From Dolosigranulum savutiense (GTDB lineage Bacteria > Bacillota > Bacilli > Lactobacillales > Carnobacteriaceae_A), in assembly GCF_039830095.1 (NCBI RefSeq), contig NZ_CP142435.1:1178001-1242000 (forward strand): a stretch of DNA of 64,000 nucleotides, read 5' to 3'. Under the pieces are notes generated by a model. It saw only the letters and a list, made by a program, of their open reading frames with translations, was not told where the DNA came from and made no database searches. Every line of letters starts with the position of its first letter. Position 1 is the stretch's first letter. The position numbers were made by a program, and so were the translations under genes. This document shows positions 1 to 64,000 of the stretch, in pieces.

Positions 1-1
1 A

Positions 2-1639
2 GCTGAAACTGAAGCACAAACGGTGGGAATGAATTTAGGCTGGTGGACATTATTGCCTCCTGCTTTGGCAATTATACTTGCCTTTACGACAAAAGATGTG
101 ATTTTATCACTCTTCATCGGCGTATTCAGCGGAGCATATATTATGCAGTTAGGTCGTAGAGTGAGTATATTAACGGGGATCGCTAAGGCTTTCGAGAGTG
201 TCGTGGGTTACTTCATTAGCTCATTAGCCGATCCATGGAATGCCGGGGTGTTGCTTCAAGTTATGACGATTGGGGGCTTGATTGCCTTAGTCGCCAAAAC
301 AGGTGGGGCAACAGCAGTGGCTGAGCGGTTGTCGAAGTATGCTAAAGGTCCAATCAGTACTCAAATCATTACGTGGTTGTTAGGAATGGCTATTTTCTTT
401 GACGATTATGCGAATGCCTTAACGATTGGTCCCATTATGCGTCCGGTATCCGATAATATGGGAATTTCGCGCGAGCGCTTAGCCTTTGTGATTGATGCGA
501 CGGCTGCGCCAGTGACCGGGATTGCTTTGATTTCGACGTGGGTAGGTTATGAGATTAGTTTAATTAGTGGCGCACTGGATGCAATCGGTGTAGAGATGAA
601 TGCTTACAGTTTTTTCTTAGATACGTTGCCGTACCGGTTCTATAATATTTTTATGTTGTTGTTTGTTTTTGTGACCTCAGTGACATTGCGCGAGTTTGGT
701 CCAATGAAACAAGCCCAACTTCGAGCGAAACGGACAGGAGACTTAATTCATCCGGACTCGAGTAAAGAAGAAGGCGAAACAGAACACGAACATGCGGAGG
801 ATGGGACGGTCTGGAATGCCCTCATTCCGATTGGGGCGCTTATTTTGTTTAGTTTTATTGGATTTTATTTCGATGGACGCCAAGCGATTTTGTCAGAGGG
901 AACAGCGGAGGCGATTCGAGTGATGGAGACGGCACCGCTCTCGTTTACGGCGATTCGAGAAACATTCGGGGCCTCCGATGCGTCAGTTGTCTTATTCCAA
1001 GCTTCCCTGCTAGCTAGTATGATTGCATTGGTGATGGGGATGACGCAAGGTCGCTTCGGTATTACAGAAGGAATTGAGCATTGGTTTGAAGGGATGAAAA
1101 GCTTGCTGTCAACAGGTGGCGTCTTGTTGTTAGCTTGGTCACTGTCGTCCATGATGAAAGCAATGGGAACGGCTGATTTCTTGGTTTCAGCGCTACAAGG
1201 GAATATTCATCCCTTGTTGTTACCCAGTTTAATTTTTGTGTTTGGAGCAGTGATATCTTTTGCAACAGGGACATCTTTTGGGACGATGGGGATTCTTATG
1301 CCCCTTGCCATTCCGCTGGCTGATGCGCTTGATCCAGGGAATATGCAGTTAGTTACGGTAGTGTCAGCAGCGGTTTTAGCCGGTGCGATTATGGGAGATC
1401 ATTCGTCTCCAATCTCAGATACAACGATTTTATCAGCGATGGGAGCTGGATCGGACTTAATCGATCATGTGCGGACGCAAATGCCGTATGCCTTAACGGT
1501 TGGCGCTATTTCGGTGACGATTGGTTATGTACCAGCTGCCTATGGTGTATCACCGTGGCTCTTGATTCCAGGAGGTTTTGTGGTGTTAGCAGGGATTGTC
1601 TACTTCTTCGGTCAACGAATTGATACATCGATTGAGTAG
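2..1639 (+). CDS. NhaC-type Na+/H+ antiporter, 5' end outside window
   Basis: Polytopic membrane protein of the NhaC antiporter family, which exchanges cytoplasmic Na+ or organic anions for protons. About a dozen hydrophobic segments are visible, with a charged cytoplasmic loop rich in Glu and His around residues 240-260 and family-like blocks such as FFDDYANALTIGP and GDHSSPISDTT. The frame is open to the first base of the window. A GTG at 23 could start the protein, but nothing like a Shine-Dalgarno site precedes it, so the real start is probably upstream. An intrinsic terminator follows. The gene converges on the aspartate decarboxylase locus. Decarboxylation and cation/proton exchange both affect internal pH, but a functional link is only inference. 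The substrate cannot be told from sequence; malate/lactate exchange is an alternative within the family. Confidence 0.85.
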   Translation, partial: AETEAQTVGMNLGWWTLLPPALAIILAFTTKDVILSLFIGVFSGAYIMQLGRRVSILTGIAKAFESVVGYFISSLADPWNAGVLLQVMTIGGLIALVAKTGGATAVAERLSKYAKGPISTQIITWLLGMAIFFDDYANALTIGPIMRPVSDNMGISRERLAFVIDATAAPVTGIALISTWVGYEISLISGALDAIGVEMNAYSFFLDTLPYRFYNIFMLLFVFVTSVTLREFGPMKQAQLRAKRTGDLIHPDSSKEEGETEHEHAEDGTVWNALIPIGALILFSFIGFYFDGRQAILSEGTAEAIRVMETAPLSFTAIRETFGASDASVVLFQASLLASMIALVMGMTQGRFGITEGIEHWFEGMKSLLSTGGVLLLAWSLSSMMKAMGTADFLVSALQGNIHPLLLPSLIFVFGAVISFATGTSFGTMGILMPLAIPLADALDPGNMQLVTVVSAAVLAGAIMGDHSSPISDTTILSAMGAGSDLIDHVRTQMPYALTVGAISVTIGYVPAAYGVSPWLLIPGGFVVLAGIVYFFGQRIDTSIE

Positions 1640-1670
1640 AGTAGACGTAATCGAAATCAATTGAACAACG

Positions 1671-1718
1671 ACCCCCTCATTTTTTGCGTTACATTGGCAA
1701 AAAGTGAGGGGGTTTTTG
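1671..1718 (+). terminator. Intrinsic terminator of the antiporter gene
   Basis: CCCCCTCA at 1672-1679 pairs with TGAGGGGG at 1705-1712, extended by an A/T-paired inner stem and followed by a run of five T. Confidence 0.85.
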
Positions 1719-1732
1719 ATAAGGTTGTTTGT

Positions 1733-2284
1733 TTAGTTATCATAGTGGGCACGATTGCCGCCAATTAATTTCGGGCGGGAGGCGAGTCCGAATACCGGGG
1801 CTTGGCCGAGTTGTTTAGGTGTCAGATGTTTGGGAACTTGGACATGCTTGATATGCATACCGATTGCAGTTTGACCAATATCAAGCCCGCAATCAGCTTC
1901 AATTGCTTCGACAATGACAGGGTTTTCGAAGAGAGCATAAGCAGCTCTTGCCACGCCACCGCCTGCCCTTAGAATGGGGACGACACTGACAAGAGGTAAG
2001 TTATATGCCTCTGCAATGGTTGCTTCCACGACGAGCGCACGGTTCAAGTGTTCGCAACATTGGACAGCTAAAGCAATATCGCGTTCAGCTAAGAACGTCT
2101 GGGTTGTCTGGACGATTTGTTGACCAATCGCTAAGCTAGTCTGTTGGCCGATTGCTTCGCCGATAATCGTACTGGTTGAACAGCCGAGTACGAATAGACG
2201 CGGTGAGCGCTCGTTTGGTTTGAAGCTAGCAAATAAGTCAGTTAGGATATGGGTCAAGTCATCGGATAGATGTGGTAATGACAT
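1733..2284 (-). CDS. YwlG/UPF0340 family protein
   Basis: 183-residue protein of the UPF0340 (TIGR01440, B. subtilis YwlG) family; its biochemical role is not established. Recognisable blocks are VLGCSTSTIIGE near the N-terminus, the QCCEHLNRALV segment, and the C-terminal GNRAHYDN. The ATG at 2284 is preceded by AAAGGAG at 2293-2299, which decides the start over an in-frame start at 2302. It lies 34 bp downstream of the aspartate decarboxylase gene on the same strand and is probably co-transcribed with it. In other Firmicutes this family sits near glyA and upp, so the partner here is unusual. Confidence 0.85.
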   Translation of the reverse strand: MSLPHLSDDLTHILTDLFASFKPNERSPRLFVLGCSTSTIIGEAIGQQTSLAIGQQIVQTTQTFLAERDIALAVQCCEHLNRALVVEATIAEAYNLPLVSVVPILRAGGGVARAAYALFENPVIVEAIEADCGLDIGQTAIGMHIKHVQVPKHLTPKQLGQAPVFGLASRPKLIGGNRAHYDN

Positions 2285-2318
2285 AGATAGAACTCCTTTC
2301 ATACGAGTTAAAGAGGGG

Positions 2319-3908
2319 TTAAGCGAATTGGTTGCCGTACCATTCTTGGAAAAGTCGTGTCATCAATTGGGTGATACGCAAGCCAATTTCAGCATATTTC
2401 GGTGTGTCTAAGTTAGCCAGTGAGATGCGTACCGTCCATTCACTGGAACCAAATGCTTCAGCCTTCAAGAGGTTGACGCGTTCTTCTTGGGCTAAGCGTG
2501 AGACAATTTCTGTCATCGTAAACGTATCAATGATATAATCACGGAATTCTTCACCGAAGCGCTTCGTGAGCCACCAATCGAAGTTGATTTCACAATAATA
2601 GGCAGTGTTCAAGGATTCAAGCGGATAAGTTAAACCGAGCGATTCATACAAGAGATTTCCACGCTTACGGCAGAGGGACATCACATCATTTTTAAAATTA
2701 TCTCCTTCATCCAGCAGCGCATAGAGACTGAAAATCGTCATCATGGCCTGTTGGGGTGCCGATAGACCAGCTGTGTGGTTAAGCGCAACTAAGCGACTAT
2801 CAGCGACCATCCGATCAATGAAGCGAATATTTTTGGGCGTAGAATCGATAATGTGATAGCGACTATCGATCTTCTCATCAACGGGTCCATTCAATTCTTG
2901 CAATTTCTTATCAAAAATATTATCCTTCGCAACTGAGATCGTGCCGATGCGCCAACCGGTTGCTCCGAAGTACTTGGAATAAGAATAGATACAGACTGTA
3001 TTATACGGGATTTCAGTAAAAAGGGAATGAAACTGCTTCAAAAAGGTGCCGTATACGTCATCAGAGATAATCATTAACTCCGGATTATCTTCTTCAATAA
3101 TGGTCTTGAGCTGAGTAATAGATTCATCGTTAATGGCGGTCGCTGTTGGATTACTCGGGTTGACGACGAAGACGGCTTTAATATCGGGTGAGCGTAGTTT
3201 GTCCAGTTCTTCTTTTGGAAACTGATAACTCACCTTGCCGTCATAATCCATACTCTTCGAGCGGACATATTCAACGTCGAACTGATATTCTGGTAAGTCC
3301 GGAATTTCCAAATAAGGCGCGAACGTTGGGGTCATCATCGCAATCTTGTCGCCCGGTTCGAGCAAGTGGTTGCTAATAAAAGAGTTAAACGTGTAGACAA
3401 TGCCCGCCGTACCTCCTTCAACAGCAAAAATATCGAACGGTGCACTGCGATTGTCGAATAATTTTTGTTGCAAATATTGCTTAATCGGATGCTCACAACC
3501 AGGCAAAACGCGCTCTGGATGCGGATAATTGTCCCCAATCAGATAATCCAACATATACGTCAACCATTCACTCGCGGGCATCCCCAAGACATCAGCACTT
3601 GCATTCCAAATTTTTCGCAATAACGTAGCTCCCAGCGATTCCTTTGGCTTCAGGAATTCATCGAAACGCTTATCCCGACCAATTGTATTCATACTCTTCG
3701 AGCCTAAACGGTCCCGCCCATTAATATACGTCTCTTGGGTCGCAAATTGCCCCAATAAAAAGTAAGCTTCACGCGGAATGGGTGCTGTCCAGTTGGGATT
3801 CCCCCGTCCGGCATTGAGCCATTCCTTGCTTGCCTGCTCACTATTGTGCAGATCTTCCAAATATAAACTTAACTCGAATGGACTTAATTGTTCCAGATTC
3901 TTTTTCAT
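2319..3908 (-). CDS. aspD: Aspartate 4-decarboxylase (bifunctional aspartate transaminase)
   Basis: PLP-dependent fold-type I enzyme that converts L-aspartate to L-alanine and CO2, with side aspartate aminotransferase activity in the family. The 529-residue length is typical. The expected PLP lysine is K312 in SYSKYFGATGWRIG; NPSNPTA near residue 250 and SDDVYG near 284 match the cofactor-binding region. The ATG at 3908 follows AAGGAG; a longer frame starting 14 codons upstream lacks a ribosome site. In Tetragenococcus and some lactobacilli aspD pairs with the aspartate:alanine exchanger aspT to generate proton motive force. No aspT lies within this window next to it, so import and export must use other carriers if the cycle operates. 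A Nudix gene diverges upstream. Confidence 0.92.
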   Translation of the reverse strand: MKKNLEQLSPFELSLYLEDLHNSEQASKEWLNAGRGNPNWTAPIPREAYFLLGQFATQETYINGRDRLGSKSMNTIGRDKRFDEFLKPKESLGATLLRKIWNASADVLGMPASEWLTYMLDYLIGDNYPHPERVLPGCEHPIKQYLQQKLFDNRSAPFDIFAVEGGTAGIVYTFNSFISNHLLEPGDKIAMMTPTFAPYLEIPDLPEYQFDVEYVRSKSMDYDGKVSYQFPKEELDKLRSPDIKAVFVVNPSNPTATAINDESITQLKTIIEEDNPELMIISDDVYGTFLKQFHSLFTEIPYNTVCIYSYSKYFGATGWRIGTISVAKDNIFDKKLQELNGPVDEKIDSRYHIIDSTPKNIRFIDRMVADSRLVALNHTAGLSAPQQAMMTIFSLYALLDEGDNFKNDVMSLCRKRGNLLYESLGLTYPLESLNTAYYCEINFDWWLTKRFGEEFRDYIIDTFTMTEIVSRLAQEERVNLLKAEAFGSSEWTVRISLANLDTPKYAEIGLRITQLMTRLFQEWYGNQFA

Positions 3909-4079
3909 ATAAGTTCCTCTCCTTAGTGAAAACGCCCTCGCTATCTTCATTATAATAAATATTACGCGAAAATATAACCCCTAATTTTAGATTCAGCGCT
4001 TTTCTTATGATAAAGTCATTATTCGTGATAAAATAGATTTGTTGAAAAAATGAACTTACGATGGAGAGGTTAGGAAGCA

Positions 4080-4697
4080 ATGACAAATGAACAAAAGTGG
4101 CAATTGTACAAGCGCTTAGTGTCGGTAGCGGATGCGGGATTATATTATGGTCAAGATGCTTTTGATCATGAGCGTTACCAAGAAATAAAAGAGATTGCTC
4201 TCGAGCTGTTAGCGGACTTGACAGATACGTCAACAGAACAGCTAGCTGTCCTCTTCGGGCAAGAAGCAGGTTATCCGACACCAAAAGTGGATGTCCGCGC
4301 TTTTATTGAGCGAGAGGGACAGGTACTGTTGGTTCAAGATAAGCGCACAGCAGAATGGTCCCTGCCAGGAGGTTATGCGGAAGTAGGGCTATCGCCTACC
4401 GCTAATATTGTCAAAGAAGTTAAGGAAGAGACGGGCTTAGACGTGGTTGAGACCCAATTGCGTGCGGTTTATGATACGAATTTGCGCGAGGATATTATTC
4501 AGCCATTTCAATATTATAAGTTTATATTTGCTTGTGAGGTGGTTGGAGAGATCCGACAGAACTTCGAGACTGATAAGGAAGTGCAGGCCGTTCGTTATTT
4601 TTCAAGGGAAGATTTACCAGTACTGTCACAAGTGCGAACGACTGAAGCTCAATTGCAACAATTATTTAAGCATGAACCGGCGATTTATGTTGAGTAG
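4080..4697 (+). CDS. Nudix hydrolase with N-terminal helical domain
   Basis: 205-residue hydrolase of nucleoside diphosphate-linked compounds, of the subgroup with a helical extension of about 65 residues before the Nudix fold. The Nudix box begins at GGYAEVGLSPTANIVKEV and ends in EETGL. The Glu usual early in the box is Leu and the Arg is Lys, as seen in this subgroup; the catalytic EE pair is kept. ADP-ribose-like substrates are likely but not provable here. Translation starts at ATG 4080 behind a weak AGGA. The gene is followed after 33 bp by an esterase gene and probably shares a transcript with it. Confidence 0.87.
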   Translation: MTNEQKWQLYKRLVSVADAGLYYGQDAFDHERYQEIKEIALELLADLTDTSTEQLAVLFGQEAGYPTPKVDVRAFIEREGQVLLVQDKRTAEWSLPGGYAEVGLSPTANIVKEVKEETGLDVVETQLRAVYDTNLREDIIQPFQYYKFIFACEVVGEIRQNFETDKEVQAVRYFSREDLPVLSQVRTTEAQLQQLFKHEPAIYVE

Positions 4698-4730
4698 TGA
4701 GTTGAGTAATGAATGGAAGGAGATGATAGG

Positions 4731-5471
4731 ATGACTGTTTTGACCGGAGCGATTGATTCCAAACATCTAGCGCGAAAAATCAGTTTTACAGCGATTATTC
4801 CGACAGACCGACCGCGTTCGCTGCCATTGCGGACGCTGTATTTACTGAACGGTTGGGGAGAGAACCATGATTCCTGGCTACATTATACGACGATTATTCG
4901 CCTGGCTGAGAAGTTTCAGCTAGCTGTGATTATGCCGGATGGAGCGAATAGTTTTTACCTCGATCATGCGAGCGGTGATGCGTATGGGAGGTTTTACGGA
5001 CAAGAACTAGTCGAAAAAACACGCCAACTATTTCCGTTATCGGACAAGCGCGAAGATACCTTTATTGGCGGGCTTTCGATGGGAGGTTACGGTGCTTTGC
5101 GGCTGGGCTATCATTATCAAGACACCTTCAGCAAGGTAATGTCATTTTCTGGACGCATCTTAACATCAAGCGACAAATTGCGTGATAATGGTATTGATCA
5201 ACGCTTGCGTCATTATGTAGAGGTGGATTCGTTCGAGCAACTACCGGCCGAAGTGGATATTTACCAAGTGATTAAGCAAGCTGATCGGGATGAGACCGAG
5301 TTGTTGTTAACGTGCGGAACCGAAGACGCCTTGTTTGCCGAAAACCAAAAATTACACGAATGGCTCAGCGATCAAGGGATTAAACACACTTTCCGCAGTG
5401 AAACAGGCGGTCATACATGGCCATATTGGGAAGAAATACTGGAACCAGCGATTCGTTGGTTACGATCATAG
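4731..5471 (+). CDS. Alpha/beta-hydrolase esterase family protein
   Basis: 246-residue serine hydrolase of the putative-esterase (esterase D / tributyrin esterase-like) family. The nucleophile is Ser116 in GLSMGG, the likely acid lies in CGTEDALF near residue 204, and the catalytic His is in TGGHTWPYW near 228. LYLLNGWGENHDSW near residue 40 forms the oxyanion region. There is no signal peptide, so it is cytosolic. The ATG at 4731 is chosen because AAGGAG at 4717-4722 sits eight bases upstream; the ATG at 4713 has no site. Two more hydrolases of this superfamily lie at 55.8 and 57.9 kb. Confidence 0.88.
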   Translation: MTVLTGAIDSKHLARKISFTAIIPTDRPRSLPLRTLYLLNGWGENHDSWLHYTTIIRLAEKFQLAVIMPDGANSFYLDHASGDAYGRFYGQELVEKTRQLFPLSDKREDTFIGGLSMGGYGALRLGYHYQDTFSKVMSFSGRILTSSDKLRDNGIDQRLRHYVEVDSFEQLPAEVDIYQVIKQADRDETELLLTCGTEDALFAENQKLHEWLSDQGIKHTFRSETGGHTWPYWEEILEPAIRWLRS

Positions 5472-5484
5472 AAGGAGAATAATG

Positions 5485-5754
5485 ATGGAATTTAAACAAA
5501 AAGATAATATGATTTATTTAGAGATAGATGGGCAAGACCTTGCGTATATTAAGTTTGCTTATCACGATGATTATATTGAAGCATACAGTACATTTGTAGA
5601 TACTTCATTACGTGGGCAAGGAGTTGCCGAAAAATTAGTGGATGCACTTGTTGCCGTAGCAAAAGAAGAAAACAAGCGGATCAATCCAACCTGTTCATAC
5701 GTTGTAAACTTATTTGAGAAAAAACCCGAAAAGTACAGTGATATTCAGCACTAA
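5485..5754 (+). CDS. Small GNAT-like N-acetyltransferase (YjdJ type)
   Basis: 89-residue protein of the short Gcn5-related acetyltransferase group (Acetyltransf_CG). The acetyl-CoA loop is seen as TSLRGQGVAEKLVDALV, followed by the conserved NPTCSYV strand. GAAGGAG at 5471-5477 lies seven bases before ATG 5485; the ATG at 5482 is an alternative adding one residue. It follows the esterase by about a dozen bases and probably ends that transcript. Substrate unknown. Confidence 0.85.
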   Translation: MEFKQKDNMIYLEIDGQDLAYIKFAYHDDYIEAYSTFVDTSLRGQGVAEKLVDALVAVAKEENKRINPTCSYVVNLFEKKPEKYSDIQH

Positions 5755-5841
5755 AACAAATAAATATGGCGCATAAATACTTTTATATCAACAAATACTA
5801 GATACGCTGTGTAAAAAAATATAAAAAAATTGAATTTCCTC

Positions 5842-5870
5842 TTGACTTTTTATCGTGCTATTTATATAAT
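5842..5870 (+). promoter_or_regulatory. Strong promoter of the tRNA Glu-Tyr-Gln cluster
   Basis: TTGACT at 5842-5847 and TATAAT at 5865-5870 are separated by 17 bases, with A/T tracts upstream that could act as an UP element. It lies 35 bp before the first tRNA. Confidence 0.85.
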
Positions 5871-5904
5871 AGTATTTGTGTTAAGAAATATTACATTTCT
5901 TCAA

Positions 5905-5976
5905 GGCCCCTTGGTCAAGTGGTTAAGACATCGCCCTTTCACGGCGGTATCACGGGTTCGAATCCCGTAGGGGTCA
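5905..5976 (+). tRNA. tRNA-Glu (anticodon TTC)
   Basis: 72-base cloverleaf with acceptor GGCCCCT pairing with AGGGGTC, a CCCTTTCACGG anticodon region carrying TTC, and the T arm CGGGTTCGAATCCCG. The 3' CCA is not encoded. Confidence 0.97.
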
Positions 5977-5981
5977 TATAT

Positions 5982-6062
5982 GGAGGGATAGCGAAGTGGC
6001 CAAACGCAGCGGACTGTAAATCCGTTCCTTCGGGTTCGAAGGTTCAAATCCTTCTCCCTCCA
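5982..6062 (+). tRNA. tRNA-Tyr (anticodon GTA)
   Basis: 81-base tRNA with a long variable arm. Acceptor GGAGGGA pairs with TCCCTCC; the anticodon loop CTGTAAA carries GTA. It begins five bases after tRNA-Glu. Confidence 0.97.
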
Positions 6063-6068
6063 TCATAT

Positions 6069-6140
6069 TGGGCTATGGCCAAGCGGTAAGGCAACGGTTT
6101 TTGGTACCGTCATTCCCAGGTTCGAATCCTGGTAGCCCAG
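6069..6140 (+). tRNA. tRNA-Gln (anticodon TTG)
   Basis: 72-base cloverleaf with acceptor TGGGCTA pairing with TAGCCCA, anticodon TTG in the TTTTGGT loop, and T arm CCAGGTTCGAATCCTGG. Last tRNA of the cluster. Confidence 0.97.
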
Positions 6141-6147
6141 TTAATGT

Positions 6148-6176
6148 CCATGTGCAGTTGCACATGGTTTTTTTGT
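6148..6176 (+). terminator. Terminator of the tRNA cluster
   Basis: CCATGTGCA at 6148-6156 pairs with TGCACATGG at 6159-6167, followed by seven T. Confidence 0.9.
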
Positions 6177-6205
6177 TTTTAGAAAGAAAAACATGACCGG
6201 AAACA

Positions 6206-6234
6206 TTTTGGAACGACTCAAGGTGTGGTATAAT
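6206..6234 (+). promoter_or_regulatory. Extended -10 promoter upstream of cdaA
   Basis: TGGTATAAT ending at 6234 forms an extended -10 element; a weak -35 (TTTTGG, 6206-6211) lies 17 bases upstream. It is the only good promoter between the tRNA terminator and cdaA. Confidence 0.6.
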
Positions 6235-6266
6235 GAAGATAATTACGTGCATATGGGGGTGCCGAC

Positions 6267-7106
6267 ATGCAAATTGATTTGAGTTGGGAAGCATTATTAT
6301 CGCTAGGGACAGTGAGCAGTCTGATTGATATTGTCATTGTGTCATTTATTATTTATCAATTAATTAAGATTGTTCGTGGAACGCGCATTAATGAACTTCT
6401 CAATGGTATTTTTATTGTTCTATCGGTGAAGGTGATCAGTTCTGTTTTTAATTTACATACGACCGAATATTTGATTGATTTTGTCATTCAATGGTCAGCC
6501 TTAGCGTTAATTATCATTTTCCAGCCTGAACTACGGCGAGGCTTGGAGCACTTGGGTCGTGGTTCTGTCTTTGCGAAGAAGAAAAAAGCAGATCCGGCCC
6601 ATGAGATGATTGAAGCCTTGAAAAAATCGATTACATACATGAGTAAACGGCGTATTGGGGCGCTGATTTCCATTGAGATGGAAACCGGTCTGGATGAATA
6701 TGTGGGGACGGGAATTCGGATGAATTCAGAGATTTCATCGGAATTAGTGACGAATATTTTTATTCCGAATACACCACTTCATGACGGGGCCGTTATTATC
6801 CAGAATTTCAAAATTTCATCGGCCGCAAGCTATTTGCCATTGTCGGAGAGTTCAGCGATTCCCAAAACATTCGGAACGCGACACCGAGCGGCAATTGGTT
6901 TGTCTGAAGTGAGTGATGCGATTACGTTGATTGTCTCAGAAGAAACCGGCAATATTAGTTTATCGCACTTAGGTAACTTAAAAAACGATCTGACTATCGA
7001 TGAGTTGGTGGAGTACTTGGAGCAAGAATTAATTGTTGATGAGGATGAAGCAACAAGTGTTATTGATCGACTTTATCAATGGGTGAAGGGAGTGAGCGGA
7101 GAATGA
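6267..7106 (+). CDS. cdaA: Diadenylate cyclase CdaA (DacA)
   Basis: Membrane-bound enzyme that condenses two ATP into the second messenger c-di-AMP. Three N-terminal transmembrane helices (about residues 15-85) precede the DAC domain. The catalytic DGA (173-175) and RHR (205-207) motifs are intact, and the 279-residue length is usual. The order cdaA-cdaR-glmM is the conserved Firmicutes operon in which CdaR and GlmM both modulate the cyclase. The stop codon overlaps the cdaR start (ATGA). An extended -10 promoter lies about 30 bp upstream of the start codon. No c-di-AMP riboswitch of the ydaO type is visible upstream. Confidence 0.97.
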   Translation: MQIDLSWEALLSLGTVSSLIDIVIVSFIIYQLIKIVRGTRINELLNGIFIVLSVKVISSVFNLHTTEYLIDFVIQWSALALIIIFQPELRRGLEHLGRGSVFAKKKKADPAHEMIEALKKSITYMSKRRIGALISIEMETGLDEYVGTGIRMNSEISSELVTNIFIPNTPLHDGAVIIQNFKISSAASYLPLSESSAIPKTFGTRHRAAIGLSEVSDAITLIVSEETGNISLSHLGNLKNDLTIDELVEYLEQELIVDEDEATSVIDRLYQWVKGVSGE

Positions 7107-8077
7107 AATGGAACTTTGATAACCCAATGTTAACGAAGATTCTATCTGTGATTATCGCGATTTTTCTCTTCATGTTTGTCTCTTATGAAGGCAAGAGCCA
7201 AGCTGATAATGTGTTGTCCGGGTCATCTAGCCATTCCGTAACAGAAGTCTTGACCAATATTCCGGTAGAAGTCGATATTGATAATGAAAAATATTTTGCC
7301 ACTGGAATTCCTAATGCTGTCTCGATCCGCCTCGATGGCCCGCAATCTGTTATTACACAGACAGTCGTGACGCAGAACTTCACAGTGAAAACACCAGATT
7401 TGACCGAATTAGGGGTTGGTACGCACAAGATCGAACTATTCGCAGAAGGGTTTTCAGAAGAACTAAACTATAACCTTAGCCCAGCCGTTGCTACTATACG
7501 GGTGGAAGAGAAGTTGAGTCAACCATTCGACGTGGATGTCAATTTTGATAAAGAAGAATATGTTGCGCGCGGTTATGATGTCGAAGCAATTGACCTTTCC
7601 GAAAAACAAGTAACTATTTCCGGTGCGGAGAGCACCTTAAGCAATATTCATGAAGTGAAGGCGATTATCCAACCGAACCAGACCAATATCACGTCGAGCT
7701 TCAATGTGGAAGCCCGTGTCGTGGTCTTGAACAAGGCGGGTGAACCGCTCAATGTCAATGTTTCTCCGTCTACGGTGGATGCAAGTGTCAACATTACTAG
7801 TCGCAAAAAAGAAGTTGCCATCAACTTAGAACAAACGGGAAAAATTGATCCCCTATATCATTATAATATTAGTCTAGCAGCAAATGAATCACCCACACTA
7901 GAAGTCTCAGGTGATTATGATAAGATAGCAGCTATGGAAGAAATCGATGTTGCTGTGGATTTATCTGGGATTACTGAATCAACTACGCGAGAAGTTCCCA
8001 TTGTGATGCCCGATGGAGTTGATGAGATGAGTCGTAATAAAGTCAATGTTAAGATTACTGTTGAGCGAAAATCATAA
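7103..8077 (+). CDS. cdaR: CdaA regulatory protein CdaR (YbbR domains)
   Basis: 324-residue protein with one N-terminal transmembrane anchor (around residues 9-26) and an extracellular chain of YbbR-like repeats, recognisable in successive segments of the form VEV..DNEKYFATGIP and VDVNFDKEEYVARGY. It binds CdaA and tunes c-di-AMP synthesis. The start at 7103 overlaps the cdaA stop by four bases; an in-frame start at 7079 would lie within the cdaA sequence and lacks support. No catalytic residues are expected. Confidence 0.93.
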   Translation: MKWNFDNPMLTKILSVIIAIFLFMFVSYEGKSQADNVLSGSSSHSVTEVLTNIPVEVDIDNEKYFATGIPNAVSIRLDGPQSVITQTVVTQNFTVKTPDLTELGVGTHKIELFAEGFSEELNYNLSPAVATIRVEEKLSQPFDVDVNFDKEEYVARGYDVEAIDLSEKQVTISGAESTLSNIHEVKAIIQPNQTNITSSFNVEARVVVLNKAGEPLNVNVSPSTVDASVNITSRKKEVAINLEQTGKIDPLYHYNISLAANESPTLEVSGDYDKIAAMEEIDVAVDLSGITESTTREVPIVMPDGVDEMSRNKVNVKITVERKS

Positions 8078-8121
8078 CTGAATGAATACAAGAGTAAGTA
8101 ACAAAAAAGGAGTATAAAATT

Positions 8122-9471
8122 ATGGGTAAGTATTTTGGAACAGATGGTGTTAGAGGAATTGCGAATCAAGAACTCACACCAGAATTAGCCTTTAAGTTAG
8201 GACGATTTGGAGCCATTGTCTTAGCGAATCATGCCAAACGTGAGGTGCCACATGTCTTAATTGGACGTGATACACGTGTCAGTGGTCGTATGTTGGAGTA
8301 TGCTTTAATTTCAGGATTATTATCAGCCGGAGCAGAAGTGATGCGCCTCGGGGTTATTACAACGCCAGGAGTCTCCTATCTAACGAAGCAACAAAATGCA
8401 ACAGCTGGGATTATGATTTCCGCTTCACACAATCCAGCCCGCGATAATGGAATCAAGTTCTTCGGCTCAGATGGGTTCAAGCTATCAGATGAGCAGGAAG
8501 CAGAGATTGAAGCATTAATCGATGAAGCCAATGATCCACACAAACGACCATCTGCAGAAGGATTGGGAGTTTCCGAGGAATTCAAGGAAGGTGCCTTGAA
8601 ATATATTCAATTCTTGACGCAGACTATTTCAGGGGATCTATCGGGGCTAAAAGTAGCCTTAGATGGTGCGAACGGAGCAGCGAGTCCATTGTTGAACCGC
8701 TTATTTGCTGACTTAGAGACGGACTTCGAAGTCATGGGAGCTTCTCCAAACGGGATTAATATTAATGATGGCGTCGGTAGTACCCACCCTGAGAAATTAG
8801 CTGAGTTTGTCCAAGAGACGGGTTCAGATGTTGGGTTAGCCTTTGATGGCGATGGCGATCGCTTAATTGCGATCGATGAGAACGGTGAAATTATTGACGG
8901 GGATAAGATTCTATTTATTTGTGGAAAGTACTTAGCTGATCAAGGCCGCTTGAAGCAAGGTACCATTGTCTCGACTGTTATGAGCAATATTGGTTTTTAT
9001 AAAGCGATCGAAGCACACGATATTCAATCGGTTAAGACACAAGTCGGTGACCGTTTCGTTGTAGAAGAGATGCGCAAAAATGGCTACAACTTAGGTGGCG
9101 AACAATCAGGACACATTATCTTCCTCGATCATCATACAACGGGAGATGGCTTACTGTCAGGGATCCAGCTCCTTAATGTGATGAAGAAAACCGGCCGACC
9201 ATTATCTGAATTAGCCGCTGAAGTGACCACATATCCGCAACGATTAGTGAATATCGAAGTGGTAGATAAGAAGGAAGCCTTGAATAACGAAGCCATCCAA
9301 CAAGTGATTGAAGAGGTTGAAGAAGAGATGGCTGGCAACGGCCGCGTGTTGGTACGCCCAAGTGGAACCGAACCGCTCCTTCGTGTGATGGCTGAAGCTC
9401 CAACGCAAGAAGAAGTAGATAACTACTGTGAACGTATCGCAGAAGTTGTCCGTCAAGAAGTTGGAAAATAA
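8122..9471 (+). CDS. glmM: Phosphoglucosamine mutase GlmM
   Basis: Cytosolic enzyme interconverting glucosamine-6-phosphate and glucosamine-1-phosphate, feeding UDP-GlcNAc and peptidoglycan synthesis. The phosphoserine is Ser102 in ISASHNP, the Mg-binding loop is DGDGD (242-246), and the sugar-binding GGEQSGH and phosphate-binding [11 protein letters not shown] motifs are present. The 449-residue length is standard. AAAAGGAG precedes the ATG. Third gene of the cda operon; GlmM is also known to inhibit CdaA in several Firmicutes, which explains the conserved linkage. Confidence 0.97.
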
Positions 9472-9586
9472 AGCCAACTCCTAATAGATTGAAGCATAAA
9501 GCCATTCATTGAGAAATTAGTGCTTTGATTATTGAATTAACCATATTTTTGTTATAATTGGGATAAATATTAAGGAAGGTGATTTG

Positions 9587-10375
9587 ATGTCATTTTTTAC
9601 AGAAGATTATCTCGAAGGGGCAGGTGCGATTAAGCGCGAAGCAAAGGCACAATTGTCTGGCAACTGGAAGTCAATGATGTTACTTAGCTTAGTTCCCACA
9701 TTGCTCTCGATTGTGATTGTGTGGTTCTTTTCCGGTTCTTTGGCGGTTGGTATTTTGGGTGATCAGTCACGATTGGCTGCCCTCAATCAATTGACTCAGA
9801 ATAATGGATGGGAAATTAACTTGCACGTGACAACAGTGAATAATGGCCGACTCGTTCAGTGGGCCGTGCAAGCTTTCTTTGCGCTGATAACGGTTGGGAT
9901 TATCTATACGATGATTGACTATATTCGGGAAGATTACCAAGTCCGTCCACTTGAAGATGCGTTTAGTGCGTTTACAAGTGGTTATGGTTGGAAGCTGTTT
10001 TTAGTCTTCTTACTGAAGACAGTCTATACTATATTGTGGACCTTCGTGCTTATCATTCCCGGTATTATTAAGGGCTATTCTTACTCACAAGCTTACAATA
10101 TTTACCGCGATGCGCAGGAGAACGGGCATGATATATCGGTTAATGATGCGATTACAGCTAGTCGAGAAATGATGGATGGGCACAAATTTGATTTGTTTGC
10201 TTTGCAGATCAGTTTTGTTGGATGGTATATTCTATCGCTCTTCCTATTGGGGATTCCACTGCTTTGGGTCATTCCGTATGTCAACATGTCCACCGCTGTC
10301 TTCTACGAGAACATTTCAACGGACTATCTAGCGGAAAAATACAACATTCACCCACACGTGTCAAACATGGCATAA
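9587..10375 (+). CDS. DUF975 integral membrane protein
   Basis: 262-residue protein with about five hydrophobic segments and the family-typical cytoplasmic motif around GYSYSQAYNIYRDAQENG, matching DUF975. Function is unknown. AAGGAAGG upstream fits the ATG at 9587 better than the TTG at 9584. A TATAAT at 9553-9558 suggests its own promoter, and an intrinsic terminator follows, so it is probably monocistronic. Confidence 0.85.
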   Translation: MSFFTEDYLEGAGAIKREAKAQLSGNWKSMMLLSLVPTLLSIVIVWFFSGSLAVGILGDQSRLAALNQLTQNNGWEINLHVTTVNNGRLVQWAVQAFFALITVGIIYTMIDYIREDYQVRPLEDAFSAFTSGYGWKLFLVFLLKTVYTILWTFVLIIPGIIKGYSYSQAYNIYRDAQENGHDISVNDAITASREMMDGHKFDLFALQISFVGWYILSLFLLGIPLLWVIPYVNMSTAVFYENISTDYLAEKYNIHPHVSNMA

Positions 10376-10393
10376 TATTTATATGGATGAAAA

Positions 10394-10424
10394 GAAGCCC
10401 AACTAGTGTTAGTTGGGCTTTTTA
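10394..10424 (+). terminator. Terminator after the DUF975 gene
   Basis: AGCCCAACTA at 10396-10405 pairs perfectly with TAGTTGGGCT at 10410-10419 and is followed by T residues. Confidence 0.9.
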
Positions 10425-10574
10425 TGAACGATTATGCTATTCTTACAATGAAGATTAATCAATCGTAAATGTAATAAGATGATTTAGGGAATTCATCAAA
10501 TAAGAAAAAGAAAATGCTTGATTTAATAGTGATATTTAGTATAATAACAAATAAATATGCAGGAGGTGAAGGGG

Positions 10575-11807
10575 ATGTATCAAAGTTTAGTTATTTATGG
10601 TTATCAACACGCAAAAGATTTGTTGAATGAGTATAAAAGACGGTTTGAATCACCATCAGCTTTTCATACCAATTTAGAAATGATGCCCTTTTCGCAAAAA
10701 AAAGGTATTAAATTAACAGATCACCATTACGAATTATTTGGTGTAGCAATTCCAGAACATGTGAAGCTAGTTGAGATAATTGGACAACAGAGTCAAAAGA
10801 TTCAAGAAATTGTATCAGAACTCCCTAAGAGTGCGCTTGTATTTTTGAACCGAAAACAAATTATTAATGAGATTAAAAGTACAAACGATATCGAAGGGGT
10901 TCGGTCAACTAAAAAAGAAATTGGAGAAGCAATTGATGCGGAGCACTCTCATAAAAATGTTCGATTTAAACATATCGTGAATTCATATCAAAGCATAGTA
11001 TCTAGTAAGCCGTGTATCAAGGAATTGGAAGATATTCGTCAGATCTATGATAAAGTTGTTGCTGAAGAAATTGAAGAAGAGAACCAGTTAGATGGCACTT
11101 ATTTCCGAAATAGTTCAGTTAAAATATTCGATCAACGACAAGATCAGATTGTTCATAAAGGGACAGTCAGTGAAGCCCAAATCCAAAAAGAATTATTAAA
11201 TCTTATTCATTTTATGAATAATGATGAGTTATCGTTTATGTATAAGGCGATAATGACGCATTATTATTTTGAGTATATACATCCATTCTATGATGGGAAT
11301 GGACGAGTAGGGCGCTTTATTTTGTCATCTTATTTAGCTTATAAGTTAGATTATTTTACAGCTATATCCATATCAAGTGCTATTTACGAGAATAAAGCAA
11401 TATATGAAGAAGCATTCATAGATGTATCGCACAAAAATAATTTTGGTGATTTGACGTTATTCATCCATACTATATTAGATATCATCGCAAAAGGACAGAA
11501 AAAATCATTAGAAGAAATGAAAACATCTCGCTTAAAAATGGAGTATTTAGAAAAATATACACAGTCATTGGATTTAACAGAGGATCAACAACGGATTCTA
11601 TACCTTATCTGCGAACATGATACATTCGCCCTACCAGAAGAACCGATTGAGAATAGAACAATTAAGGAGGTACTAGGGGCAGGGTTTTCAAGAAAACGAG
11701 TCAATCAAGTTTTAAATGAATTAGAGGAACTCTCTTATGTCACAAAAGTCAAACAACGCCCAACCGCTTATCAGCTTTCGGGAGAAAAAATAGAAGACTT
11801 GCAGTAA
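10575..11807 (+). CDS. Fic family protein, class II with inhibitory helix
   Basis: 410-residue Fic protein, probably transferring AMP from ATP to a protein hydroxyl. The catalytic motif HPFYDGNGRVGR (236-247) is complete, with His236 as the base. The autoinhibitory motif TNDIEG (103-108) fits (S/T)xxxE(G/N) before the core, which defines class II. The last 80 residues resemble a winged-helix domain (EVLGAGFSRKRVNQVLNELEELSYV). The ATG at 10575 sits nine bases after AGGAGG; an ATG at 10557 precedes that site and is unlikely. TTGATT at 10518 and TATAAT at 10540 with 16-base spacing give a promoter. No separate antitoxin gene is adjacent. The gene is AT-richer than its neighbours, which suggests transfer. 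Confidence 0.92.
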   Translation: MYQSLVIYGYQHAKDLLNEYKRRFESPSAFHTNLEMMPFSQKKGIKLTDHHYELFGVAIPEHVKLVEIIGQQSQKIQEIVSELPKSALVFLNRKQIINEIKSTNDIEGVRSTKKEIGEAIDAEHSHKNVRFKHIVNSYQSIVSSKPCIKELEDIRQIYDKVVAEEIEEENQLDGTYFRNSSVKIFDQRQDQIVHKGTVSEAQIQKELLNLIHFMNNDELSFMYKAIMTHYYFEYIHPFYDGNGRVGRFILSSYLAYKLDYFTAISISSAIYENKAIYEEAFIDVSHKNNFGDLTLFIHTILDIIAKGQKKSLEEMKTSRLKMEYLEKYTQSLDLTEDQQRILYLICEHDTFALPEEPIENRTIKEVLGAGFSRKRVNQVLNELEELSYVTKVKQRPTAYQLSGEKIEDLQ

Positions 11808-11822
11808 ATTGCAGTAAATAGA

Positions 11823-11849
11823 AGCTCAGCTGGTGATAGTTGGGCTTTT
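11823..11849 (+). terminator. Terminator after the Fic gene
   Basis: AGCTCAGCT (11823-11831) pairs, with G-U pairs, with AGTTGGGCT (11838-11846), then four T. Confidence 0.7.
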
Positions 11850-11854
11850 GTTGT

Positions 11855-11886
11855 GCAAAAAAGACATCACAAAGGAGTGATGTCTT
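11855..11886 (-). terminator. Terminator after tenA (minus strand)
   Basis: Read on the minus strand, AAGACATCAC and GTGATGTCTT form a ten-pair stem (11861-11870 with 11877-11886) followed by six T. It faces the Fic terminator. Confidence 0.85.
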
Positions 11887-11940
11887 CTTGATGAATCCTA
11901 TATGTGGATAGAATTTGTGGATAGCGTTTAAGGGAATTGT

Positions 11941-12609
11941 TTAATCCACAGTCCAACTGTTATGTGTGTAAGCATCGTCCCAGAAGAGGAATTCATAATA
12001 CGTGCTCTGAGCGAAGATGTGAAGCAATTCTTGAATTTCTGTTTCTGATTTATCTTTAGCCAAGTCATTCATAATGGACTTGAACTTCTCAACAACAGCA
12101 GAGAATCCAGGATCAGCGTAAGTATTGATCCAGCGGGCATATAATTCGTTATCAGTGCCTTCTTCAAGCAAGTGCTGGCCGATTTGTTCGTAGAGCCAAT
12201 AGCATGGCAATAAGCAAGCAACCGTCTTGGCTGGATCACCCGTCTGAGCTTGAATCTTCAAGTGGTTCATATAAGCATATGCATTTGGACTTGGAATATA
12301 AGTTGCTAAGTCATCCTCTGTAATATTCAGATCCGTAATAAACGAATCGTGCAGCGACAGCTCATCTTGAATGGTACTCACAACCCCCTCTGAGAAAGCA
12401 AGTGCCAACTGCTTATCCTCCGTGTGATAAGCGGCTAGTGAATGCGCTGCTGCAAAACCTTCCAAATAATATGCATCCTGAATAACGTAGAACTTGAACG
12501 TCTCCTGATCAAGCGAACCATCAACTAACCCACGGACGAATGGGTGAGTAAAGCTTGCTTGCCACGTCTCCTTCACATATTCATAAGCGCGATCGGTAAA
12601 TGTTGTCAT
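11941..12609 (-). CDS. tenA: Aminopyrimidine aminohydrolase / thiaminase II TenA
   Basis: 222-residue cytosolic helical-bundle enzyme that hydrolyses 4-amino-5-aminomethyl-2-methylpyrimidine to hydroxymethylpyrimidine (HMP) in thiamine salvage, and can cleave thiamine itself. Catalytic Cys136 (LLPCYWLY), Asp45 (IQDAYYLE) and Glu206 (YYEFLFW) match the B. subtilis enzyme. The ATG at 12609 follows AAAGGA. A TPP riboswitch with an intrinsic terminator lies in its leader, so it should be made when thiamine is scarce. It is a single gene here; its partner pathway genes are near 47-52 kb under a second TPP riboswitch. Confidence 0.96.
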   Translation of the reverse strand: MTTFTDRAYEYVKETWQASFTHPFVRGLVDGSLDQETFKFYVIQDAYYLEGFAAAHSLAAYHTEDKQLALAFSEGVVSTIQDELSLHDSFITDLNITEDDLATYIPSPNAYAYMNHLKIQAQTGDPAKTVACLLPCYWLYEQIGQHLLEEGTDNELYARWINTYADPGFSAVVEKFKSIMNDLAKDKSETEIQELLHIFAQSTYYEFLFWDDAYTHNSWTVD

Positions 12610-12660
12610 AAACAAACATCCTTTCTTAGATAAATAGTTATCACTTTAAGGATGAGACTG

Positions 12661-12690
12661 AAAAAAGCCCTTACCCAAAAGTAAGTGCTC
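12661..12690 (-). terminator. Riboswitch-controlled terminator before tenA
   Basis: On the minus strand AGCACTTAC pairs with GTAAGGGCT with one mismatch, followed by six T. It sits between the TPP aptamer and tenA and is the likely OFF structure. Confidence 0.82.
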
Positions 12691-12717
12691 GAAAATGATA
12701 GCTAATATCTCTTCACG

Positions 12718-12792
12718 CAATCACTTTCCCTTCGCAAGCACTAACTTGACAGGTTCGATGGGTATCTCTCAGCATAACGCACCCCAAAATGA
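12718..12792 (-). promoter_or_regulatory. TPP riboswitch (THI element) of tenA
   Basis: Minus-strand sequence carries the THI-box signatures in order: GGGGTGC, GCTGAGAGATACCC, GAACCTG, and GCGAAGGGAA. These match the conserved thiamine pyrophosphate aptamer core. A terminator hairpin follows at 12661-12690, indicating transcriptional attenuation when TPP is bound. This element fills most of the 323-bp gap between tenA and tRNA-Thr. Confidence 0.95.
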
Positions 12793-12932
12793 TCTCTCTA
12801 ATTCTATCTCAACTATATCATAAGTCCTAACAGAATAAAATGAATTTGTTTATTATTCCGGAAGAATTCAAGGGGATATCTTGCATTCTTGGACTAAACA
12901 TGATACAATATTACTGTTGTGAGGATAATTAT

Positions 12933-13005
12933 GCCGACATAGCTCAGTAGGTAGAGCGCATCCATGGTAAGGATGAGGTCACGGGTTCAAATCCCGTTGT
13001 TGGCT
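12933..13005 (+). tRNA. tRNA-Thr (anticodon GGT)
   Basis: 73-base cloverleaf. Acceptor GCCGACA pairs with TGTTGGC including a G-U; the anticodon stem CATCC/GGATG encloses ATGGTAA with anticodon GGT; the T arm ACGGGTTCAAATCCCGT is standard. It is a single tRNA, immediately followed by a tandem repeat. Confidence 0.96.
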
Positions 13006-13013
13006 TACAAAAT

Positions 13014-13147
13014 AGGAGTGGCTCATTTAGGAGTGGCTCATTTAGGAGTGGCTCATTTAGGAGTGGCTCATTTAGGAGTGGCTCATTTAGGAGTGGCTCA
13101 TTTAGGAGTGGCTCATTTAGGAGTGGCTCATTTAGGAGTGGCTCATT
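13014..13147 (+). repeat. Minisatellite of nine 15-bp units beside tRNA-Thr
   Basis: The unit AGGAGTGGCTCATTT repeats head-to-tail at 13014, 13029, 13044, 13059, 13074, 13089, 13104, 13119 and 13134 with no visible divergence; only the last copy is one base short. It starts eight bases after the tRNA. The unit length is a multiple of three, so frames on both strands stay open through it and would encode (VAHLG)n or (NEPLL)n, but neither has a ribosome binding site. Confidence 0.97.
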
Positions 13148-13148
13148 G

Positions 13149-13505
13149 TAGGTCATTCTTTTTTTATACCTAAAATTCTTCTGCTGAAATTAACCTGAGT
13201 AATTTTCATACTTGAAATATCATTTAATTGAAAGTTGAAAAATCGTTGGGCGACTTACAATTACATAGTAGAAACAATAGACTAGCTAGTTTTATATTAA
13301 TTACCAATTGCTCACAAGTGAACAATATCGCTTGCAATCAAATTTTATCATAAGACTAAAAATGAAAGAATCATTATTAATCTACCAAGAATTATGAACT
13401 TCTTGTGGGAGAAGTATCAAGAGTCTTCCACTCGAAAATCAATGACTAGTTTTATCATGGCGTCATTCGGATAGAGTGTGTTTTTCTAAAAAAGGAGGAT
13501 AAAAG
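13149..13505 (+). other. Gene-poor 357-bp gap with two micro-ORFs
   Basis: AT-rich DNA between the minisatellite and the ABC operon. No intact gene is evident. Two tiny overlapping frames occur: 13362-13397 (MKESLLIYQEL) and 13394-13474 (26 codons, MNFLWEKYQESSTRKS...). Neither has a convincing ribosome site. The first shares 21 identical bases with the start of the small gene at 15156, so this may be a decayed duplicate. Confidence 0.4.
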
Positions 13506-14366
13506 ATGTTAAGTATGCAATCAATTTCGAAAAAATATGGAGAACTATATGCACTAAAAGATGCTAAATTAGAGATAAAGAAAGGTGAGATGGTCGCATT
13601 AATTGGAAATAATGGATCCGGAAAAACGACATTGATGAAAATTATTAGTGGTATTACTAAAGCGAGTACCGGAACTTTTGAGTGGGAAACCAATCGTCAA
13701 ACTAATTTGATTGAAACACCTGAGTTCTTTGATTATCTATCTGGATATAAGAATTTAGAATATTTTCGCATTCAAAGAGGGATTCAAGATCAACATATTA
13801 TCGAAGATATACTGGAAAGAGTCGGGTTACCGAATGATCGTAAAAAATTTAAACAGTATTCATTAGGGATGAAGCAACGATTAGCCATAGGGTTGTGTTT
13901 GTTAGGGAATCCTGAATTTATGGTTTTGGATGAGCCCACAAATGGAGTGGATGCTCAGGGGATTATCGACATTCGAAATTTACTCTTAACTTTAAACAAA
14001 GAAGAGCAATTGACGATGTTGATTAGTAGCCATAATATAAATGAACTTTACAATATCGCCACTCGATTTGTGTTTATCAAAAGTGGAGAGATCAAAAAAG
14101 ATATCAGTAAATCAGAATTAAATGAAAATATCGGAACGTTTTACCAAGTGAATATCGGCCGGATACAAGATATAGAAACGCTAATAAACGACAAGGTATT
14201 ACAGTCAAATTATTATATAGTCGACGACAAGAATACGCTAAAATTGGTTAAAAATTCTGAAACAAGTCAATTTATTGAACAATTGTCTCAAAAAGAGCTT
14301 ATTGACGATATATCTGAAGTGCAAGTGATGCTAGAAGACTATTATCTAGAAATAATGAAAGGGTAG
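13506..14366 (+). CDS. ABC transporter ATP-binding protein (BcrA-like)
   Basis: 286-residue ATPase. Walker A GNNGSGKTT (34-42), signature SLGMKQRL, and Walker B VLDEPTNG are intact, with a C-terminal extension of about 70 residues as in bacitracin/lantibiotic-type exporters. AAGGAGG precedes the ATG. The permease gene starts eight bases downstream. An export or self-protection role against an antimicrobial peptide is plausible by family, but the substrate cannot be read. Base composition is AT-rich like the rest of this accessory patch. Confidence 0.9.
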   Translation: MLSMQSISKKYGELYALKDAKLEIKKGEMVALIGNNGSGKTTLMKIISGITKASTGTFEWETNRQTNLIETPEFFDYLSGYKNLEYFRIQRGIQDQHIIEDILERVGLPNDRKKFKQYSLGMKQRLAIGLCLLGNPEFMVLDEPTNGVDAQGIIDIRNLLLTLNKEEQLTMLISSHNINELYNIATRFVFIKSGEIKKDISKSELNENIGTFYQVNIGRIQDIETLINDKVLQSNYYIVDDKNTLKLVKNSETSQFIEQLSQKELIDDISEVQVMLEDYYLEIMKG

Positions 14367-14373
14367 AAAGCTC

Positions 14374-15129
14374 ATGATGAAAAAATATATCTATTCAGAA
14401 CTATACCGAATCAAACATATTCGAATGTATATCGCATTATTTTTCATAACAATTTTACTACCGATAGCTACAACAGCTTTTCTTTCGATAATTTCTCTCC
14501 AGCAGACGGAGCCTACTACGAAAGAATTTGGTTTGTATTCATTGTATATGTTAATATTTATTGGTTTTTACTTAGCCTATCCGATTGTTATTTGTGCGAA
14601 CACAGTGAAACCTAAATACGTTGAACGACAAATTTTGTCATCAGGGATTACAAAAAACATTCTATATTTTTCTGATTTATTTTATATTAACATTATCCAA
14701 CTAATTATGTTAGTATTGTATTCGGTGTCTAGTATCATATCGACTACCTTACTGTTAGAAAGCGCTCCAGGGGCAGAAAATTCACTGGACTTAGTTACCG
14801 TGAAAGAATTTATAATAATGATGTGTTGTATCTATATAACTATGATATTAGCTAGCGTCATACTATATAGTTTACAGTTAGTGTTGAGCAATAAAATTTT
14901 TGCGACAGGATTATTTGTCTTTTTAGGCTATGTTATTCCATTAATTATTGCACAAATTAGATACTTTTTAGAAATAGTAGATGCAGTTGCTCAAATAATT
15001 CCGTTTTTACAAATTGCCTTTTTCTATAAAGGGGATAGTCCATTAAGTATGTTATTGCTTATTCATGGTATTTGGATAGCAGTGACCATTATGATATGTA
15101 ACACGATTTATAACAAAATAGAAGCTTAA
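14374..15129 (+). CDS. ABC-2 type permease
   Basis: 251-residue protein with six hydrophobic segments, N-terminal basic SELYRIKHIRMY stretch, and the general look of ABC-2 permeases paired with BcrA-type ATPases. Two successive ATG codons (14374 and 14377) are possible starts. It lies between its ATPase and a 60-residue membrane protein and ends 26 bp before the latter. Confidence 0.85.
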   Translation: MMKKYIYSELYRIKHIRMYIALFFITILLPIATTAFLSIISLQQTEPTTKEFGLYSLYMLIFIGFYLAYPIVICANTVKPKYVERQILSSGITKNILYFSDLFYINIIQLIMLVLYSVSSIISTTLLLESAPGAENSLDLVTVKEFIIMMCCIYITMILASVILYSLQLVLSNKIFATGLFVFLGYVIPLIIAQIRYFLEIVDAVAQIIPFLQIAFFYKGDSPLSMLLLIHGIWIAVTIMICNTIYNKIEA

Positions 15130-15155
15130 AAATAATAAGAAGGAGTTGTTGAAAA

Positions 15156-15338
15156 ATGAAAGAATCATTATTTTTTGTGTCACTATTGTTTTTAGCAGTG
15201 TTTTTAATCTTAGGAGTTTATTGGCTAACCCAGCGATGGGTATACGATGTTGATGTTAGGGGATTGCGTAAATGGATTTTAACGTCCTTTGTATTGTACG
15301 CTATTACTTATGGAATTAGCTTGTATTTAATTAATTAA
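15156..15338 (+). CDS. Small two-helix membrane protein of the ABC operon
   Basis: 60-residue hydrophobic protein with two predicted transmembrane helices (about 5-26 and 40-58) joined by a charged loop QRWVYDVDVRGLRK. AAGGAG lies ten bases before the ATG, so translation is credible. Position after the ABC permease suggests an accessory or immunity subunit. I do not recognise the family. Its first bases are duplicated at 13358-13378. Confidence 0.72.
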   Translation: MKESLFFVSLLFLAVFLILGVYWLTQRWVYDVDVRGLRKWILTSFVLYAITYGISLYLIN

Positions 15339-15457
15339 AACTAGTAACAATTTTTAGCTACAGGCATGCCATTGTGCTTAATATCAAATCATCGTGATTG
15401 CCGTAATGGTAAGAAATATAACAAAATTAATCTCTATTTTTAATTTAATAGGAATAG

Positions 15458-15485
15458 ACCAATAGCCCTGTACAGGGCTATTGGT
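15458..15485. repeat. Perfect 28-bp palindrome
   Basis: Two 14-base arms meet without a spacer (ACCAATAGCCCTGT and its complement). It lies 120 bp after the small membrane protein and six bases before an intrinsic terminator. Could be a strong hairpin, an operator or a recombination site. Confidence 0.75.
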
Positions 15486-15490
15486 AAGGG

Positions 15491-15530
15491 CACCACGTAT
15501 GTTCTCTAGTAGAAGGCGTGGTGTTTTTGT
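15491..15530 (+). terminator. Terminator of the ABC operon
   Basis: CACCACG (15491-15497) pairs with CGTGGTG (15517-15523), followed by TTTTTGTTT. Confidence 0.75.
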
Positions 15531-15572
15531 TTATACCATTGGGAAATCCCCAATAGTTGGGTAATGTGTGCA

Positions 15573-16895
15573 GAAAAGTAGTTCGTACATTTTTCTGAAT
15601 TGCAACAAAAGATGCAATAACTTTTTGGTGATATTTTCTCTGTGTAACGATAGTGCTTCTGGGCCTTTCAGGAGGCAATTGCCTCCTGAAAGGCTTCAAA
15701 TTTTTCGTTAGCTGATAATCCATCAAATAATAATCGCGGATAGTCATTAATTGTTTTCTCGATTTCTTTTATTTCATTCAAGCTCCATTGACTAATGTCA
15801 CTCCCCTTGGGAATAAATCGCCGAAGAAGTGTATGCATCTGTTCATTTGATCCCCGCTCATAGGAACTGTAGGGCTGACAATAGAATATATGAGTCCGTT
15901 TATTCTCGCGGGATTTGACAGTCCCTTCTAAGGTCTCATAATCTAGAAATTCAGAGCCATTATCCACTGTAATTGATTTAAATTGCTGTTTGAACCGCTC
16001 GGTCCCCAAAGAGTCTTCTAATTCATCTAGTTGTTTTAGCACTTGGGCCTGTGTTTGACTCGTCATTTTTCGAATAATCGATTTTCGTGTTTTTCGTTCA
16101 ACGAGAGTTAACAGACATGTTTTACTGTGTCCTTTCCCAGATTCGACACAATCCATTTCCCAATGTCCTTCTTCTTCTCGATTGTTTATCGACTCACTTC
16201 GGTACTTAATCAATCGGTTAGGGGGGACAACTTTTTTTCGTTTCTTGACGTGATGATATGGGCGTCTTTGTGTTTTTCCTTCTCGGGGCAAATGGTCTTG
16301 TGTTAACTTCTCAAACTTATTATCATCAATATAATGATAAATTGTTCTTAAACAAGGGAGTTGATCAGGGGTGAATGTATCTCCTTTTTTTAAGCGTTGT
16401 AGCGCTGCATAAGGCGAATATTTTTGCGAAATAATAATGGTTTCTATTGCTTTTAAGACGGGGTCCCCAGGACTAAACTCTGGATCTGGTCCTTTATTTG
16501 TTTTTCCTTTATCAATCTTTTCTTGGGCAACACTAGCGGAATAGATGGTATATTCTCTCCATAATGGATCCTTTTGAGTCACTTGGCCACGTTTTAATTC
16601 TCTTGAAATGGTGGATGGATGAACCCCTAATTCATCTGCCATATCTGCTTGAGTCAATCGCTTATGCTTAGGGAGCTGGGGATTTTGACGAGCCATTTTT
16701 TCTAAGTATTCCCGATCATCTTCATCTAAATGTTTACCTTTTGGCTTTAATTTGGTACACTTAACGTGAGTCATATTTCTCTGTCCTTTCTGTATGGTGT
16801 GGATACTATCAGATTAACAGAGAATATGGCTTTTTTTAAGTGTTTTCCTTCTTGCATTTAATTATACAACTCACCTAGTTCGTACATTTTCTGAT
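15573..16895. mobile_element. IS30-family insertion sequence, ends approximate
   Basis: A complete IS30-type transposase gene lies inside. Both flanks carry similar sequence around AGTTCGTACATTTT at about 15588 and 16877, each next to a CAGAAAA block that reads inward from the two ends with interruptions. A second weaker inverted similarity (CTCTGT..TAA..GATAGT) lies nearer the gene at about 15638 and 16810. The exact termini and target duplication cannot be fixed by eye. The element lies in the AT-rich patch between the ABC operon and the HEPN gene. Confidence 0.6.
15668..16774 (-). CDS. IS30-family transposase
   Basis: 368-residue DDE transposase, apparently intact. An N-terminal helix-turn-helix (LTQADMADELGVHPSTISREL, about 40-60) recognises the ends, and the integrase-like core has Asp208 (HWEMDCV), Asp271 (TVDNGSEF) and Glu311 (RGSNEQMH), the IS30 pattern. 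Its last codons lie in a palindrome CTTTCAGGAGGCAATTG that continues symmetrically across the stop, which may act as a hairpin end. No frameshift is visible. Confidence 0.95.
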   Translation of the reverse strand: MTHVKCTKLKPKGKHLDEDDREYLEKMARQNPQLPKHKRLTQADMADELGVHPSTISRELKRGQVTQKDPLWREYTIYSASVAQEKIDKGKTNKGPDPEFSPGDPVLKAIETIIISQKYSPYAALQRLKKGDTFTPDQLPCLRTIYHYIDDNKFEKLTQDHLPREGKTQRRPYHHVKKRKKVVPPNRLIKYRSESINNREEEGHWEMDCVESGKGHSKTCLLTLVERKTRKSIIRKMTSQTQAQVLKQLDELEDSLGTERFKQQFKSITVDNGSEFLDYETLEGTVKSRENKRTHIFYCQPYSSYERGSNEQMHTLLRRFIPKGSDISQWSLNEIKEIEKTINDYPRLLFDGLSANEKFEAFQEAIAS

Positions 16896-17005
16896 TTTCT
16901 ATTGACTTCTATTACGTGTCATTGTATACTGTATTTAACAAAGATAACTCGTGAAGGATTAAAGCTGAGTTCCCGAATGGGAGTAAGTCGTAAAGACGAG
17001 AATTC

Positions 17006-18016
17006 TCAAGCTCCTGGGGTTATCTTATTTTTTATGCGTTTTTTTAAGTCAGGTAGCAACGTTGCAGGGTTTTTCTTTAATTCATTGAAGATAAACTCTA
17101 CTAGCTCTTGTGAATATAAATATCGATTCATATTTTGGATAAATAGACTGTATTTCTTTTTGTCTTTTATATCGTAAAATTTGTTGAATAATTGAAAATC
17201 ATATGTGTTGAACTTTCCTTGTGATATTTCACCTGATACTTCTCGATGAATCTCTATTGAGTGAGATTTGAGGCGTCTATTGACAAGACGTATAATATCA
17301 TTGGTTTTATGAGGGTAAATGTTATTGACATCTTTAATATCTTTGACAACATTTATTGTTGCTTCAGCATTTTTATCAACAAACGCATGAATATCAGCAT
17401 CTTTTTTATCTTTGGTTAAATAAAAATATGTTGCAACTGGTCGAGCAAAGGCTACAGAATTGGAGTCTATTAAGTCCTCAACTTCATTTTGTTCTTTTAA
17501 AAAACGCTCAATCATATCAGGCGTATATGTCATTCGTAATTCCTCTTCAGTTAGTTCTTTTGCTTTAATTGTTAAAGTTAAAAAGTTTTGTTCTACATAA
17601 TTATTAATCGATATATCATGGAATTCTTTTATTTTAGTTGAAAAGTTTTCGACGCATGATTGAAATAATGGTGCATAAATATATTCATAGTCTTCTGTAA
17701 TGAAATGAGTACTAATATTTCGTAGGTGTACAATCCGTTCAATGTTTTTGCGTAACGGATCGTGTTTGTTTGTGAAAATTTGTTGGATACATTTCTCTAA
17801 ACTAATCGTCCGTTCTGGGTTATCTCTGTAATAAATTTCTTGTTTTCTATTCAATAGCTCTGCCTTCAGCATCAACTCCCATGCATTACATATAAAGAAG
17901 CTAAAACCTTCTATACGGTATCGAATAGTGGGTTTATTATAAATTTCAAGCCCCATAATGAAAGCTTCAATACTTTTATTAATTAGTCTATTTTTTAACA
18001 TTATATCCATATCCAC
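17006..18016 (-). CDS. DUF3644 protein with HEPN-type RNase motif
   Basis: 336-residue protein matching the DUF3644 family. The N-terminal part (KSIEAFIMGLEIYNKPTIRY, GFSFFICNAWELMLKAELL) is the family signature, and RNISTH near residue 100 fits the Rx4-6H motif of HEPN nucleases. Family members occur in phage-defence contexts, so an RNA-cleaving abortive role is plausible but unproven. AAGGA lies seven bases before ATG 18016. It starts 25 bp after the stop of a Cys-rich membrane protein gene and probably shares its transcript. The IS30 element lies just downstream. AT-rich composition fits acquisition by transfer. Confidence 0.82.
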   Translation of the reverse strand: MDMDIMLKNRLINKSIEAFIMGLEIYNKPTIRYRIEGFSFFICNAWELMLKAELLNRKQEIYYRDNPERTISLEKCIQQIFTNKHDPLRKNIERIVHLRNISTHFITEDYEYIYAPLFQSCVENFSTKIKEFHDISINNYVEQNFLTLTIKAKELTEEELRMTYTPDMIERFLKEQNEVEDLIDSNSVAFARPVATYFYLTKDKKDADIHAFVDKNAEATINVVKDIKDVNNIYPHKTNDIIRLVNRRLKSHSIEIHREVSGEISQGKFNTYDFQLFNKFYDIKDKKKYSLFIQNMNRYLYSQELVEFIFNELKKNPATLLPDLKKRIKNKITPGA

Positions 18017-18041
18017 ACATCCTTACGTTTGGTTTTATAAC

Positions 18042-18623
18042 TTATTCATGCCATGTAAACTCTCTTAGATTTAAAGCTTTGGAACTTCCAATGACACGGT
18101 TGCCACTCTGTGTGGTGGTAAATATTCCACGTTGATGATCTTCTGGGGACCAGTCTTCGTGTCGGCCAATGACAAAGCCTGCAATACTTTGGGCATTATT
18201 TGCGACTTCTAAGCGTTCTTCTTCGGTTAGTTCAAGGAAGCCGTCATCTGTTTGTAAGAGGAGATCGTTTCCTCTGTATTCTAATTTTTGGACGAATAAG
18301 GCCCAAGCAAAATCATAATTAGGTTCGCCATCTTCTGTGGGATTACCATCACTATCTAATGTTCCAAGAGCGTATCCTCTGTTCTCTTCCATATACTCAG
18401 CTATTTCATTATTAATCACTTCATAGGATTCTTCATCAGCTGTTTCCACGGTTTCTTCGACCACTTGTTCAGTAGCTACCTCTTCAGTTGGGGGCGCTTC
18501 TTTGGTGTTGTCAGAATTACTAGTAAACGGTGAAATACCTACTAATATAACGATAATCGTAAAGATGGTACCTAAGCAGCCTGAACAACCGAGACAACCC
18601 AAACATCCTTTTTTATTTTCCAT
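18042..18623 (-). CDS. Cys-rich N-terminus, single-pass membrane protein, unknown
   Basis: 193-residue protein. The N-terminus GCLGCLGCSGCLG carries four regularly spaced cysteines directly before one transmembrane helix (about 18-32), then an acidic Glu/Thr/Val linker (40-70) and a predicted extracellular domain of about 120 residues ending in LNLREFTWHE. No lipobox in the classical position is evident because the cysteines precede the helix. AGAAGGA precedes the ATG, and TATAAT (minus strand, about 18710-18715) could be its -10. It lies upstream of the DUF3644/HEPN gene. I do not recognise the soluble domain. Confidence 0.75.
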   Translation of the reverse strand: MENKKGCLGCLGCSGCLGTIFTIIVILVGISPFTSNSDNTKEAPPTEEVATEQVVEETVETADEESYEVINNEIAEYMEENRGYALGTLDSDGNPTEDGEPNYDFAWALFVQKLEYRGNDLLLQTDDGFLELTEEERLEVANNAQSIAGFVIGRHEDWSPEDHQRGIFTTTQSGNRVIGSSKALNLREFTWHE

Positions 18624-18793
18624 GATAGTTCCTTCTTTCTATAAGATTGTAATTTTATTTTGAGTTGAATAATTTTATCAATAATCTGCCAATAGCTTTC
18701 TATATCTCTATTATACGCATTTTAGGGTAAAATAACAAAATATTCACAATGATGACTTAAATAGAGAATGATTCAAATTATCCTGAATTTTAT

Positions 18794-18821
18794 TTGACTT
18801 TTTTCTGAGTTGTGCTATAAT
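18794..18821 (+). promoter_or_regulatory. Promoter of the short hairpin RNA
   Basis: TTGACT at 18794-18799 and TATAAT at 18816-18821 are 16 bases apart. No reading frame of useful size follows; a hairpin terminator starts within ten bases. Confidence 0.75.
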
Positions 18822-18827
18822 ATAATT

Positions 18828-18882
18828 AGAAAGTCAAGGCACTTCCCCGCCAACCCGCCGAAGTGTCTTGGCTTTCTTTTTG
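18828..18882 (+). ncRNA. Candidate small RNA of about 50 nt with a C-rich loop
   Basis: A consensus-like promoter is followed directly by a long stem (GAAAGTCAAGGCACTTC region at 18829-18845 with GAAGTGTCTTGGCTTTC at 18860-18876, one or two mismatches) closing a loop CCCGCCAACCCGCC, then TTTTTG. The transcript would be little more than the hairpin. C-rich loops of this kind pair with Shine-Dalgarno sequences in Firmicutes regulatory RNAs. It fills the gap between the Cys-rich protein gene and the YugP-like gene, both on the minus strand, so it is not simply a gene terminator. Confidence 0.6.
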
Positions 18883-18960
18883 TCTATATTTCTTATTGTC
18901 TGATAATTTAAAAAACACATTGCCCAATGCAATGTGTTTTTAGTCCGTTTTAAAAGATAG

Positions 18961-19656
18961 TTAGCGGCGGTTTTTGTTAAGGACAAATAAGCGGAGAATG
19001 TTTAAGAAGGAAGCTGTTGCGGTAGCAACATATGTCAGAGCTGCTGCAATGAGTATTTTTTTGGCTTGTTGGAGTTCTTGTCGATTCAATATTTGTTGTT
19101 CATCTAAGATAGCTAAGGCGCGCTTGGAGGCGTTGAATTCAACCGGTAAAGTAACTAGCTGAAAGATTAAGGTTAGTGAGAATAATAAGAGTCCAAAGGC
19201 AATTAAATATTGTCCGCTGTTTTGACCGAATAAGACACCGAGAATTAGGATGGGCATGGCTGCCATTTGTCCGAAGTTCGTGATTGGAACTAGATTGGAA
19301 CGTACTTTAAGTGGGGTGTAATCAGTCTCGTCTTGCAAGGCATGACCAACTTCATGAGCGGCTACTCCAATGGCTGCAACGGAGCTGGAATGGCGTGTAC
19401 TTTCGGATAGACGCAAGGTTTTTTCTTCAGGGTGATAATGATCGGTTAATTCGCCACGAATTCCTTCGAGGCGCACATCAGTGAGGCCATTAACGTCGAG
19501 CAGTTGACGGCAAATAACAGCAGCGGTTTGTTGATTAGTAGCTTCAACTTGGCTGTATTTATTATAGGTCAGATGGATGTATAGATTAGCTAGCGTCGAA
19601 ATACCGACACCAATTAAGACTAAGTAGAAATATGGATCATAGAATATGGTAAACAT
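18961..19656 (-). CDS. YugP-type zinc metallopeptidase
   Basis: 231-residue membrane protein of the neutral zinc metallopeptidase family (B. subtilis YugP). Motif HEVGH (101-105) supplies two zinc ligands and the catalytic Glu; an N-terminal helix and two or three C-terminal hydrophobic segments anchor it. AAAGGAG eight bases before ATG 19656 decides the start. Physiological substrate unknown. Transcribed alone, divergent from galT. Confidence 0.92.
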   Translation of the reverse strand: MFTIFYDPYFYLVLIGVGISTLANLYIHLTYNKYSQVEATNQQTAAVICRQLLDVNGLTDVRLEGIRGELTDHYHPEEKTLRLSESTRHSSSVAAIGVAAHEVGHALQDETDYTPLKVRSNLVPITNFGQMAAMPILILGVLFGQNSGQYLIAFGLLLFSLTLIFQLVTLPVEFNASKRALAILDEQQILNRQELQQAKKILIAAALTYVATATASFLNILRLFVLNKNRR

Positions 19657-19906
19657 TGCACATGCTCCTTTATAGGCCTTCAATTTAACGCGATTATCCT
19701 CATTATAGCACTAGTGGTGGGGGATAAGAAGATAAATTATTAAAGGAAATATGATAACTTTGTGAATAAATATGTTTTTTAATGAGAGAAATTTGAGTGA
19801 AGGACTCTCGTTGTACTTAATTTTGGGAACTATAATGTAATGGATGGGTTATTGCGTGAATCTATGATAAAATGAAAGAGAAGTGAGTATAGAAAAGGGG
19901 AGTAAT

Positions 19907-21397
19907 ATGGCGACTATTTCACAATTAATAACGGATTTTGTGGCGAAGAGTATTGAGATAGGGACGTTGAATGCATTAGATCGGATCTATACAGAGAATA
20001 AGTTGTTGCATATATTTGAATTAAATGAATTACAGCCAGTCGAGCCGAGTGATCCTTTACCGGTGAGTCGGTTAGATATTTTAGATCAGTTGATTCAGTA
20101 TGCGGTAGAAGCAGAGCTTATTGCTGATCGTGAAGCAGATCGGGATACGTTTGGAGCTCGGCTGATGGATACGACGACTCCGCTATCTTCAGAGGTGAAC
20201 CGGACATTTTGGGAAAAACATGCAGAGAGTCCGCAAGCAGCGACCGATTATTTTTATCAGTTGAGTCAGCAGACTAATTATATTAAGACGCGGGAGATTG
20301 CCAAAAATATTGCATTTACACATGCATCGGAGTTTGGTGAGATTGAGATTACGATTAACTTGTCGAAGCCAGAAAAAACGACGGAAGAAATCAGACTAGC
20401 ACAGCAAGCTAGTTCAGATTATCCGGTGAATAAGCTGTGCATTGAAAATGAAGGGTATTACGGGCATATTGCACATCCGGGTCGCAGTAATCATCGGGTG
20501 ATTCGTTTTGGTCTAGGAGAAGATGGCAGTGATAAGTGGGGCTTTCAGTATTCACCCTATGTGTATTATGATGAGCATTCGATCTTTTTCTCATTGGAAC
20601 ACCGGCCAATGAATATTAATGGGACAACGATTCGTAATTTGATCGAAGTGTTGGAGTATTTACCTCATTATTTTGTCGGGTCGAATGCAGGCTTGCCAAT
20701 TGTTGGGGGGTCAATTTTGTCACATGATCATTATCAAGGGGGAAATTATACTTTCCCACTGGATAAGCAGGCAATGACGTATGAATTTGAATTGAAAGAC
20801 CGTCCAGTGAAGGCGGGAATTGTGGATTGGCCAATGTCAGTTATTCGCTTGCAGTCAGCGGATAAGGAAGCGATGGTAGATGCAGCAAGTTATATTATTG
20901 AGCAGTGGCGAGCGTATAGTAATGAAGCATTAGGTATTTTGGCTCAGACGGAAGGGACGCCTCATAATGCGGTGACGCCGATTTTGCGACGTGATGGTGA
21001 GTGCTTTATCTTGGACTTGGTGTTGCGCAATAACCGTACAACGGCGGACTATCCGGAAGGGCTGTTCCATCCACATCCAGATGTACAGCACATTAAGAAA
21101 GAAAATATCGGTTTAATCGAAGTGCTCGGCTTAGCAATTTTGCCACCGCGCTTGAAGTCTGAATTACAAGCTGTACAGGATGCGCTATTGGGTCAAGCGG
21201 TGGACGTGGCAGAGATTCATCAACCGTGGCTTGAGCGGATGAAAGAGAAGTATACAGATGTTACAGCAGATAATGTAACAGAGATTGTTCAGTCTGAGGT
21301 AGGGAATATTTTTGTTCGTGTCTTGAAAGATGCGGGAGTCTTTAAGTTAGATCAGGCAGGGCAAGCGGGATTCCGTGAATTTGTCGATTCATTATAA
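19907..21397 (+). CDS. galT: UDP-glucose-hexose-1-phosphate uridylyltransferase, class II
   Basis: 496-residue GalT of the Firmicutes type, transferring UMP between UDP-glucose and galactose-1-phosphate in the Leloir pathway. The active-site stretch GGSILSHDHYQGG (267-279) is present. AGGGGAG precedes ATG 19907; an upstream in-frame start at 19883 lacks a site. No galK, galE, galM or galR is nearby. Instead tsaB starts 12 bp downstream, making galT the first gene of a run with tRNA-modification genes. It may therefore work with Leloir genes elsewhere, or supply UDP-sugars. Confidence 0.94.
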   Translation: MATISQLITDFVAKSIEIGTLNALDRIYTENKLLHIFELNELQPVEPSDPLPVSRLDILDQLIQYAVEAELIADREADRDTFGARLMDTTTPLSSEVNRTFWEKHAESPQAATDYFYQLSQQTNYIKTREIAKNIAFTHASEFGEIEITINLSKPEKTTEEIRLAQQASSDYPVNKLCIENEGYYGHIAHPGRSNHRVIRFGLGEDGSDKWGFQYSPYVYYDEHSIFFSLEHRPMNINGTTIRNLIEVLEYLPHYFVGSNAGLPIVGGSILSHDHYQGGNYTFPLDKQAMTYEFELKDRPVKAGIVDWPMSVIRLQSADKEAMVDAASYIIEQWRAYSNEALGILAQTEGTPHNAVTPILRRDGECFILDLVLRNNRTTADYPEGLFHPHPDVQHIKKENIGLIEVLGLAILPPRLKSELQAVQDALLGQAVDVAEIHQPWLERMKEKYTDVTADNVTEIVQSEVGNIFVRVLKDAGVFKLDQAGQAGFREFVDSL

Positions 21398-21409
21398 AGA
21401 GGAGATTTT

Positions 21410-22150
21410 ATGAAGATTTTAGCATTCGATACGTCGACGAAAGCAATGAGTGTGGCCTTGGTTGAAGAAGAGATGCTCATAGCGGAGAAGACGATTAATA
21501 TAAAACGCGATCATAGTGTCGGACTAATGCCTGCGATTGAGGCCTTACTGGATGACGTCCACTGGCAGCCCAGTGAGTTAGATCGAATTGTGGTAGCAAA
21601 AGGACCGGGCAGTTATACGGGGATTCGAATTGCGGTGACGGTAGCTAAGACGTTAGCGTGGACATTAAATTGTGAATTGGTGGGGATTTCAAGCTTAGAG
21701 GCATTAGCTGCTGCGTCAGTGTATCCACCTAACACATTAGTGGTTCCGTTGTTTGATGCACGTCGTCGTAATGTGTATGCGGGATTATACCGCCAAGAAG
21801 CGGCAGGTAAGTCAACAGCAGTCATGCCAGATAGTCACCGAAGTATTGAAGAGTTGTTGGCGGATTTAACACCATTAGATGAGTCAATAAGATTTGTAGG
21901 TGAGGATGTTCCTGTGTTTTGGGAAGCGATTCAAGCGGCACTGGGTGAGCGCGCGCAGTATGATGCACAACACCGCCAAGTAGTGAGCGCGCACTATTTG
22001 GCACGGTTAGGAGCTGAGCGTCCAGCAGAAGAGGTTCCGTTATTCGTGCCAGAATACTTGAAGTTAGCTGAAGCTGAGGAAAATTGGTTACAAGATCATG
22101 GAGATATGCGAGATGATCAATATGTTAAAAAAATTAAACACATGGATTAA
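21410..22150 (+). CDS. tsaB: TsaB, tRNA t6A biosynthesis
   Basis: 246-residue ASKHA-fold protein (YeaZ) that dimerises with TsaD and supports threonylcarbamoyl transfer to adenosine 37 of ANN-decoding tRNAs. The N-terminus ILAFDTSTKAMSVAL and the GPGSYTGIRI motif (about 65-74) are diagnostic. AGAGGAG precedes the ATG. Its 3' end overlaps rimI, and tsaD follows, the usual Firmicutes order. Confidence 0.95.
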   Translation: MKILAFDTSTKAMSVALVEEEMLIAEKTINIKRDHSVGLMPAIEALLDDVHWQPSELDRIVVAKGPGSYTGIRIAVTVAKTLAWTLNCELVGISSLEALAAASVYPPNTLVVPLFDARRRNVYAGLYRQEAAGKSTAVMPDSHRSIEELLADLTPLDESIRFVGEDVPVFWEAIQAALGERAQYDAQHRQVVSAHYLARLGAERPAEEVPLFVPEYLKLAEAEENWLQDHGDMRDDQYVKKIKHMD

Positions 22151-22685
22151 TTCGTTTAAACAGAGGCCGCATGTGAAGAGACCACTATCAGAAACCATTC
22201 AATTAACATCGAGTCGATATATTATTAATGATCGGACAGTTTTAGCGGTTCGAATGGGTCAGTTGTCTGATATTACGGCATTAATCAAGATTCAAGAGCA
22301 ATGCTATCAAGGGCGAGCACCCTGGCATCGCCAAGCCTTAGTGAATGAGATGGTAGATAATCCGGATTCGCTCTTTATCGTGGTCTATGATGAGGGGTAC
22401 CCAGTTGCGTTCATTAGTGCCTGGTTTCGTCAAGGGGAGTGTCATATTACTAATATTGCCACTATTCCTAGTTATAGTCGTCAAGGAATTGCGACATGTC
22501 TGATTAATCAGATCACTGATATAGCCCGATCACTAGCGATAACAGTGATGACGCTAGAAGTGCGGCTGTCGAATACGTCGGCGCAACGACTGTATCAAAC
22601 GCTAGGCTTCGAGGCGGATACGATTCGAGTGGATTATTACTCGGATACTAAGGAGGATGCGGTTCATATGGTGCGGGAGCTATAA
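22113..22685 (+). CDS. rimI: Ribosomal-protein S18 alanine N-acetyltransferase-like, RimI
   Basis: 190-residue GNAT protein. The acetyl-CoA loop SYSRQGIATCLINQI and the following LEVRLSNTSAQRLYQTLGF block match RimI. An N-terminal extension of about 40 residues precedes the core. Several starts are possible inside the tsaB overlap; 22113 is preferred because GGAG sits nine bases upstream, with 22122 as an alternative. The position between tsaB and tsaD is typical. Confidence 0.87.
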   Translation: MINMLKKLNTWINSFKQRPHVKRPLSETIQLTSSRYIINDRTVLAVRMGQLSDITALIKIQEQCYQGRAPWHRQALVNEMVDNPDSLFIVVYDEGYPVAFISAWFRQGECHITNIATIPSYSRQGIATCLINQITDIARSLAITVMTLEVRLSNTSAQRLYQTLGFEADTIRVDYYSDTKEDAVHMVREL

Positions 22686-22761
22686 GTGAGTTTAGGTGAG
22701 ATATGATGGTTTATGAGTCAGTTAATATGGTAGATTGCAAGTGAAAAGGAGAAGAAGATAG

Positions 22762-23769
22762 ATGTTAATATTAGCAATAGAGACAAGTTGTGATGAGACG
22801 AGTGCGGCAGTTGTAGAAGATGGATGCCGTATTCGATCGAACATTATTGCCTCTCAGATCGATAGTCACAAACGATTCGGTGGAGTGGTGCCGGAAATTG
22901 CGAGTCGCCATCATGTGGAATTTATCACTGTTATCGTCGAGGAAGCCTTAGCAGAAGCAGAGGTAAGTTATGATGAGCTAGATGCGGTGGCAGTGACTTA
23001 TGGACCTGGTTTGGTAGGGGCCTTGTTAATCGGCGTGCATGCAGCTAAGGCAATTGCTTTGGCACATAATTTGCCTTTGATTCCAGTTAATCATATGGCG
23101 GGTCATATTTATTCAAATCGCTTCCAGTCTACCTTCAAGTTCCCTTTATTAGCTTTAACGGTTAGTGGTGGTCATACGGAATTAGTTTATATGGATGCAG
23201 ATCATACGTATGAAGTGATCGGTGAGACGCGGGATGATGCGGCGGGTGAGGCATACGATAAGATTGGCCGTGTGCTCGGTGTGCCATATCCGGGAGGCAA
23301 GCATATTGATGAGATGGCAAGTCAGGGAGAAGATACGTGCAACTTCCCGCGAGCGATGTTGCACGATGATACATATGACTTCAGCTTTAGTGGGTTGAAG
23401 TCAGCCTTTATAAACACGGTGCATAATGCGGATCAGCGAGGCGAGGCGTTGAATAAGAATGACTTGGCAGCTAGTTTTCAAGCAGCAGTAGTTGATGTCT
23501 TAGTGGAGAAGACGATTCGTGCGGCGAAAGAAAAAGGGGTTAAACAGTTATTGTTATCTGGAGGTGTCGCAGCGAATAAAGGACTCCGTGATACGTTGCA
23601 AGCAGCTGTGACAAGTGGGCTGCCGGATGTAGAATTGTTAATTCCGCCACTATCATTATGTGGGGATAATGCGGCCATGATCGGGGCGGCTGCTTATGCC
23701 CAGTATACAGTGGATAACCAGGCTGTTGCTGATATGAGTTTGAATGCTAAGCCAGGATTGATGTTATAA
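22762..23769 (+). CDS. tsaD: tRNA N6-adenosine threonylcarbamoyltransferase TsaD
   Basis: 335-residue catalytic subunit of t6A synthesis. Metal-binding His111 and His115 (NHMAGHIYS), the ATP-site [11 protein letters not shown] and [12 protein letters not shown] motifs, and the C-terminal CGDNAAMIG are intact. AAAAGGAG precedes the ATG. It ends the galT-tsaB-rimI-tsaD run and is followed by a terminator. Confidence 0.97.
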
Positions 23770-23781
23770 TTGGATAAAAAT

Positions 23782-23823
23782 AAGGCGCGTTACAGAGATT
23801 TGCTGTAAGGCGCCTTGTTTTTT
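23782..23823 (+). terminator. Bidirectional terminator after tsaD
   Basis: AAGGCGC plus TTACAG (from 23782) pair with CTGTAA and GCGCCTT (to 23816), then GTTTTTTT. The reverse strand shows ATTTTTA after the same stem, so it can also end the convergent YdcF-type gene. Confidence 0.85.
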
Positions 23824-24853
23824 AAAGCCATATGTGTTGGTAAGCAATGAATGCTCCGAAGAGAACGATTAATCCAGCTAATATGCTTAAGTATAATTTT
23901 TTTCGTAAGACAATATAGCCGATAAATTCACGGACGAAGGCATTCACTGAGACGTAAAACTTCGTATGTGCACCATAGCCAATGCAGCTGATATCGAGTT
24001 CTTTGGCGATAATTAGTGCGCGAAGTAAGTGATAATAATTAGTAACGATGGCAATTTCAGGTGTTTCAGTCATTAAATCGGCCGAAAATTTTAAGTTTTC
24101 AAATGTGTTCGAGGAATGTTCTTCCAGTATAATATCCTCAGCTGGCACCCCTTGTTGGAGAGCATACTGTTTCATCGCATGGGCTTCGGGATGCGGTTCG
24201 TCTGGTCCGCGTCCCCCTGACATGATGAGTTGACTATCAGGATTGCGCCGGTAAATCGTCAGAGCGCGATCAATTCGCCCAGCCAAGATAGGAGAAACCC
24301 GTCCATCGATCAATCCTGCTCCGAGCACAATAATATATTTCAGATCCTCGTGAACCAGATTGACAAAATTAACACAGCTAGCAACAACATAGATACTACT
24401 GAGAAGGAGTAAATAATCGGCACAAATTGTCATAAAGAGATGAATATATTGCCCCATAGTTGGTGTAGCTGCTTGTGTGACAATACGGACAAAAAAGATA
24501 TTGCTAATAATTAAATAGATACCGAGGAGGAGTGACAACAAATTGCTCGGGTGCCACCCGCTACGCTTAATGAGTAAAATGCCTTCAATAATGAAGACAG
24601 CAATTAGTAGAATCGGTCCAAGTGCCAATAGCCCGGCTAACAAGAGAGCTACAACGGCTGATAGACCAAAGATGGTGCCGTTAGGGGTAAAGACCGCTAC
24701 ATCGAGGATAATCGATAGATAAAACAGCACACTGGCTACAAATCCCATCAATAAGGTAGCAAAAATTAAGCTGCGGCGATCAGTTTTTATAAGAGCCGTC
24801 AATAATCCTAACGAGATAAGTATCATGATAATATGTGTGAATATAAGAGGCAC
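23822..24853 (-). CDS. YdcF/DUF218 family membrane protein
   Basis: 343-residue protein with about six transmembrane segments in the N-terminal half and a DUF218 (ElyC/SanA/YdcF) domain in the C-terminal half. The domain shows IIVLGAGLIDGRVSP, LIMSGGRGPDEPHPEA, and the EEHSSNTFENLKFS motif. Homologues act in envelope or vancomycin-related processes; function here is unknown. One C-terminal helix follows the domain. No clear ribosome site marks a start other than the ATG at 24853. Confidence 0.87.
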   Translation of the reverse strand: MPLIFTHIIMILISLGLLTALIKTDRRSLIFATLLMGFVASVLFYLSIILDVAVFTPNGTIFGLSAVVALLLAGLLALGPILLIAVFIIEGILLIKRSGWHPSNLLSLLLGIYLIISNIFFVRIVTQAATPTMGQYIHLFMTICADYLLLLSSIYVVASCVNFVNLVHEDLKYIIVLGAGLIDGRVSPILAGRIDRALTIYRRNPDSQLIMSGGRGPDEPHPEAHAMKQYALQQGVPAEDIILEEHSSNTFENLKFSADLMTETPEIAIVTNYYHLLRALIIAKELDISCIGYGAHTKFYVSVNAFVREFIGYIVLRKKLYLSILAGLIVLFGAFIAYQHIWL

Positions 24854-24887
24854 CTACTTTCAGGAAGGTTATCATGCGAGTTAGCCA

Positions 24888-25469
24888 TTAATGCCCTTCG
24901 ATAAAGTGGACTTGATTGCCTTCTAACGATGCAATACGGCAAATCGAATACACATCAATGTCTTGCTCTTCTAGCGCTTGACGGCCTGGTTGGAATGATT
25001 TTTCGACGCAAATCCCCACTCCAGCAACGCGCGCTCCTGCTTGGCGGACGAGATCAATTAAGCCAAGAGAAGCATTTCCATTGGCTAAGAAGTCATCAAT
25101 AATAAGGACACAATCGTCTTCACTTAAGTATTCTTTGGAAATAATCACACGACTGGTGATATCTTTTGTAAAACTGTGGATATCGGTCGAATAACGGGTC
25201 TCATTTTTCAATGTAGAGGGAGTTGTTTTTTTAGCAAAAAGCATGGGAACATTGAAGCTAGCAGCGGTCATAATCGCTGGAGCAATCCCAGAAGCTTCGA
25301 TTGTCAGCACCTTTGTAATGCCTTTGTCTTGGAAATACTGGACGAATTCTTGTTGAATTTCGTGCATCACTTCCGGGTCAATTTGGTGGTTTAAAAAATT
25401 ATCAATTTTTAGAATTTTTTCATCGATGACTTTTCCATCGTTAATAATACGGTCTCTTAATAGGCTCAT
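24888..25469 (-). CDS. xpt: Xanthine phosphoribosyltransferase
   Basis: 193-residue cytosolic PRTase converting xanthine to XMP in purine salvage. The PRPP loop is VLIIDDFLANGNASLGL, and the KKTTPSTL motif supports xanthine specificity. AAGGAGG precedes ATG 25469; a longer frame has no site. In many Firmicutes xpt-pbuX follow a purine riboswitch; the short leader here shows none, and no pbuX is adjacent. Confidence 0.93.
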   Translation of the reverse strand: MSLLRDRIINDGKVIDEKILKIDNFLNHQIDPEVMHEIQQEFVQYFQDKGITKVLTIEASGIAPAIMTAASFNVPMLFAKKTTPSTLKNETRYSTDIHSFTKDITSRVIISKEYLSEDDCVLIIDDFLANGNASLGLIDLVRQAGARVAGVGICVEKSFQPGRQALEEQDIDVYSICRIASLEGNQVHFIEGH

Positions 25470-25545
25470 ATATATCCTCCTTGTAATTTGTAATTCCATT
25501 ATACGAAATTTCATCATTTTTTCAATTAAAATCTAAGGGAGCAGT

Positions 25546-27498
25546 CTAGTTCATCGTTAATGCTTCTAATGTTTCTTGCAGCTCTTCCCATTCTTCCATT
25601 AAGTCGAGTTGCTGGGCTTCTAGTGCTTGCGTGCGGTCAGTGAGCTCTTGCAGCCGTTCAGGATTTTGATAAATAGCTGGGTCACTCAATTCATTGGCTA
25701 AGCGAGCAATCGATGCTTCGATTTCAGTTAATTGGTCCTCAATCTCATTGGAACGGCGTGTTAATTTACGGTGCTTACTTTGGCGTTCTTTTAATGCTTG
25801 TCGATCAAGTGTCGCTGATGTGACAGAAGATGGTTCATTAGAAGAGGATGCTGGCTCATCTTGGCCTAAGTTGGCAAGAGCTTCCAACTCTTCTTTTTTC
25901 TGCAAGTAGTAGTCGTAGTCGCCCAAGTAGACCGTGATACCGTCCGGGTTGATTTCATAGACTCTGTTCGCGATACGGTTAATAAAGTATCGGTCATGCG
26001 AGACAAATAGCAAGGTACCCGTGAAGTCGGATAAGGCATTCTCTAAGACTTCCTTGGAATCAATATCTAAGTGGTTCGTTGGCTCATCGAGAATGAGGCA
26101 GTTGTTCTGTTCGATCGCTAGCTTAGCTAGTGCCACTCGAGCCCGCTCGCCCCCACTTAATGTGCCGATTCGCTTCTCAACATCTTCACCCGAGAACAAG
26201 AAATTTCCCAACAAGGTTCTAATCGTGACTTCATCAACTTGTGGATGATCATCCCACAGTTCCATTAGAATAGATTTTTGGCGGTTAAGATGTAATTGTT
26301 CTTGATCATAATAGCCTATATCGACTTTGGTTCCGTGTGAGATATGGCCGGCAAGAGGCTCTAACTGATCGGTTAGTGTCTTCAGCAAAGTGGTCTTCCC
26401 AGTTCCATTTGGCCCGACGAGTGCAATGCGATCGCCTTTACGAATATCAAGATCGATATGACTTGCGAGAGGAGGTGCAGCTGGATAGCCGATTGCTAGA
26501 TTATCAGTCTGGAGGACAATATCACCAGATGAGCGTTCAGTCTGGAAGGAAAAAGAAGCGGATTGGTTATCTTCCTCTGGTTTTTCAATTTTATCCATTT
26601 TCTGAAGTTTTTTACGGCGTGATTGCGCTCGCTTCGTCGTTGAAGCGCGGACAAGATTTTTTTGGATAAAATCTTCCATCTCACTAATTTTTTTCTGTTG
26701 CTTTTCGTATTCTTTCCATTGTCTTTGGATTTGTTCGGCCTTCAGATCAAGATAAGTTGAATAATTACCCGGGAAGTGCTGGACATTTTGCATGCTGACT
26801 TCATAGACTTCGGTAATGACATGATCTAAGAAATAACGGTCGTGTGAGACGATGAGTAAGGCGCCTTGATAATTTTTTAAGAAACTTTCAAGCCATGAAA
26901 GGGTATCGATATCAAGGTGGTTCGTGGGCTCGTCTAGGATGAGTAAGTCTTTTTTCTCGAGCAGCAATTTAGCTAAGGCGAGACGCGTCTTCTGACCACC
27001 AGAGAGGGTGTTAATAGGCTTGTCAAAGTCTTCTTCATAGAAGCGAAAACCGTGTAATACCATCCGGATATCACTCTGATAACTGTACCCTCCAAGTTGT
27101 CTGAAGCGAACTTGCATGTTGTCATATTGTGTCATCACGTCTTGATAGTCTTCGCTAACAGGATCAAGTTGGCTAATCCGTTCTTCAGTTCGGCGCATAT
27201 TTTTTTCGAGTTCAATAACGGGTTCGAAGACCGCCAGCATCTCTTCCATAATTGTACGCTCAGATTCTAAGCCGGTATGTTGGTCTAAGAAGCCAATCGT
27301 TAAGTCTTTGCGCTTGGAGATGCGACCTTCATCCGGCTCTTCAATCCCAGCTAAGATGTGTAATAGTGTAGACTTACCCGCTCCATTGCGCCCGACTAAA
27401 CCGATCCGCGCACCGCTCTTCACTTCTAAATTCACTTGATCGAACAAAATTTCTGCCCCAAAATATCGTGCTACATTCGACGCTTGTAATAAAATCAT
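25546..27498 (-). CDS. ABC-F family ATPase (YdiF-like)
   Basis: 650-residue soluble protein with two ABC domains and no membrane part. Walker A motifs GRNGAGKST (about 36-44) and GPNGTGKTT (about 364-372), signatures LSGGQKTRLALA and LSGGERARVALA, and two DEPTNHLDID motifs are intact. A charged P-site-tRNA-interaction-type linker separates them, and the last 90 residues form a coiled coil. ABC-F proteins act on stalled ribosomes or give antibiotic resistance; the housekeeping YdiF/Uup-like type is most likely here because of length and C-terminal coil. Confidence 0.92.
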   Translation of the reverse strand: MILLQASNVARYFGAEILFDQVNLEVKSGARIGLVGRNGAGKSTLLHILAGIEEPDEGRISKRKDLTIGFLDQHTGLESERTIMEEMLAVFEPVIELEKNMRRTEERISQLDPVSEDYQDVMTQYDNMQVRFRQLGGYSYQSDIRMVLHGFRFYEEDFDKPINTLSGGQKTRLALAKLLLEKKDLLILDEPTNHLDIDTLSWLESFLKNYQGALLIVSHDRYFLDHVITEVYEVSMQNVQHFPGNYSTYLDLKAEQIQRQWKEYEKQQKKISEMEDFIQKNLVRASTTKRAQSRRKKLQKMDKIEKPEEDNQSASFSFQTERSSGDIVLQTDNLAIGYPAAPPLASHIDLDIRKGDRIALVGPNGTGKTTLLKTLTDQLEPLAGHISHGTKVDIGYYDQEQLHLNRQKSILMELWDDHPQVDEVTIRTLLGNFLFSGEDVEKRIGTLSGGERARVALAKLAIEQNNCLILDEPTNHLDIDSKEVLENALSDFTGTLLFVSHDRYFINRIANRVYEINPDGITVYLGDYDYYLQKKEELEALANLGQDEPASSSNEPSSVTSATLDRQALKERQSKHRKLTRRSNEIEDQLTEIEASIARLANELSDPAIYQNPERLQELTDRTQALEAQQLDLMEEWEELQETLEALTMN

Positions 27499-27527
27499 TC
27501 TTATCGCTCCATTCGTCTGTTCTACCC

Positions 27528-28163
27528 TTAAGAGGGGACATCTACTTCTATATACGCTTCGTTTCCTAACGTATACTCCCCATTACCATTCAACCATTCT
27601 GTCGTTATTTCTTTAAAGCTATCAACTTCCTCAACCTCAACAAAACATTCAAAGGTGACAACCTCTGTATACTGAATATCATGCAAGATAAAGTCAGAAT
27701 TATTTAATTTATTCTCTAAGCTACCACTTAAGGTATAGTCTACTTCTAAATAAATTTGTTGTAATAATTTGCGTTCAACCACACCTAACGCATCAATAGC
27801 CTCATTCACGGCACCGCTATATGCTCGAATAAGCCCGCCCGCTCCTAATTTTGTCCCACCAAAATAACGCGTCACTACGGCAGTCACATTTCTTAAGTCA
27901 CGCTTTTTCAGGATATCTAACATCGGCACACCCGCTGTTCCACTGGGTTCACCATCATCATGCGCCCGCTGGATTTGGTTGTTCTGACCAATAACATAAG
28001 CCGAACAATTATGCGTGGCTTTCCAATGTTCTTTTTTGACCTTCTCAATAAAAGCTTGTGCTTCGTCTTCGTTATTTGTTCGTTTAAGTGCACAAATAAA
28101 GCGTGATTTTTTAATCTCAATCTCGTGACTACCGGCTTGTTTGATTGTTTGATAATTTTTCAT
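27528..28163 (-). CDS. YigZ/IMPACT (UPF0029) family protein
   Basis: 211-residue protein. The N-terminal UPF0029 domain has AHDDGEPSGTAGVPMLDIL and VTRYFGGTKLGAGGLIRAY, the family signatures; a C-terminal alpha-beta domain (DUF1949) follows. Related IMPACT proteins bind translation regulators in eukaryotes; the bacterial role is uncertain. AAAGGTG seven bases before ATG 28163 decides the start over a GTG at 28172. Confidence 0.92.
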   Translation of the reverse strand: MKNYQTIKQAGSHEIEIKKSRFICALKRTNNEDEAQAFIEKVKKEHWKATHNCSAYVIGQNNQIQRAHDDGEPSGTAGVPMLDILKKRDLRNVTAVVTRYFGGTKLGAGGLIRAYSGAVNEAIDALGVVERKLLQQIYLEVDYTLSGSLENKLNNSDFILHDIQYTEVVTFECFVEVEEVDSFKEITTEWLNGNGEYTLGNEAYIEVDVPS

Positions 28164-28280
28164 TTCGTTCACCTTTTCAAAAATTGACTAGTTAGTATAT
28201 AATAGTATAAGGATCATCTATCCTATTGTACAAGAAATGAAGAGATCTTTAAATAGTAATGTGAGGAGGTGGCAGTAGAA

Positions 28281-29141
28281 ATGCCTAATATTGCGATTGT
28301 AACAGATAGTACGGCTTATCTGAGTGAAGAAGATAAACAGACATATACTATTCATACAGTCCCCTTGTCAATTTCTTTTGGTCAGGAGACATACCGAGAA
28401 GTGGTCGATATACAGACAGATGTGTTCTATGAGCGCATGCGCGAGGAAGAGGAATTGCCGACCAGTTCCCAGCCAGCTATCGGGGAATTTATCTCACTCT
28501 ATGAATCGTTGGCAGAGACCCATGATAGTATTATTAGCATTCATTTATCCGGTCAAATTTCGGGGACTTACCAATCAGCTAAGAGTGCAGGTGAAATGAT
28601 TGAGCAAGCAACAGTATACGCAGTTGATTCGAAGATTACAACTTATGCGCAAGGCCAATTAGTTATTCAAGCAGCAATGATGGCTGAACAAGGGTGTTCG
28701 GTGGATGAAATCTTAACAACATTAGAACGAATGATTGACCGTACGAATGCTTTGTTCGTTGTGGATGACTTGACCAACCTAATTAAGGGCGGACGTATTT
28801 CAAAATTTGCCGGTAGCATGGCAACCTTTTTGAAAATTAAGCCAGTTTTAACGTTTGAAGCAGGCGAAATTGTGCCAAAAGAAAAAATACGTACCAAGAA
28901 GAAGGCGATAGCGCATATTAAGCGCGACTTTGATGACATGGTGAGCGAAGTAGATTACCCACTACAAGCAACCATTGTTCATGCCCAAGTGGATAAAGAA
29001 GCCACAGAATTGTTAACAGAATTACAAGCAACTTATCCCGAGATTGATTTTAATATGAGCTACTTTGGGCCTGTAATTGGTGTTCATGTTGGTGAGGGAG
29101 CTATCGGCATTACTTGGACGATTGACCCGAATCGTGAGTAA
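28281..29141 (+). CDS. DegV family fatty-acid-binding protein (FakB-like)
   Basis: 287-residue DegV-fold protein that presents fatty acids to the kinase FakA. The N-terminus PNIAIVTDSTAYLSEED, the IHLSGQISGTYQSA motif, and NLIKGGRISKF match the family. AGGAGG precedes ATG 28281; an in-frame GTG at 28269 is too close to that site. TTGACT at 28184 and TATAAG at 28206 with 16-base spacing may be its promoter. No fakA lies nearby. Confidence 0.93.
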   Translation: MPNIAIVTDSTAYLSEEDKQTYTIHTVPLSISFGQETYREVVDIQTDVFYERMREEEELPTSSQPAIGEFISLYESLAETHDSIISIHLSGQISGTYQSAKSAGEMIEQATVYAVDSKITTYAQGQLVIQAAMMAEQGCSVDEILTTLERMIDRTNALFVVDDLTNLIKGGRISKFAGSMATFLKIKPVLTFEAGEIVPKEKIRTKKKAIAHIKRDFDDMVSEVDYPLQATIVHAQVDKEATELLTELQATYPEIDFNMSYFGPVIGVHVGEGAIGITWTIDPNRE

Positions 29142-29180
29142 GAGAATATATTGAAGATATTGTTTGAATAGAGACAGAAG

Positions 29181-29224
29181 CACAGAACTGTTAAGGCTTA
29201 CCGCTATTAGTTCTGTGTTTTTTT
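29181..29224 (+). terminator. Terminator after the DegV gene
   Basis: CACAGAACT (29181-29189) pairs with AGTTCTGTG (29209-29217), followed by eight T. Confidence 0.88.
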
Positions 29225-29279
29225 GATGTTAAAACCATTATTTCTTATTATAGTGTACTTAATAGATGAGGGGTGAGAG

Positions 29280-30638
29280 ATGATGGATTACTTATACGGA
29301 CGTGCATTGTTAAAGCAAGAGATTCCCGAGAAGTATTGGCCAGAATTGGCACAGGCAGATGTTCAGACATTATCTGGTGTGATTGAACAAGGAGGAAAAT
29401 GGCTGTGTCGGCGTTGCCAAAGTGTGGTGAAACCGATCGAGCCTAATTATTGTCTGACTTGTGGGGAAGCAGCGTGTGGGTATTGTACCCAGTGTCTGCA
29501 GATGGGGAAGGTGAAGCGGTGTAGTACCTTCTATCATGTGCCAGAACCGAATAAATTTCCTTTGCTAAGCTGTTCGCAGCTTGCTTGGCAAGGAACGCTC
29601 TCTGAACAACAAGCAACGGCCGCTCAAGATATTATCAAGACGATTCAACAACGCCAGACGCGACTGCTCTGGGCAGTTGCGGGAGCGGGGAAGACCGAGA
29701 TGTTATTTAAAGGAATTGATTATGCTCTCCAGCAGGGCTTGCGAATAGGGTTAGCTTCACCGCGAGTAGATGTGTGCTTGGAGTTGGCTCCGCGCTTGCA
29801 GTCAGCTTTTCCCGATCATCCAGTTGCACTTCTGTACGGTGATATGGAAGAACCGTATCAATACCGGCAGTTGACGATTGCCACCACGCATCAATTATTT
29901 CGCTTCCAGGATGCGTTCGATGTGCTGATTATCGATGAGATTGACGCGTTCCCCTATCATAATGATCGAGCGCTCCAAACCGCTACTCAAAAAGCACGCA
30001 AGCTGGAATCAGCGCTCATTTATTTATCAGCCACACCGGACCAGACGATGCAACGTCAAGTGAAGCAGGGAAAACTGCTGGCCACGATTCTACCAGCACG
30101 CTATCACGCTCATCCCTTGCCCGTTCCAGTCGGTAAGCGTTGTGGGAACTGGGAGACTGCACTGCTTAACGGCACAACGAATGCAATCTTGAAGAACATG
30201 ACAGAACTCCTTAATCAAAACCGTTGCTTCCTCGTCTTCGTGCCAAATATCCAGTGGGTGCTTAAGTGGGAACAACAGCTGCTAGAGACATTCCCCGAAG
30301 CAACGTTCGAAGTAGTCTATTCAAGTGATCCTAATCGGAAGGAGAAGGTGATCAAGATGCGAGAAGGCATGCTTGATTTCCTTATTAGTACAACAATCTT
30401 AGAACGTGGCGTCACCTTTAAAAATATTGATGTATTAGTTGTAGGTAGTGATGATCGTATTTTTACGGAATCCTCTTTAGTTCAAATTGCCGGACGTGCC
30501 GGACGTTCACCACAGTTTCCAACAGGGGATGTCATCTATTACTACACCCAATGGACAAAAGCGATGAAACGTGCCATTAAACAAATTAAGACCATGAATC
30601 ATCTCGCACGGAAGCGAGGCTTGATAAGCGATGACTGA
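29280..30638 (+). CDS. comFA: Competence helicase ComFA
   Basis: 452-residue superfamily 2 ATPase that powers uptake of transforming DNA. Seven cysteines between residues 43 and 72 form the family zinc cluster (CRRC, CLTCGEAACGYC). Walker A AVAGAGKTE (132-140), DEID (219-222) and LSATP are intact, and the C-terminal helicase half ends with QIAGRAGRSP. The gene overlaps comFC by eight bases. The open state of both genes suggests competence is functional or recently so. No ComX-type cin box is visible upstream. Confidence 0.95.
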   Translation: MMDYLYGRALLKQEIPEKYWPELAQADVQTLSGVIEQGGKWLCRRCQSVVKPIEPNYCLTCGEAACGYCTQCLQMGKVKRCSTFYHVPEPNKFPLLSCSQLAWQGTLSEQQATAAQDIIKTIQQRQTRLLWAVAGAGKTEMLFKGIDYALQQGLRIGLASPRVDVCLELAPRLQSAFPDHPVALLYGDMEEPYQYRQLTIATTHQLFRFQDAFDVLIIDEIDAFPYHNDRALQTATQKARKLESALIYLSATPDQTMQRQVKQGKLLATILPARYHAHPLPVPVGKRCGNWETALLNGTTNAILKNMTELLNQNRCFLVFVPNIQWVLKWEQQLLETFPEATFEVVYSSDPNRKEKVIKMREGMLDFLISTTILERGVTFKNIDVLVVGSDDRIFTESSLVQIAGRAGRSPQFPTGDVIYYYTQWTKAMKRAIKQIKTMNHLARKRGLISDD

Positions 30639-31326
30639 TACGTGCTTGCATTGTGGAACGGAATTAATAACGCGTCCGACATTAATGAAGCTATTGTTAC
30701 TTAAAAAACCAGCCCAAAGCATGCTGTGTTCCGTCTGTCTGAATAAATTTGCTCCCTTATTGACCACACATAACTGTCCAGGATGTTGGCGACAGATGAC
30801 GGAGGCGGGCTATTGCTCGGACTGTCAGAGGTGGCTACAGCACTTCCCAAAACAGATTGTCAACCACCGGGCATTGTATGCGTATAATGACTTTGCCCGG
30901 GAGTGGATGCATACGTTCAAGCGACTCGGAGATGTACGGTATGGACAAGTCTTTAGCGAGCCGCTCCAGCAATTAATCACCACTCATTTTCCTAACTATA
31001 CCTTAGTGCCTATTCCGAGTAGCCAGTCCAGCTTGACCAAGCGTGGATTTAATCAAATTCATGTGATGTTAGATGCACTGAACCAACCTTACGATTCGGT
31101 CTTAGAGCATGTCGGATCGGGTCCCAATCAAGCCTCTAAGACAAGACAAGAACGTCTCAGTAGTCAGCAACCTTTTCAAGTAATCGAAGCAAGACAATCT
31201 TCATTACCAGCTGCCGCCTTACTTGTTGATGATGTCTACACGACGGGACGGACAATCTATCATGCCAAAGAAGCCTTACTGAACGCCGGTGTTAAGAACA
31301 TAGGAAGCCTGTCAATTTTCCGATAA
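30631..31326 (+). CDS. comFC: ComFC, PRTase-fold competence protein
   Basis: 231-residue protein with N-terminal cysteine pairs (CLHC, CSVC, CPGC, CSDC) and a type I PRTase fold whose PRPP motif is LLVDDVYTTGRT near the C-terminus. It interacts with ComFA and is needed for single-stranded DNA import or processing. It overlaps comFA by eight bases, indicating translational coupling. Confidence 0.95.
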   Translation: MTDTCLHCGTELITRPTLMKLLLLKKPAQSMLCSVCLNKFAPLLTTHNCPGCWRQMTEAGYCSDCQRWLQHFPKQIVNHRALYAYNDFAREWMHTFKRLGDVRYGQVFSEPLQQLITTHFPNYTLVPIPSSQSSLTKRGFNQIHVMLDALNQPYDSVLEHVGSGPNQASKTRQERLSSQQPFQVIEARQSSLPAAALLVDDVYTTGRTIYHAKEALLNAGVKNIGSLSIFR

Positions 31327-31346
31327 AAAGGGAAAAGGGCTTTGCC

Positions 31347-31375
31347 TTGAAATTTGAAGCGTTAACATATATAAT
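31347..31375 (+). promoter_or_regulatory. Promoter of hpf
   Basis: TTGAAA at 31347-31352 and TATAAT at 31370-31375 are 17 bases apart. The leader to the hpf start is about 70 bases. Confidence 0.7.
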
Positions 31376-31449
31376 AAAGGTACAGTAAGTGGTTGAGGGT
31401 TGGCCAGCTATTACTGATATAGGCAAGATATTAGAAAGGGTGTAGTACT

Positions 31450-32031
31450 ATGTTAAGATATAACGTTCGTGGAGAGAATATAGAGGTTACCGACGCAATT
31501 CGCGAGTATGTAGAGGCGAAAGTTGGTAAAGTTGAGAAGTACTTCACAGATGTACCGGAAGCGAATGCGCATGTTAATTTGAAGACGTATTCTGACAAAA
31601 CGGCAAAAGTTGAAGTGACCATTCCTCTCCCCAATGTAGTGCTTCGAGCTGAGGAAACATCACCAGATATGTACGGTAGTGTGGACTTAGTGAGTGATAA
31701 ATTAGAAAGACAAATTCGTAAATATAAAACAAAAGTAAATCGTCGTCAACGCCGCCAAACAGTTGAAGCACCAGAACCAGTCGATCCGGATCTACTCGAT
31801 ACACATGTAGAAGGTCTTGATGGTGAAGAGACAGAACAATTAGAGAGCGATGCAGGGGTCGAGATTGTCCGCACGAAGCAACTAGACTTGAAACCAATGC
31901 ATGCCGAAGAAGCTGTCTTACAGATGGATATGTTAGGCCACGACTTCTTTATCTTCGAGGATGCTGAGACAGAGAGCACGAACATTGTCTACAAGCGTCA
32001 TGATGGCAAATACGGCCTATTAGAAACCTAA
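31450..32031 (+). CDS. hpf: Long-form ribosome hibernation promoting factor
   Basis: 193-residue protein that dimerises 70S ribosomes into inactive 100S particles. The N-terminal RMF/YfiA-like domain (1-100, LRYNVRGENIEVTDAIREYVEAK without interruption) is joined by a charged linker to the C-terminal dimerisation domain (about 135-190, QLDLKPMHAEEAVLQMDMLGHDFF). A single gene with its own promoter and terminator; stationary-phase or stress induction is likely from the family. Confidence 0.96.
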   Translation: MLRYNVRGENIEVTDAIREYVEAKVGKVEKYFTDVPEANAHVNLKTYSDKTAKVEVTIPLPNVVLRAEETSPDMYGSVDLVSDKLERQIRKYKTKVNRRQRRQTVEAPEPVDPDLLDTHVEGLDGEETEQLESDAGVEIVRTKQLDLKPMHAEEAVLQMDMLGHDFFIFEDAETESTNIVYKRHDGKYGLLET

Positions 32032-32071
32032 AAAATATTAGTCACATTAAAGTTGATGAATACGAATCATT

Positions 32072-32117
32072 AAAAAGCCCGCTCCATTACTGATATTAGT
32101 CGTGGAGCGGGCTTTTT
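32072..32117. terminator. Bidirectional terminator between hpf and the GHR-like gene
   Basis: AAAAAGCCCGCTCCA (32072-32086) pairs perfectly with TGGAGCGGGCTTTTT (32103-32117), giving a T tract on either strand. Confidence 0.93.
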
Positions 32118-32123
32118 GTTTAT

Positions 32124-33068
32124 TTAGATTGATTCGTTAACTAATAAATCTAGGTCTGGACCAGCAGGGATGATTTGGTTCGGGTTAATCATCGTATGAC
32201 TCTTGTAGTAATGTGTCTGGATATGATCGAAGTTAACGGTATCCGCCAGATTTTCATAGTTATAAATCCGCTTCGTATACTCCCATAAGTACGGATATTC
32301 CGTTAAGTGATGCAAGTTACACTTAAAATGACCGAAATAAACATGTTCGAAGCGAATCAATGTAGTGAAGAGGCGGATATCCGCTTCCGTGAGTTGATCG
32401 CCAACGAGATAGTCTTGATGTTCCAAGCGGTCGTTTAATTTGGCTAGAGCATCATCGACATGTTGTGCTTCCTTTTCGTAGACTTGTTGCTCGGTTGCAA
32501 AGCCCGCTTTATAGACCCCGTTATTCACATGATCGTACACATAGTCATTGATATCATTGATTTCATCACGCGAGTCTGCTGGGTAATAATCCCCTGGTGT
32601 TGCACCGATTTCATCAAAGGCGGTATTCATCATTCGAATAATATCGGATGATTCATTGTTGACGATCGTGTCCGTTTTTTTATCATAGAGGACCGGAACG
32701 GTAACGCGCCCTGAATAGGTCGGATCAACATGGGTGTAAATTTCGTGCATATAATCGGCATCCATAATGGGATCCGCTATTACACCGGGGCCATCCTCGA
32801 ATGTCCAGCCGTGTTCTAACATCACAGGATTAACGACTGAAAGTGAAATAATCTCTTCCAAGCCTTTTAACTTTCGCATCATTAAGCAACGTGATGCCCA
32901 AGGACATGCTAGGCAGACATACAAATGATAGCGCCCAGCTTCCGGCTGAAACTTCCCATCCTTACTGATCCAATCTCTGAACTGTGCATCTTCTCGAATA
33001 AATTTCCCATCATTATCTTCCGTGTTGTACCACTCATCGTGCCACACACCATCTACTAATAATCCCAT
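32124..33068 (-). CDS. Glutathionyl-hydroquinone reductase-like GST (YqjG/ECM4 type)
   Basis: 314-residue omega-class GST relative. The motif CLACPWASR (52-60) carries the catalytic CPWA cysteine (Cys55) of glutathionyl-hydroquinone reductases, and the thioredoxin fold is followed by an all-helical C-terminal domain. Such enzymes reduce glutathionyl-hydroquinones; in a Gram-positive host the thiol donor may differ. AAGGAG precedes ATG 33068. The gene is alone, with about 210 bp of empty DNA upstream. Confidence 0.92.
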   Translation of the reverse strand: MGLLVDGVWHDEWYNTEDNDGKFIREDAQFRDWISKDGKFQPEAGRYHLYVCLACPWASRCLMMRKLKGLEEIISLSVVNPVMLEHGWTFEDGPGVIADPIMDADYMHEIYTHVDPTYSGRVTVPVLYDKKTDTIVNNESSDIIRMMNTAFDEIGATPGDYYPADSRDEINDINDYVYDHVNNGVYKAGFATEQQVYEKEAQHVDDALAKLNDRLEHQDYLVGDQLTEADIRLFTTLIRFEHVYFGHFKCNLHHLTEYPYLWEYTKRIYNYENLADTVNFDHIQTHYYKSHTMINPNQIIPAGPDLDLLVNESI

Positions 33069-33279
33069 CAATATCCACTCCTTTATACTTCCGAATTATA
33101 AGCTATTAATGCCCTACAATCAACTCATACCCACTTCCGAGTCAAGCGACTTATCGCTCCATAATTACCTTAAAAATTTTCCCGATCAGTTAACTGCCGA
33201 ACACTGTCTCCTCACAATGGGGTCTTGTAATGAATACATTAGATTTAGTTGCAAGAAGCGTAACATAGGGATCCTCTTT

Positions 33280-34632
33280 TTACGGATTAACGGACTCTAA
33301 GGTCATAATAGCTTCAAAATATTGTCCTGGTTCACTGGCCAGATTCAGTTTTCCACCATGAATTGTAGCAATCTGGTTGACGACAATTAAGCCAATGCCA
33401 TTGTTTCGAGCGGTTAGAATATCAGGTTGGTTGAGCCTTGAGAGTACCTCTTGTAGGCGATCAGCTGAGGTCCCAATACCAGTGTCGCGGATAGACAACT
33501 GCGTGAAGTGATCAAATGGTTGAATAGAAATACTAATGTGACACCCTTGTGGATTATGATGAATCGCATTATAGATTAGGTTATGGAGCATTCGGTCAAA
33601 CATCTTACGTTCCATCCGCACATAAATTGGGTGATCGATATGATCAACATTGAACTGAAAGGTGTATAAGTCATAAGCATTCATATTGATTAGCTCTACA
33701 ATAAATTCTCGCGTTGCAGCGACTACATCAATATCTTCTAGCTGATTTTTGTAAGTCTCACTTTGTAGCCGATTGATTACATTTAAATCATTTATTAAAT
33801 TTTCAATATAGCGACTTTCTTTTTGGATAGTTTGGAGCCAGCGTTTATCTTTAGGATGAGTTGTGCGACCTTCTAGTAAATTAGCATAGGTGAAAATAAC
33901 AGATAAAGGAGTTTTTAAGTCGTGGGTGATGCCCGCAAGCCACTGCTGACGAAATTGTTGACTAGCTTTAAGTAATTGATCTGATTTATTCAAGGCCTGT
34001 GTAATGGTTTCTAGTCCGCTAATGTGAGGAATACGATCCTCCAGGCCATCTGGAAGTGCCTCAATACCATCAACAATGGGGTCCAGCTTGCTCTTTATGC
34101 GCCAGCGTGTATACAGATATAACCCCGCAATCATTAACAAATTAACACTAATAATACCCATAATAATAAACGGGACTTTTTTAAGAAAAGATTGTTGCCA
34201 ATAATTAGCCGTGAAACGGATATAGCTATCTTTCGGGAAGCCAAGGACTAAGATATCTCCAGAATCCAGTATATGTGAGAATACAGGATAATCGTTTAAA
34301 TAAAACCGGGAAAATTGCAGGATATCTACTCGTGAGAATTGCGCTGGAATAGTTGCAGGTGTTTCAAATGTTCCGCTTACTTCTCCAGTGTCTTGATCAA
34401 TTACGATGGACCAAATATGATTTTCATGCAATAGAGTTTGGCCGGCTTCAGATAATACATAGGTTTCATCGTTTCGGCTCACTTCACGCACAGTTGCCGC
34501 TAAGATTTCGGTAGCTGATTCATCTTGAACGTTATATTGCACAAGCGTCCCCAATAAAATCACGTTGAATACGATAATTCCCACTAAGACGAGGAAGAAG
34601 TATTGAATATTGCGCCAGAGAGAGTGCTTCAT
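33280..34632 (-). CDS. Sensor histidine kinase of the ABC-linked two-component system
   Basis: 450-residue membrane kinase. Two transmembrane helices (about 11-31 and 155-175) flank an extracellular sensor of about 120 residues. The phosphoacceptor is His237 in GITHDLKTP, and the ATPase domain shows the N box LIYNAIHHN and DTGIGTSADRL. It lies one base after the response regulator stop and is transcribed divergently from an ABC operon of lantibiotic-immunity type, which suggests it senses a cell-wall-active peptide. The extracellular domain is too large for the intramembrane-sensing BceS group. Confidence 0.93.
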   Translation of the reverse strand: MKHSLWRNIQYFFLVLVGIIVFNVILLGTLVQYNVQDESATEILAATVREVSRNDETYVLSEAGQTLLHENHIWSIVIDQDTGEVSGTFETPATIPAQFSRVDILQFSRFYLNDYPVFSHILDSGDILVLGFPKDSYIRFTANYWQQSFLKKVPFIIMGIISVNLLMIAGLYLYTRWRIKSKLDPIVDGIEALPDGLEDRIPHISGLETITQALNKSDQLLKASQQFRQQWLAGITHDLKTPLSVIFTYANLLEGRTTHPKDKRWLQTIQKESRYIENLINDLNVINRLQSETYKNQLEDIDVVAATREFIVELINMNAYDLYTFQFNVDHIDHPIYVRMERKMFDRMLHNLIYNAIHHNPQGCHISISIQPFDHFTQLSIRDTGIGTSADRLQEVLSRLNQPDILTARNNGIGLIVVNQIATIHGGKLNLASEPGQYFEAIMTLESVNP

Positions 34633-34633
34633 G

Positions 34634-35344
34634 TTAGAGACTCCCTTCGTCTAACGCTAGCCGGTAACCGAGACCTTTAAGCGTTAAGATAACTTCAGGA
34701 TTAGAGGGATCTTGTTCAATTTTTTCACGCAGACGCCTGATATGAACCATAAGTGAATTCTCCTGACCGAAGTGGTTAATGCCCCAGACGCTTTGGCACA
34801 AGCTATCTACAGAGATAATTTGATTAGGACGATGCATCAGTGCTTCAAGTACCTTCAGCTCAGTCGGACTAATTCGCATAATCTCCTGCCCATGTATAAC
34901 GATGGCCTTATCAAAGTCAATCACTCTGTCCGGAAGTTCAACGATACGCTTTTCGTTAAGATAGGCTCGGCGCAACAGAGACTGTACCCGTGCGACTAAC
35001 ATCTTCGGTAAAAATGGCTTTGTTAAATAATCATCTCCACCGACCATTAATCCTTTCACTTCATCATCTGCAGTATCTTTGGCAGTCAAGAATAGAATCG
35101 GTATATCAGAAAATTCGCGCACGTATGTTGCTAGGTCATAGCCATTTCCATCCGGCAACATAATATCCAAAATCACTAAATCTACCGTACCTGTTTCAAT
35201 TTTCTGAATGCCTTCTTCGTAAGTATACGCCCCATCAATATTGAAAAATCCTTGTGTATTCAAAGCCTCCCGCGTGGACTCATGGAGCACTCGATCATCA
35301 TCAACAATCAATATTCGTTTATTGGCGAAAGACTTCACTCGCAT
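34634..35344 (-). CDS. OmpR-family response regulator
   Basis: 236-residue regulator. The receiver has acidic residues in IVDDD (about 13-17), phosphoacceptor Asp60 in LVILDIMLPDG, and Lys in FLTAKD; a winged-helix DNA-binding domain follows (MVHIRRLREKIEQDP). The start is uncertain: ATG 35344 follows a weak GAGAG, and an ATG at 35371 has no site. Its likely binding sites are the four TAAGG repeats at 35425-35461, upstream of the divergent ABC operon. Confidence 0.93.
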   Translation of the reverse strand: MRVKSFANKRILIVDDDRVLHESTREALNTQGFFNIDGAYTYEEGIQKIETGTVDLVILDIMLPDGNGYDLATYVREFSDIPILFLTAKDTADDEVKGLMVGGDDYLTKPFLPKMLVARVQSLLRRAYLNEKRIVELPDRVIDFDKAIVIHGQEIMRISPTELKVLEALMHRPNQIISVDSLCQSVWGINHFGQENSLMVHIRRLREKIEQDPSNPEVILTLKGLGYRLALDEGSL

Positions 35345-35424
35345 CACACCATCACTCTCGCTTTCATTCAACTTAACTTTATTGTAGCACAGAATATTGC
35401 GGAATTTTGGTTAAAAACAAATCT

Positions 35425-35477
35425 TAAGGTTCCTGTAAGGTTGGTGTAAGGAGGCGTTAAGAAGGAAAAGGTATAGT
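35425..35477 (+). promoter_or_regulatory. Four 11-bp-spaced TAAGG operators and ABC operon promoter
   Basis: TAAGG occurs at 35425, 35436 and 35447, and TAAGA at 35458; every interval is exactly 11 bp, one helical turn, as expected for OmpR-type dimers. TATAGT at 35472-35477 is a good -10, and the last repeats cover the -35 position, where no consensus -35 exists. This is the layout of an activator-dependent promoter. Confidence 0.8.
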
Positions 35478-35534
35478 AGAAATAGATCAGCAAAGGACCT
35501 ATCAAATAAAAGTAAACATAAAAGGATGATTCAC

Positions 35535-36467
35535 ATGCAACATATTATTGAAATTAATTCTCTCAAGAAAACATATAATGGAAAAGTCGCCATAAATGTT
35601 CAAAATATCCATATCAAAAAAGGAGAAATCTATGGCTTCCTAGGGCCAAATGGTGCCGGAAAATCAACAATGATGAAAATATTATTATCATTGGTAAAGC
35701 CAGATGACAGTCACGTGACCATCTTTGGCCAGCAGTTAGGGACGCAGACGGATTATTTAAATAAAATTGGCTCTTTAATCGAAGAACCGTCGTATTATCC
35801 TAATTTAACCGGCTATGAAAATTTGCAACTCATGCAAAAGATCTTAGGGTTTCCAGCGATTAATATTGAACGGACACTTAAGAGGGTTGGATTGTTTGAG
35901 GCAAAGGATAAACTGCTCAAACAGTATTCTTTGGGAATGAAGCAAAGATTAGGGTTGGCACTAGCATTAGTAAAAGATCCAGAAGTCCTTATCTTAGATG
36001 AACCAACGAATGGACTGGATCCATCAGGTGTGCATGAAATAAGAGAACTTATTAAACAGTTATCGAAAGAGCACAACGTTACTATATTGCTGTCCAGTCA
36101 TATCTTATCTGAAATTGAACAAACAGCTGATCGTGTGGGCATCATCAATCATGGTGAGATTATTTATGAGAATGCTATAGAAACAATCGATAAGAAACAG
36201 TGGGTGACAATAAAGGGGGAGTTTTCAGCGCGAGAGGTACTAGAGGATGCTGTGAGACAATTTAGTGAAGACATAAGTATCCAGTCATTCCGTAACGATG
36301 AAGTGACGCTATCAAAGATGAGCCAAGAAATTGCCGGGAAATTGTTAAAACATCTGATATCAGAAGGATTGTTTATTTACGAATTTAAATATGAATCCGA
36401 AAATTTAGAAGCTATTTTCTTAAGACTGACGAAGGGAGAAGCGATCAATGAACAAACTATCAGTTGA
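35535..36467 (+). CDS. ABC transporter ATPase, lantibiotic-immunity (LanF/CprA) type
   Basis: 310-residue ATPase with Walker A GPNGAGKST (37-45), signature SLGMKQRLGLAL and Walker B ILDEPTNGLDPSG. The C-terminal extension of about 90 residues is typical of LanF-type proteins. AAAGG nine bases before ATG 35535 decides the start. The 3' end overlaps the first permease by 20 bases. Regulated, by inference, by the adjacent two-component system. Confidence 0.93.
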   Translation: MQHIIEINSLKKTYNGKVAINVQNIHIKKGEIYGFLGPNGAGKSTMMKILLSLVKPDDSHVTIFGQQLGTQTDYLNKIGSLIEEPSYYPNLTGYENLQLMQKILGFPAINIERTLKRVGLFEAKDKLLKQYSLGMKQRLGLALALVKDPEVLILDEPTNGLDPSGVHEIRELIKQLSKEHNVTILLSSHILSEIEQTADRVGIINHGEIIYENAIETIDKKQWVTIKGEFSAREVLEDAVRQFSEDISIQSFRNDEVTLSKMSQEIAGKLLKHLISEGLFIYEFKYESENLEAIFLRLTKGEAINEQTIS

Positions 36468-37191
36468 GTATTTTAAAGCCAAACGAACCTATTCATATGT
36501 GGGTATAGGAATGATTTATCTATTATTAAGCACGTGGCTATTCATGGCACTTAGGCAGGATGCTCATTTAGAAGCGGGGGAGTTTATCTATACTAGTTTT
36601 ATGATAAGTGGTTTTTTTTCACCTATAGCGATGTCAGTCCTGTGTTCGCGGTTGACAAGTCATGAACACGCTGGGAGCACGTTTAGCTTATTAAAGTCAA
36701 GCGGTCTAACAATCGGGCAAATTTATAAATGGAAAGTATTATATGCCCATCTGATTGCTAGTGGAATGAATGGCTTATTCCTGCTTGGATGCATTATGTT
36801 TAGCTTGTCAAAGGGAGTAGCATTATCTAGTGCGTACTGGCTATACTTCTGGTGTGCCATCGAATTGGTGTCAGGTGTATTCATTGTGATTTATATGAGT
36901 CTATCTTTTTATTTTAGTAATCAAATGATTGTACTGGGCAGTGGATTGTTAGGCACATTTGTGGGATTAATGTCATTTAATATCCCTAGTAATATGCAGT
37001 TATTTATTCCTTGGGCCATGCTGCAAGGGTTAATGCCGATGCAGATGAGTAATCTAGAGGAATCGTTTAATTTCGAGGTGACCGATCTGAACTGGTTGAA
37101 TATCATCATAGTAGCGGGTGTATTGGTAGTGGTTGGAGGGGTTCTACATCAAATAATGATGAAAGGAGACGACAATGAAATTTTTATATAA
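36448..37191 (+). CDS. Lantibiotic-immunity ABC permease 1 (LanE/MutE-like)
   Basis: 247-residue ABC-2 permease with six hydrophobic segments. The N-terminus SVEYFKAKRTYSYVGIG and the GLMSFNIPSNMQLFIPWAM stretch late in the protein resemble MutE/EpiE permeases. It overlaps the ATPase gene upstream and the second permease downstream, showing tight translational coupling. Confidence 0.88.
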   Translation: MNKLSVEYFKAKRTYSYVGIGMIYLLLSTWLFMALRQDAHLEAGEFIYTSFMISGFFSPIAMSVLCSRLTSHEHAGSTFSLLKSSGLTIGQIYKWKVLYAHLIASGMNGLFLLGCIMFSLSKGVALSSAYWLYFWCAIELVSGVFIVIYMSLSFYFSNQMIVLGSGLLGTFVGLMSFNIPSNMQLFIPWAMLQGLMPMQMSNLEESFNFEVTDLNWLNIIIVAGVLVVVGGVLHQIMMKGDDNEIFI

Positions 37192-37924
37192 TGAATGGAA
37201 CAAACAAGATACTAGGATATTAGTCGCCATCGGATTGGTCTTTATAGCAGTTACCTCAATAGTGGCTATCTCTATCACGTTGTCGTATGTCTACGAACTG
37301 CCTCTAGACAGAGGAATGTCATTGTTGTGGGAACAGTTGACGATATGGCATGGCTCTTTATTTTTTCCGATAGTCGTGGGTTTATTTGTTGCCCAAAGTC
37401 TAACTAGTGAAGATGAACGCAAAGGTTGGCAATTTATGAAAGCAAATAATATGTGTGTAGGCCAAACATTACTAGCTAAATTATTATCTATCTTTATTGT
37501 CATTGCGGCACTTCAGGTAGTGGTCTGTATGGTGTTTGTAGGTGCAGTACTTATGATTGATGGGTTATCATTTGCCCACATATCGCTCCTAACATTTATC
37601 CACTGGTTCGCGTTAGGAACTGTGGGAACAGTTGGATTAATAGGGGTACAATCATATATATACATTCGCTTCAGAAACCTCGCAACGGCAGTGGGGATTG
37701 CGACAGCTGGATCTTTTTCGGGATTTGCATTATTTTTTGTTGGAAACTTGGGAGAAGTTATTCGATTGATTTATCCTTATACACAAATGACGGTTGGATT
37801 TAGAACACGCGAATTAACTCCAATGACGCCGACAGAATTATTGGTCTTTATGACTGCCAATATAATCTGGTTCGGCTTGGGAGTCAGGCTATCAATCCAA
37901 CGAATAAAAAAAGAAGCCATATAA
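37175..37924 (+). CDS. Lantibiotic-immunity ABC permease 2 (LanG/MutG-like)
   Basis: 249-residue ABC-2 permease with six hydrophobic segments. GAAAGGAG lies seven bases before its ATG, inside the previous gene. Two non-identical permeases plus one ATPase are the LanFEG or CprABC arrangement, which expels lantibiotics from the membrane. No lantibiotic precursor or modification gene is in the window, so protection against foreign peptides is the simplest reading. Confidence 0.88.
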   Translation: MKFLYNEWNKQDTRILVAIGLVFIAVTSIVAISITLSYVYELPLDRGMSLLWEQLTIWHGSLFFPIVVGLFVAQSLTSEDERKGWQFMKANNMCVGQTLLAKLLSIFIVIAALQVVVCMVFVGAVLMIDGLSFAHISLLTFIHWFALGTVGTVGLIGVQSYIYIRFRNLATAVGIATAGSFSGFALFFVGNLGEVIRLIYPYTQMTVGFRTRELTPMTPTELLVFMTANIIWFGLGVRLSIQRIKKEAI

Positions 37925-37934
37925 TTATTTAAAT

Positions 37935-38373
37935 GTGTACTTCCCAAAAAGTTAGAGTAAATTACTCTAACTTTTTGGGGTCATTTGTGTCCAAAACATA
38001 TTCATACCCGGTTAAATTAAATATGGTCCAAGCATATCTCGATGGTCCATTAGGCTATCATCTGCTCGCTAAAAAATATGATGTATCCAGTGAACAACTT
38101 ATTCAAAACTGGGTCAATCAGTATCAACGTTATGGGGAAGCTGGGCTGAAGCGAAAGAAAACAAAGAAGAAATATACTTTACGTTTCAAGCTCAATGTAT
38201 TAAAATTTAAGCTAGAGACTGGCGCTTCCTATAAAGAGACGGCTAACGCCTTTGGCATAAGCGAACCCTCTATTATAGCGAATTGGAAACGGCTATTTAT
38301 GGAAGGAGGCGTACAAAGTCTAAATAAGCCGATAGGGAGGCCACCAAAGATTGATGCGTGGAGTTTTGATTAA
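37935..38373 (+). mobile_element. IS3-family (IS150 group) remnant with left end
   Basis: The left end begins near TGTACTTCCCAAAAAG at 37935 and contains two 18-base arms (37943-37960 and 37962-37979) around a single base. An orfA-like frame follows, but the orfB integrase frame and the right end are missing. The remnant separates the ABC operon from the PTS island and its hairpin may now serve as the ABC operon terminator. Confidence 0.72.
37987..38373 (+). pseudogene. Truncated IS3-family transposase OrfA
   Basis: 128 codons from GTG 37987. Two helix-turn-helix segments are visible (GYHLLAKKYDVSSEQLIQNW and ANAFGISEPSIIANW), as in IS150-type OrfA, followed by GRPPK. The normal coiled-coil C-terminus and frameshift into the DDE integrase OrfB are absent; the frame ends at DAWSFD where foreign sequence starts. 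Transposition is not possible in cis. Confidence 0.78.
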
Positions 38374-38449
38374 GGCAACAGAAGTATATTTCATTCAAAA
38401 ATTATAGGAAAATTAGTATTACCCAAAACAATGGTATACAGTTCAGTAG

Positions 38450-38478
38450 TTGACATTTTATCTTTATAGCGTTATGAT
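38450..38478 (+). promoter_or_regulatory. Promoter of the GntR regulator
   Basis: TTGACA at 38450-38455 and TATGAT at 38473-38478 have an ideal 17-base spacer. It lies 40 bp upstream of the regulator start codon. Confidence 0.8.
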
Positions 38479-38518
38479 GCTAGTAGTGATTATTTAATAG
38501 TTTTGTGTGGAGGCGAGT

Positions 38519-39238
38519 ATGATAAAGAGTAAAGAACCACTGTATTATCAAATTTATGTAGATATTAGAAAGAAAATACTATCAAATAAATGGAAAGCTC
38601 ATTACAAATTGCCGTCTGAAATTGAATTGTGTAAAATATATGACGTGAGTCGTATAACATTAAGAAAAGCAATAGAAGAGTTAGTTAATGAGAATTTACT
38701 TGAGAAAATTCAAGGTAAGGGAACTTTTGTACTATCCCGAAATGCTATTGAACAAAAGCTTGAAAGTATTTATAGTATCTCTGAAGGTATGGAAAATACA
38801 GGAAAGGATATTAATACAAAAATATTATCTGTGTCAAAAAAACATAGTAGAGATATTAAAACATCAGAGGTCAGTAATTATTTCCCTGGAGAAGTGATAG
38901 AAATATCTAGGTTGCGATTACTAGATGGGAATCCAGTTATGCTAGAGAATAACTATTTTCAATATGACAGATTTAATTTTATGATGGATATAAATTGGGA
39001 TGGTAAAAAGCTCTACAAAACACTTGAAAATGAACATGATGTATATATAGATGAAGTCAATGAATCATTTAAAGCTTGTCGTTTAAAGGCTGAAGAATCT
39101 GACTTATTAGAAACATCCCAAAATATGTTTGGACTTAAAATACGTAGATTGTCTTATTTTGGACAAGATTTAGTAAGTTTTTCTCAAATTGTGTCCAAGA
39201 GTGACTATTTAGAATTTTCGGTAAATTTAACTAGATAA
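38519..39238 (+). CDS. GntR/HutC-family transcriptional regulator
   Basis: 239-residue regulator. The N-terminal winged helix (about 1-70) has LPSEIELCKIYDVSRITLRKA, followed by the wing EKIQGKGTFV; the C-terminal UTRA ligand domain ends in FSQIVSKSDYLEFSVN. TGGAGG is eight bases before ATG 38519. It precedes, in the same direction, a PTS operon whose promoter carries two matching operators, so it probably represses that operon and is induced by a phosphorylated sugar. Confidence 0.93.
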   Translation: MIKSKEPLYYQIYVDIRKKILSNKWKAHYKLPSEIELCKIYDVSRITLRKAIEELVNENLLEKIQGKGTFVLSRNAIEQKLESIYSISEGMENTGKDINTKILSVSKKHSRDIKTSEVSNYFPGEVIEISRLRLLDGNPVMLENNYFQYDRFNFMMDINWDGKKLYKTLENEHDVYIDEVNESFKACRLKAEESDLLETSQNMFGLKIRRLSYFGQDLVSFSQIVSKSDYLEFSVNLTR

Positions 39239-39258
39239 AATTTTGATAGTGCTTTCTC

Positions 39259-39287
39259 TTTACAACATAACATCATGATGTTATAAT
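39259..39287 (+). promoter_or_regulatory. PTS operon promoter with GntR operator 1
   Basis: TTTACA (39259-39264), 17 bases, TATAAT (39282-39287). The palindromic operator AACATCATGATGTTATAAT (39269-39287) fills the spacer and covers the -10, a classic repression geometry. Confidence 0.82.
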
Positions 39288-39342
39288 AAATTTAGAGATG
39301 AGTGATTGAATATAATAAACTCGTCTTTAAATTTCAGGATTA

Positions 39343-39361
39343 AACATCATAACGTTATAAT
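39343..39361 (+). promoter_or_regulatory. GntR operator 2
   Basis: AACATCATAACGTTATAAT differs from operator 1 only in its three central bases and lies 74 bp downstream of it, just before the ribosome site of the first PTS gene. Confidence 0.75.
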
Positions 39362-39382
39362 GATTATCAGAAAGGAGGAAAT

Positions 39383-39832
39383 TTGTTGTCAGTCTCACTA
39401 GTAAAAGAAAAAAATATAAAGATAGAAGTATCATGTTCAAATTGGAAAGAAGTTGCTCAGGAAGTAGGTAATATATTAGTTAAAGACAATATAGTGGAGT
39501 ATGAATATATTGATTTAACAATTCAGTCAATAGTTGAACACGGACCATATGTACTATTGGTACCTGGAATTGCTTTTTATCATACTAATCCTAACAAATA
39601 TGTAAATGAAACGGGATTAAGTTTTATTACATTGGAAAAACCTGTTTATTTTAACGAAGATGAAAAGAAAAAGAAAATCAATTGTGCATTTGCTTTTGCA
39701 GCGGTAGATAGTGATTCTCATTTGGAACTATTAACAAAACTAGCTGATATTTTAAGAGATAAAAATTTAATTAATATATTAAAGAATCATCCTACCAAAG
39801 ATGAAGTAATAGATATTTTTAAAAAAATTTAG
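39383..39832 (+). CDS. PTS EIIA (fructose/ascorbate-type, SgaA-like)
   Basis: 149-residue PTS EIIA-2 domain protein. The phosphorylated His is probably His67 in VPGIAFYH; the block IVEHGPYVLLVPGIAF is family-typical. The gene starts with TTG (39383, or 39386 for better spacing) behind AAAGGAGG. It carries phosphate from HPr to the EIIB at 40681. First gene of the operon. Confidence 0.88.
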   Translation: MLSVSLVKEKNIKIEVSCSNWKEVAQEVGNILVKDNIVEYEYIDLTIQSIVEHGPYVLLVPGIAFYHTNPNKYVNETGLSFITLEKPVYFNEDEKKKKINCAFAFAAVDSDSHLELLTKLADILRDKNLINILKNHPTKDEVIDIFKKI

Positions 39833-39849
39833 AGGAAAGGATAACAAGC

Positions 39850-40581
39850 ATGAAACATTTAGAATATTTTTCAAAAATTAAAGACCAATTAGAGGAACAG
39901 GAAACGGAAAAAAATAATATAGATAAAGCAGCAAAGGCATGTGCAAAATCTATTGCAAATGATCGTGTAGTTCATGTGTTTGGATGTGGACATTCTCAGA
40001 TGTTTGCTATGGAAGTTTTCTATAGAGCAGGCGGAATTGTCCCAGTCAATGCATTATTAATTCCACATCTAGCATTATTTCCAAAAGCAAAATTAAGTAC
40101 ATTCCAGGAAAGAGTTGAAGGTTTTTCTAATCAATATCTAGCACTAGAAGATACAGATCCACAAGATACAATGATTATTATTTCAATCTCTGGTCGCAAT
40201 GCAGCGGTAGTAGATATGGCTTTAGCAGCTAAAGAAATAGGGATGGAAGTAATTGCTTTAACATCAGTAAGTTTTTCTAGTGGAGTTTCTTCTAGACATT
40301 CATCAGGTAAATTATTAAAAGATGTAGCTGATGTTGTAATTGATATTAAATGTGAATTGGGTGATGCTGCTTTAGAAATGGAAGGATTAGAACCAAAATT
40401 CTCAGGCACATCTACAGTATTAGGAATGACAGTTATGGAAAGTATTATGGCAAGGACTGTTGAGATAAGTGTAGAAAATGGAGAAGAAATACCAATTTAT
40501 GTCAGCTCTAACCTAGATAAAGGTGATGAAATTAACAAGAAACATATCGAAAAATATAATAAGTTAATCTCATGCCTATAA
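39850..40581 (+). CDS. SIS-domain phosphosugar-binding protein (UPF0309-like)
   Basis: 243-residue SIS protein. The phosphosugar-binding loops are VFGCGHSQMFAMEVFYRAGG (about 43-62) and IIISISGRNAAVVDMA (about 110-125). The family isomerises or cleaves phosphorylated sugars, often amino sugars. Position between EIIA and EIIB genes suggests it acts on the imported sugar phosphate. No dedicated phosphoglycosidase, kinase or aldolase lies in the operon. Confidence 0.87.
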   Translation: MKHLEYFSKIKDQLEEQETEKNNIDKAAKACAKSIANDRVVHVFGCGHSQMFAMEVFYRAGGIVPVNALLIPHLALFPKAKLSTFQERVEGFSNQYLALEDTDPQDTMIIISISGRNAAVVDMALAAKEIGMEVIALTSVSFSSGVSSRHSSGKLLKDVADVVIDIKCELGDAALEMEGLEPKFSGTSTVLGMTVMESIMARTVEISVENGEEIPIYVSSNLDKGDEINKKHIEKYNKLISCL

Positions 40582-40594
40582 ATAATAGGAATTA

Positions 40595-40640
40595 GATAAA
40601 ATTTTCATAGGAGTAGAAGTACTTCTGTGAAAATTTTATC
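40595..40640 (+). other. Long hairpin between SIS and EIIB genes
   Basis: GATAAAATTTTCA (40595-40607) pairs with TGAAAATTTTATC (40628-40640); an inner palindrome AGAAGTACTTCT closes it, with a seven-base bulge on one side. No T run follows, so RNA processing or stabilisation is more likely than termination. Confidence 0.65.
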
Positions 40641-40680
40641 AAAAAATGTAATCGGTTAAAAAATATGAGGAGGAAATATA

Positions 40681-40956
40681 ATGTTAAAAGTAGTAACAGT
40701 ATGTGGTATGGGAGTAGGAACAAGTTTGATTATGAAGATGACAGTAGAAAAAGCTCTAGAAAGAATAGATGTCAAAGCTAATGTAGAACATTGGGATATG
40801 GGCACTGTCGAGAGTCAAAGTGCTGACTTAATTGTCACTACTCGGGATTTTGAAAAGAATTTTAAAGATAGAGAAGATGTTGTATTTTTAGATAATCCTG
40901 TTGATGAAGAAAGTGCTGAAGAAAAACTAAGAATTTACTTTGAAGAAAGAGAATAA
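40681..40956 (+). CDS. PTS EIIB (SgaB/UlaB-like)
   Basis: 91-residue EIIB. The phosphocysteine is Cys8 in VVTVCGMGVGTSL. GAGGAGG precedes the ATG. It passes phosphate from EIIA to the substrate carried by the EIIC encoded 15 bp downstream. Confidence 0.92.
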   Translation: MLKVVTVCGMGVGTSLIMKMTVEKALERIDVKANVEHWDMGTVESQSADLIVTTRDFEKNFKDREDVVFLDNPVDEESAEEKLRIYFEERE

Positions 40957-40971
40957 TAAGGAGGACTTAAA

Positions 40972-42297
40972 ATGATTGAAGTACTTTTAGAGATCATACA
41001 AACTCCAGCAATTGTTATGGGGATAGTAACTTTAATTGGGTTAGCTGTACAGAAGAAACCAGTTAGTAAAATTTTTTCTGGAACTGTAAAAACAGCACTA
41101 GGGTTACTGATCCTATCATTTGGCGCAGGAATTATTGTTGAAGAAATTGTTCCATTTTCTGAGTTGTTTACTAAAGCATTTAACCTTACAGGTTTTGCTA
41201 CTTCATCTGAGGCAGTTGTTGGAGCAATGCAGAATACTGTTCCAGTAATAGCATCTACTAGTGCGCTAATTATGGCTTTTGGATTTTTAGTTAATATTAT
41301 ATTAGCTAAATTTACACCCTTAAAGTATATTTTTTTAACTGGACATATGATGTGGATATTATCAGTGGCAGTAGCTTTTGTCTTGTATGATTATGGATAT
41401 AATGAAATGACAATTATCGTATTTGGTAGTATTATACAGGGGACTATTATGACCTTATTACCAGCAATTGCGCAACCAATGGTTAGAAAGGTTTTGGGAA
41501 GTGATAATTTTGCCCTTGGCCACTTGACGCTTATTGGGACAGTTGCTTCTGGATATATCGGTGGATTATTCGGAAATAAAGAGCAGGATGCTGAAGAGTT
41601 AGAATTACCCGAATCTTTGGAATTTTTTAAAGATACTTCAATGGCAGTATCAATTATAATGGGGATATTCTATTTAATCATTGTATTAGTTGCTGGTCCA
41701 AATTTAGTTTCAGAATATGCTGGAGAAACAAACTATATATTATTTGGTCTAATGAAGGCACTAGGATTTACTGCAGGAGTACTTGTTTTAATGCAAGGTG
41801 TACGAATGTTTTTAGGAGAGTTGGTTCCAGCTTTTAAAGGAATATCTGATAAACTAGTGGTAGGATCAATTCCAGCGTTAGATGTTCCAGCTTTATTTAC
41901 ATTTGCACCTAAAGCATTAATGCTTGGATTTATTACATCTATTGTCGGTATGTTGGTAGCAATGTTTATTAGTTCTGTTACATTAGGAGTTGTTCCATTG
42001 GTATCAATTATTGGTGCATTTTTTACGGGAGGAATTGCGGGTATATTTGGTAACGCAACAGGTGGAAGAAGAGGGGCCAGTATTTCAGGATTTATGTATG
42101 GGTTCTTCCTAATATATGGGTCATCTTTAGTTTATAAACTATATGATTTTGCAGAGTATGGATCCGCTGGTGTAGGACATGATACAACTGATGTAATGGT
42201 TACATTAGGAATATTCAAATCACCAATTATTGGTATGACTATATTAGTTGTAGTTTTTATATTAATGTCAATATATGAGATAAAGGAAAAGCGATAG
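40972..42297 (+). CDS. PTS EIIC (SgaT/UlaA-like)
   Basis: 441-residue membrane transporter with about ten to eleven helices, of the ascorbate/galactitol superfamily. GKLVP-like and FGNATGGRRGASISGFMYG segments mark the UlaA type. AAGGAGG precedes the ATG. The ascorbate-catabolic genes ulaD-F are absent, so a different sugar acid or oligosaccharide is likely. The hydrophilic insert around ENKEQDAEELELPESLE is a cytoplasmic loop. Confidence 0.9.
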   Translation: MIEVLLEIIQTPAIVMGIVTLIGLAVQKKPVSKIFSGTVKTALGLLILSFGAGIIVEEIVPFSELFTKAFNLTGFATSSEAVVGAMQNTVPVIASTSALIMAFGFLVNIILAKFTPLKYIFLTGHMMWILSVAVAFVLYDYGYNEMTIIVFGSIIQGTIMTLLPAIAQPMVRKVLGSDNFALGHLTLIGTVASGYIGGLFGNKEQDAEELELPESLEFFKDTSMAVSIIMGIFYLIIVLVAGPNLVSEYAGETNYILFGLMKALGFTAGVLVLMQGVRMFLGELVPAFKGISDKLVVGSIPALDVPALFTFAPKALMLGFITSIVGMLVAMFISSVTLGVVPLVSIIGAFFTGGIAGIFGNATGGRRGASISGFMYGFFLIYGSSLVYKLYDFAEYGSAGVGHDTTDVMVTLGIFKSPIIGMTILVVVFILMSIYEIKEKR

Positions 42298-42353
42298 ATT
42301 TTTTAGCAGTAATTAACTAGTTGAGGATAAATATTTATTTAGTAGGAGGAAAT

Positions 42354-43946
42354 ATGAAAACTTCAAAGAAAAAAATATGGACAGGAATATGTGCAGCTAT
42401 ACTATTATTTTCAAATAGTAATCCTTTGGTAGTAAGTGGTGAAACTGATGAAAAACAAGCATTTGGTATACAGAATGATAAAGTAAATCAGTTATATAAT
42501 GGGTGGAAGCTTAAATACGAAGAAAATTTTGAAAATGAATTGTTTATTGATGATCAGCCGTGGATCCATGATGATTATTCTGAAAATAATCAATGGTATG
42601 TTGAGGGAGAGTTAGATGACAACGGAGAATTTTTCCATAAAAAAGGTGGAAAAGACTTTGCTAGACATTTAGATAGTTTTTGGTTAATGAGAAAGAGTGT
42701 ACCTTTTGGAGATAGTAATTGGTTAACAGTAGAACTTGCAGATCGTGATTATAGTAAAACTGGAGAATTAGAGAATCCAGTATCTTTTTCAACTGTAAAT
42801 TTACCTAATGGCAAAAAAGCTGGTAAACTTACTGAACCCCACTACGGGGGAGGAGGATTAATTCGTTCTACTGATCCTTTACCAGCAGAATATCGAATTG
42901 AATACAGATTAAAAACAATTGATTTTGGTGGTATGAGAAATGGGACATTTGAATATGATGGAAAAACAAATGGGATCATCCCAGATGAAACTAAGACAAA
43001 TTTCCCATGGAAAGCAGGAGGGAATTTTGAAGGTCCATCAGAACCAAATAATTCGAACTTTGACAGTATCGAGAATGAAAATGGATTCTATTTTCTGACA
43101 ATTGTAGATTATCATGATCCAGCTCCGCATAATAATGTATTTATTCATACCCATAGAAAGGTAGGCATGGATGCTTATAATGTAAATGGTTTATGGTCAG
43201 ATCAGTATGAAATAGTTGACCCAAGTACTGGAGAATTGTATGGATATAACTCTAAAAAGAGTACCCGTAATGCAATCAATGCGTTATTTATGAATGGGGA
43301 TAAATTTAAAGATCATGATATGCCCTATAATGACTTTTTAATAGAAACTGAAGCTGGTTCTTTTGAAGGAGATATTGTATCGATAGCTGAAATACAGCCA
43401 GAGTTAATGCCTGAAGAAGATTATTTATTTGCTATTGAAAGAAATAAAAATAGTTACACAATGGAAGTAACAGGTAACTTTTTACATGCAGGTTTAGGTA
43501 CATTACGCTATACTAGAGAATTTGAAGAAGACGATAAACCTATATTCCATTACAATAATCGACCCAATCAATATGATGGGAAATATAATCATACTTGGGA
43601 TGATGGAGATTTTCAGATAGAAGACACTTGGCCGGCAGAATCAGCTTATCCAGATTATTTTATTATTGGAGATCCCCACATAACACACTACGAGGGATCA
43701 GCCACCATTAGTGATATAAAATTATATGTTCCGGAAAATGTAGATGTAGATTATCTACAAACTGTGGTGTGGCAATTATATGAATCAAAAAAAATTGGAA
43801 AAGAACAAATGACTTTATTCACCACAAAATTGGAGGACTTACAAAATATAGATGATTTTGTAAGATTTTTGGAACACCAAAAAGAGCACGAGAATATTGA
43901 TGATGAAGTATACCAAAAATTAACGGAAGATATTTCCTTGGGATAA
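42354..43946 (+). CDS. Secreted protein of the PTS island, unclassified
   Basis: 530-residue protein with a typical signal peptide (KTSKKK, hydrophobic core, likely cleavage near VVSG-ETDE around residue 29). The mature part is rich in Trp, Tyr, Gly and Asp, with segments such as [31 protein letters not shown] and [16 protein letters not shown], resembling beta-jelly-roll carbohydrate-active enzymes. A helical tail of about 70 residues ([20 protein letters not shown]) ends it. There is no LPXTG or lipobox. AGGAGG precedes ATG 42354; an upstream start lacks one. Placed last in a PTS operon, it probably releases or binds the sugar taken up. I cannot assign a family. Confidence 0.8.
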
Positions 43947-43948
43947 AA

Positions 43949-43999
43949 TACCGGCTAAAAGAACTTCTCTAAACACGTTTTTAGAGAAGTTCTTGCGGT
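43949..43999 (+). terminator. Terminator of the PTS island
   Basis: AAGAACTTCTCTAAA (43959-43973) pairs with TTTAGAGAAGTTCTT (43980-43994), extended outward by ACCG/CGGT, then TTTT. Confidence 0.75.
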
Positions 44000-44079
44000 T
44001 TTACTATCACTTACCGAACATTAATGCTAAAATAGGGTATATGATTCGTATAATTGAAAAATATAAAAGGGGTGTTCGT

Positions 44080-45630
44080 GTGAGCAAGCAAGAATTGAAG
44101 CAAGTTGAAACGATTGTCGTATTAGATTACGGGAGTCAGTATAATCAATTAATTACCCGTCGAATTCGGGAGCTAGGTGTTTATTCTGAATTGTTGAGTC
44201 ATCGGGTGACGGCTGCTGAGTTGAAAGAGCGCAATATTGTCGGGATTATTCTCTCTGGTGGACCGATGAGCGTATCTGACGAGGGCGCTTTTGATATCGA
44301 TTCAGACATCTTAGAATTAGATGTCCCGATTTTAGGAATTTGTTATGGTATGCAGCTGATGGTTCGTAATTTAGGTGGAAAAGTAGAACCTTCTAAGTTG
44401 CGCGAATACGGAAAATCTGAAATTGAAATCCGTCAGCAGTCCGGTATTTTCCAAGGATTGGCCAATAATGAGACGGTTTGGATGAGTCATGGAGATAAGG
44501 TGACAGAATTGCCAAGTGGGTTCGATGCAACGGCAACTAATCCACACTGTCCGATTGCGGCAATGGCTCACCAAGCGAAGCAACTTTACGGGGTTCAGTT
44601 CCACCCAGAAGTGCAACATACTGATCATGGTACGGATATGCTTCGTCAGTTTGCATTAGATATCTGTGGCGCATCTGCGAACTGGGATATGGGCAAATTT
44701 ATCGATATTCAAGTAGAAAAAATCCGTGAACTTGTAGGAGACAAGCAAGTCTTACTAGGTTTGTCGGGTGGAGTAGATTCTTCTGTGACCGGTGTATTGT
44801 TGCACAAAGCCATTGGAGATCAGCTGACCTGTATTTTTGTCGATCACGGCTTGTTGCGTAAAAATGAGGGCGATGAAGTCATGAGTAGCTTAGAAGGGAA
44901 ATTTGGCTTAAATATTATTCGAGTCAATGCACAAGAGCAGTTCTTAGACAAGCTTAAAGGTGTCAGTGATCCAGAAGAGAAGCGTAAAATTATTGGGCAT
45001 GAATTTATCGAAGTCTTCAAAGCAGAAGCAGATAAATTAGATGGCATTGAGTTCTTAGCGCAAGGGACGCTGTACACCGATATTATTGAGAGCGGGACAG
45101 AGACGGCTGAGACAATTAAATCACATCATAACGTTGGTGGATTGCCTGAAGATCTGCAGTTCGACTTAATTGAGCCGATGAACACCCTCTTCAAGGATGA
45201 AGTTCGTGCGTTAGGAGAAGAGTTAGGTATGCCGAGTGAGTTAGTATGGCGCCAACCATTCCCAGGACCAGGCCTAGGGATTCGTGTACTTGGTGAGGTA
45301 ACGCGAGAGAAGCTGGAAGTTGTCCGTAATAGTGATGCAATCTTGCGTGAAGAGATCCGAAAAGCTGGCCTTGACCGTGATGTGTGGCAATATTTTACTG
45401 TACTACCTGGCTTCAAGTCAGTCGGTGTTATGGGTGATGGCCGAACATATGACTACACAATTGGTATCCGCGGCGTCACATCAGTGGATGGCATGACAGC
45501 TGACTGGGCGCGCATTCCGTATGAAGTGCTCGAAGTTATCTCACGCCGAATTGTCAATGAATGTGAGAACATTAACCGCGTCGTCTATGATATCACGTCC
45601 AAGCCACCTGCCACTATTGAATGGGAATAA
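44080..45630 (+). CDS. guaA: GMP synthase (glutamine-hydrolysing)
   Basis: 516-residue bifunctional enzyme making GMP from XMP, glutamine and ATP. The GATase domain has nucleophile Cys in GICYGMQ and the HPEV loop; the ATP-PPase loop is GLSGGVDSS; the C-terminal dimer domain ends in TIEWE. The start is GTG 44080, seven bases after AAAGGGG; the longer upstream frame adds a non-homologous tail. No purine riboswitch is visible in the short leader. Confidence 0.97.
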
Positions 45631-45711
45631 TGAAGGTTTTTAGTGCATATCATTGATAAGCTAAGTGGTTGTCATACTGTCATAGGAAACGGATTTAAAA
45701 AGGATGATTAT

Positions 45712-46935
45712 ATGAGAATACTTCATGTGTTAGCTCAACTTCCTAAGAAAACGGGGAGCGGCGTTTATTTTACTAATACGGTTCAATATATGGAAAAACA
45801 GCATGAAAATGTGGTGGTTTACGGTGTGCAAGACGATATCCCTATCGATTTTGCGGAACAAACAAAACAATATCCTGTTGAATTTAAACAAGGCACGTTG
45901 ACATTTCCCATAGTCGGCATGAGTGATGAGATGCCGTATGAATCCACTAAATACAGTGATTTAACCCCGGAAATGATCAGCAATTGGCGAGCGGCTTTTT
46001 TAAAGCAATTGAAAACAGCAAAGGAAGTATTCGAACCGGATGTGATTATTTCACATCATTGTTGGATGTTAAGTAGCTTAGTGCTTGACGTGTTCGATGA
46101 TAAGCCAGTGATGCTTATCAATCATGGGACAGACATTAGACAAACGAATCTAAATCCGGAATTATTTGCAAACTGGGTTCATGATTTAAACCGGGCGGAC
46201 AAAGTTTTGGCATTAAGTCAAAAAGATGTAGCGCCCATTTCAGATATTTTCAACGTGGATAAAGAAAAAATTATCGTTATGGGAGGCGGGTATAATAGCA
46301 ATATTTTTTACAGACTGGACTCGCCTCGAGAAAATGAAGGGCGGATAAATATTTTATTTGCCGGGAAATTATCCCATGCCAAAGGTGTCTATGAGTTGTG
46401 CAAATCATTTAAAACGCTAGAAGAAAAACATGATAATCTTCAGCTTAATCTAATCGGAAATGTTGATATAGATGAAAAAATAGTGTTGTGGGAGAATACA
46501 GGTCATTCTATGAATTTTCAGATCAGCAATACATCGAGTCAACTCACCTTGGCTGATGAAATGAGAGCGTCGGATATCTATGTGCTGCCTAGTTATTACG
46601 AAGGACTTGGCCTCATTGCGATCGAAGCATTAGGCTGTGGCATGCGGGTGGTAGTGACTGAAATCGAAGGACTGATCCAAACACTTGGTGAAGAGATTAA
46701 CCAAAGCAGTGCCATCGAATATGTTGATATGCCGAAGCTGAAGTCAATTGATGAACCATACGAAACGGAGATCGATCCCTTTGTCGAAAGATTAGCTCAG
46801 GGAATAGAAAATCAAATCGAACGAATAAACAATAACGAGGAAATTTCCGAAGACATTCACCAACTTATTCTAACCCATTCTTGGGATCACATTATGCAAG
46901 CTATCGAGAATGAATTAATACAATTAGGTGAATGA
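45712..46935 (+). CDS. Family 4-like glycosyltransferase
   Basis: 407-residue GT-B fold enzyme. The N-terminal RILHVLAQLPKKTGSGVYFTN holds the acceptor loop, and the C-terminal half has LFAGKLSHAKGVYELC and PSYYEGLGLIAIEALGCGMRVV, the donor-nucleotide E-x7-E region. AAAAAGGATG precedes ATG 45712. Donor and acceptor are unknown. It is a solitary gene after guaA, not in an obvious polysaccharide cluster. Confidence 0.88.
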   Translation: MRILHVLAQLPKKTGSGVYFTNTVQYMEKQHENVVVYGVQDDIPIDFAEQTKQYPVEFKQGTLTFPIVGMSDEMPYESTKYSDLTPEMISNWRAAFLKQLKTAKEVFEPDVIISHHCWMLSSLVLDVFDDKPVMLINHGTDIRQTNLNPELFANWVHDLNRADKVLALSQKDVAPISDIFNVDKEKIIVMGGGYNSNIFYRLDSPRENEGRINILFAGKLSHAKGVYELCKSFKTLEEKHDNLQLNLIGNVDIDEKIVLWENTGHSMNFQISNTSSQLTLADEMRASDIYVLPSYYEGLGLIAIEALGCGMRVVVTEIEGLIQTLGEEINQSSAIEYVDMPKLKSIDEPYETEIDPFVERLAQGIENQIERINNNEEISEDIHQLILTHSWDHIMQAIENELIQLGE

Positions 46936-47074
46936 TCAGCGTAAATGGTTCAATTAAGCTGTTTGTAATGATTAAAAGAGAGTAATCGTCGTGTCTATAA
47001 GCGTGTTCGGATATTCCGGAATAAGGCGTGTCATTGGTTAAGTGCGATATTGTATGTATAAATGATGAAAGTTA

Positions 47075-47103
47075 TTGACAGGATGAAACCGTTATGCTAG
47101 AGT
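47075..47103 (+). promoter_or_regulatory. Promoter of the thiamine-salvage operon
   Basis: TTGACA (47075-47080) and TAGAGT (47098-47103) with 17 bases between, 20 bp before the TPP aptamer. The gap of 423 bp between the glycosyltransferase and ykoF is thus promoter, riboswitch and terminator. Confidence 0.65.
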
Positions 47104-47120
47104 TGAGTTACAATTGAATA

Positions 47121-47203
47121 GAAGTACTAGGGGAGCGACAAGCTGAGAAGAGATATCTGACCCTTTGAACCTGATCTAGTTCATACTAGCGGAGGGAAGT
47201 GCG
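47121..47203 (+). promoter_or_regulatory. TPP riboswitch (THI element) of ykoFEDC
   Basis: Signature segments occur in order: AGGGGAGC, GCTGAGAAGAGATATCTGACCC, too long a stretch to quote fully, then GAACCTGATCTAGTTCATAC and GCGGAGGGAAGTG. They match the TPP aptamer core. A terminator follows at 47266-47302. Confidence 0.95.
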
Positions 47204-47265
47204 GTAATATAATAGGTGTGAAGTTTTGCTAAGCAGAACTCGCATTGTTTATGGACAATTTTTAC

Positions 47266-47302
47266 GGCCACTTCTCATGATCAGGGAGGTGGCTTTTTTT
47301 GC
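47266..47302 (+). terminator. Riboswitch-controlled terminator before ykoF
   Basis: GCCACTTCTC (47268-47277) pairs with GGGAGGTGGC (47285-47294), with G-U pairs, then seven T. Confidence 0.88.
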
Positions 47303-47358
47303 ATGGAATTCAAGGTTTGGCTGGTCAGTGTTAGGTTATTAGAAAGGATGAGATAATT

Positions 47359-47988
47359 ATGGAATATGTCAGTTATGGTGAATGTCAAGCGGGGGTGCCC
47401 GGTTCTAAGCAAGATATTGTAGGAGTGAATTTTACGCTGAGTCCGATGAGTGATAGCTTTGTCGATATTATTTTAGGAGCAGTTGGACAAGTTGATTTAT
47501 CCAATGTATGGGCTGAGACGTCACATGTAGGAACTACTTATCGTGGGGAGAAGAAAGCGGTCTTCGATGCACTTGCAGCCTGTACGTTACATGCCTATCA
47601 GGAAGGCACACATATGAGTTTGCATGCGACTATTTCACAAGGTTGTCCGGGGGATGTAGATAGGGATTACAAAGCTCCTGAGTCTGAGAGTAAGCGAGTG
47701 AATGCTTCTAATGTGGCAGATATTCACTTCGATGTATTGGGGCGATTTTCTCTTTATCCACTCGGGCAAGCCGACTATATGTCAGTGATTGCTGATGTCG
47801 TGAATCAAGGAATTGACTGCGGTGTGATTAAGGAATCAGCACATTATGGTACCGTATTGTCCGGTGATGTGCATGAGGTATTTCGTTATTTAGAAGAGAT
47901 AAGTGCAGCGGTACATGAACGTGTGAGCCATTATGTGATTGAGTTGACGTTGCATATGAATATTCCAGGAGGAGATATAGATGAATAA
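47359..47988 (+). CDS. ykoF: YkoF, thiamine/HMP-binding protein
   Basis: 209-residue soluble protein made of two YKOF-type ferredoxin-like repeats (about 5-95 and 120-205). B. subtilis YkoF binds thiamine and the HMP moiety and is encoded with the YkoEDC importer. TGCQ-like and HVGTTYRGEKKAVFDAL/HYGTVLSGDVHEVFRYL segments mark the two halves. First gene of the operon; eight-base overlap with ykoE. Confidence 0.9.
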   Translation: MEYVSYGECQAGVPGSKQDIVGVNFTLSPMSDSFVDIILGAVGQVDLSNVWAETSHVGTTYRGEKKAVFDALAACTLHAYQEGTHMSLHATISQGCPGDVDRDYKAPESESKRVNASNVADIHFDVLGRFSLYPLGQADYMSVIADVVNQGIDCGVIKESAHYGTVLSGDVHEVFRYLEEISAAVHERVSHYVIELTLHMNIPGGDIDE

Positions 47989-48547
47989 AGAACCATTACA
48001 ATTACGCGATTATATTTTTATGTCATTGGTGACGGTAGTGTTGGGCATTATCTATTTACTGGCTGTTTACTTAGGGTCAACATTGACAGCACTTCTGACA
48101 CCAATGGGATTAGCTCCACTTGGATTTGGGATGTTGCAAGGAATTTGGTATATGGCACCAGTTTTTACTATTTATTTTGTACGTAAGCCTTTTGTGGGAA
48201 CGTTGACTGAGATTACGGCAGCGTTGGTTGAAGTACTTATTGGGAATATGTTTGGTGTCATGGTGCTTGTTAGTGGCTTAATTCAAGGTGTGGCAGTAGA
48301 ATTGGGTTTTACGGTCAGCGGATATAGAGATTACTCTTATAAAACAACAATGTTAGGAGCTACATTTTGTGCCATAGCAACATTTATTTATACGGGATGG
48401 AAAGATAATTATCTCGCCTTAGATTGGAAATTTGTGTTAGTTATTTTTGTTGTACGCTTAGCGAGTTCCTTGTTCTTTACAGGCTTTTTAGCAAAATTCC
48501 TGTGCGACAAGATGAAAGAAGCTGGCGTTGTGAAAGTGTCTGGGTAG
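47981..48547 (+). CDS. ykoE: YkoE, substrate-binding membrane component of the HMP/thiamine ECF transporter
   Basis: 188-residue protein with five to six hydrophobic helices, matching the YkoE S-component family (GFGMLQGIWYMAPVFTIYFVRKP, AALVEVLIGNMFG). AGGAGG lies before the ATG within ykoF. It confers specificity for HMP or thiamine on the energy-coupling module encoded downstream. Confidence 0.92.
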   Translation: MNKEPLQLRDYIFMSLVTVVLGIIYLLAVYLGSTLTALLTPMGLAPLGFGMLQGIWYMAPVFTIYFVRKPFVGTLTEITAALVEVLIGNMFGVMVLVSGLIQGVAVELGFTVSGYRDYSYKTTMLGATFCAIATFIYTGWKDNYLALDWKFVLVIFVVRLASSLFFTGFLAKFLCDKMKEAGVVKVSG

Positions 48548-48553
48548 ATTGTT

Positions 48554-50020
48554 GTGAAGCCATTAGTAGAGTTAAATCAGATAAGTTTTGGGTTTGAGAG
48601 GACGACTATTTTAGATGAACTGTCACTAACGATTGAACCAGGAGAGACAGTCTTGTTATGTGGCGAGAGTGGTAGTGGGAAAAGTACCTTGATGAAGTTG
48701 ATGAATGGTTATTATCCGGATAATGGCGGAGAATTACGGTCAGGGAGTCTGCATATTCAAGGGCAAGACTTATTACCGCTAAATGTTGTTGAGCGCACGT
48801 ATTATGTGCGGTCTATTTTTCAGAATGCTCGTCTATCCTTTAGCATGCGTAATTTGCGCGAGGAGCTCGTTTTTTGTCTGGAAAATGTGAAGACAGCTCC
48901 GGATAAGATAGATGAGATTATTGCTCGCCATACTGAACAGTTTCAGTTAGATTATTTACTGGAGCGACCGTTTGATGATTGTTCAGGAGGTGAGTTGCAA
49001 CGGTGCGCGTTTATTTGTGCCACGCTAATCGATGCGCCATTTTATATTTTAGATGAGCCATTCGCGAATGTGGATGATGAGACGGTAGCCTTCTATATGG
49101 CAGAGATTGAAGCAATGCAAGCAGAAGGGAAGTCGTTTTTGATTATTGATCATCGTGTCGATTTATGGCAGTGGGTTGATCGGTGGTTGCTTCTGGATAA
49201 ATCAGGGCAATTGGTTGATGTGTCGGCAGATGTTCTGCCAGAAGCTGAGCGTTATGACTTGTTATCAGCTAATGGCATCTATACGGAATGGGATCATACG
49301 AAGAAACAGGTCACCGTAACAAGTGATGATGTTTTGTTGGAAGTGAATGATCTAACGTTAGAGAACGTCACAGAGGTAAAACGTCGACGTTGGTTCCGTC
49401 GTAAACAAGAGACCCATACATTATTGGAACGAGTGAACTTGACTGTACCCAAAGGACGCATGATTGGATTGATTGGTCCCAGTGGTGGTGGGAAGACGAG
49501 CTTCTTTATGGCACTGTTGCGAGCACGAGATTATTCTGGTCAGATTAAATTAGCGGGACAGGATATTCAGCAGATGAAAAAAGCGGATCTTTATGCCAAG
49601 ATGGGTCTAGTCTTTCAAGATCCGTCGCTGCAGTTTGTGAAGACAAGTGTTCAGGATGAGATTCAGGCAAGCTTTGAGGCATGGGGGTTAAGTTATGATG
49701 AAGCAGATATTATTGAGCGATTATCTCAATATCAGTTAGAAGCGATGGCAGAGCGCTCACCATGGTTATTATCACAAGGACAGCAGCGCCGCTTAGCTGT
49801 GTTGTGTATGACAGTCGGAGATCAAGAACTCCTCTTAGTTGATGAACCGACTTATGGCCAAGATGCTGTGAATGCTCGTCGGGTGATGGATAGCTTGGCT
49901 AAGCTGACGGCAGATGGTATGACATGTATTTTTACTAGCCATGATCTACGCTTAGTAGATGAATATGCAGATGACGTTTTAGAACTAAAAGATAAAACCA
50001 TTAAGAAGGTGAGCCGATGA
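48554..50020 (+). CDS. ykoD: YkoD, double ATPase of the HMP/thiamine ECF transporter
   Basis: 488-residue ATPase with two ABC domains in one chain. Walker A motifs are CGESGSGKST (about 36-45) and GPSGGGKTS (about 305-313); signatures CSGGELQRCAF and LSQGQQRRLAV; Walker B ILDEPFANVD and LVDEPTYGQD. The start codon is GTG 48554 with a weak ribosome site, six bases after ykoE, suggesting translational coupling. Overlaps ykoC by four bases. Confidence 0.95.
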   Translation: MKPLVELNQISFGFERTTILDELSLTIEPGETVLLCGESGSGKSTLMKLMNGYYPDNGGELRSGSLHIQGQDLLPLNVVERTYYVRSIFQNARLSFSMRNLREELVFCLENVKTAPDKIDEIIARHTEQFQLDYLLERPFDDCSGGELQRCAFICATLIDAPFYILDEPFANVDDETVAFYMAEIEAMQAEGKSFLIIDHRVDLWQWVDRWLLLDKSGQLVDVSADVLPEAERYDLLSANGIYTEWDHTKKQVTVTSDDVLLEVNDLTLENVTEVKRRRWFRRKQETHTLLERVNLTVPKGRMIGLIGPSGGGKTSFFMALLRARDYSGQIKLAGQDIQQMKKADLYAKMGLVFQDPSLQFVKTSVQDEIQASFEAWGLSYDEADIIERLSQYQLEAMAERSPWLLSQGQQRRLAVLCMTVGDQELLLVDEPTYGQDAVNARRVMDSLAKLTADGMTCIFTSHDLRLVDEYADDVLELKDKTIKKVSR

Positions 50021-50715
50021 TTGATCACATCAATCCAACCATTAAAACATTAGCGCTGATTGCTGGAACAATTGCCCTAGGATTTACGTATCGCTGGGAG
50101 TTAAATCTTGCAGTTATTATTCTAGCGTATTTATGTTTGTTGACATCAAAGTATGCTAAGTTGCGTAATGTATTATTGATTACAGTACCGATGTTTTTGA
50201 TATCGGTCAGTTATTTTTTCACCGCGTGGCTATTTCCTTCGTCAGCTGAAATGGCAAATACGGCAGCGCATATCATTGTTAATCCAGCCGTGACGAATGG
50301 GATTAACTTAGGTACCCGTCTGAGTGCATTTGCCTCAATTGGTGTAGCTTACGGGATGACTACTGATAAAGATGAGTTGATTGCAAGTTTTATCCAGCAA
50401 GGGCGTATGCCGATGAGTATGGGTTATGCTATTTTGACCGCTTTAAATTTGACGAACTTGATTCATCAGGAATATAAGCAGTCACAGTTAGCGTTCCAAG
50501 TACGAAATATGAAGTCGCGGTGGTTTGATACGAAAGCATTATTTACGATGTTGATTCGAATGACACGTTGGGCCGATCAACTTGCATTAGCGATGGAAGC
50601 GAAGGGTTTTTCTGAAGATCGGACGATGAAGTTGCAAGTTAATGTACATTGGTATGACTATTTATTTTTAATTGGATTTCCAAGTAGTATTATTGTAGCG
50701 GGTATATTATTGTAA
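50017..50715 (+). CDS. ykoC: YkoC, transmembrane T-component of the ECF transporter
   Basis: 232-residue membrane protein with five to six helices and a coupling region (QQGRMPMSMGYAIL, FQVRNMKSRWFDTKAL, AMEAKGFSEDR) typical of CbiQ/EcfT proteins that bridge ATPases and S-component. Confidence 0.92.
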   Translation: MIDHINPTIKTLALIAGTIALGFTYRWELNLAVIILAYLCLLTSKYAKLRNVLLITVPMFLISVSYFFTAWLFPSSAEMANTAAHIIVNPAVTNGINLGTRLSAFASIGVAYGMTTDKDELIASFIQQGRMPMSMGYAILTALNLTNLIHQEYKQSQLAFQVRNMKSRWFDTKALFTMLIRMTRWADQLALAMEAKGFSEDRTMKLQVNVHWYDYLFLIGFPSSIIVAGILL

Positions 50716-50749
50716 GTGATCATCAGAATAAAAGGAAAGGATTGAGAGC

Positions 50750-51982
50750 ATGGAGTCAAGACAGATAGAGTTAATTCGGTGGTTAGTGGAGCATAATACA
50801 GAGAGTCCACCGGCGCGAAATACAGATCCACTGCAAGATGAGATTCAGGCATTTTTGGAAGAGCTGGATTTTGAGGTGGCACGTTTTCCTCTCTATGAGA
50901 ATGATAGTGTCATTGTCGGAACGCTGAAAGGAACAGATCCAGAGGCGCCAAAGTTGATTTTGAATGGGCATGTTGATGTGGCTTCGGTGGATGATGATGC
51001 GTTCTGGGAGTATCCACCGTTCGAGTTAACAGAAGAGGGCGACTATGTGATTGGACGCGGGACAAGTGATATGAAGGGGGCATTTGGTTCTGCGCTATAT
51101 GTTCTGGAGAAACTCCATCGAGCAGGGAAGCAACCTAAGGGCGATATTATTATTCATTCGGTTGTTGGCGAAGAAGTGGGTGAAGCAGGAACGAAATTAG
51201 CCTGTGAGCATTCACCACAAGCAGATTTAGCTTTAGTTTTTGATACGAGTAATCATCAAGCGTTAGGTCAAGGCGGCGTGATTACGGGGTGGATAACGGT
51301 GCAGTCGAAGGAGACCATTCATGACGGGGCGCGCAGCCAGATGGTACATGCGGGTGGTGGATTATTTGGTGCAAGTGCCATTGAGAAGATGATGAAAATT
51401 ATTCAAGCATTGAAGGAATTAGAACAGCACTGGGCCGTGATGAAGCGTTATCCAGGAATGCCGAGCGGGGCAACTACGATTAATCCAGCTGTTATCGAAG
51501 GCGGGCGGCATGCGGCGTTTATTGCAGATGAATGCAAATTGTGGATAACGGTTCATTATTTACCAAACGAAGATTATGAAGACGTCATTGCCGAAATTGA
51601 AAACTACCTAAACAATGTGGCATCCGGGGATGTTTGGTTGCGAGAGAATCCGCTTCAGTTCGAGTGGGGTGGGGAGTCCATGATTGAAGATCGTGGAGAG
51701 ATTTTCCCTAGCTTTACCATTCCGACTGAACATCCCGGATTTGTTCTACTTCGTGAATGTCATGAAGCCGTTTGGGATACGGAGCTAGAGCAAGGCGTGA
51801 GTACAACAGTAGCAGACGGTGGATGGTTACATACGTACGGCATCCCGACGATTATGTATGGACCGGGAGAATTGAGTGAAGCTCATAGTGTGGATGAAAA
51901 AGTGAAAAAACATGACTTAGCTCAATTTGCTCGTGTCATCGAACAATTCTTAGCCGACTGGTATGATAAGCCACGAAAATAA
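50750..51982 (+). CDS. ylmB: M20-family deacylase, probable formylaminopyrimidine deformylase
   Basis: 410-residue ArgE/DapE-like metalloenzyme. Zinc ligands and catalytic acids are His74 and Asp76 (NGHVDV), Asp107 (TSDMKG), Glu141-Glu142 (VVGEEVGEAG) and Asp165. Sequence alone would also allow acetylornithine deacetylase or a peptidase. The context decides: it is the last gene of a TPP-riboswitch operon with an HMP importer, where YlmB removes the formyl group from N-formyl-aminomethylpyrimidine, giving the TenA substrate. AAAGGAAAGG precedes the ATG. Confidence 0.8.
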   Translation: MESRQIELIRWLVEHNTESPPARNTDPLQDEIQAFLEELDFEVARFPLYENDSVIVGTLKGTDPEAPKLILNGHVDVASVDDDAFWEYPPFELTEEGDYVIGRGTSDMKGAFGSALYVLEKLHRAGKQPKGDIIIHSVVGEEVGEAGTKLACEHSPQADLALVFDTSNHQALGQGGVITGWITVQSKETIHDGARSQMVHAGGGLFGASAIEKMMKIIQALKELEQHWAVMKRYPGMPSGATTINPAVIEGGRHAAFIADECKLWITVHYLPNEDYEDVIAEIENYLNNVASGDVWLRENPLQFEWGGESMIEDRGEIFPSFTIPTEHPGFVLLRECHEAVWDTELEQGVSTTVADGGWLHTYGIPTIMYGPGELSEAHSVDEKVKKHDLAQFARVIEQFLADWYDKPRK

Positions 51983-51994
51983 GACATACGAATG

Positions 51995-52045
51995 AAGTAG
52001 CTGAGTAGGATCTGAGATGAAAGATGCTGCGAGGCTACTTTTTTG
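51995..52045 (+). terminator. Terminator of the thiamine-salvage operon
   Basis: AAGTAGC (51995-52001) pairs with GCTACTT (52034-52040), with a long partly paired loop, followed by TTTTTT. Confidence 0.6.
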
Positions 52046-52193
52046 GTGGGAACTATTGATATTTGATTATATTTAAATGAGTAGCTGTGATAAAATAAAT
52101 ATAAGAACGTTGGAAATTTATTTTAGAACTAACGGCATAGTGGGTAAACAAGATGTTTGCCTAAAAGAATTTTTTAAAATTGAAAGGCTACAT

Positions 52194-53108
52194 ATGATGA
52201 CGAACAATTTAGATACACAAGTTACGATTAATTTAATTGAAAACTCTCCCAATGGTATTATTGAATGCAACTATAATCATCAATTATATCAACTATGTAA
52301 ATTCCCCATTGAGTCACTTCAGTCTTCTTATTTTAGATCAAATAAGTTTAAATTAAAGTCAATTTTTTATTTGCTTTTAGGTCAGGATAAAGAAACTAGC
52401 TCAAAAATCTTATTTATGGGGCATAATAATTTTGGACAAGAGTATCTTGTAAAATCAATCACGGATATGATAGGGAAGAATAAGCAGTATGAATTTGTTG
52501 AAGCGGTGGCAGTTATAATGTCGCAAGCGAACTTAACGCAGGATGAGTTCAATTATATAAAGCAATCACTTGTCAGAAAGATTCGTGAAACTAAAAGATA
52601 TAAGTTAAAAACAAAATATCAGGCAGATCGTCTTAAACAATTATCTGTTAATCCGGAATTAGATCGGATAGTGGATACCATTTCATTAACGGCAGGGACA
52701 TTAGGGATGAAGTTGTTTGTTCCTAAAGTCCAGCAAGAGTGGAAATCAATGGAGGTAGAGGGACCTAATAAGGAAAATTTATTTTACTACAGGCGAAAAC
52801 CTCGTGGACATTCAGAAGTGATCGAAGCCTACTGCACAAAAATATTAGATCTATATATCTTATTAGAAGGAAGCAAAATTTATTCAAAAAATGGAGCCAC
52901 ACTCTCAAAAGAGGCTAAAATAGAGAGAGCAAGATATAAAAATAATAATTGGATTAAAGATGATATTTTGCAAAAGAATGCTGCTTTTGATTCAATTTCT
53001 GCATTAATCAAGTTTGTCATGGGTAAATCTAGCGGATCTGCTGCTGATTGGGTAACTGAACAAGGAATGACATTGCAGGAATTTGAAGCACTGGAACGGT
53101 CAATGTAG
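52194..53108 (+). CDS. Degenerate GIY-YIG-like protein with DUF4357 domain
   Basis: 304-residue protein. The N-terminal third follows the layout of GIY-YIG nucleases with a C-terminal DUF4357: NSPNGIIECN, then SIFYLLLGQD where GIY is expected and KILFMGHNN where YIG is expected, so the catalytic signature is eroded. The last 90 residues (LEGSKIY, AAFDSISALIKFVMGKSSGS, WVTEQGMTLQEFE) fit DUF4357. AAAGG seven bases before ATG 52194 is the best start; a frame from 52077 lacks a site. AT-rich and without co-oriented partners, it looks like acquired DNA. Nuclease activity is doubtful. Confidence 0.62.
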   Translation: MMTNNLDTQVTINLIENSPNGIIECNYNHQLYQLCKFPIESLQSSYFRSNKFKLKSIFYLLLGQDKETSSKILFMGHNNFGQEYLVKSITDMIGKNKQYEFVEAVAVIMSQANLTQDEFNYIKQSLVRKIRETKRYKLKTKYQADRLKQLSVNPELDRIVDTISLTAGTLGMKLFVPKVQQEWKSMEVEGPNKENLFYYRRKPRGHSEVIEAYCTKILDLYILLEGSKIYSKNGATLSKEAKIERARYKNNNWIKDDILQKNAAFDSISALIKFVMGKSSGSAADWVTEQGMTLQEFEALERSM

Positions 53109-53234
53109 CGAATTTCATCTTATTTAGAAAGAGATATTTGTGTGGCGGAGCAGGACCTGCTATTGAGAGAGACTGCTTAGCTTTTAGTAGAAGATGGCCA
53201 ACATTTGTTATAATGGAGAAAAGGAGCTGGATTG

Positions 53235-53612
53235 ATGCAAACGATATTTTATATTCTATCTATTTTTATTGTGTTGGATGCGGGGGCGACTCCGCTACTT
53301 TTGAAGTGGTGGCAGCACAAAGGGTACCGTCCAATTTTTTTATTACTTCCATATGCGCTGTTAGTGCCGGTTATTAGTAGCTTAGTGACACTCTTGATGA
53401 TCAGCTTGCCATTGTTTTATCCGTTTTACCAATTGGCAGTTATAATTGTCACTATATTCTTGCTGTATAAGCTCCGCGGTTTGTTCAAAGACGGCTTGCA
53501 AGAGCAGAGTGATGGGCGATATTTTTTAACATTTGGTCGATTAGGCGTTTATATACTTACCTTAGTGATTGGAACGATAACGGTTGTCCAGAATTTAATG
53601 GCGATGCAATAG
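53235..53612 (+). CDS. Small four-helix membrane protein (DUF3397-like)
   Basis: 125-residue protein with four hydrophobic segments, the last ending close to the C-terminus. Size and topology resemble DUF3397 proteins of Lactobacillales; function unknown. AAAAGGAG is eight bases before ATG 53235, and TATAAT lies just upstream (GTTATAATGG around 53208). Confidence 0.68.
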   Translation: MQTIFYILSIFIVLDAGATPLLLKWWQHKGYRPIFLLLPYALLVPVISSLVTLLMISLPLFYPFYQLAVIIVTIFLLYKLRGLFKDGLQEQSDGRYFLTFGRLGVYILTLVIGTITVVQNLMAMQ

Positions 53613-53669
53613 CGATGGTTAGTGAGAGAAAATAATTTCAGATATTTTTTTATTGGGGATTCATATAGA

Positions 53670-53698
53670 TTGACATTTGATAATATGTGAAGTATAAT
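53670..53698 (+). promoter_or_regulatory. Consensus promoter of the butanediol dehydrogenase gene
   Basis: TTGACA (53670-53675) and TATAAT (53693-53698), both perfect, are separated by 17 bases. Strong constitutive expression is expected unless a repressor acts. Confidence 0.9.
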
Positions 53699-53746
53699 AC
53701 AAGTATAAATTAGGAGCGTTTAAAAAATTGAAAGGTGTGTTAATTG

Positions 53747-54790
53747 ATGAGTATGCGAGCAGCAAGATGGTACGATAAAAAAGATATTCGTGTCGAAGAT
53801 GTTGAGGTGCCAACACCAGGTAAGAATGAGGTTAAGGTAAAAGTTGATTTCTGTGGGATTTGTGGAAGTGACTTACATGAGTACGCAGATGGTCCAATTT
53901 TTATTCCAGGTAAAGAACCGCATCCTGTTTCTGGGGTGAAAGCACCACTTACAATGGGACATGAATTTGCGGGAGAAGTAGTTGAAGTGGGCGAAGGTGT
54001 GACGTCGCATAAGGTTGGAGATAAAGTAACGATCGAGCCAATTATTGCAGAAGGTGGTCTCGTTGGGAAATACAACTTGTCACCTAATGTAAACTTTGTT
54101 GGGTTGGCGAAAGATGGTGGATTTGCTGAATATACGGTAGTGGATGCAGAGCAAGCACACATTTTACCAGACGGCATCGATACAGAGCAAGGTGCATTAG
54201 CAGAACCAGCAGCGGTTGCGTTGTATGCTGTTCGTCAAAGTAAATTGCGTGCCGGCGATACGGCAGCAGTCTTCGGAACAGGCCCAATTGGATTATTGGT
54301 GATCGAATCGTTGAAAGCTGCGGGGGCAACTGATATTTATGCGGTCGAATTATCTGAAGAGCGTCGTCAGCGGGCTAAGAGCTTAGGTGCAATTCCGGTG
54401 AATCCAGAAGAAGTAGGCGATGTTGTTGAGTTTATTAACGAACAAACTGATGGTGGTGTGCATGTATCCTTCGAAGTTACGGGGGTGCCGGTTGTCTTAG
54501 AACAAGCACTGGATGCCGTACAGAATGATGGCCAATGTGTGGTTGTCAGCATTTGGGAAGAAAAAGCAGAATTCCACCCGAACCAACTTGTTATTAATGA
54601 GAAGTCAATGATTGGAACAATTGGGTACCGTCATACATTCCCACAAGTTTTGAGATTAATGGAGCAAGGTTACTTCAAGAAAGAAGATTATATCACAAGT
54701 AATATTTCTGTAGAAGATATTGTTGAAAAAGGTTTCGAGCGCTTAATGGATAGTAAGAGCGAAGTAAAAATTATGGTGTCTCCAAACTAA
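53747..54790 (+). CDS. Zinc-type 2,3-butanediol dehydrogenase
   Basis: 347-residue medium-chain dehydrogenase interconverting acetoin and 2,3-butanediol with NAD(H). Catalytic zinc ligands are Cys39 (CGICGSD) and His72/Glu73 (MGHEFAG); the dinucleotide fold has FGTGPIGLL. The four cysteines that usually bind structural zinc near residues 100-111 are replaced by IIAEGGLVGKYNLS. NFVGLAKDGGFAEY and the rest follow the butanediol group rather than sorbitol or alcohol dehydrogenases. AAAGGTG nine bases before ATG 53747 decides the start. Confidence 0.9.
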   Translation: MSMRAARWYDKKDIRVEDVEVPTPGKNEVKVKVDFCGICGSDLHEYADGPIFIPGKEPHPVSGVKAPLTMGHEFAGEVVEVGEGVTSHKVGDKVTIEPIIAEGGLVGKYNLSPNVNFVGLAKDGGFAEYTVVDAEQAHILPDGIDTEQGALAEPAAVALYAVRQSKLRAGDTAAVFGTGPIGLLVIESLKAAGATDIYAVELSEERRQRAKSLGAIPVNPEEVGDVVEFINEQTDGGVHVSFEVTGVPVVLEQALDAVQNDGQCVVVSIWEEKAEFHPNQLVINEKSMIGTIGYRHTFPQVLRLMEQGYFKKEDYITSNISVEDIVEKGFERLMDSKSEVKIMVSPN

Positions 54791-54823
54791 CAGATGAATT
54801 GAAATAGTGTTAAGAATTTATGG

Positions 54824-54855
54824 GCACTCCTCGTTTTGGCGGGGAGTGTTTTGTT
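54824..54855 (+). terminator. Terminator of the butanediol dehydrogenase gene
   Basis: CACTCCTCG (54825-54833) pairs with CGGGGAGTG (54840-54848), followed by TTTTGTT. Confidence 0.8.
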
Positions 54856-54940
54856 AGCGGGGACTTTTTTAGAAGTGGTGCCTTATGTGGTAGTTAGGTC
54901 TCATTATTGATATACTGTAAGAGAATGAGGAGGGATGGCG

Positions 54941-55774
54941 ATGTTTAAGTTAGATAGTCAGAAGATAGTTGAGGCGTTAAGTATTTATTTGGACAGTCAT
55001 GAATTAACTATTGAAGCGTTGGCGATAGAGTCAGGCGTCCCTGTTGAGCGCTTGCGAATGTATCAAGCGGGTGAGTGGGCAAATGTGCGTGAGACAGTAT
55101 TGGACTTGATGTTAGTGTTTGATCAAGAGTGGCAGCCGATGTCGGTGTTGACGGCGACATTGGATTTGGCAACCATTAATCAGGAAGCCTTAACAGACGC
55201 ACGTAATCAATTGTCAACTGAGCTAGCGGAGGCGAAGACAATCAAGATAGAGCTTCCACTGGGGGCGGTTGATGCGCAGACGGATGAGGAGACGTTGCGA
55301 TCGGTTATGGTTGAGCTGCCCAAGATAACCGAGATTATTCCTAACATAACGGCACAAGTTGAACAGGAATGTTTGAGCTTTCATCAAGAGCGTCAGCAAC
55401 AATTGACGATATTTGAATTATTGGCGTTAGATATTGAAACCATGAAAGCTCAGTGCAAAAAATTAAATTATAGTTACTTAATGCGTCAGTATATTATGGA
55501 GTCTAATGCGAAGGCTGGTAATTTCTTGCAGCAGTTGAATCAGATGGCTGAGCAGTATCGAGAAGTTCATAGTACGATGGTGGAGCAAGTGATGAAGGGA
55601 ATTTTTGCTTATTCGTTTGCGAATAATATTGAAGTCGAGGTGGATCATGAGCCACGGACGGAACGCTTTGCTCAGATGGTTGAACGCTTCGGTCAAACAT
55701 TTTTAGACCATTTAACGGTAATGTTAGACTTCGCAGTGGAAGCCCAAATTATTACGCATTATCAACTAAAATAA
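54941..55774 (+). CDS. Unknown protein with N-terminal HTH-like segment
   Basis: 277-residue soluble protein. Residues 10-55 (LTIEALAIESGVPVERLRMYQAGEW) look like a helix-turn-helix of the XRE type; the rest is mostly helical, with a Gln/Glu-rich region around 130-215 (QEERQQQLTIFELLALDIETM) and an acidic VEVDHEPRTERF near the end. I recognise no family for the C-terminal part. AGGAGG seven bases before ATG 54941 decides the start. Single gene; the terminator downstream belongs mainly to the convergent esterase. Confidence 0.7.
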   Translation: MFKLDSQKIVEALSIYLDSHELTIEALAIESGVPVERLRMYQAGEWANVRETVLDLMLVFDQEWQPMSVLTATLDLATINQEALTDARNQLSTELAEAKTIKIELPLGAVDAQTDEETLRSVMVELPKITEIIPNITAQVEQECLSFHQERQQQLTIFELLALDIETMKAQCKKLNYSYLMRQYIMESNAKAGNFLQQLNQMAEQYREVHSTMVEQVMKGIFAYSFANNIEVEVDHEPRTERFAQMVERFGQTFLDHLTVMLDFAVEAQIITHYQLK

Positions 55775-55783
55775 ATAGATAAA

Positions 55784-55816
55784 AACAACCACTTCACCTA
55801 GATGAAGTGGTTGTTT
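55784..55816 (-). terminator. Terminator of the esterase/ATP-grasp operon
   Basis: AACAACCACTTCA (55784-55796) pairs perfectly with TGAAGTGGTTGTT (55803-55815). On the minus strand GTTTTTATC follows; on the plus strand the T tract is poor. Confidence 0.85.
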
Positions 55817-55819
55817 GAG

Positions 55820-56557
55820 TTATGAGTAGAGGCTATTTAAGAAGTAAGGCATTTGCTGACGCCACCAGACCCAGTCATGTGCGACATCTTCGCCCCATTC
55901 ATCGAACCAAGCGGGGATTTGTTTTTGGTGGAAGGCGTCCTTCAATGAATGATAGGAGGGGAGGCCATCTTGCTCCCAAGCCCCCAGTCCAGTACAGACA
56001 ATTATATCATTTTGACGATATAAGTTTAAGAACCATTCATCATGCTGATGCCAAATATAATCGCTCGGTGAATGATGATAAATTAATTCATCATCATATT
56101 CTCCAACAAAAAAGCGAGCATCGTAAACACCACTTAGGGCAATAACTTGGCTGAACACATCCGGATGTTTTAAGGCAAAGTTTAGTGCATGATAGGCGCC
56201 CATACTGCAACCAGTTGCTAGCATGCCACCAAAGCGGTCCGTTTTGTGTTTAATAAAGGGAATCGCCTCATGAATAACGTAGCGTTCATAGGCTAGATGG
56301 GCTAGGGCACGGTCATGGGGATGTTTCCCTTCGCATAACCAACTTTCATCATCGATTGTTGATAAAGTGAAGAACTGTACTTTTCCTGCATCGATAAAGG
56401 AACGACAAGCTTCTATCATACCAAAATCAGCGTATTCCGCGTGTGATCCTCCCGAAGAAGGAAAGACAACAACTGGGGTTCCGCTGTGACCGTAGCGATT
56501 GATCGCCATTTCTCTACCTAGTTCACCACTATAATGACTTAAAAATTCTACATGCAT
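55820..56557 (-). CDS. Alpha/beta-hydrolase esterase, partner of the ATP-grasp enzyme
   Basis: 245-residue cytosolic hydrolase. The nucleophile is Ser118 in TGCSMGAYHALNF; PVVVFPSSGGSHAEY near residue 30 forms the oxyanion region; the His is probably in GEDVAHDWVWW near 228. The start lies two bases after the stop of the ATP-grasp gene, so the pair is translationally coupled. A second, different esterase lies upstream at 57873. Substrate unknown. Confidence 0.88.
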   Translation of the reverse strand: MHVEFLSHYSGELGREMAINRYGHSGTPVVVFPSSGGSHAEYADFGMIEACRSFIDAGKVQFFTLSTIDDESWLCEGKHPHDRALAHLAYERYVIHEAIPFIKHKTDRFGGMLATGCSMGAYHALNFALKHPDVFSQVIALSGVYDARFFVGEYDDELIYHHSPSDYIWHQHDEWFLNLYRQNDIIVCTGLGAWEQDGLPSYHSLKDAFHQKQIPAWFDEWGEDVAHDWVWWRQQMPYFLNSLYS

Positions 56558-56559
56558 CT

Positions 56560-57744
56560 TTATGCCTCCTTATGTTCTACGCGTTTATGGATAAAAGCCG
56601 TCATTTCATCTGCTTCAGTGCGACTATCGCTGAGTATCACGTACACTTCGTCTCCCATGATATCGGAAAAAATAGCTGGTAAGCGTTCATGCATCTTAAT
56701 AGCTTCCCCGTATTGAGCCCCAATTTCTTCATCTGAGTGGACATACTGGATGGTATCACGACGGGAAATACTGGCTGCATAACGCCCGGTGAATGTTGGG
56801 GGATCGGTGAGCTGTCCTGTAACAATTTTAGCGTAAATATCGTATAAATCGGCACTAATCGCATAATTGTATAAGTCAATGGAGTGTCCGCCGGCTGAGC
56901 GATTATTATACTCCAAAGCAACATATTCACCATCAGACTTCCGGAATAGTTCAATATGAAAGAATCGCTCGCGCATCCCGAAAGCTTTGATAATAGCTTG
57001 TCCGTATTGACGCAACTGACTATCCATTTCACTCTCAACGGTATAAGCATAATCAGCCTTGCCTTGAATATGGTCTAATGTCGGTGTATTGTAATAAAAA
57101 GTTGTTTCATAAATAAGCTGACCATCCGATCCAATTAAGCCATCATAGGTGCATAACTCCGCATCAGAAACAAAAGGTTCGAGGAAATAAGGCACCTCTT
57201 GTTTCCATTCATGTTTGAATTGAGCTACGTCGTCTAAATGTTCTAACTTATACGTTTCACTCGTGCCAACACCATGATCCGGCTTGGCAATGAGGGGCAA
57301 ACCGCCCAGTGTTTTTATTGCTTTATCGAGTGATTGTAAATCCGTGACCAGTTCACCCGGGACGACAGGGACACCCGCTTTTTTGAATAATTTTTTCATC
57401 TTGGACTTGTACATGGTCTTCGTGAGATCAGCTGGTTTCACACCGGGGACATTAAATTGTTCACGAAGAGTCGCATCTAGAACGAGCCAATGTTCATTAT
57501 TAGACTCGATGCGATCAATTGGGCCATGTTTATAAATTAAGAAAGCCACTGCTCGCGTGACTTCAGCGGTATCTTCTAAGTTATTCACCTTAAAGTATTC
57601 AGTGAGTTGCTGTTTAAGGGTATCAGTCAATTCGTCATAAGGCATATCACCTACACCGAGGACAGTTACCCCGTGATTTTTCAAAGCTCGGGCTACTTTT
57701 TCTAAGTGAGCTGGGAAGTAGGGGGATGTGAGTAAGACATTCAT
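56560..57744 (-). CDS. ATP-grasp carboxylate-amine ligase-like protein
   Basis: 394-residue ATP-grasp protein. The pre-ATP-grasp region NVLLTSPYFPAHLEKVARAL leads to the ATP domain with PLIAKPDHGVGTSET, PYFLEPFVSDAE and the metal site ALEYNNRSAGG. Such enzymes join a carboxylate to an amine or thiol through an acyl phosphate. No exact subfamily is recognised. GAGGTG precedes ATG 57744. It is the first gene of a two-gene unit with its own promoter and is flanked on both sides by esterases, so the ligase product may be esterified or hydrolysed by them. Confidence 0.88.
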   Translation of the reverse strand: MNVLLTSPYFPAHLEKVARALKNHGVTVLGVGDMPYDELTDTLKQQLTEYFKVNNLEDTAEVTRAVAFLIYKHGPIDRIESNNEHWLVLDATLREQFNVPGVKPADLTKTMYKSKMKKLFKKAGVPVVPGELVTDLQSLDKAIKTLGGLPLIAKPDHGVGTSETYKLEHLDDVAQFKHEWKQEVPYFLEPFVSDAELCTYDGLIGSDGQLIYETTFYYNTPTLDHIQGKADYAYTVESEMDSQLRQYGQAIIKAFGMRERFFHIELFRKSDGEYVALEYNNRSAGGHSIDLYNYAISADLYDIYAKIVTGQLTDPPTFTGRYAASISRRDTIQYVHSDEEIGAQYGEAIKMHERLPAIFSDIMGDEVYVILSDSRTEADEMTAFIHKRVEHKEA

Positions 57745-57776
57745 GTTTAACACCTCTTTATTATTAAATTGATATT

Positions 57777-57805
57777 AGAATAACACATTTGTTTTGTGAA
57801 AACAA
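57777..57805 (-). promoter_or_regulatory. Promoter of the ATP-grasp/esterase pair
   Basis: On the minus strand, TTGTTT (57805-57800) and TATTCT (57782-57777) are 17 bases apart, 33 bp before the start codon. Confidence 0.65.
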
Positions 57806-57872
57806 TCTAAAAATGGTTAAAAGATAGATCATTTTTAAAAAAGAAGTGATGAAATATGTTGGCTACGAGGAA

Positions 57873-58706
57873 TTACCACATCTCACTTAAGAAGCGTAAG
57901 CAATTCGGCAGATGCTTGGACCATTCACTTTCACTATGGATACCGTCTGCCGCGATGACAAATTGAATAGCGTCTAGTGCGACTCCGGCCCGAAGTAACT
58001 GCTGATAATAGAGCAAACTTTCATCAATATAGGCTTGCCGCATATTGCCGTACATTAATTTACGATCGGTGGCATCTCCTTCATGGGTTCCCACTTGGAT
58101 GAAGATTCGCTGCGGCTGTTCAATGCGGTTACGTGAAATATAGCGATCAAAGTCATCGCGAGTTAACCAGTTAGCACTAGAGAACACACCCAATTGACCA
58201 ATTTGGTTCTGATAAGCTACTCCCGTAAATTGTGTAATGTTTGCGCCTAAAGAGCTCCCTATCATGGCTGTATGGGCACGGTCTTTCTTCGTTCGATAGG
58301 TGCTATCGATAAAAGGTTTGACCACTTCCATTACAAAAGCGGCAAATTCAGCTCCATGTCCGCCAAGTACCATACCCGGTGGCAATTGCGTTTGTTTAAA
58401 TTTCCATGGAGAATATTCATGCATCCGATCTTCTTCACCATTGTCAATGCCAACTACAATCATTGGCGGCAAGTCTGGATTTTTCTTGAGCGCATGAATA
58501 GTTTTCCATGAATGACCGGAAAAAGCTTCACTACTATGGAACACATTTTGGCCATCATGCATATAGACCACTGGATAAGCTTGGTCGGACGATGCATAAT
58601 CTCGTGGGAGTAAGACGCGTATGCGACGGGATTCATGACGATGAGGCATCATTAAGTCATGACTCTTCAATTCTAAGTAAAAATAGGCTTTATTATGTCG
58701 TTTCAT
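57873..58706 (-). CDS. Enterochelin-esterase-like alpha/beta hydrolase
   Basis: 277-residue hydrolase of the putative-esterase family. VVYMHDGQNVF (about 47-57) and the nucleophile Ser152 in MIGSSLGANITQF are clear, and ADGIHSESEWSKHL near the C-terminus holds the catalytic His. AAAGGGTG precedes ATG 58706; a longer frame lacks a site. It is on the same strand as the ATP-grasp/esterase pair, 128 bp upstream, and has no obvious terminator between. Confidence 0.88.
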   Translation of the reverse strand: MKRHNKAYFYLELKSHDLMMPHRHESRRIRVLLPRDYASSDQAYPVVYMHDGQNVFHSSEAFSGHSWKTIHALKKNPDLPPMIVVGIDNGEEDRMHEYSPWKFKQTQLPPGMVLGGHGAEFAAFVMEVVKPFIDSTYRTKKDRAHTAMIGSSLGANITQFTGVAYQNQIGQLGVFSSANWLTRDDFDRYISRNRIEQPQRIFIQVGTHEGDATDRKLMYGNMRQAYIDESLLYYQQLLRAGVALDAIQFVIAADGIHSESEWSKHLPNCLRFLSEMW

Positions 58707-58869
58707 TCTAATCACCCTTTCTGTCTCTTCTATCATACACCAAGATGTTCTGATTGACTATTAGAAACTGGAAAATATCTCGTTCTAGAGAGAGGAAGGC
58801 ATCTTGATTTTTATGATGGAATAGGCGATAATGGAGAAAATACGTCTAAATTATGAAAGGAATGTGACG

Positions 58870-60168
58870 ATGAAAGATATGAAGCAATCCAGACGTGCGA
58901 GGCGATCTAAGCGTTCCCCGTGGTGGGCTATTATAGTGGCTTTATTAGTCTTAGGGGCGGTAGCCTGGACCTTATTTAGCTGGCAACCGTGGCAATTGGG
59001 CAAAGTGGCGATCGATAAAGAAGTATCAGAAGAAACAGCGACAGAATCAGTTCATTCAGATAATCAAGTAGCAGAGAATGAAGCGACAGTTGAACCGTAT
59101 ACCATTCGATTAAGCTTTGTTGGTGATTTATTAATGCATATTGGCTTGAACGATACAGCTCACAATCCAGAAGAGGGGACATATGATTACTCACCGATGC
59201 TTGAATATGTAGCGCCTCATATTAAACCATCTGATGTAGCGTTCGCTAATTTAGAAACGACTTTTTCAGGAGAGGAACGCGGCTATGGAGGTTATCCGCT
59301 CTTTAATACGCCGGATGCTTTTTTGGATGCTATTGTAGAGACTGGTTTTGATTTATTAAATACAACGAATAATCACTCTTTTGATGGACAGGTTGAAGGA
59401 TTGATTCGTACGACTGAATTAGTCGCATCAACTGACGGAATTGACCCGATTGGAACGTATGCTGATACGCCAGACTCGCGTGTGTATTATCGCGAGGTAG
59501 AAGATACCACGATTGCTTTCTTAACCTATGCGGAAATGTTCAATGGTATGGTAGATCCGGTAGAAGATCGCGAGTTGTTATTGCAGCATGCTAATTTTAT
59601 CGATGAGGAGCTTATTTTAGAAGATATTGAGGAAGCTAAAAAGCAAGGCGTAGATTTCATTGTAGCCAATATGCATTGGGGAACGGAGTATCAGACTGAG
59701 CCTAATGACTTCCAACGCCAATATACCGAATTGCTCGTTGAAAATGGTGTTGATTTAGTAATCGGTGGCCATCCGCATGTGATTCAGCCGGCTGAAGTTG
59801 TAGAACATGGTGGGAATAAAGCCTTTGTGATTTATTCATTAGGGAATTTTCTCTCCAATCAACGGATTGAGACATTAGGAGCAGAGATGGCAGCAACTGA
59901 AGATGGCGTTATCTTACATCTGGATATTGAAGTAGCTGGGGATAAGATAACCTTGAGTGATGTGGAATTCGAGCCAACTTGGGTGTATCGTGAAGGTGGT
60001 CCAATCTATGATTACCATGTACTGCCGATTGAAGATTTCTTAGAAAACCCGCGCTTTGCCGAACATTATCTGGATCGTCTAGAAGCATCCAAAGCACGAA
60101 CAGAAGAAGTATTGGGGATGTATGGCATCTTCGAGGAAACATTTAATTTCGAGCTAGGATTCAACTAA
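58870..60168 (+). CDS. CapA-family membrane-anchored metallophosphatase-like protein
   Basis: 432-residue protein. A basic N-terminus (RRARRSKRSPWW) and one transmembrane helix (about 20-38) place the remainder outside the cell. The PGA_cap/CapA domain shows SFVGDLLMHIG, NLETTFSG, NTTNNHSFDG, NMHWGTEY and VIGGHPHVIQP, including the metal-binding Asp, Asn and His residues. CapA belongs to polyglutamate capsule synthesis, but no capB, capC or capE is nearby, so another envelope role is likely. AAAGGA precedes ATG 58870. Confidence 0.9.
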   Translation: MKDMKQSRRARRSKRSPWWAIIVALLVLGAVAWTLFSWQPWQLGKVAIDKEVSEETATESVHSDNQVAENEATVEPYTIRLSFVGDLLMHIGLNDTAHNPEEGTYDYSPMLEYVAPHIKPSDVAFANLETTFSGEERGYGGYPLFNTPDAFLDAIVETGFDLLNTTNNHSFDGQVEGLIRTTELVASTDGIDPIGTYADTPDSRVYYREVEDTTIAFLTYAEMFNGMVDPVEDRELLLQHANFIDEELILEDIEEAKKQGVDFIVANMHWGTEYQTEPNDFQRQYTELLVENGVDLVIGGHPHVIQPAEVVEHGGNKAFVIYSLGNFLSNQRIETLGAEMAATEDGVILHLDIEVAGDKITLSDVEFEPTWVYREGGPIYDYHVLPIEDFLENPRFAEHYLDRLEASKARTEEVLGMYGIFEETFNFELGFN

Positions 60169-60190
60169 AAAGTAACCAATCACTATTATG

Positions 60191-60215
60191 AAGCATCCTT
60201 TAATGGGTGCTTTAT
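60191..60215 (+). terminator. Terminator of the capA-like gene
   Basis: AAGCATCC (60191-60198) pairs with GGGTGCTT, including a G-U, followed by TATTTAT. Confidence 0.65.
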
Positions 60216-60410
60216 TTATGTAGAATTAAATCACTTAAAACAAAATAGGGCTGTAAAATAAAAAGAAAAGTATTACAATTTAAGTTATGCAACAAGTAGA
60301 AAAAAACTCTTTCAGATATTATTAAAAATATATCGCTTGATAAATAGCTCAGTGACAAGGGTTGAGGATGTATCGACCGATGTATTTAAATAATACTGAA
60401 CCGTTAATAA

Positions 60411-60481
60411 CATTACGTTTCTGTTACAGATATAACAATTGCTCAAAAGGGGTTCTCTTTTACGGATAAACTCGATATAAT
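60411..60481 (+). promoter_or_regulatory. Promoter and possible WalR box of the wall hydrolase
   Basis: TATAAT (60476-60481) with a weak -35 TTCTCT 17 bases upstream. CATTAC (60411-60416), five bases, TGTTAC (60422-60427) resembles the WalR direct repeat TGTWAH-N5-TGTWAH; the second half is perfect, the first has two mismatches. The rest of the 362-bp gap before the hydrolase gene is AT-rich and shows no gene or riboswitch. Confidence 0.5.
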
Positions 60482-60530
60482 GAATGGGAATTGAGCGATA
60501 ACCCAAATCCAGGAAGGAATTTATCTAACT

Positions 60531-63068
60531 ATGAAATCAAAGAACAGAAGTTCAAAACTAAAATTAGCATTATCAGCTGGTCTTTTAGCCGGAACAGTTG
60601 CAACAACTAGTTTCTCACAAGATGTTCATGCACAAGAAGTAACACAGGGGCAAGCACAAGCATTACATAATGAATATGTTGCTGCTCGAGAAGAAGAGGA
60701 CGCATCTCAGAAGTTATCTGAAGTAAAAGCTCAACTTGTTGGCTTGATTGAACAAGCGGGTGGATCAGAGCTTGTGGCACAACTTGACGTTCAAGCACTA
60801 TCTGAATCAGAGTTAGACAACGTATTCACATCATTCATTAACTACTTAGCACAAGAAACAGCTGAAGTTGAAACAGCAGAAACAACCTCAGAAGTAGAAG
60901 AAGTAGAAACAAAAGAAGAAACGGTCGCTGAACAGGCTGTCGCTCAAACTGTTCAAGCAGAAGAAAAACAAGAAGAAAAAGTAACCGAAGAAGTTAAAGA
61001 AGAAACTGCTGAGAAAGAAGAAGTCGTTGAAGACGAAAAAGTTGAAGAGACAAAAGAAGAAGTAGTCGAAGAAACAGAAGACCAAACGGAAGCAAAAGAC
61101 GAAAAAGCAGATGACGAAGATCCAGAAGTTGTCGCTTACCGCATCCGTATTCAAGAAGAAGCAGCAAAAGAACACGCACGTCAAGCGGCTGAAGAAAAAG
61201 CTCAACGTGAAGCTGAAGAGAACGGCGAAAAAACAGAAGAAAAATCTGAAGAAGAAACTGTTGCCGAAGAGGAAGAAAAAGCAGAAGCTTCTGTTAAAGA
61301 AGCCGAAGAAGCAGTTGCTGAGCAAGAGAATGTAGCTTCAGAAGAGAAGACTGACTCAACAGAAGAAAAAGTTGAAGAAGCAAAAGAAGCTGACAAACAA
61401 GAAGCTAAAGAAGAAAAAGTTGAAGAAGCAAAAGAAGCTGACAAACAAGAAGCTAAAGAAGAAAAAGTTGAAGAAAAGCAAGCACCAAAAGAAGAAAAAA
61501 CAGTTGTAAAAGAAGTCAAAAAAGCAGAACAGCCAACTCGAATTTCTAAACCAGCACAATTAGTGAACAAAGTAGCACAACCAGCTGCTAAAACACCAGA
61601 AGTGAACACGCCATCTCGTCAACAGGCAAAAGCGCAGGCTCAAAAAGTTGTTGAAGCCCGTGTAGAAGCAAAAATCGAGAAAAAATTGGCAAAAGGTGTT
61701 GTTCTATCACAAGAAGAATTTATTAACTTAATTAGCGCTGAAGTACAGCGTTATGCTGATGAGTACAACATTTACGCATCAGTTATGATGGCACAAGCTG
61801 CACTACAATCTGGTTGGGGGACAAGTGCAACAGCTCAAGCACCTAACAACAACGTGATGGGTATTACAGCAGGCTCAAATGAGCGTGGTGTTGAATACCG
61901 TACGTACGAAAATATTGTTGCTTCATTGAAAGACTACGCTGAGCTTATCCGTAATGGTGTGAGCTGGGACAAGAACTTCTACAGTGGTGCATGGAGAGAA
62001 AATGCTGCGACATATGAAGAAGCAACTAAATGGTTAACTGGTCGTTACGCAATTGACCCGAACTATCACTTGAAATTAAACGAATTAATTAAGAAATACA
62101 ACTTAACTCGTTTCGATGTTCAAACAAGCGGTCAAGCATCACCTTCAACAGAATCAGCAGTTGAAAAAGCGGTCGAAAAAGCAGCTGAAAAACAAGCAGA
62201 AAAACAATCAAATGGATCAGCTCAATTACGTTCAGCTAAGCAAGCTCAACGTAAACAAGAAGCACCAGCAAAAGAAGAAAAAGGTGCCAATAAACCAGCT
62301 GAATCTAAACAAAAACCAGCCAAACCAGCTAAAGAAGAAGTTATTGAGCCAAAAGAAACTGAAAATAAAGTTAAACCAGCTGAAAAACCACAACCACAAG
62401 CCAAACCTGAAGCGAACCAACAATCAAATGCTAAATCTGGCAAAACATACACGGTTCAACCAGGTGACTCACTAAGCGGTATTGCTAGCAAAACAAACTC
62501 AACGGTAACTCAAATTGTAGAAGCCAACAAAGGGTTAGATGCAGGGAACTTACAAGTCGGACAAAACATTGTAACACCAGCGAAAGAAGCAGCCAAACCT
62601 GAACAACAAGTGGAAACACCGAAACCAGCTGCAAAACCAAGTACGTCTCCAGAAACACCATCAAACGCACAAGGTTGGGTTCGTCCAACTGCTGGTGTGG
62701 TAACCTCTCGTTATGGATGGAGAAGTTACCCATTGGATCCATCTCGTCGTGATTTCCACACGGGTGTTGATATTTCATCAGGAACAAATTCTCCTGTTGT
62801 TGCTGCGAAATCTGGAACAGTCGTCGCTTCAAACTCTGGCTACAACTGGGGTTACGGTAACTATGTAGATATCGATCATGGGGATGGTTTTATGACACGT
62901 TACGCTCACTTAGCACCAGGCTGGAAAGCATCAGTCGGTCAAAAAGTTGCTGCGGGTGAACGTATCGGTACACAAGGTACAACTGGGGCATCAACAGGTG
63001 TTCACTTACACTTCGAAATTCACAAAAATGGTAAACACACTAACCCAGAAAACTACATGAAATTCTAA
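60531..63068 (+). CDS. Secreted peptidoglycan hydrolase: GH73, LysM and M23 domains
   Basis: 845-residue wall hydrolase. A signal peptide (cleavage near VHA-QEV, residue 34) is followed by a Glu/Lys/Val-rich low-complexity region (about 110-330) containing a 16-residue duplication. A GH73 glucosaminidase domain (about 391-525; MAQAALQSGWGTS) follows, then a Lys/Ala/Pro-rich linker, a LysM repeat (about 638-682; YTVQPGDSLSGIASKTNS), and a C-terminal M23 endopeptidase (about 717-845) with zinc residues in FHTGVD and HLHFEIH. Two catalytic activities on different wall bonds in one chain is notable. It is probably retained by LysM and charge; no LPXTG is present. Regulation by WalRK is plausible. 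Confidence 0.94.
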   Translation: MKSKNRSSKLKLALSAGLLAGTVATTSFSQDVHAQEVTQGQAQALHNEYVAAREEEDASQKLSEVKAQLVGLIEQAGGSELVAQLDVQALSESELDNVFTSFINYLAQETAEVETAETTSEVEEVETKEETVAEQAVAQTVQAEEKQEEKVTEEVKEETAEKEEVVEDEKVEETKEEVVEETEDQTEAKDEKADDEDPEVVAYRIRIQEEAAKEHARQAAEEKAQREAEENGEKTEEKSEEETVAEEEEKAEASVKEAEEAVAEQENVASEEKTDSTEEKVEEAKEADKQEAKEEKVEEAKEADKQEAKEEKVEEKQAPKEEKTVVKEVKKAEQPTRISKPAQLVNKVAQPAAKTPEVNTPSRQQAKAQAQKVVEARVEAKIEKKLAKGVVLSQEEFINLISAEVQRYADEYNIYASVMMAQAALQSGWGTSATAQAPNNNVMGITAGSNERGVEYRTYENIVASLKDYAELIRNGVSWDKNFYSGAWRENAATYEEATKWLTGRYAIDPNYHLKLNELIKKYNLTRFDVQTSGQASPSTESAVEKAVEKAAEKQAEKQSNGSAQLRSAKQAQRKQEAPAKEEKGANKPAESKQKPAKPAKEEVIEPKETENKVKPAEKPQPQAKPEANQQSNAKSGKTYTVQPGDSLSGIASKTNSTVTQIVEANKGLDAGNLQVGQNIVTPAKEAAKPEQQVETPKPAAKPSTSPETPSNAQGWVRPTAGVVTSRYGWRSYPLDPSRRDFHTGVDISSGTNSPVVAAKSGTVVASNSGYNWGYGNYVDIDHGDGFMTRYAHLAPGWKASVGQKVAAGERIGTQGTTGASTGVHLHFEIHKNGKHTNPENYMKF
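61362..61475 (+). repeat. 48-bp direct repeat inside the wall hydrolase gene
   Basis: Copies start at 61362, 61410 and 61458; the third is partial. Each full copy encodes EEKVEEAKEADKQEAK. The copies are identical or nearly so, indicating recent slippage in the acidic linker. Confidence 0.92.
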
Positions 63069-63082
63069 CAATAATTAAACAT

Positions 63083-63124
63083 AACCTAGCGATTGTATCA
63101 AGTCTACAATGGCTAGGTTTTGCT
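63083..63124 (+). terminator. Terminator of the wall hydrolase gene
   Basis: AACCTAGC plus ATTGTA (63083-63097) pair with TACAAT plus GCTAGGTT (to 63119), followed by a short T tract. Confidence 0.7.
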
Positions 63125-63174
63125 ATGTCAAATATTCTCCCGGTAAAGAATTTTGTAACTTTTGAGGAAATATC

Positions 63175-63203
63175 TTGACATCTAACCGGACACTGACTAA
63201 ACT
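63175..63203 (+). promoter_or_regulatory. Promoter of pyrF
   Basis: TTGACA (63175-63180) and TAAACT (63198-63203) with a 17-base spacer, 27 bp before the start codon. There is no room for a PyrR attenuator between promoter and gene. Confidence 0.7.
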
Positions 63204-63229
63204 AATAAAGGAAATTAAAGGAGGCGCTT

Positions 63230-63928
63230 ATGACACGACCAATTATTGCTCTAGATTTTAGTAGTTTTGAAGAGACGCTAGATTTTTTAGATTTATTCGA
63301 TGAGTCTTTGTACGTCAAAATCGGGATGGAAAGTTATTTGTTAAATGGTCCGCACGTGATTCGGACGATTCAGGAGCGAGGCCATCAGATTTTTTTAGAT
63401 TTAAAGCTTCATGATATTCCAAATACCGTTGAACGAACGATGCGTGGATTGGCAGAGCTTGGTGTGGATATGGTGAATGTTCATGCACAAGGCGGGTCTA
63501 AAATGATGCAAGCAGCGGTAGAGGCCTATAAGGCTGTTCATCCTAGTGGGACGGTGCTGGCAGTGACGCAGCTGACTTCATTGAGTGAAGAACAGTTTAT
63601 CCAAGAGACTAAAAGTCAATTGTCTTTAGAGGAGAATATTATTCATTATGCTCAGTTAGCGCAACAATCAGGTGTTGATGGCGTAGTGTGTTCACCGCTG
63701 GAAAGTCAAGCCGTTCATGCAGCTTGTGGGGAGGAGTTCTTGACGGTGACTCCCGGTATTCGACTGAGTGATGCTCAAGCCGATGATCAATCGCGTGTAG
63801 TGACACCGAATCGGGCGAGTCAGTTAGGGTCTGATTATATTGTGGTGGGACGACCGATTACACTAGCTGATGATCCCGTACAAGCTTATCAGCAAATAAA
63901 AACCAATTGGGAGGGACAAGATGAATAA
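63230..63928 (+). CDS. pyrF: Orotidine-5'-phosphate decarboxylase
   Basis: 232-residue TIM-barrel enzyme that converts OMP to UMP in pyrimidine synthesis. The catalytic Asp57-Lys59-Asp62 array lies in FLDLKLHDIPNTV; IALDF at the N-terminus and GRPIT near the end bind the phosphate. AAAGGAGG precedes the ATG. It overlaps pyrE by eight bases. Confidence 0.97.
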   Translation: MTRPIIALDFSSFEETLDFLDLFDESLYVKIGMESYLLNGPHVIRTIQERGHQIFLDLKLHDIPNTVERTMRGLAELGVDMVNVHAQGGSKMMQAAVEAYKAVHPSGTVLAVTQLTSLSEEQFIQETKSQLSLEENIIHYAQLAQQSGVDGVVCSPLESQAVHAACGEEFLTVTPGIRLSDAQADDQSRVVTPNRASQLGSDYIVVGRPITLADDPVQAYQQIKTNWEGQDE

Positions 63929-64000
63929 GATAACAGCCAAAGAGATTGCCCAGCATTTACTAACTATTGAAGCCGTTGAACTGCGACCAGATCAACCTTT
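63921..64000 (+). CDS. pyrE: Orotate phosphoribosyltransferase, 3' end outside window
   Basis: Only the first 26 codons are present (NKITAKEIAQHLLTIEAV, then ELRPDQP). The order pyrF-pyrE and the N-terminal pattern IA..LL.I.AV.L.P..P match PyrE, which makes OMP, the PyrF substrate. GGAGGGAC precedes the ATG inside pyrF. Confidence 0.85.
   Translation, partial: MNKITAKEIAQHLLTIEAVELRPDQP

Follow-up and report, generated by a model that had tools for sequence, protein, structure and literature searches.

We found a near-consensus promoter running directly into an intrinsic terminator hairpin (18794-18881) on the plus strand of a 337-bp gap between two minus-strand genes (18042-18623 and 18961-19683) of the window, the 64,000-nucleotide stretch of the host genome that was analysed. 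No convincing protein gene was found in this gap, and the nearest likely plus-strand gene upstream of the hairpin ends at 15129, so that none there would need this terminator. Judging from the sequence, the unit is likely to produce an RNA of about 50 to 57 nt, since its strong promoter and stem were neither reproduced by shuffling nor matched elsewhere in 464 kb of the host genome. With about an even chance, this product would be a stable, lineage-specific small RNA with a single hairpin, transcribed from a minimal sigma-A unit. The first-pass annotation had described the same anatomy (promoter, stem with a C-rich loop, and T run between minus-strand genes), which sequence and fold confirm, and had proposed a very short RNA gene with a product of about 50 nt that pairs with ribosome sites through its loop. 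The length agrees with our prediction, and an RNA gene remains the likeliest reading of a promoter, start and terminator lying in register, but the mechanism did not hold up.

The promoter (18794-18821) was read from the sequence and by a promoter scan. It has the -35 hexamer TTGACT (18794-18799) and an extended -10 element made up of TGC and TATAAT (18813-18821, with the hexamer at 18816-18821), scores 11/12 with a TG before the second hexamer, and has a spacer of 16 nt ending in TGC. With the usual 7-nt spacing after the -10, the predicted start is A18828, and the stem begins with this same base at its 5' end. The 5' arm (18828-18845) and the 3' arm (18860-18877), AGAAAGUCAAGGCACUUC and GAAGUGUCUUGGCUUUCU, form 18 pairs, two of them G-U; in other words, AGAAAGTCAAGGCACTTC, counted from A18828, pairs over its full length with GAAGTGTCTTGGCTTTCT across the loop CCCGCCAACCCGCC (18846-18859). 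This loop of 14 nt includes 10 C and two CCCGCC units, is single-stranded in the fold, and a pattern search showed it to be unique in the genome. On the 3' side of the hairpin there is CUUUCUUUUU, and the T-rich tract of the terminator (18873-18881) overlaps the 3' arm and ends the unit at 18881. The minimum free energy of the hairpin is -28.0 kcal/mol, compared with -10.2 +/- 2.5 for shuffled sequences (z = -7.0), none of which equals it. Promoter and terminator are therefore in register, as in a short transcription unit with an intrinsic terminator, and their spacing predicts an RNA of about 54 nt (18828-18881).

Chance is a poor explanation for this arrangement. Among 1,000 dinucleotide shuffles of the 337-bp gap, a promoter scoring at least 11/12 appeared anywhere in 18 (1.8%), and in none was such a promoter followed by a stem of at least 8 bp near the start. 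A 464-kb sample of the host genome, consisting of the window and 20 further stretches, held 288 promoters scoring at least 10/12 and 133 terminators, with three cases of the former directly before the latter where 0.8 were expected. The unit at 18794-18881 is by far the strongest of these and the only pair that combines a score of 11/12, an extended -10 and an 18-bp stem. The hairpin alone is ordinary for the host genome, since long stems are frequent among its terminators (14 of the 133 have at least 18 bp); what is unusual is the promoter and the C-rich loop of 14 nt, one of the two most C-rich loops among the 133 terminators.

As the anatomy suggests, RNA polymerase would start at A18828, transcribe the hairpin and stop there; the product of about 54 nt would consist of one blunt-ended 18-bp hairpin, a single-stranded C-rich loop of 14 nt and a U tail. 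Paired 5' ends are expected to resist 5'-end decay by RNase J in Firmicutes, and the base-paired 5' end of this RNA should shield it in the same way. On failed termination, a second hairpin with A/T arms (18911-18941), the terminator of the convergent peptidase gene, might serve as a backup stop, and the RNA would then reach about 115 nt. The likeliest use of such an RNA would be pairing of its exposed loop with a few G-rich sites, although any function through the loop is a guess. We consider it unlikely that the unit is a genus-specific regulatory RNA in which a single terminator hairpin, perhaps controlled by iron, acts on G-rich sites only via CCCGCCAACCCGCC. Transcription of the unit would make it an autonomous sRNA gene of very small size, in which the terminator is the whole molecule and the loop its only free surface, and a compact test case of loop-only antisense action in the order of the host.

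The host genome (1.98 Mb in one contig) is the sole member of its genus in our comparison, which covered 26 other genomes of the family and 395 of the order. The peptidase has orthologues with 53-62% identity in the family, and the sequence downstream of the gene was read in 23 of these genomes (L034 was left out). A terminator is mostly kept in this position and the gene order differs, while the promoter, the hairpin unit and the neighbouring gene 18042-18623 are absent beside the peptidase gene in all 23. The first-pass annotation had named loss in close relatives as evidence against its proposal, and at the level of the family the unit is indeed not kept. Searches by DNA, by loop pattern and by R1, a covariance model of the hairpin, found no homologue of the promoter-hairpin in the 26 other family genomes, and R1 found none in the order (395 genomes) either; the conservation across related species expected of a C-rich-motif sRNA was thus seen at neither level. 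The unit is, by these searches and the absence of an Rfam match, probably lineage-specific at best.

Several candidates from these searches were rejected. The R1 matches in the family and the order, which lacked the promoter and the loop, were either long hairpins resembling terminators or copies of a hairpin repeated in genome G063, and a 38-bit minus-strand match in the family search was the hairpin's own palindrome. Matches of about 20-50 bp at the DNA level (60 relatives, plasmids and phages) covered only the promoter half in those inspected, before ordinary genes. Allowing at most one mismatch, the loop pattern occurred at 36 places in the family, with no comparable hairpin among the loci folded, and in viral contigs the matches listed were too numerous to be informative. 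A search of genome contigs with the peptidase returned distant relatives only. Rfam 15 gave no family at gathering score in the gap, the best match being frnS at a sub-threshold 23.1 bits (cut-off 60). As for the hairpin of G063, a genome of another family, it is a long one (AAAGCCAAGTCACTTCC...GGAAGTGACTTGGCTTTT) repeated at about 12 places (L242 and L253-L263) and resembles a dispersed palindromic element.

The gene convergent to the unit (18961-19683, minus strand) encodes a Zn_peptidase_2 protein. The gene on the other side (18042-18623, minus strand), with a likely divergent promoter found by the promoter scan (TTGTTA-17-TATAAT, 18710-18738, minus strand), encodes a 193-aa protein without a match in Pfam, NCBIfam or PADLOC; its only relatives, partial and 33-34% identical, are on two lactobacillus plasmids, and none was confirmed in viral contigs. 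In this protein, a membrane segment is preceded by a cysteine/glycine repeat, CLGCLGCSGCLG. Next to it, 17006-18016 (minus strand) codes for a DUF3644 protein with an EC042_2821-like endonuclease domain and a strong match to the PADLOC candidate defence protein PDC-S19, adjoined by what, judged from the sequence, is an IS30-type transposase-like gene (15668-16774). The low-G+C stretch (about 0.31-0.39) that holds the 15668-18016 genes starts after a tRNA gene (12933-13005) and looks like a small defence island. The window also contains two TPP riboswitches, at 12710-12796 (minus strand) and 47119-47214 (plus strand).

An insulating terminator combined with a fortuitous promoter accounts for nearly as much as a small RNA does, and we regard it as a real possibility, somewhat short of an even chance. 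An ordinary, possibly two-way terminator would guard the convergent peptidase gene from antisense transcription by stopping plus-strand transcripts, including those from a fortuitous promoter in the adjacent AT-rich intergenic DNA; it would also back up the peptidase gene's own terminator, and the short RNA would be a functionless by-product. Arms such as AGAAAG/CTTTCT and stems of 18 bp are common features of the host genome's terminators, terminator-like hairpins elsewhere in the genome and the order share the structure and the stem letters, the peptidase terminator is about 33 bp away, and the loop is not conserved. However, it is rare for an extended promoter this close to consensus to line up so exactly with a stem, and plain terminators do not usually have 10 C in a loop of 14 nt. 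Read on the minus strand, the hairpin has a poor U tract after it, AATTATATTATAG. If the unit is not transcribed, it would show that convergent genes may be insulated by promoter-terminator pairs.

That the RNA acts in trans by blocking AGGAGG ribosome sites with a C-rich motif, in the manner of FsrA, RoxS/RsaE, IsrR and the csRNAs, seems quite improbable. The loop is C-rich and single-stranded, and the UUCCCC at its 5' edge, half within the stem and the sole part resembling known C-rich motifs, could pair with GGGGA. Of the 339 ribosome sites considered (those of ORFs that have a Shine-Dalgarno match, from crude gene calls), 17 contain GGGGA; the GalT gene at 19907, for example, is preceded by GGGGAG (-13 kcal/mol). 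However, no UCCC or CCUCC run lies wholly within the loop, and CCCGCC is not complementary to AGGAGG, being mismatched in the middle of GGAGG. Its perfect partner, GGCGGG, was found in only one of the 339 upstream regions, compared with 72 for AGGAGG and 100 for GGAGG. Duplexes of the loop with ribosome sites had a mean energy of -7.06, no gain over 60 permuted loops (-7.16 +/- 0.28), and strong ones were fewer (22 versus 32 +/- 6), while control windows inside genes gave 34, more than the ribosome sites. Elsewhere in the genome there is no strong complement of the loop, only two places with three mismatches over 17 nt. Complementarity to ribosome sites is not above expectation, and since the duplexes are no better than permutations and GGCGGG is so scarce, the proposed pairing with AGGAGG-type sites is unsupported and we see no evidence of a general anti-Shine-Dalgarno role. 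The lack of an Rfam match also counts against the suggested kinship with C-rich-motif Firmicute RNAs.

Control by iron appears very unlikely. Between the divergent promoters, at 18764-18782, there is a Fur-box-like palindrome, GAGAATGATTCAAATTATC, that might govern the hairpin unit and/or the divergent gene. The genome encodes three FUR-family proteins, and 16 of the palindrome's 19 letters are shared with GAGAATGATTATCATTATC, a site before the gene of a Peripla_BP_2 lipoprotein (iron-siderophore-binding type); these 16 letters match exactly at those two places of the genome only. We give this little weight because the palindrome was noticed post hoc, fits the textbook Fur consensus at only 14/19, a chance level reached roughly every 15 kb, and does not overlap either promoter, its end lying 11 bp before the -35. 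Other, weaker matches inspected were not beside recognisable iron genes, and the palindrome may be taken as a weak lead, in which only the match to the genome's own site is suggestive.

Returning to the small RNA, known systems provide several points of comparison. The small Firmicute RNAs IsrR (Staphylococcus), FsrA (Bacillus) and RoxS/RsaE have single-stranded C-rich regions, some of them in loops (PMC9410917, PMC5419742), and such a region is common to them and the predicted RNA. However, IsrR has several stem-loops, C runs and a separate terminator, whereas here the one hairpin is the terminator itself; in addition, G interrupts the C runs here, and neither conservation nor a Shine-Dalgarno bias was found. 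In the csRNAs of streptococci, which belong to the CiaR regulon, an unpaired anti-Shine-Dalgarno/anti-AUG stretch separates two stem-loops, and there is a TTTAAG-N5-TTTAAG repeat (PMC3091779). The csRNAs and the predicted RNA are alike in being short, with a strong promoter, an intrinsic terminator and a stem-loop structure, but the latter does not have two stem-loops with an unpaired anti-start stretch, and no NTTAAG-N5-TTTAAG upstream of a -10 occurs in the gap, only a single TTTAAG on the other strand. Compared with ordinary terminators of the host genome, the hairpin is similar in stem length, A/T-flanked arms and U tract, and differs in having a strong promoter, not a gene, directly before it and a long C-rich loop. 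Considered together with these systems, the unit is a candidate short sRNA of an already known general kind.
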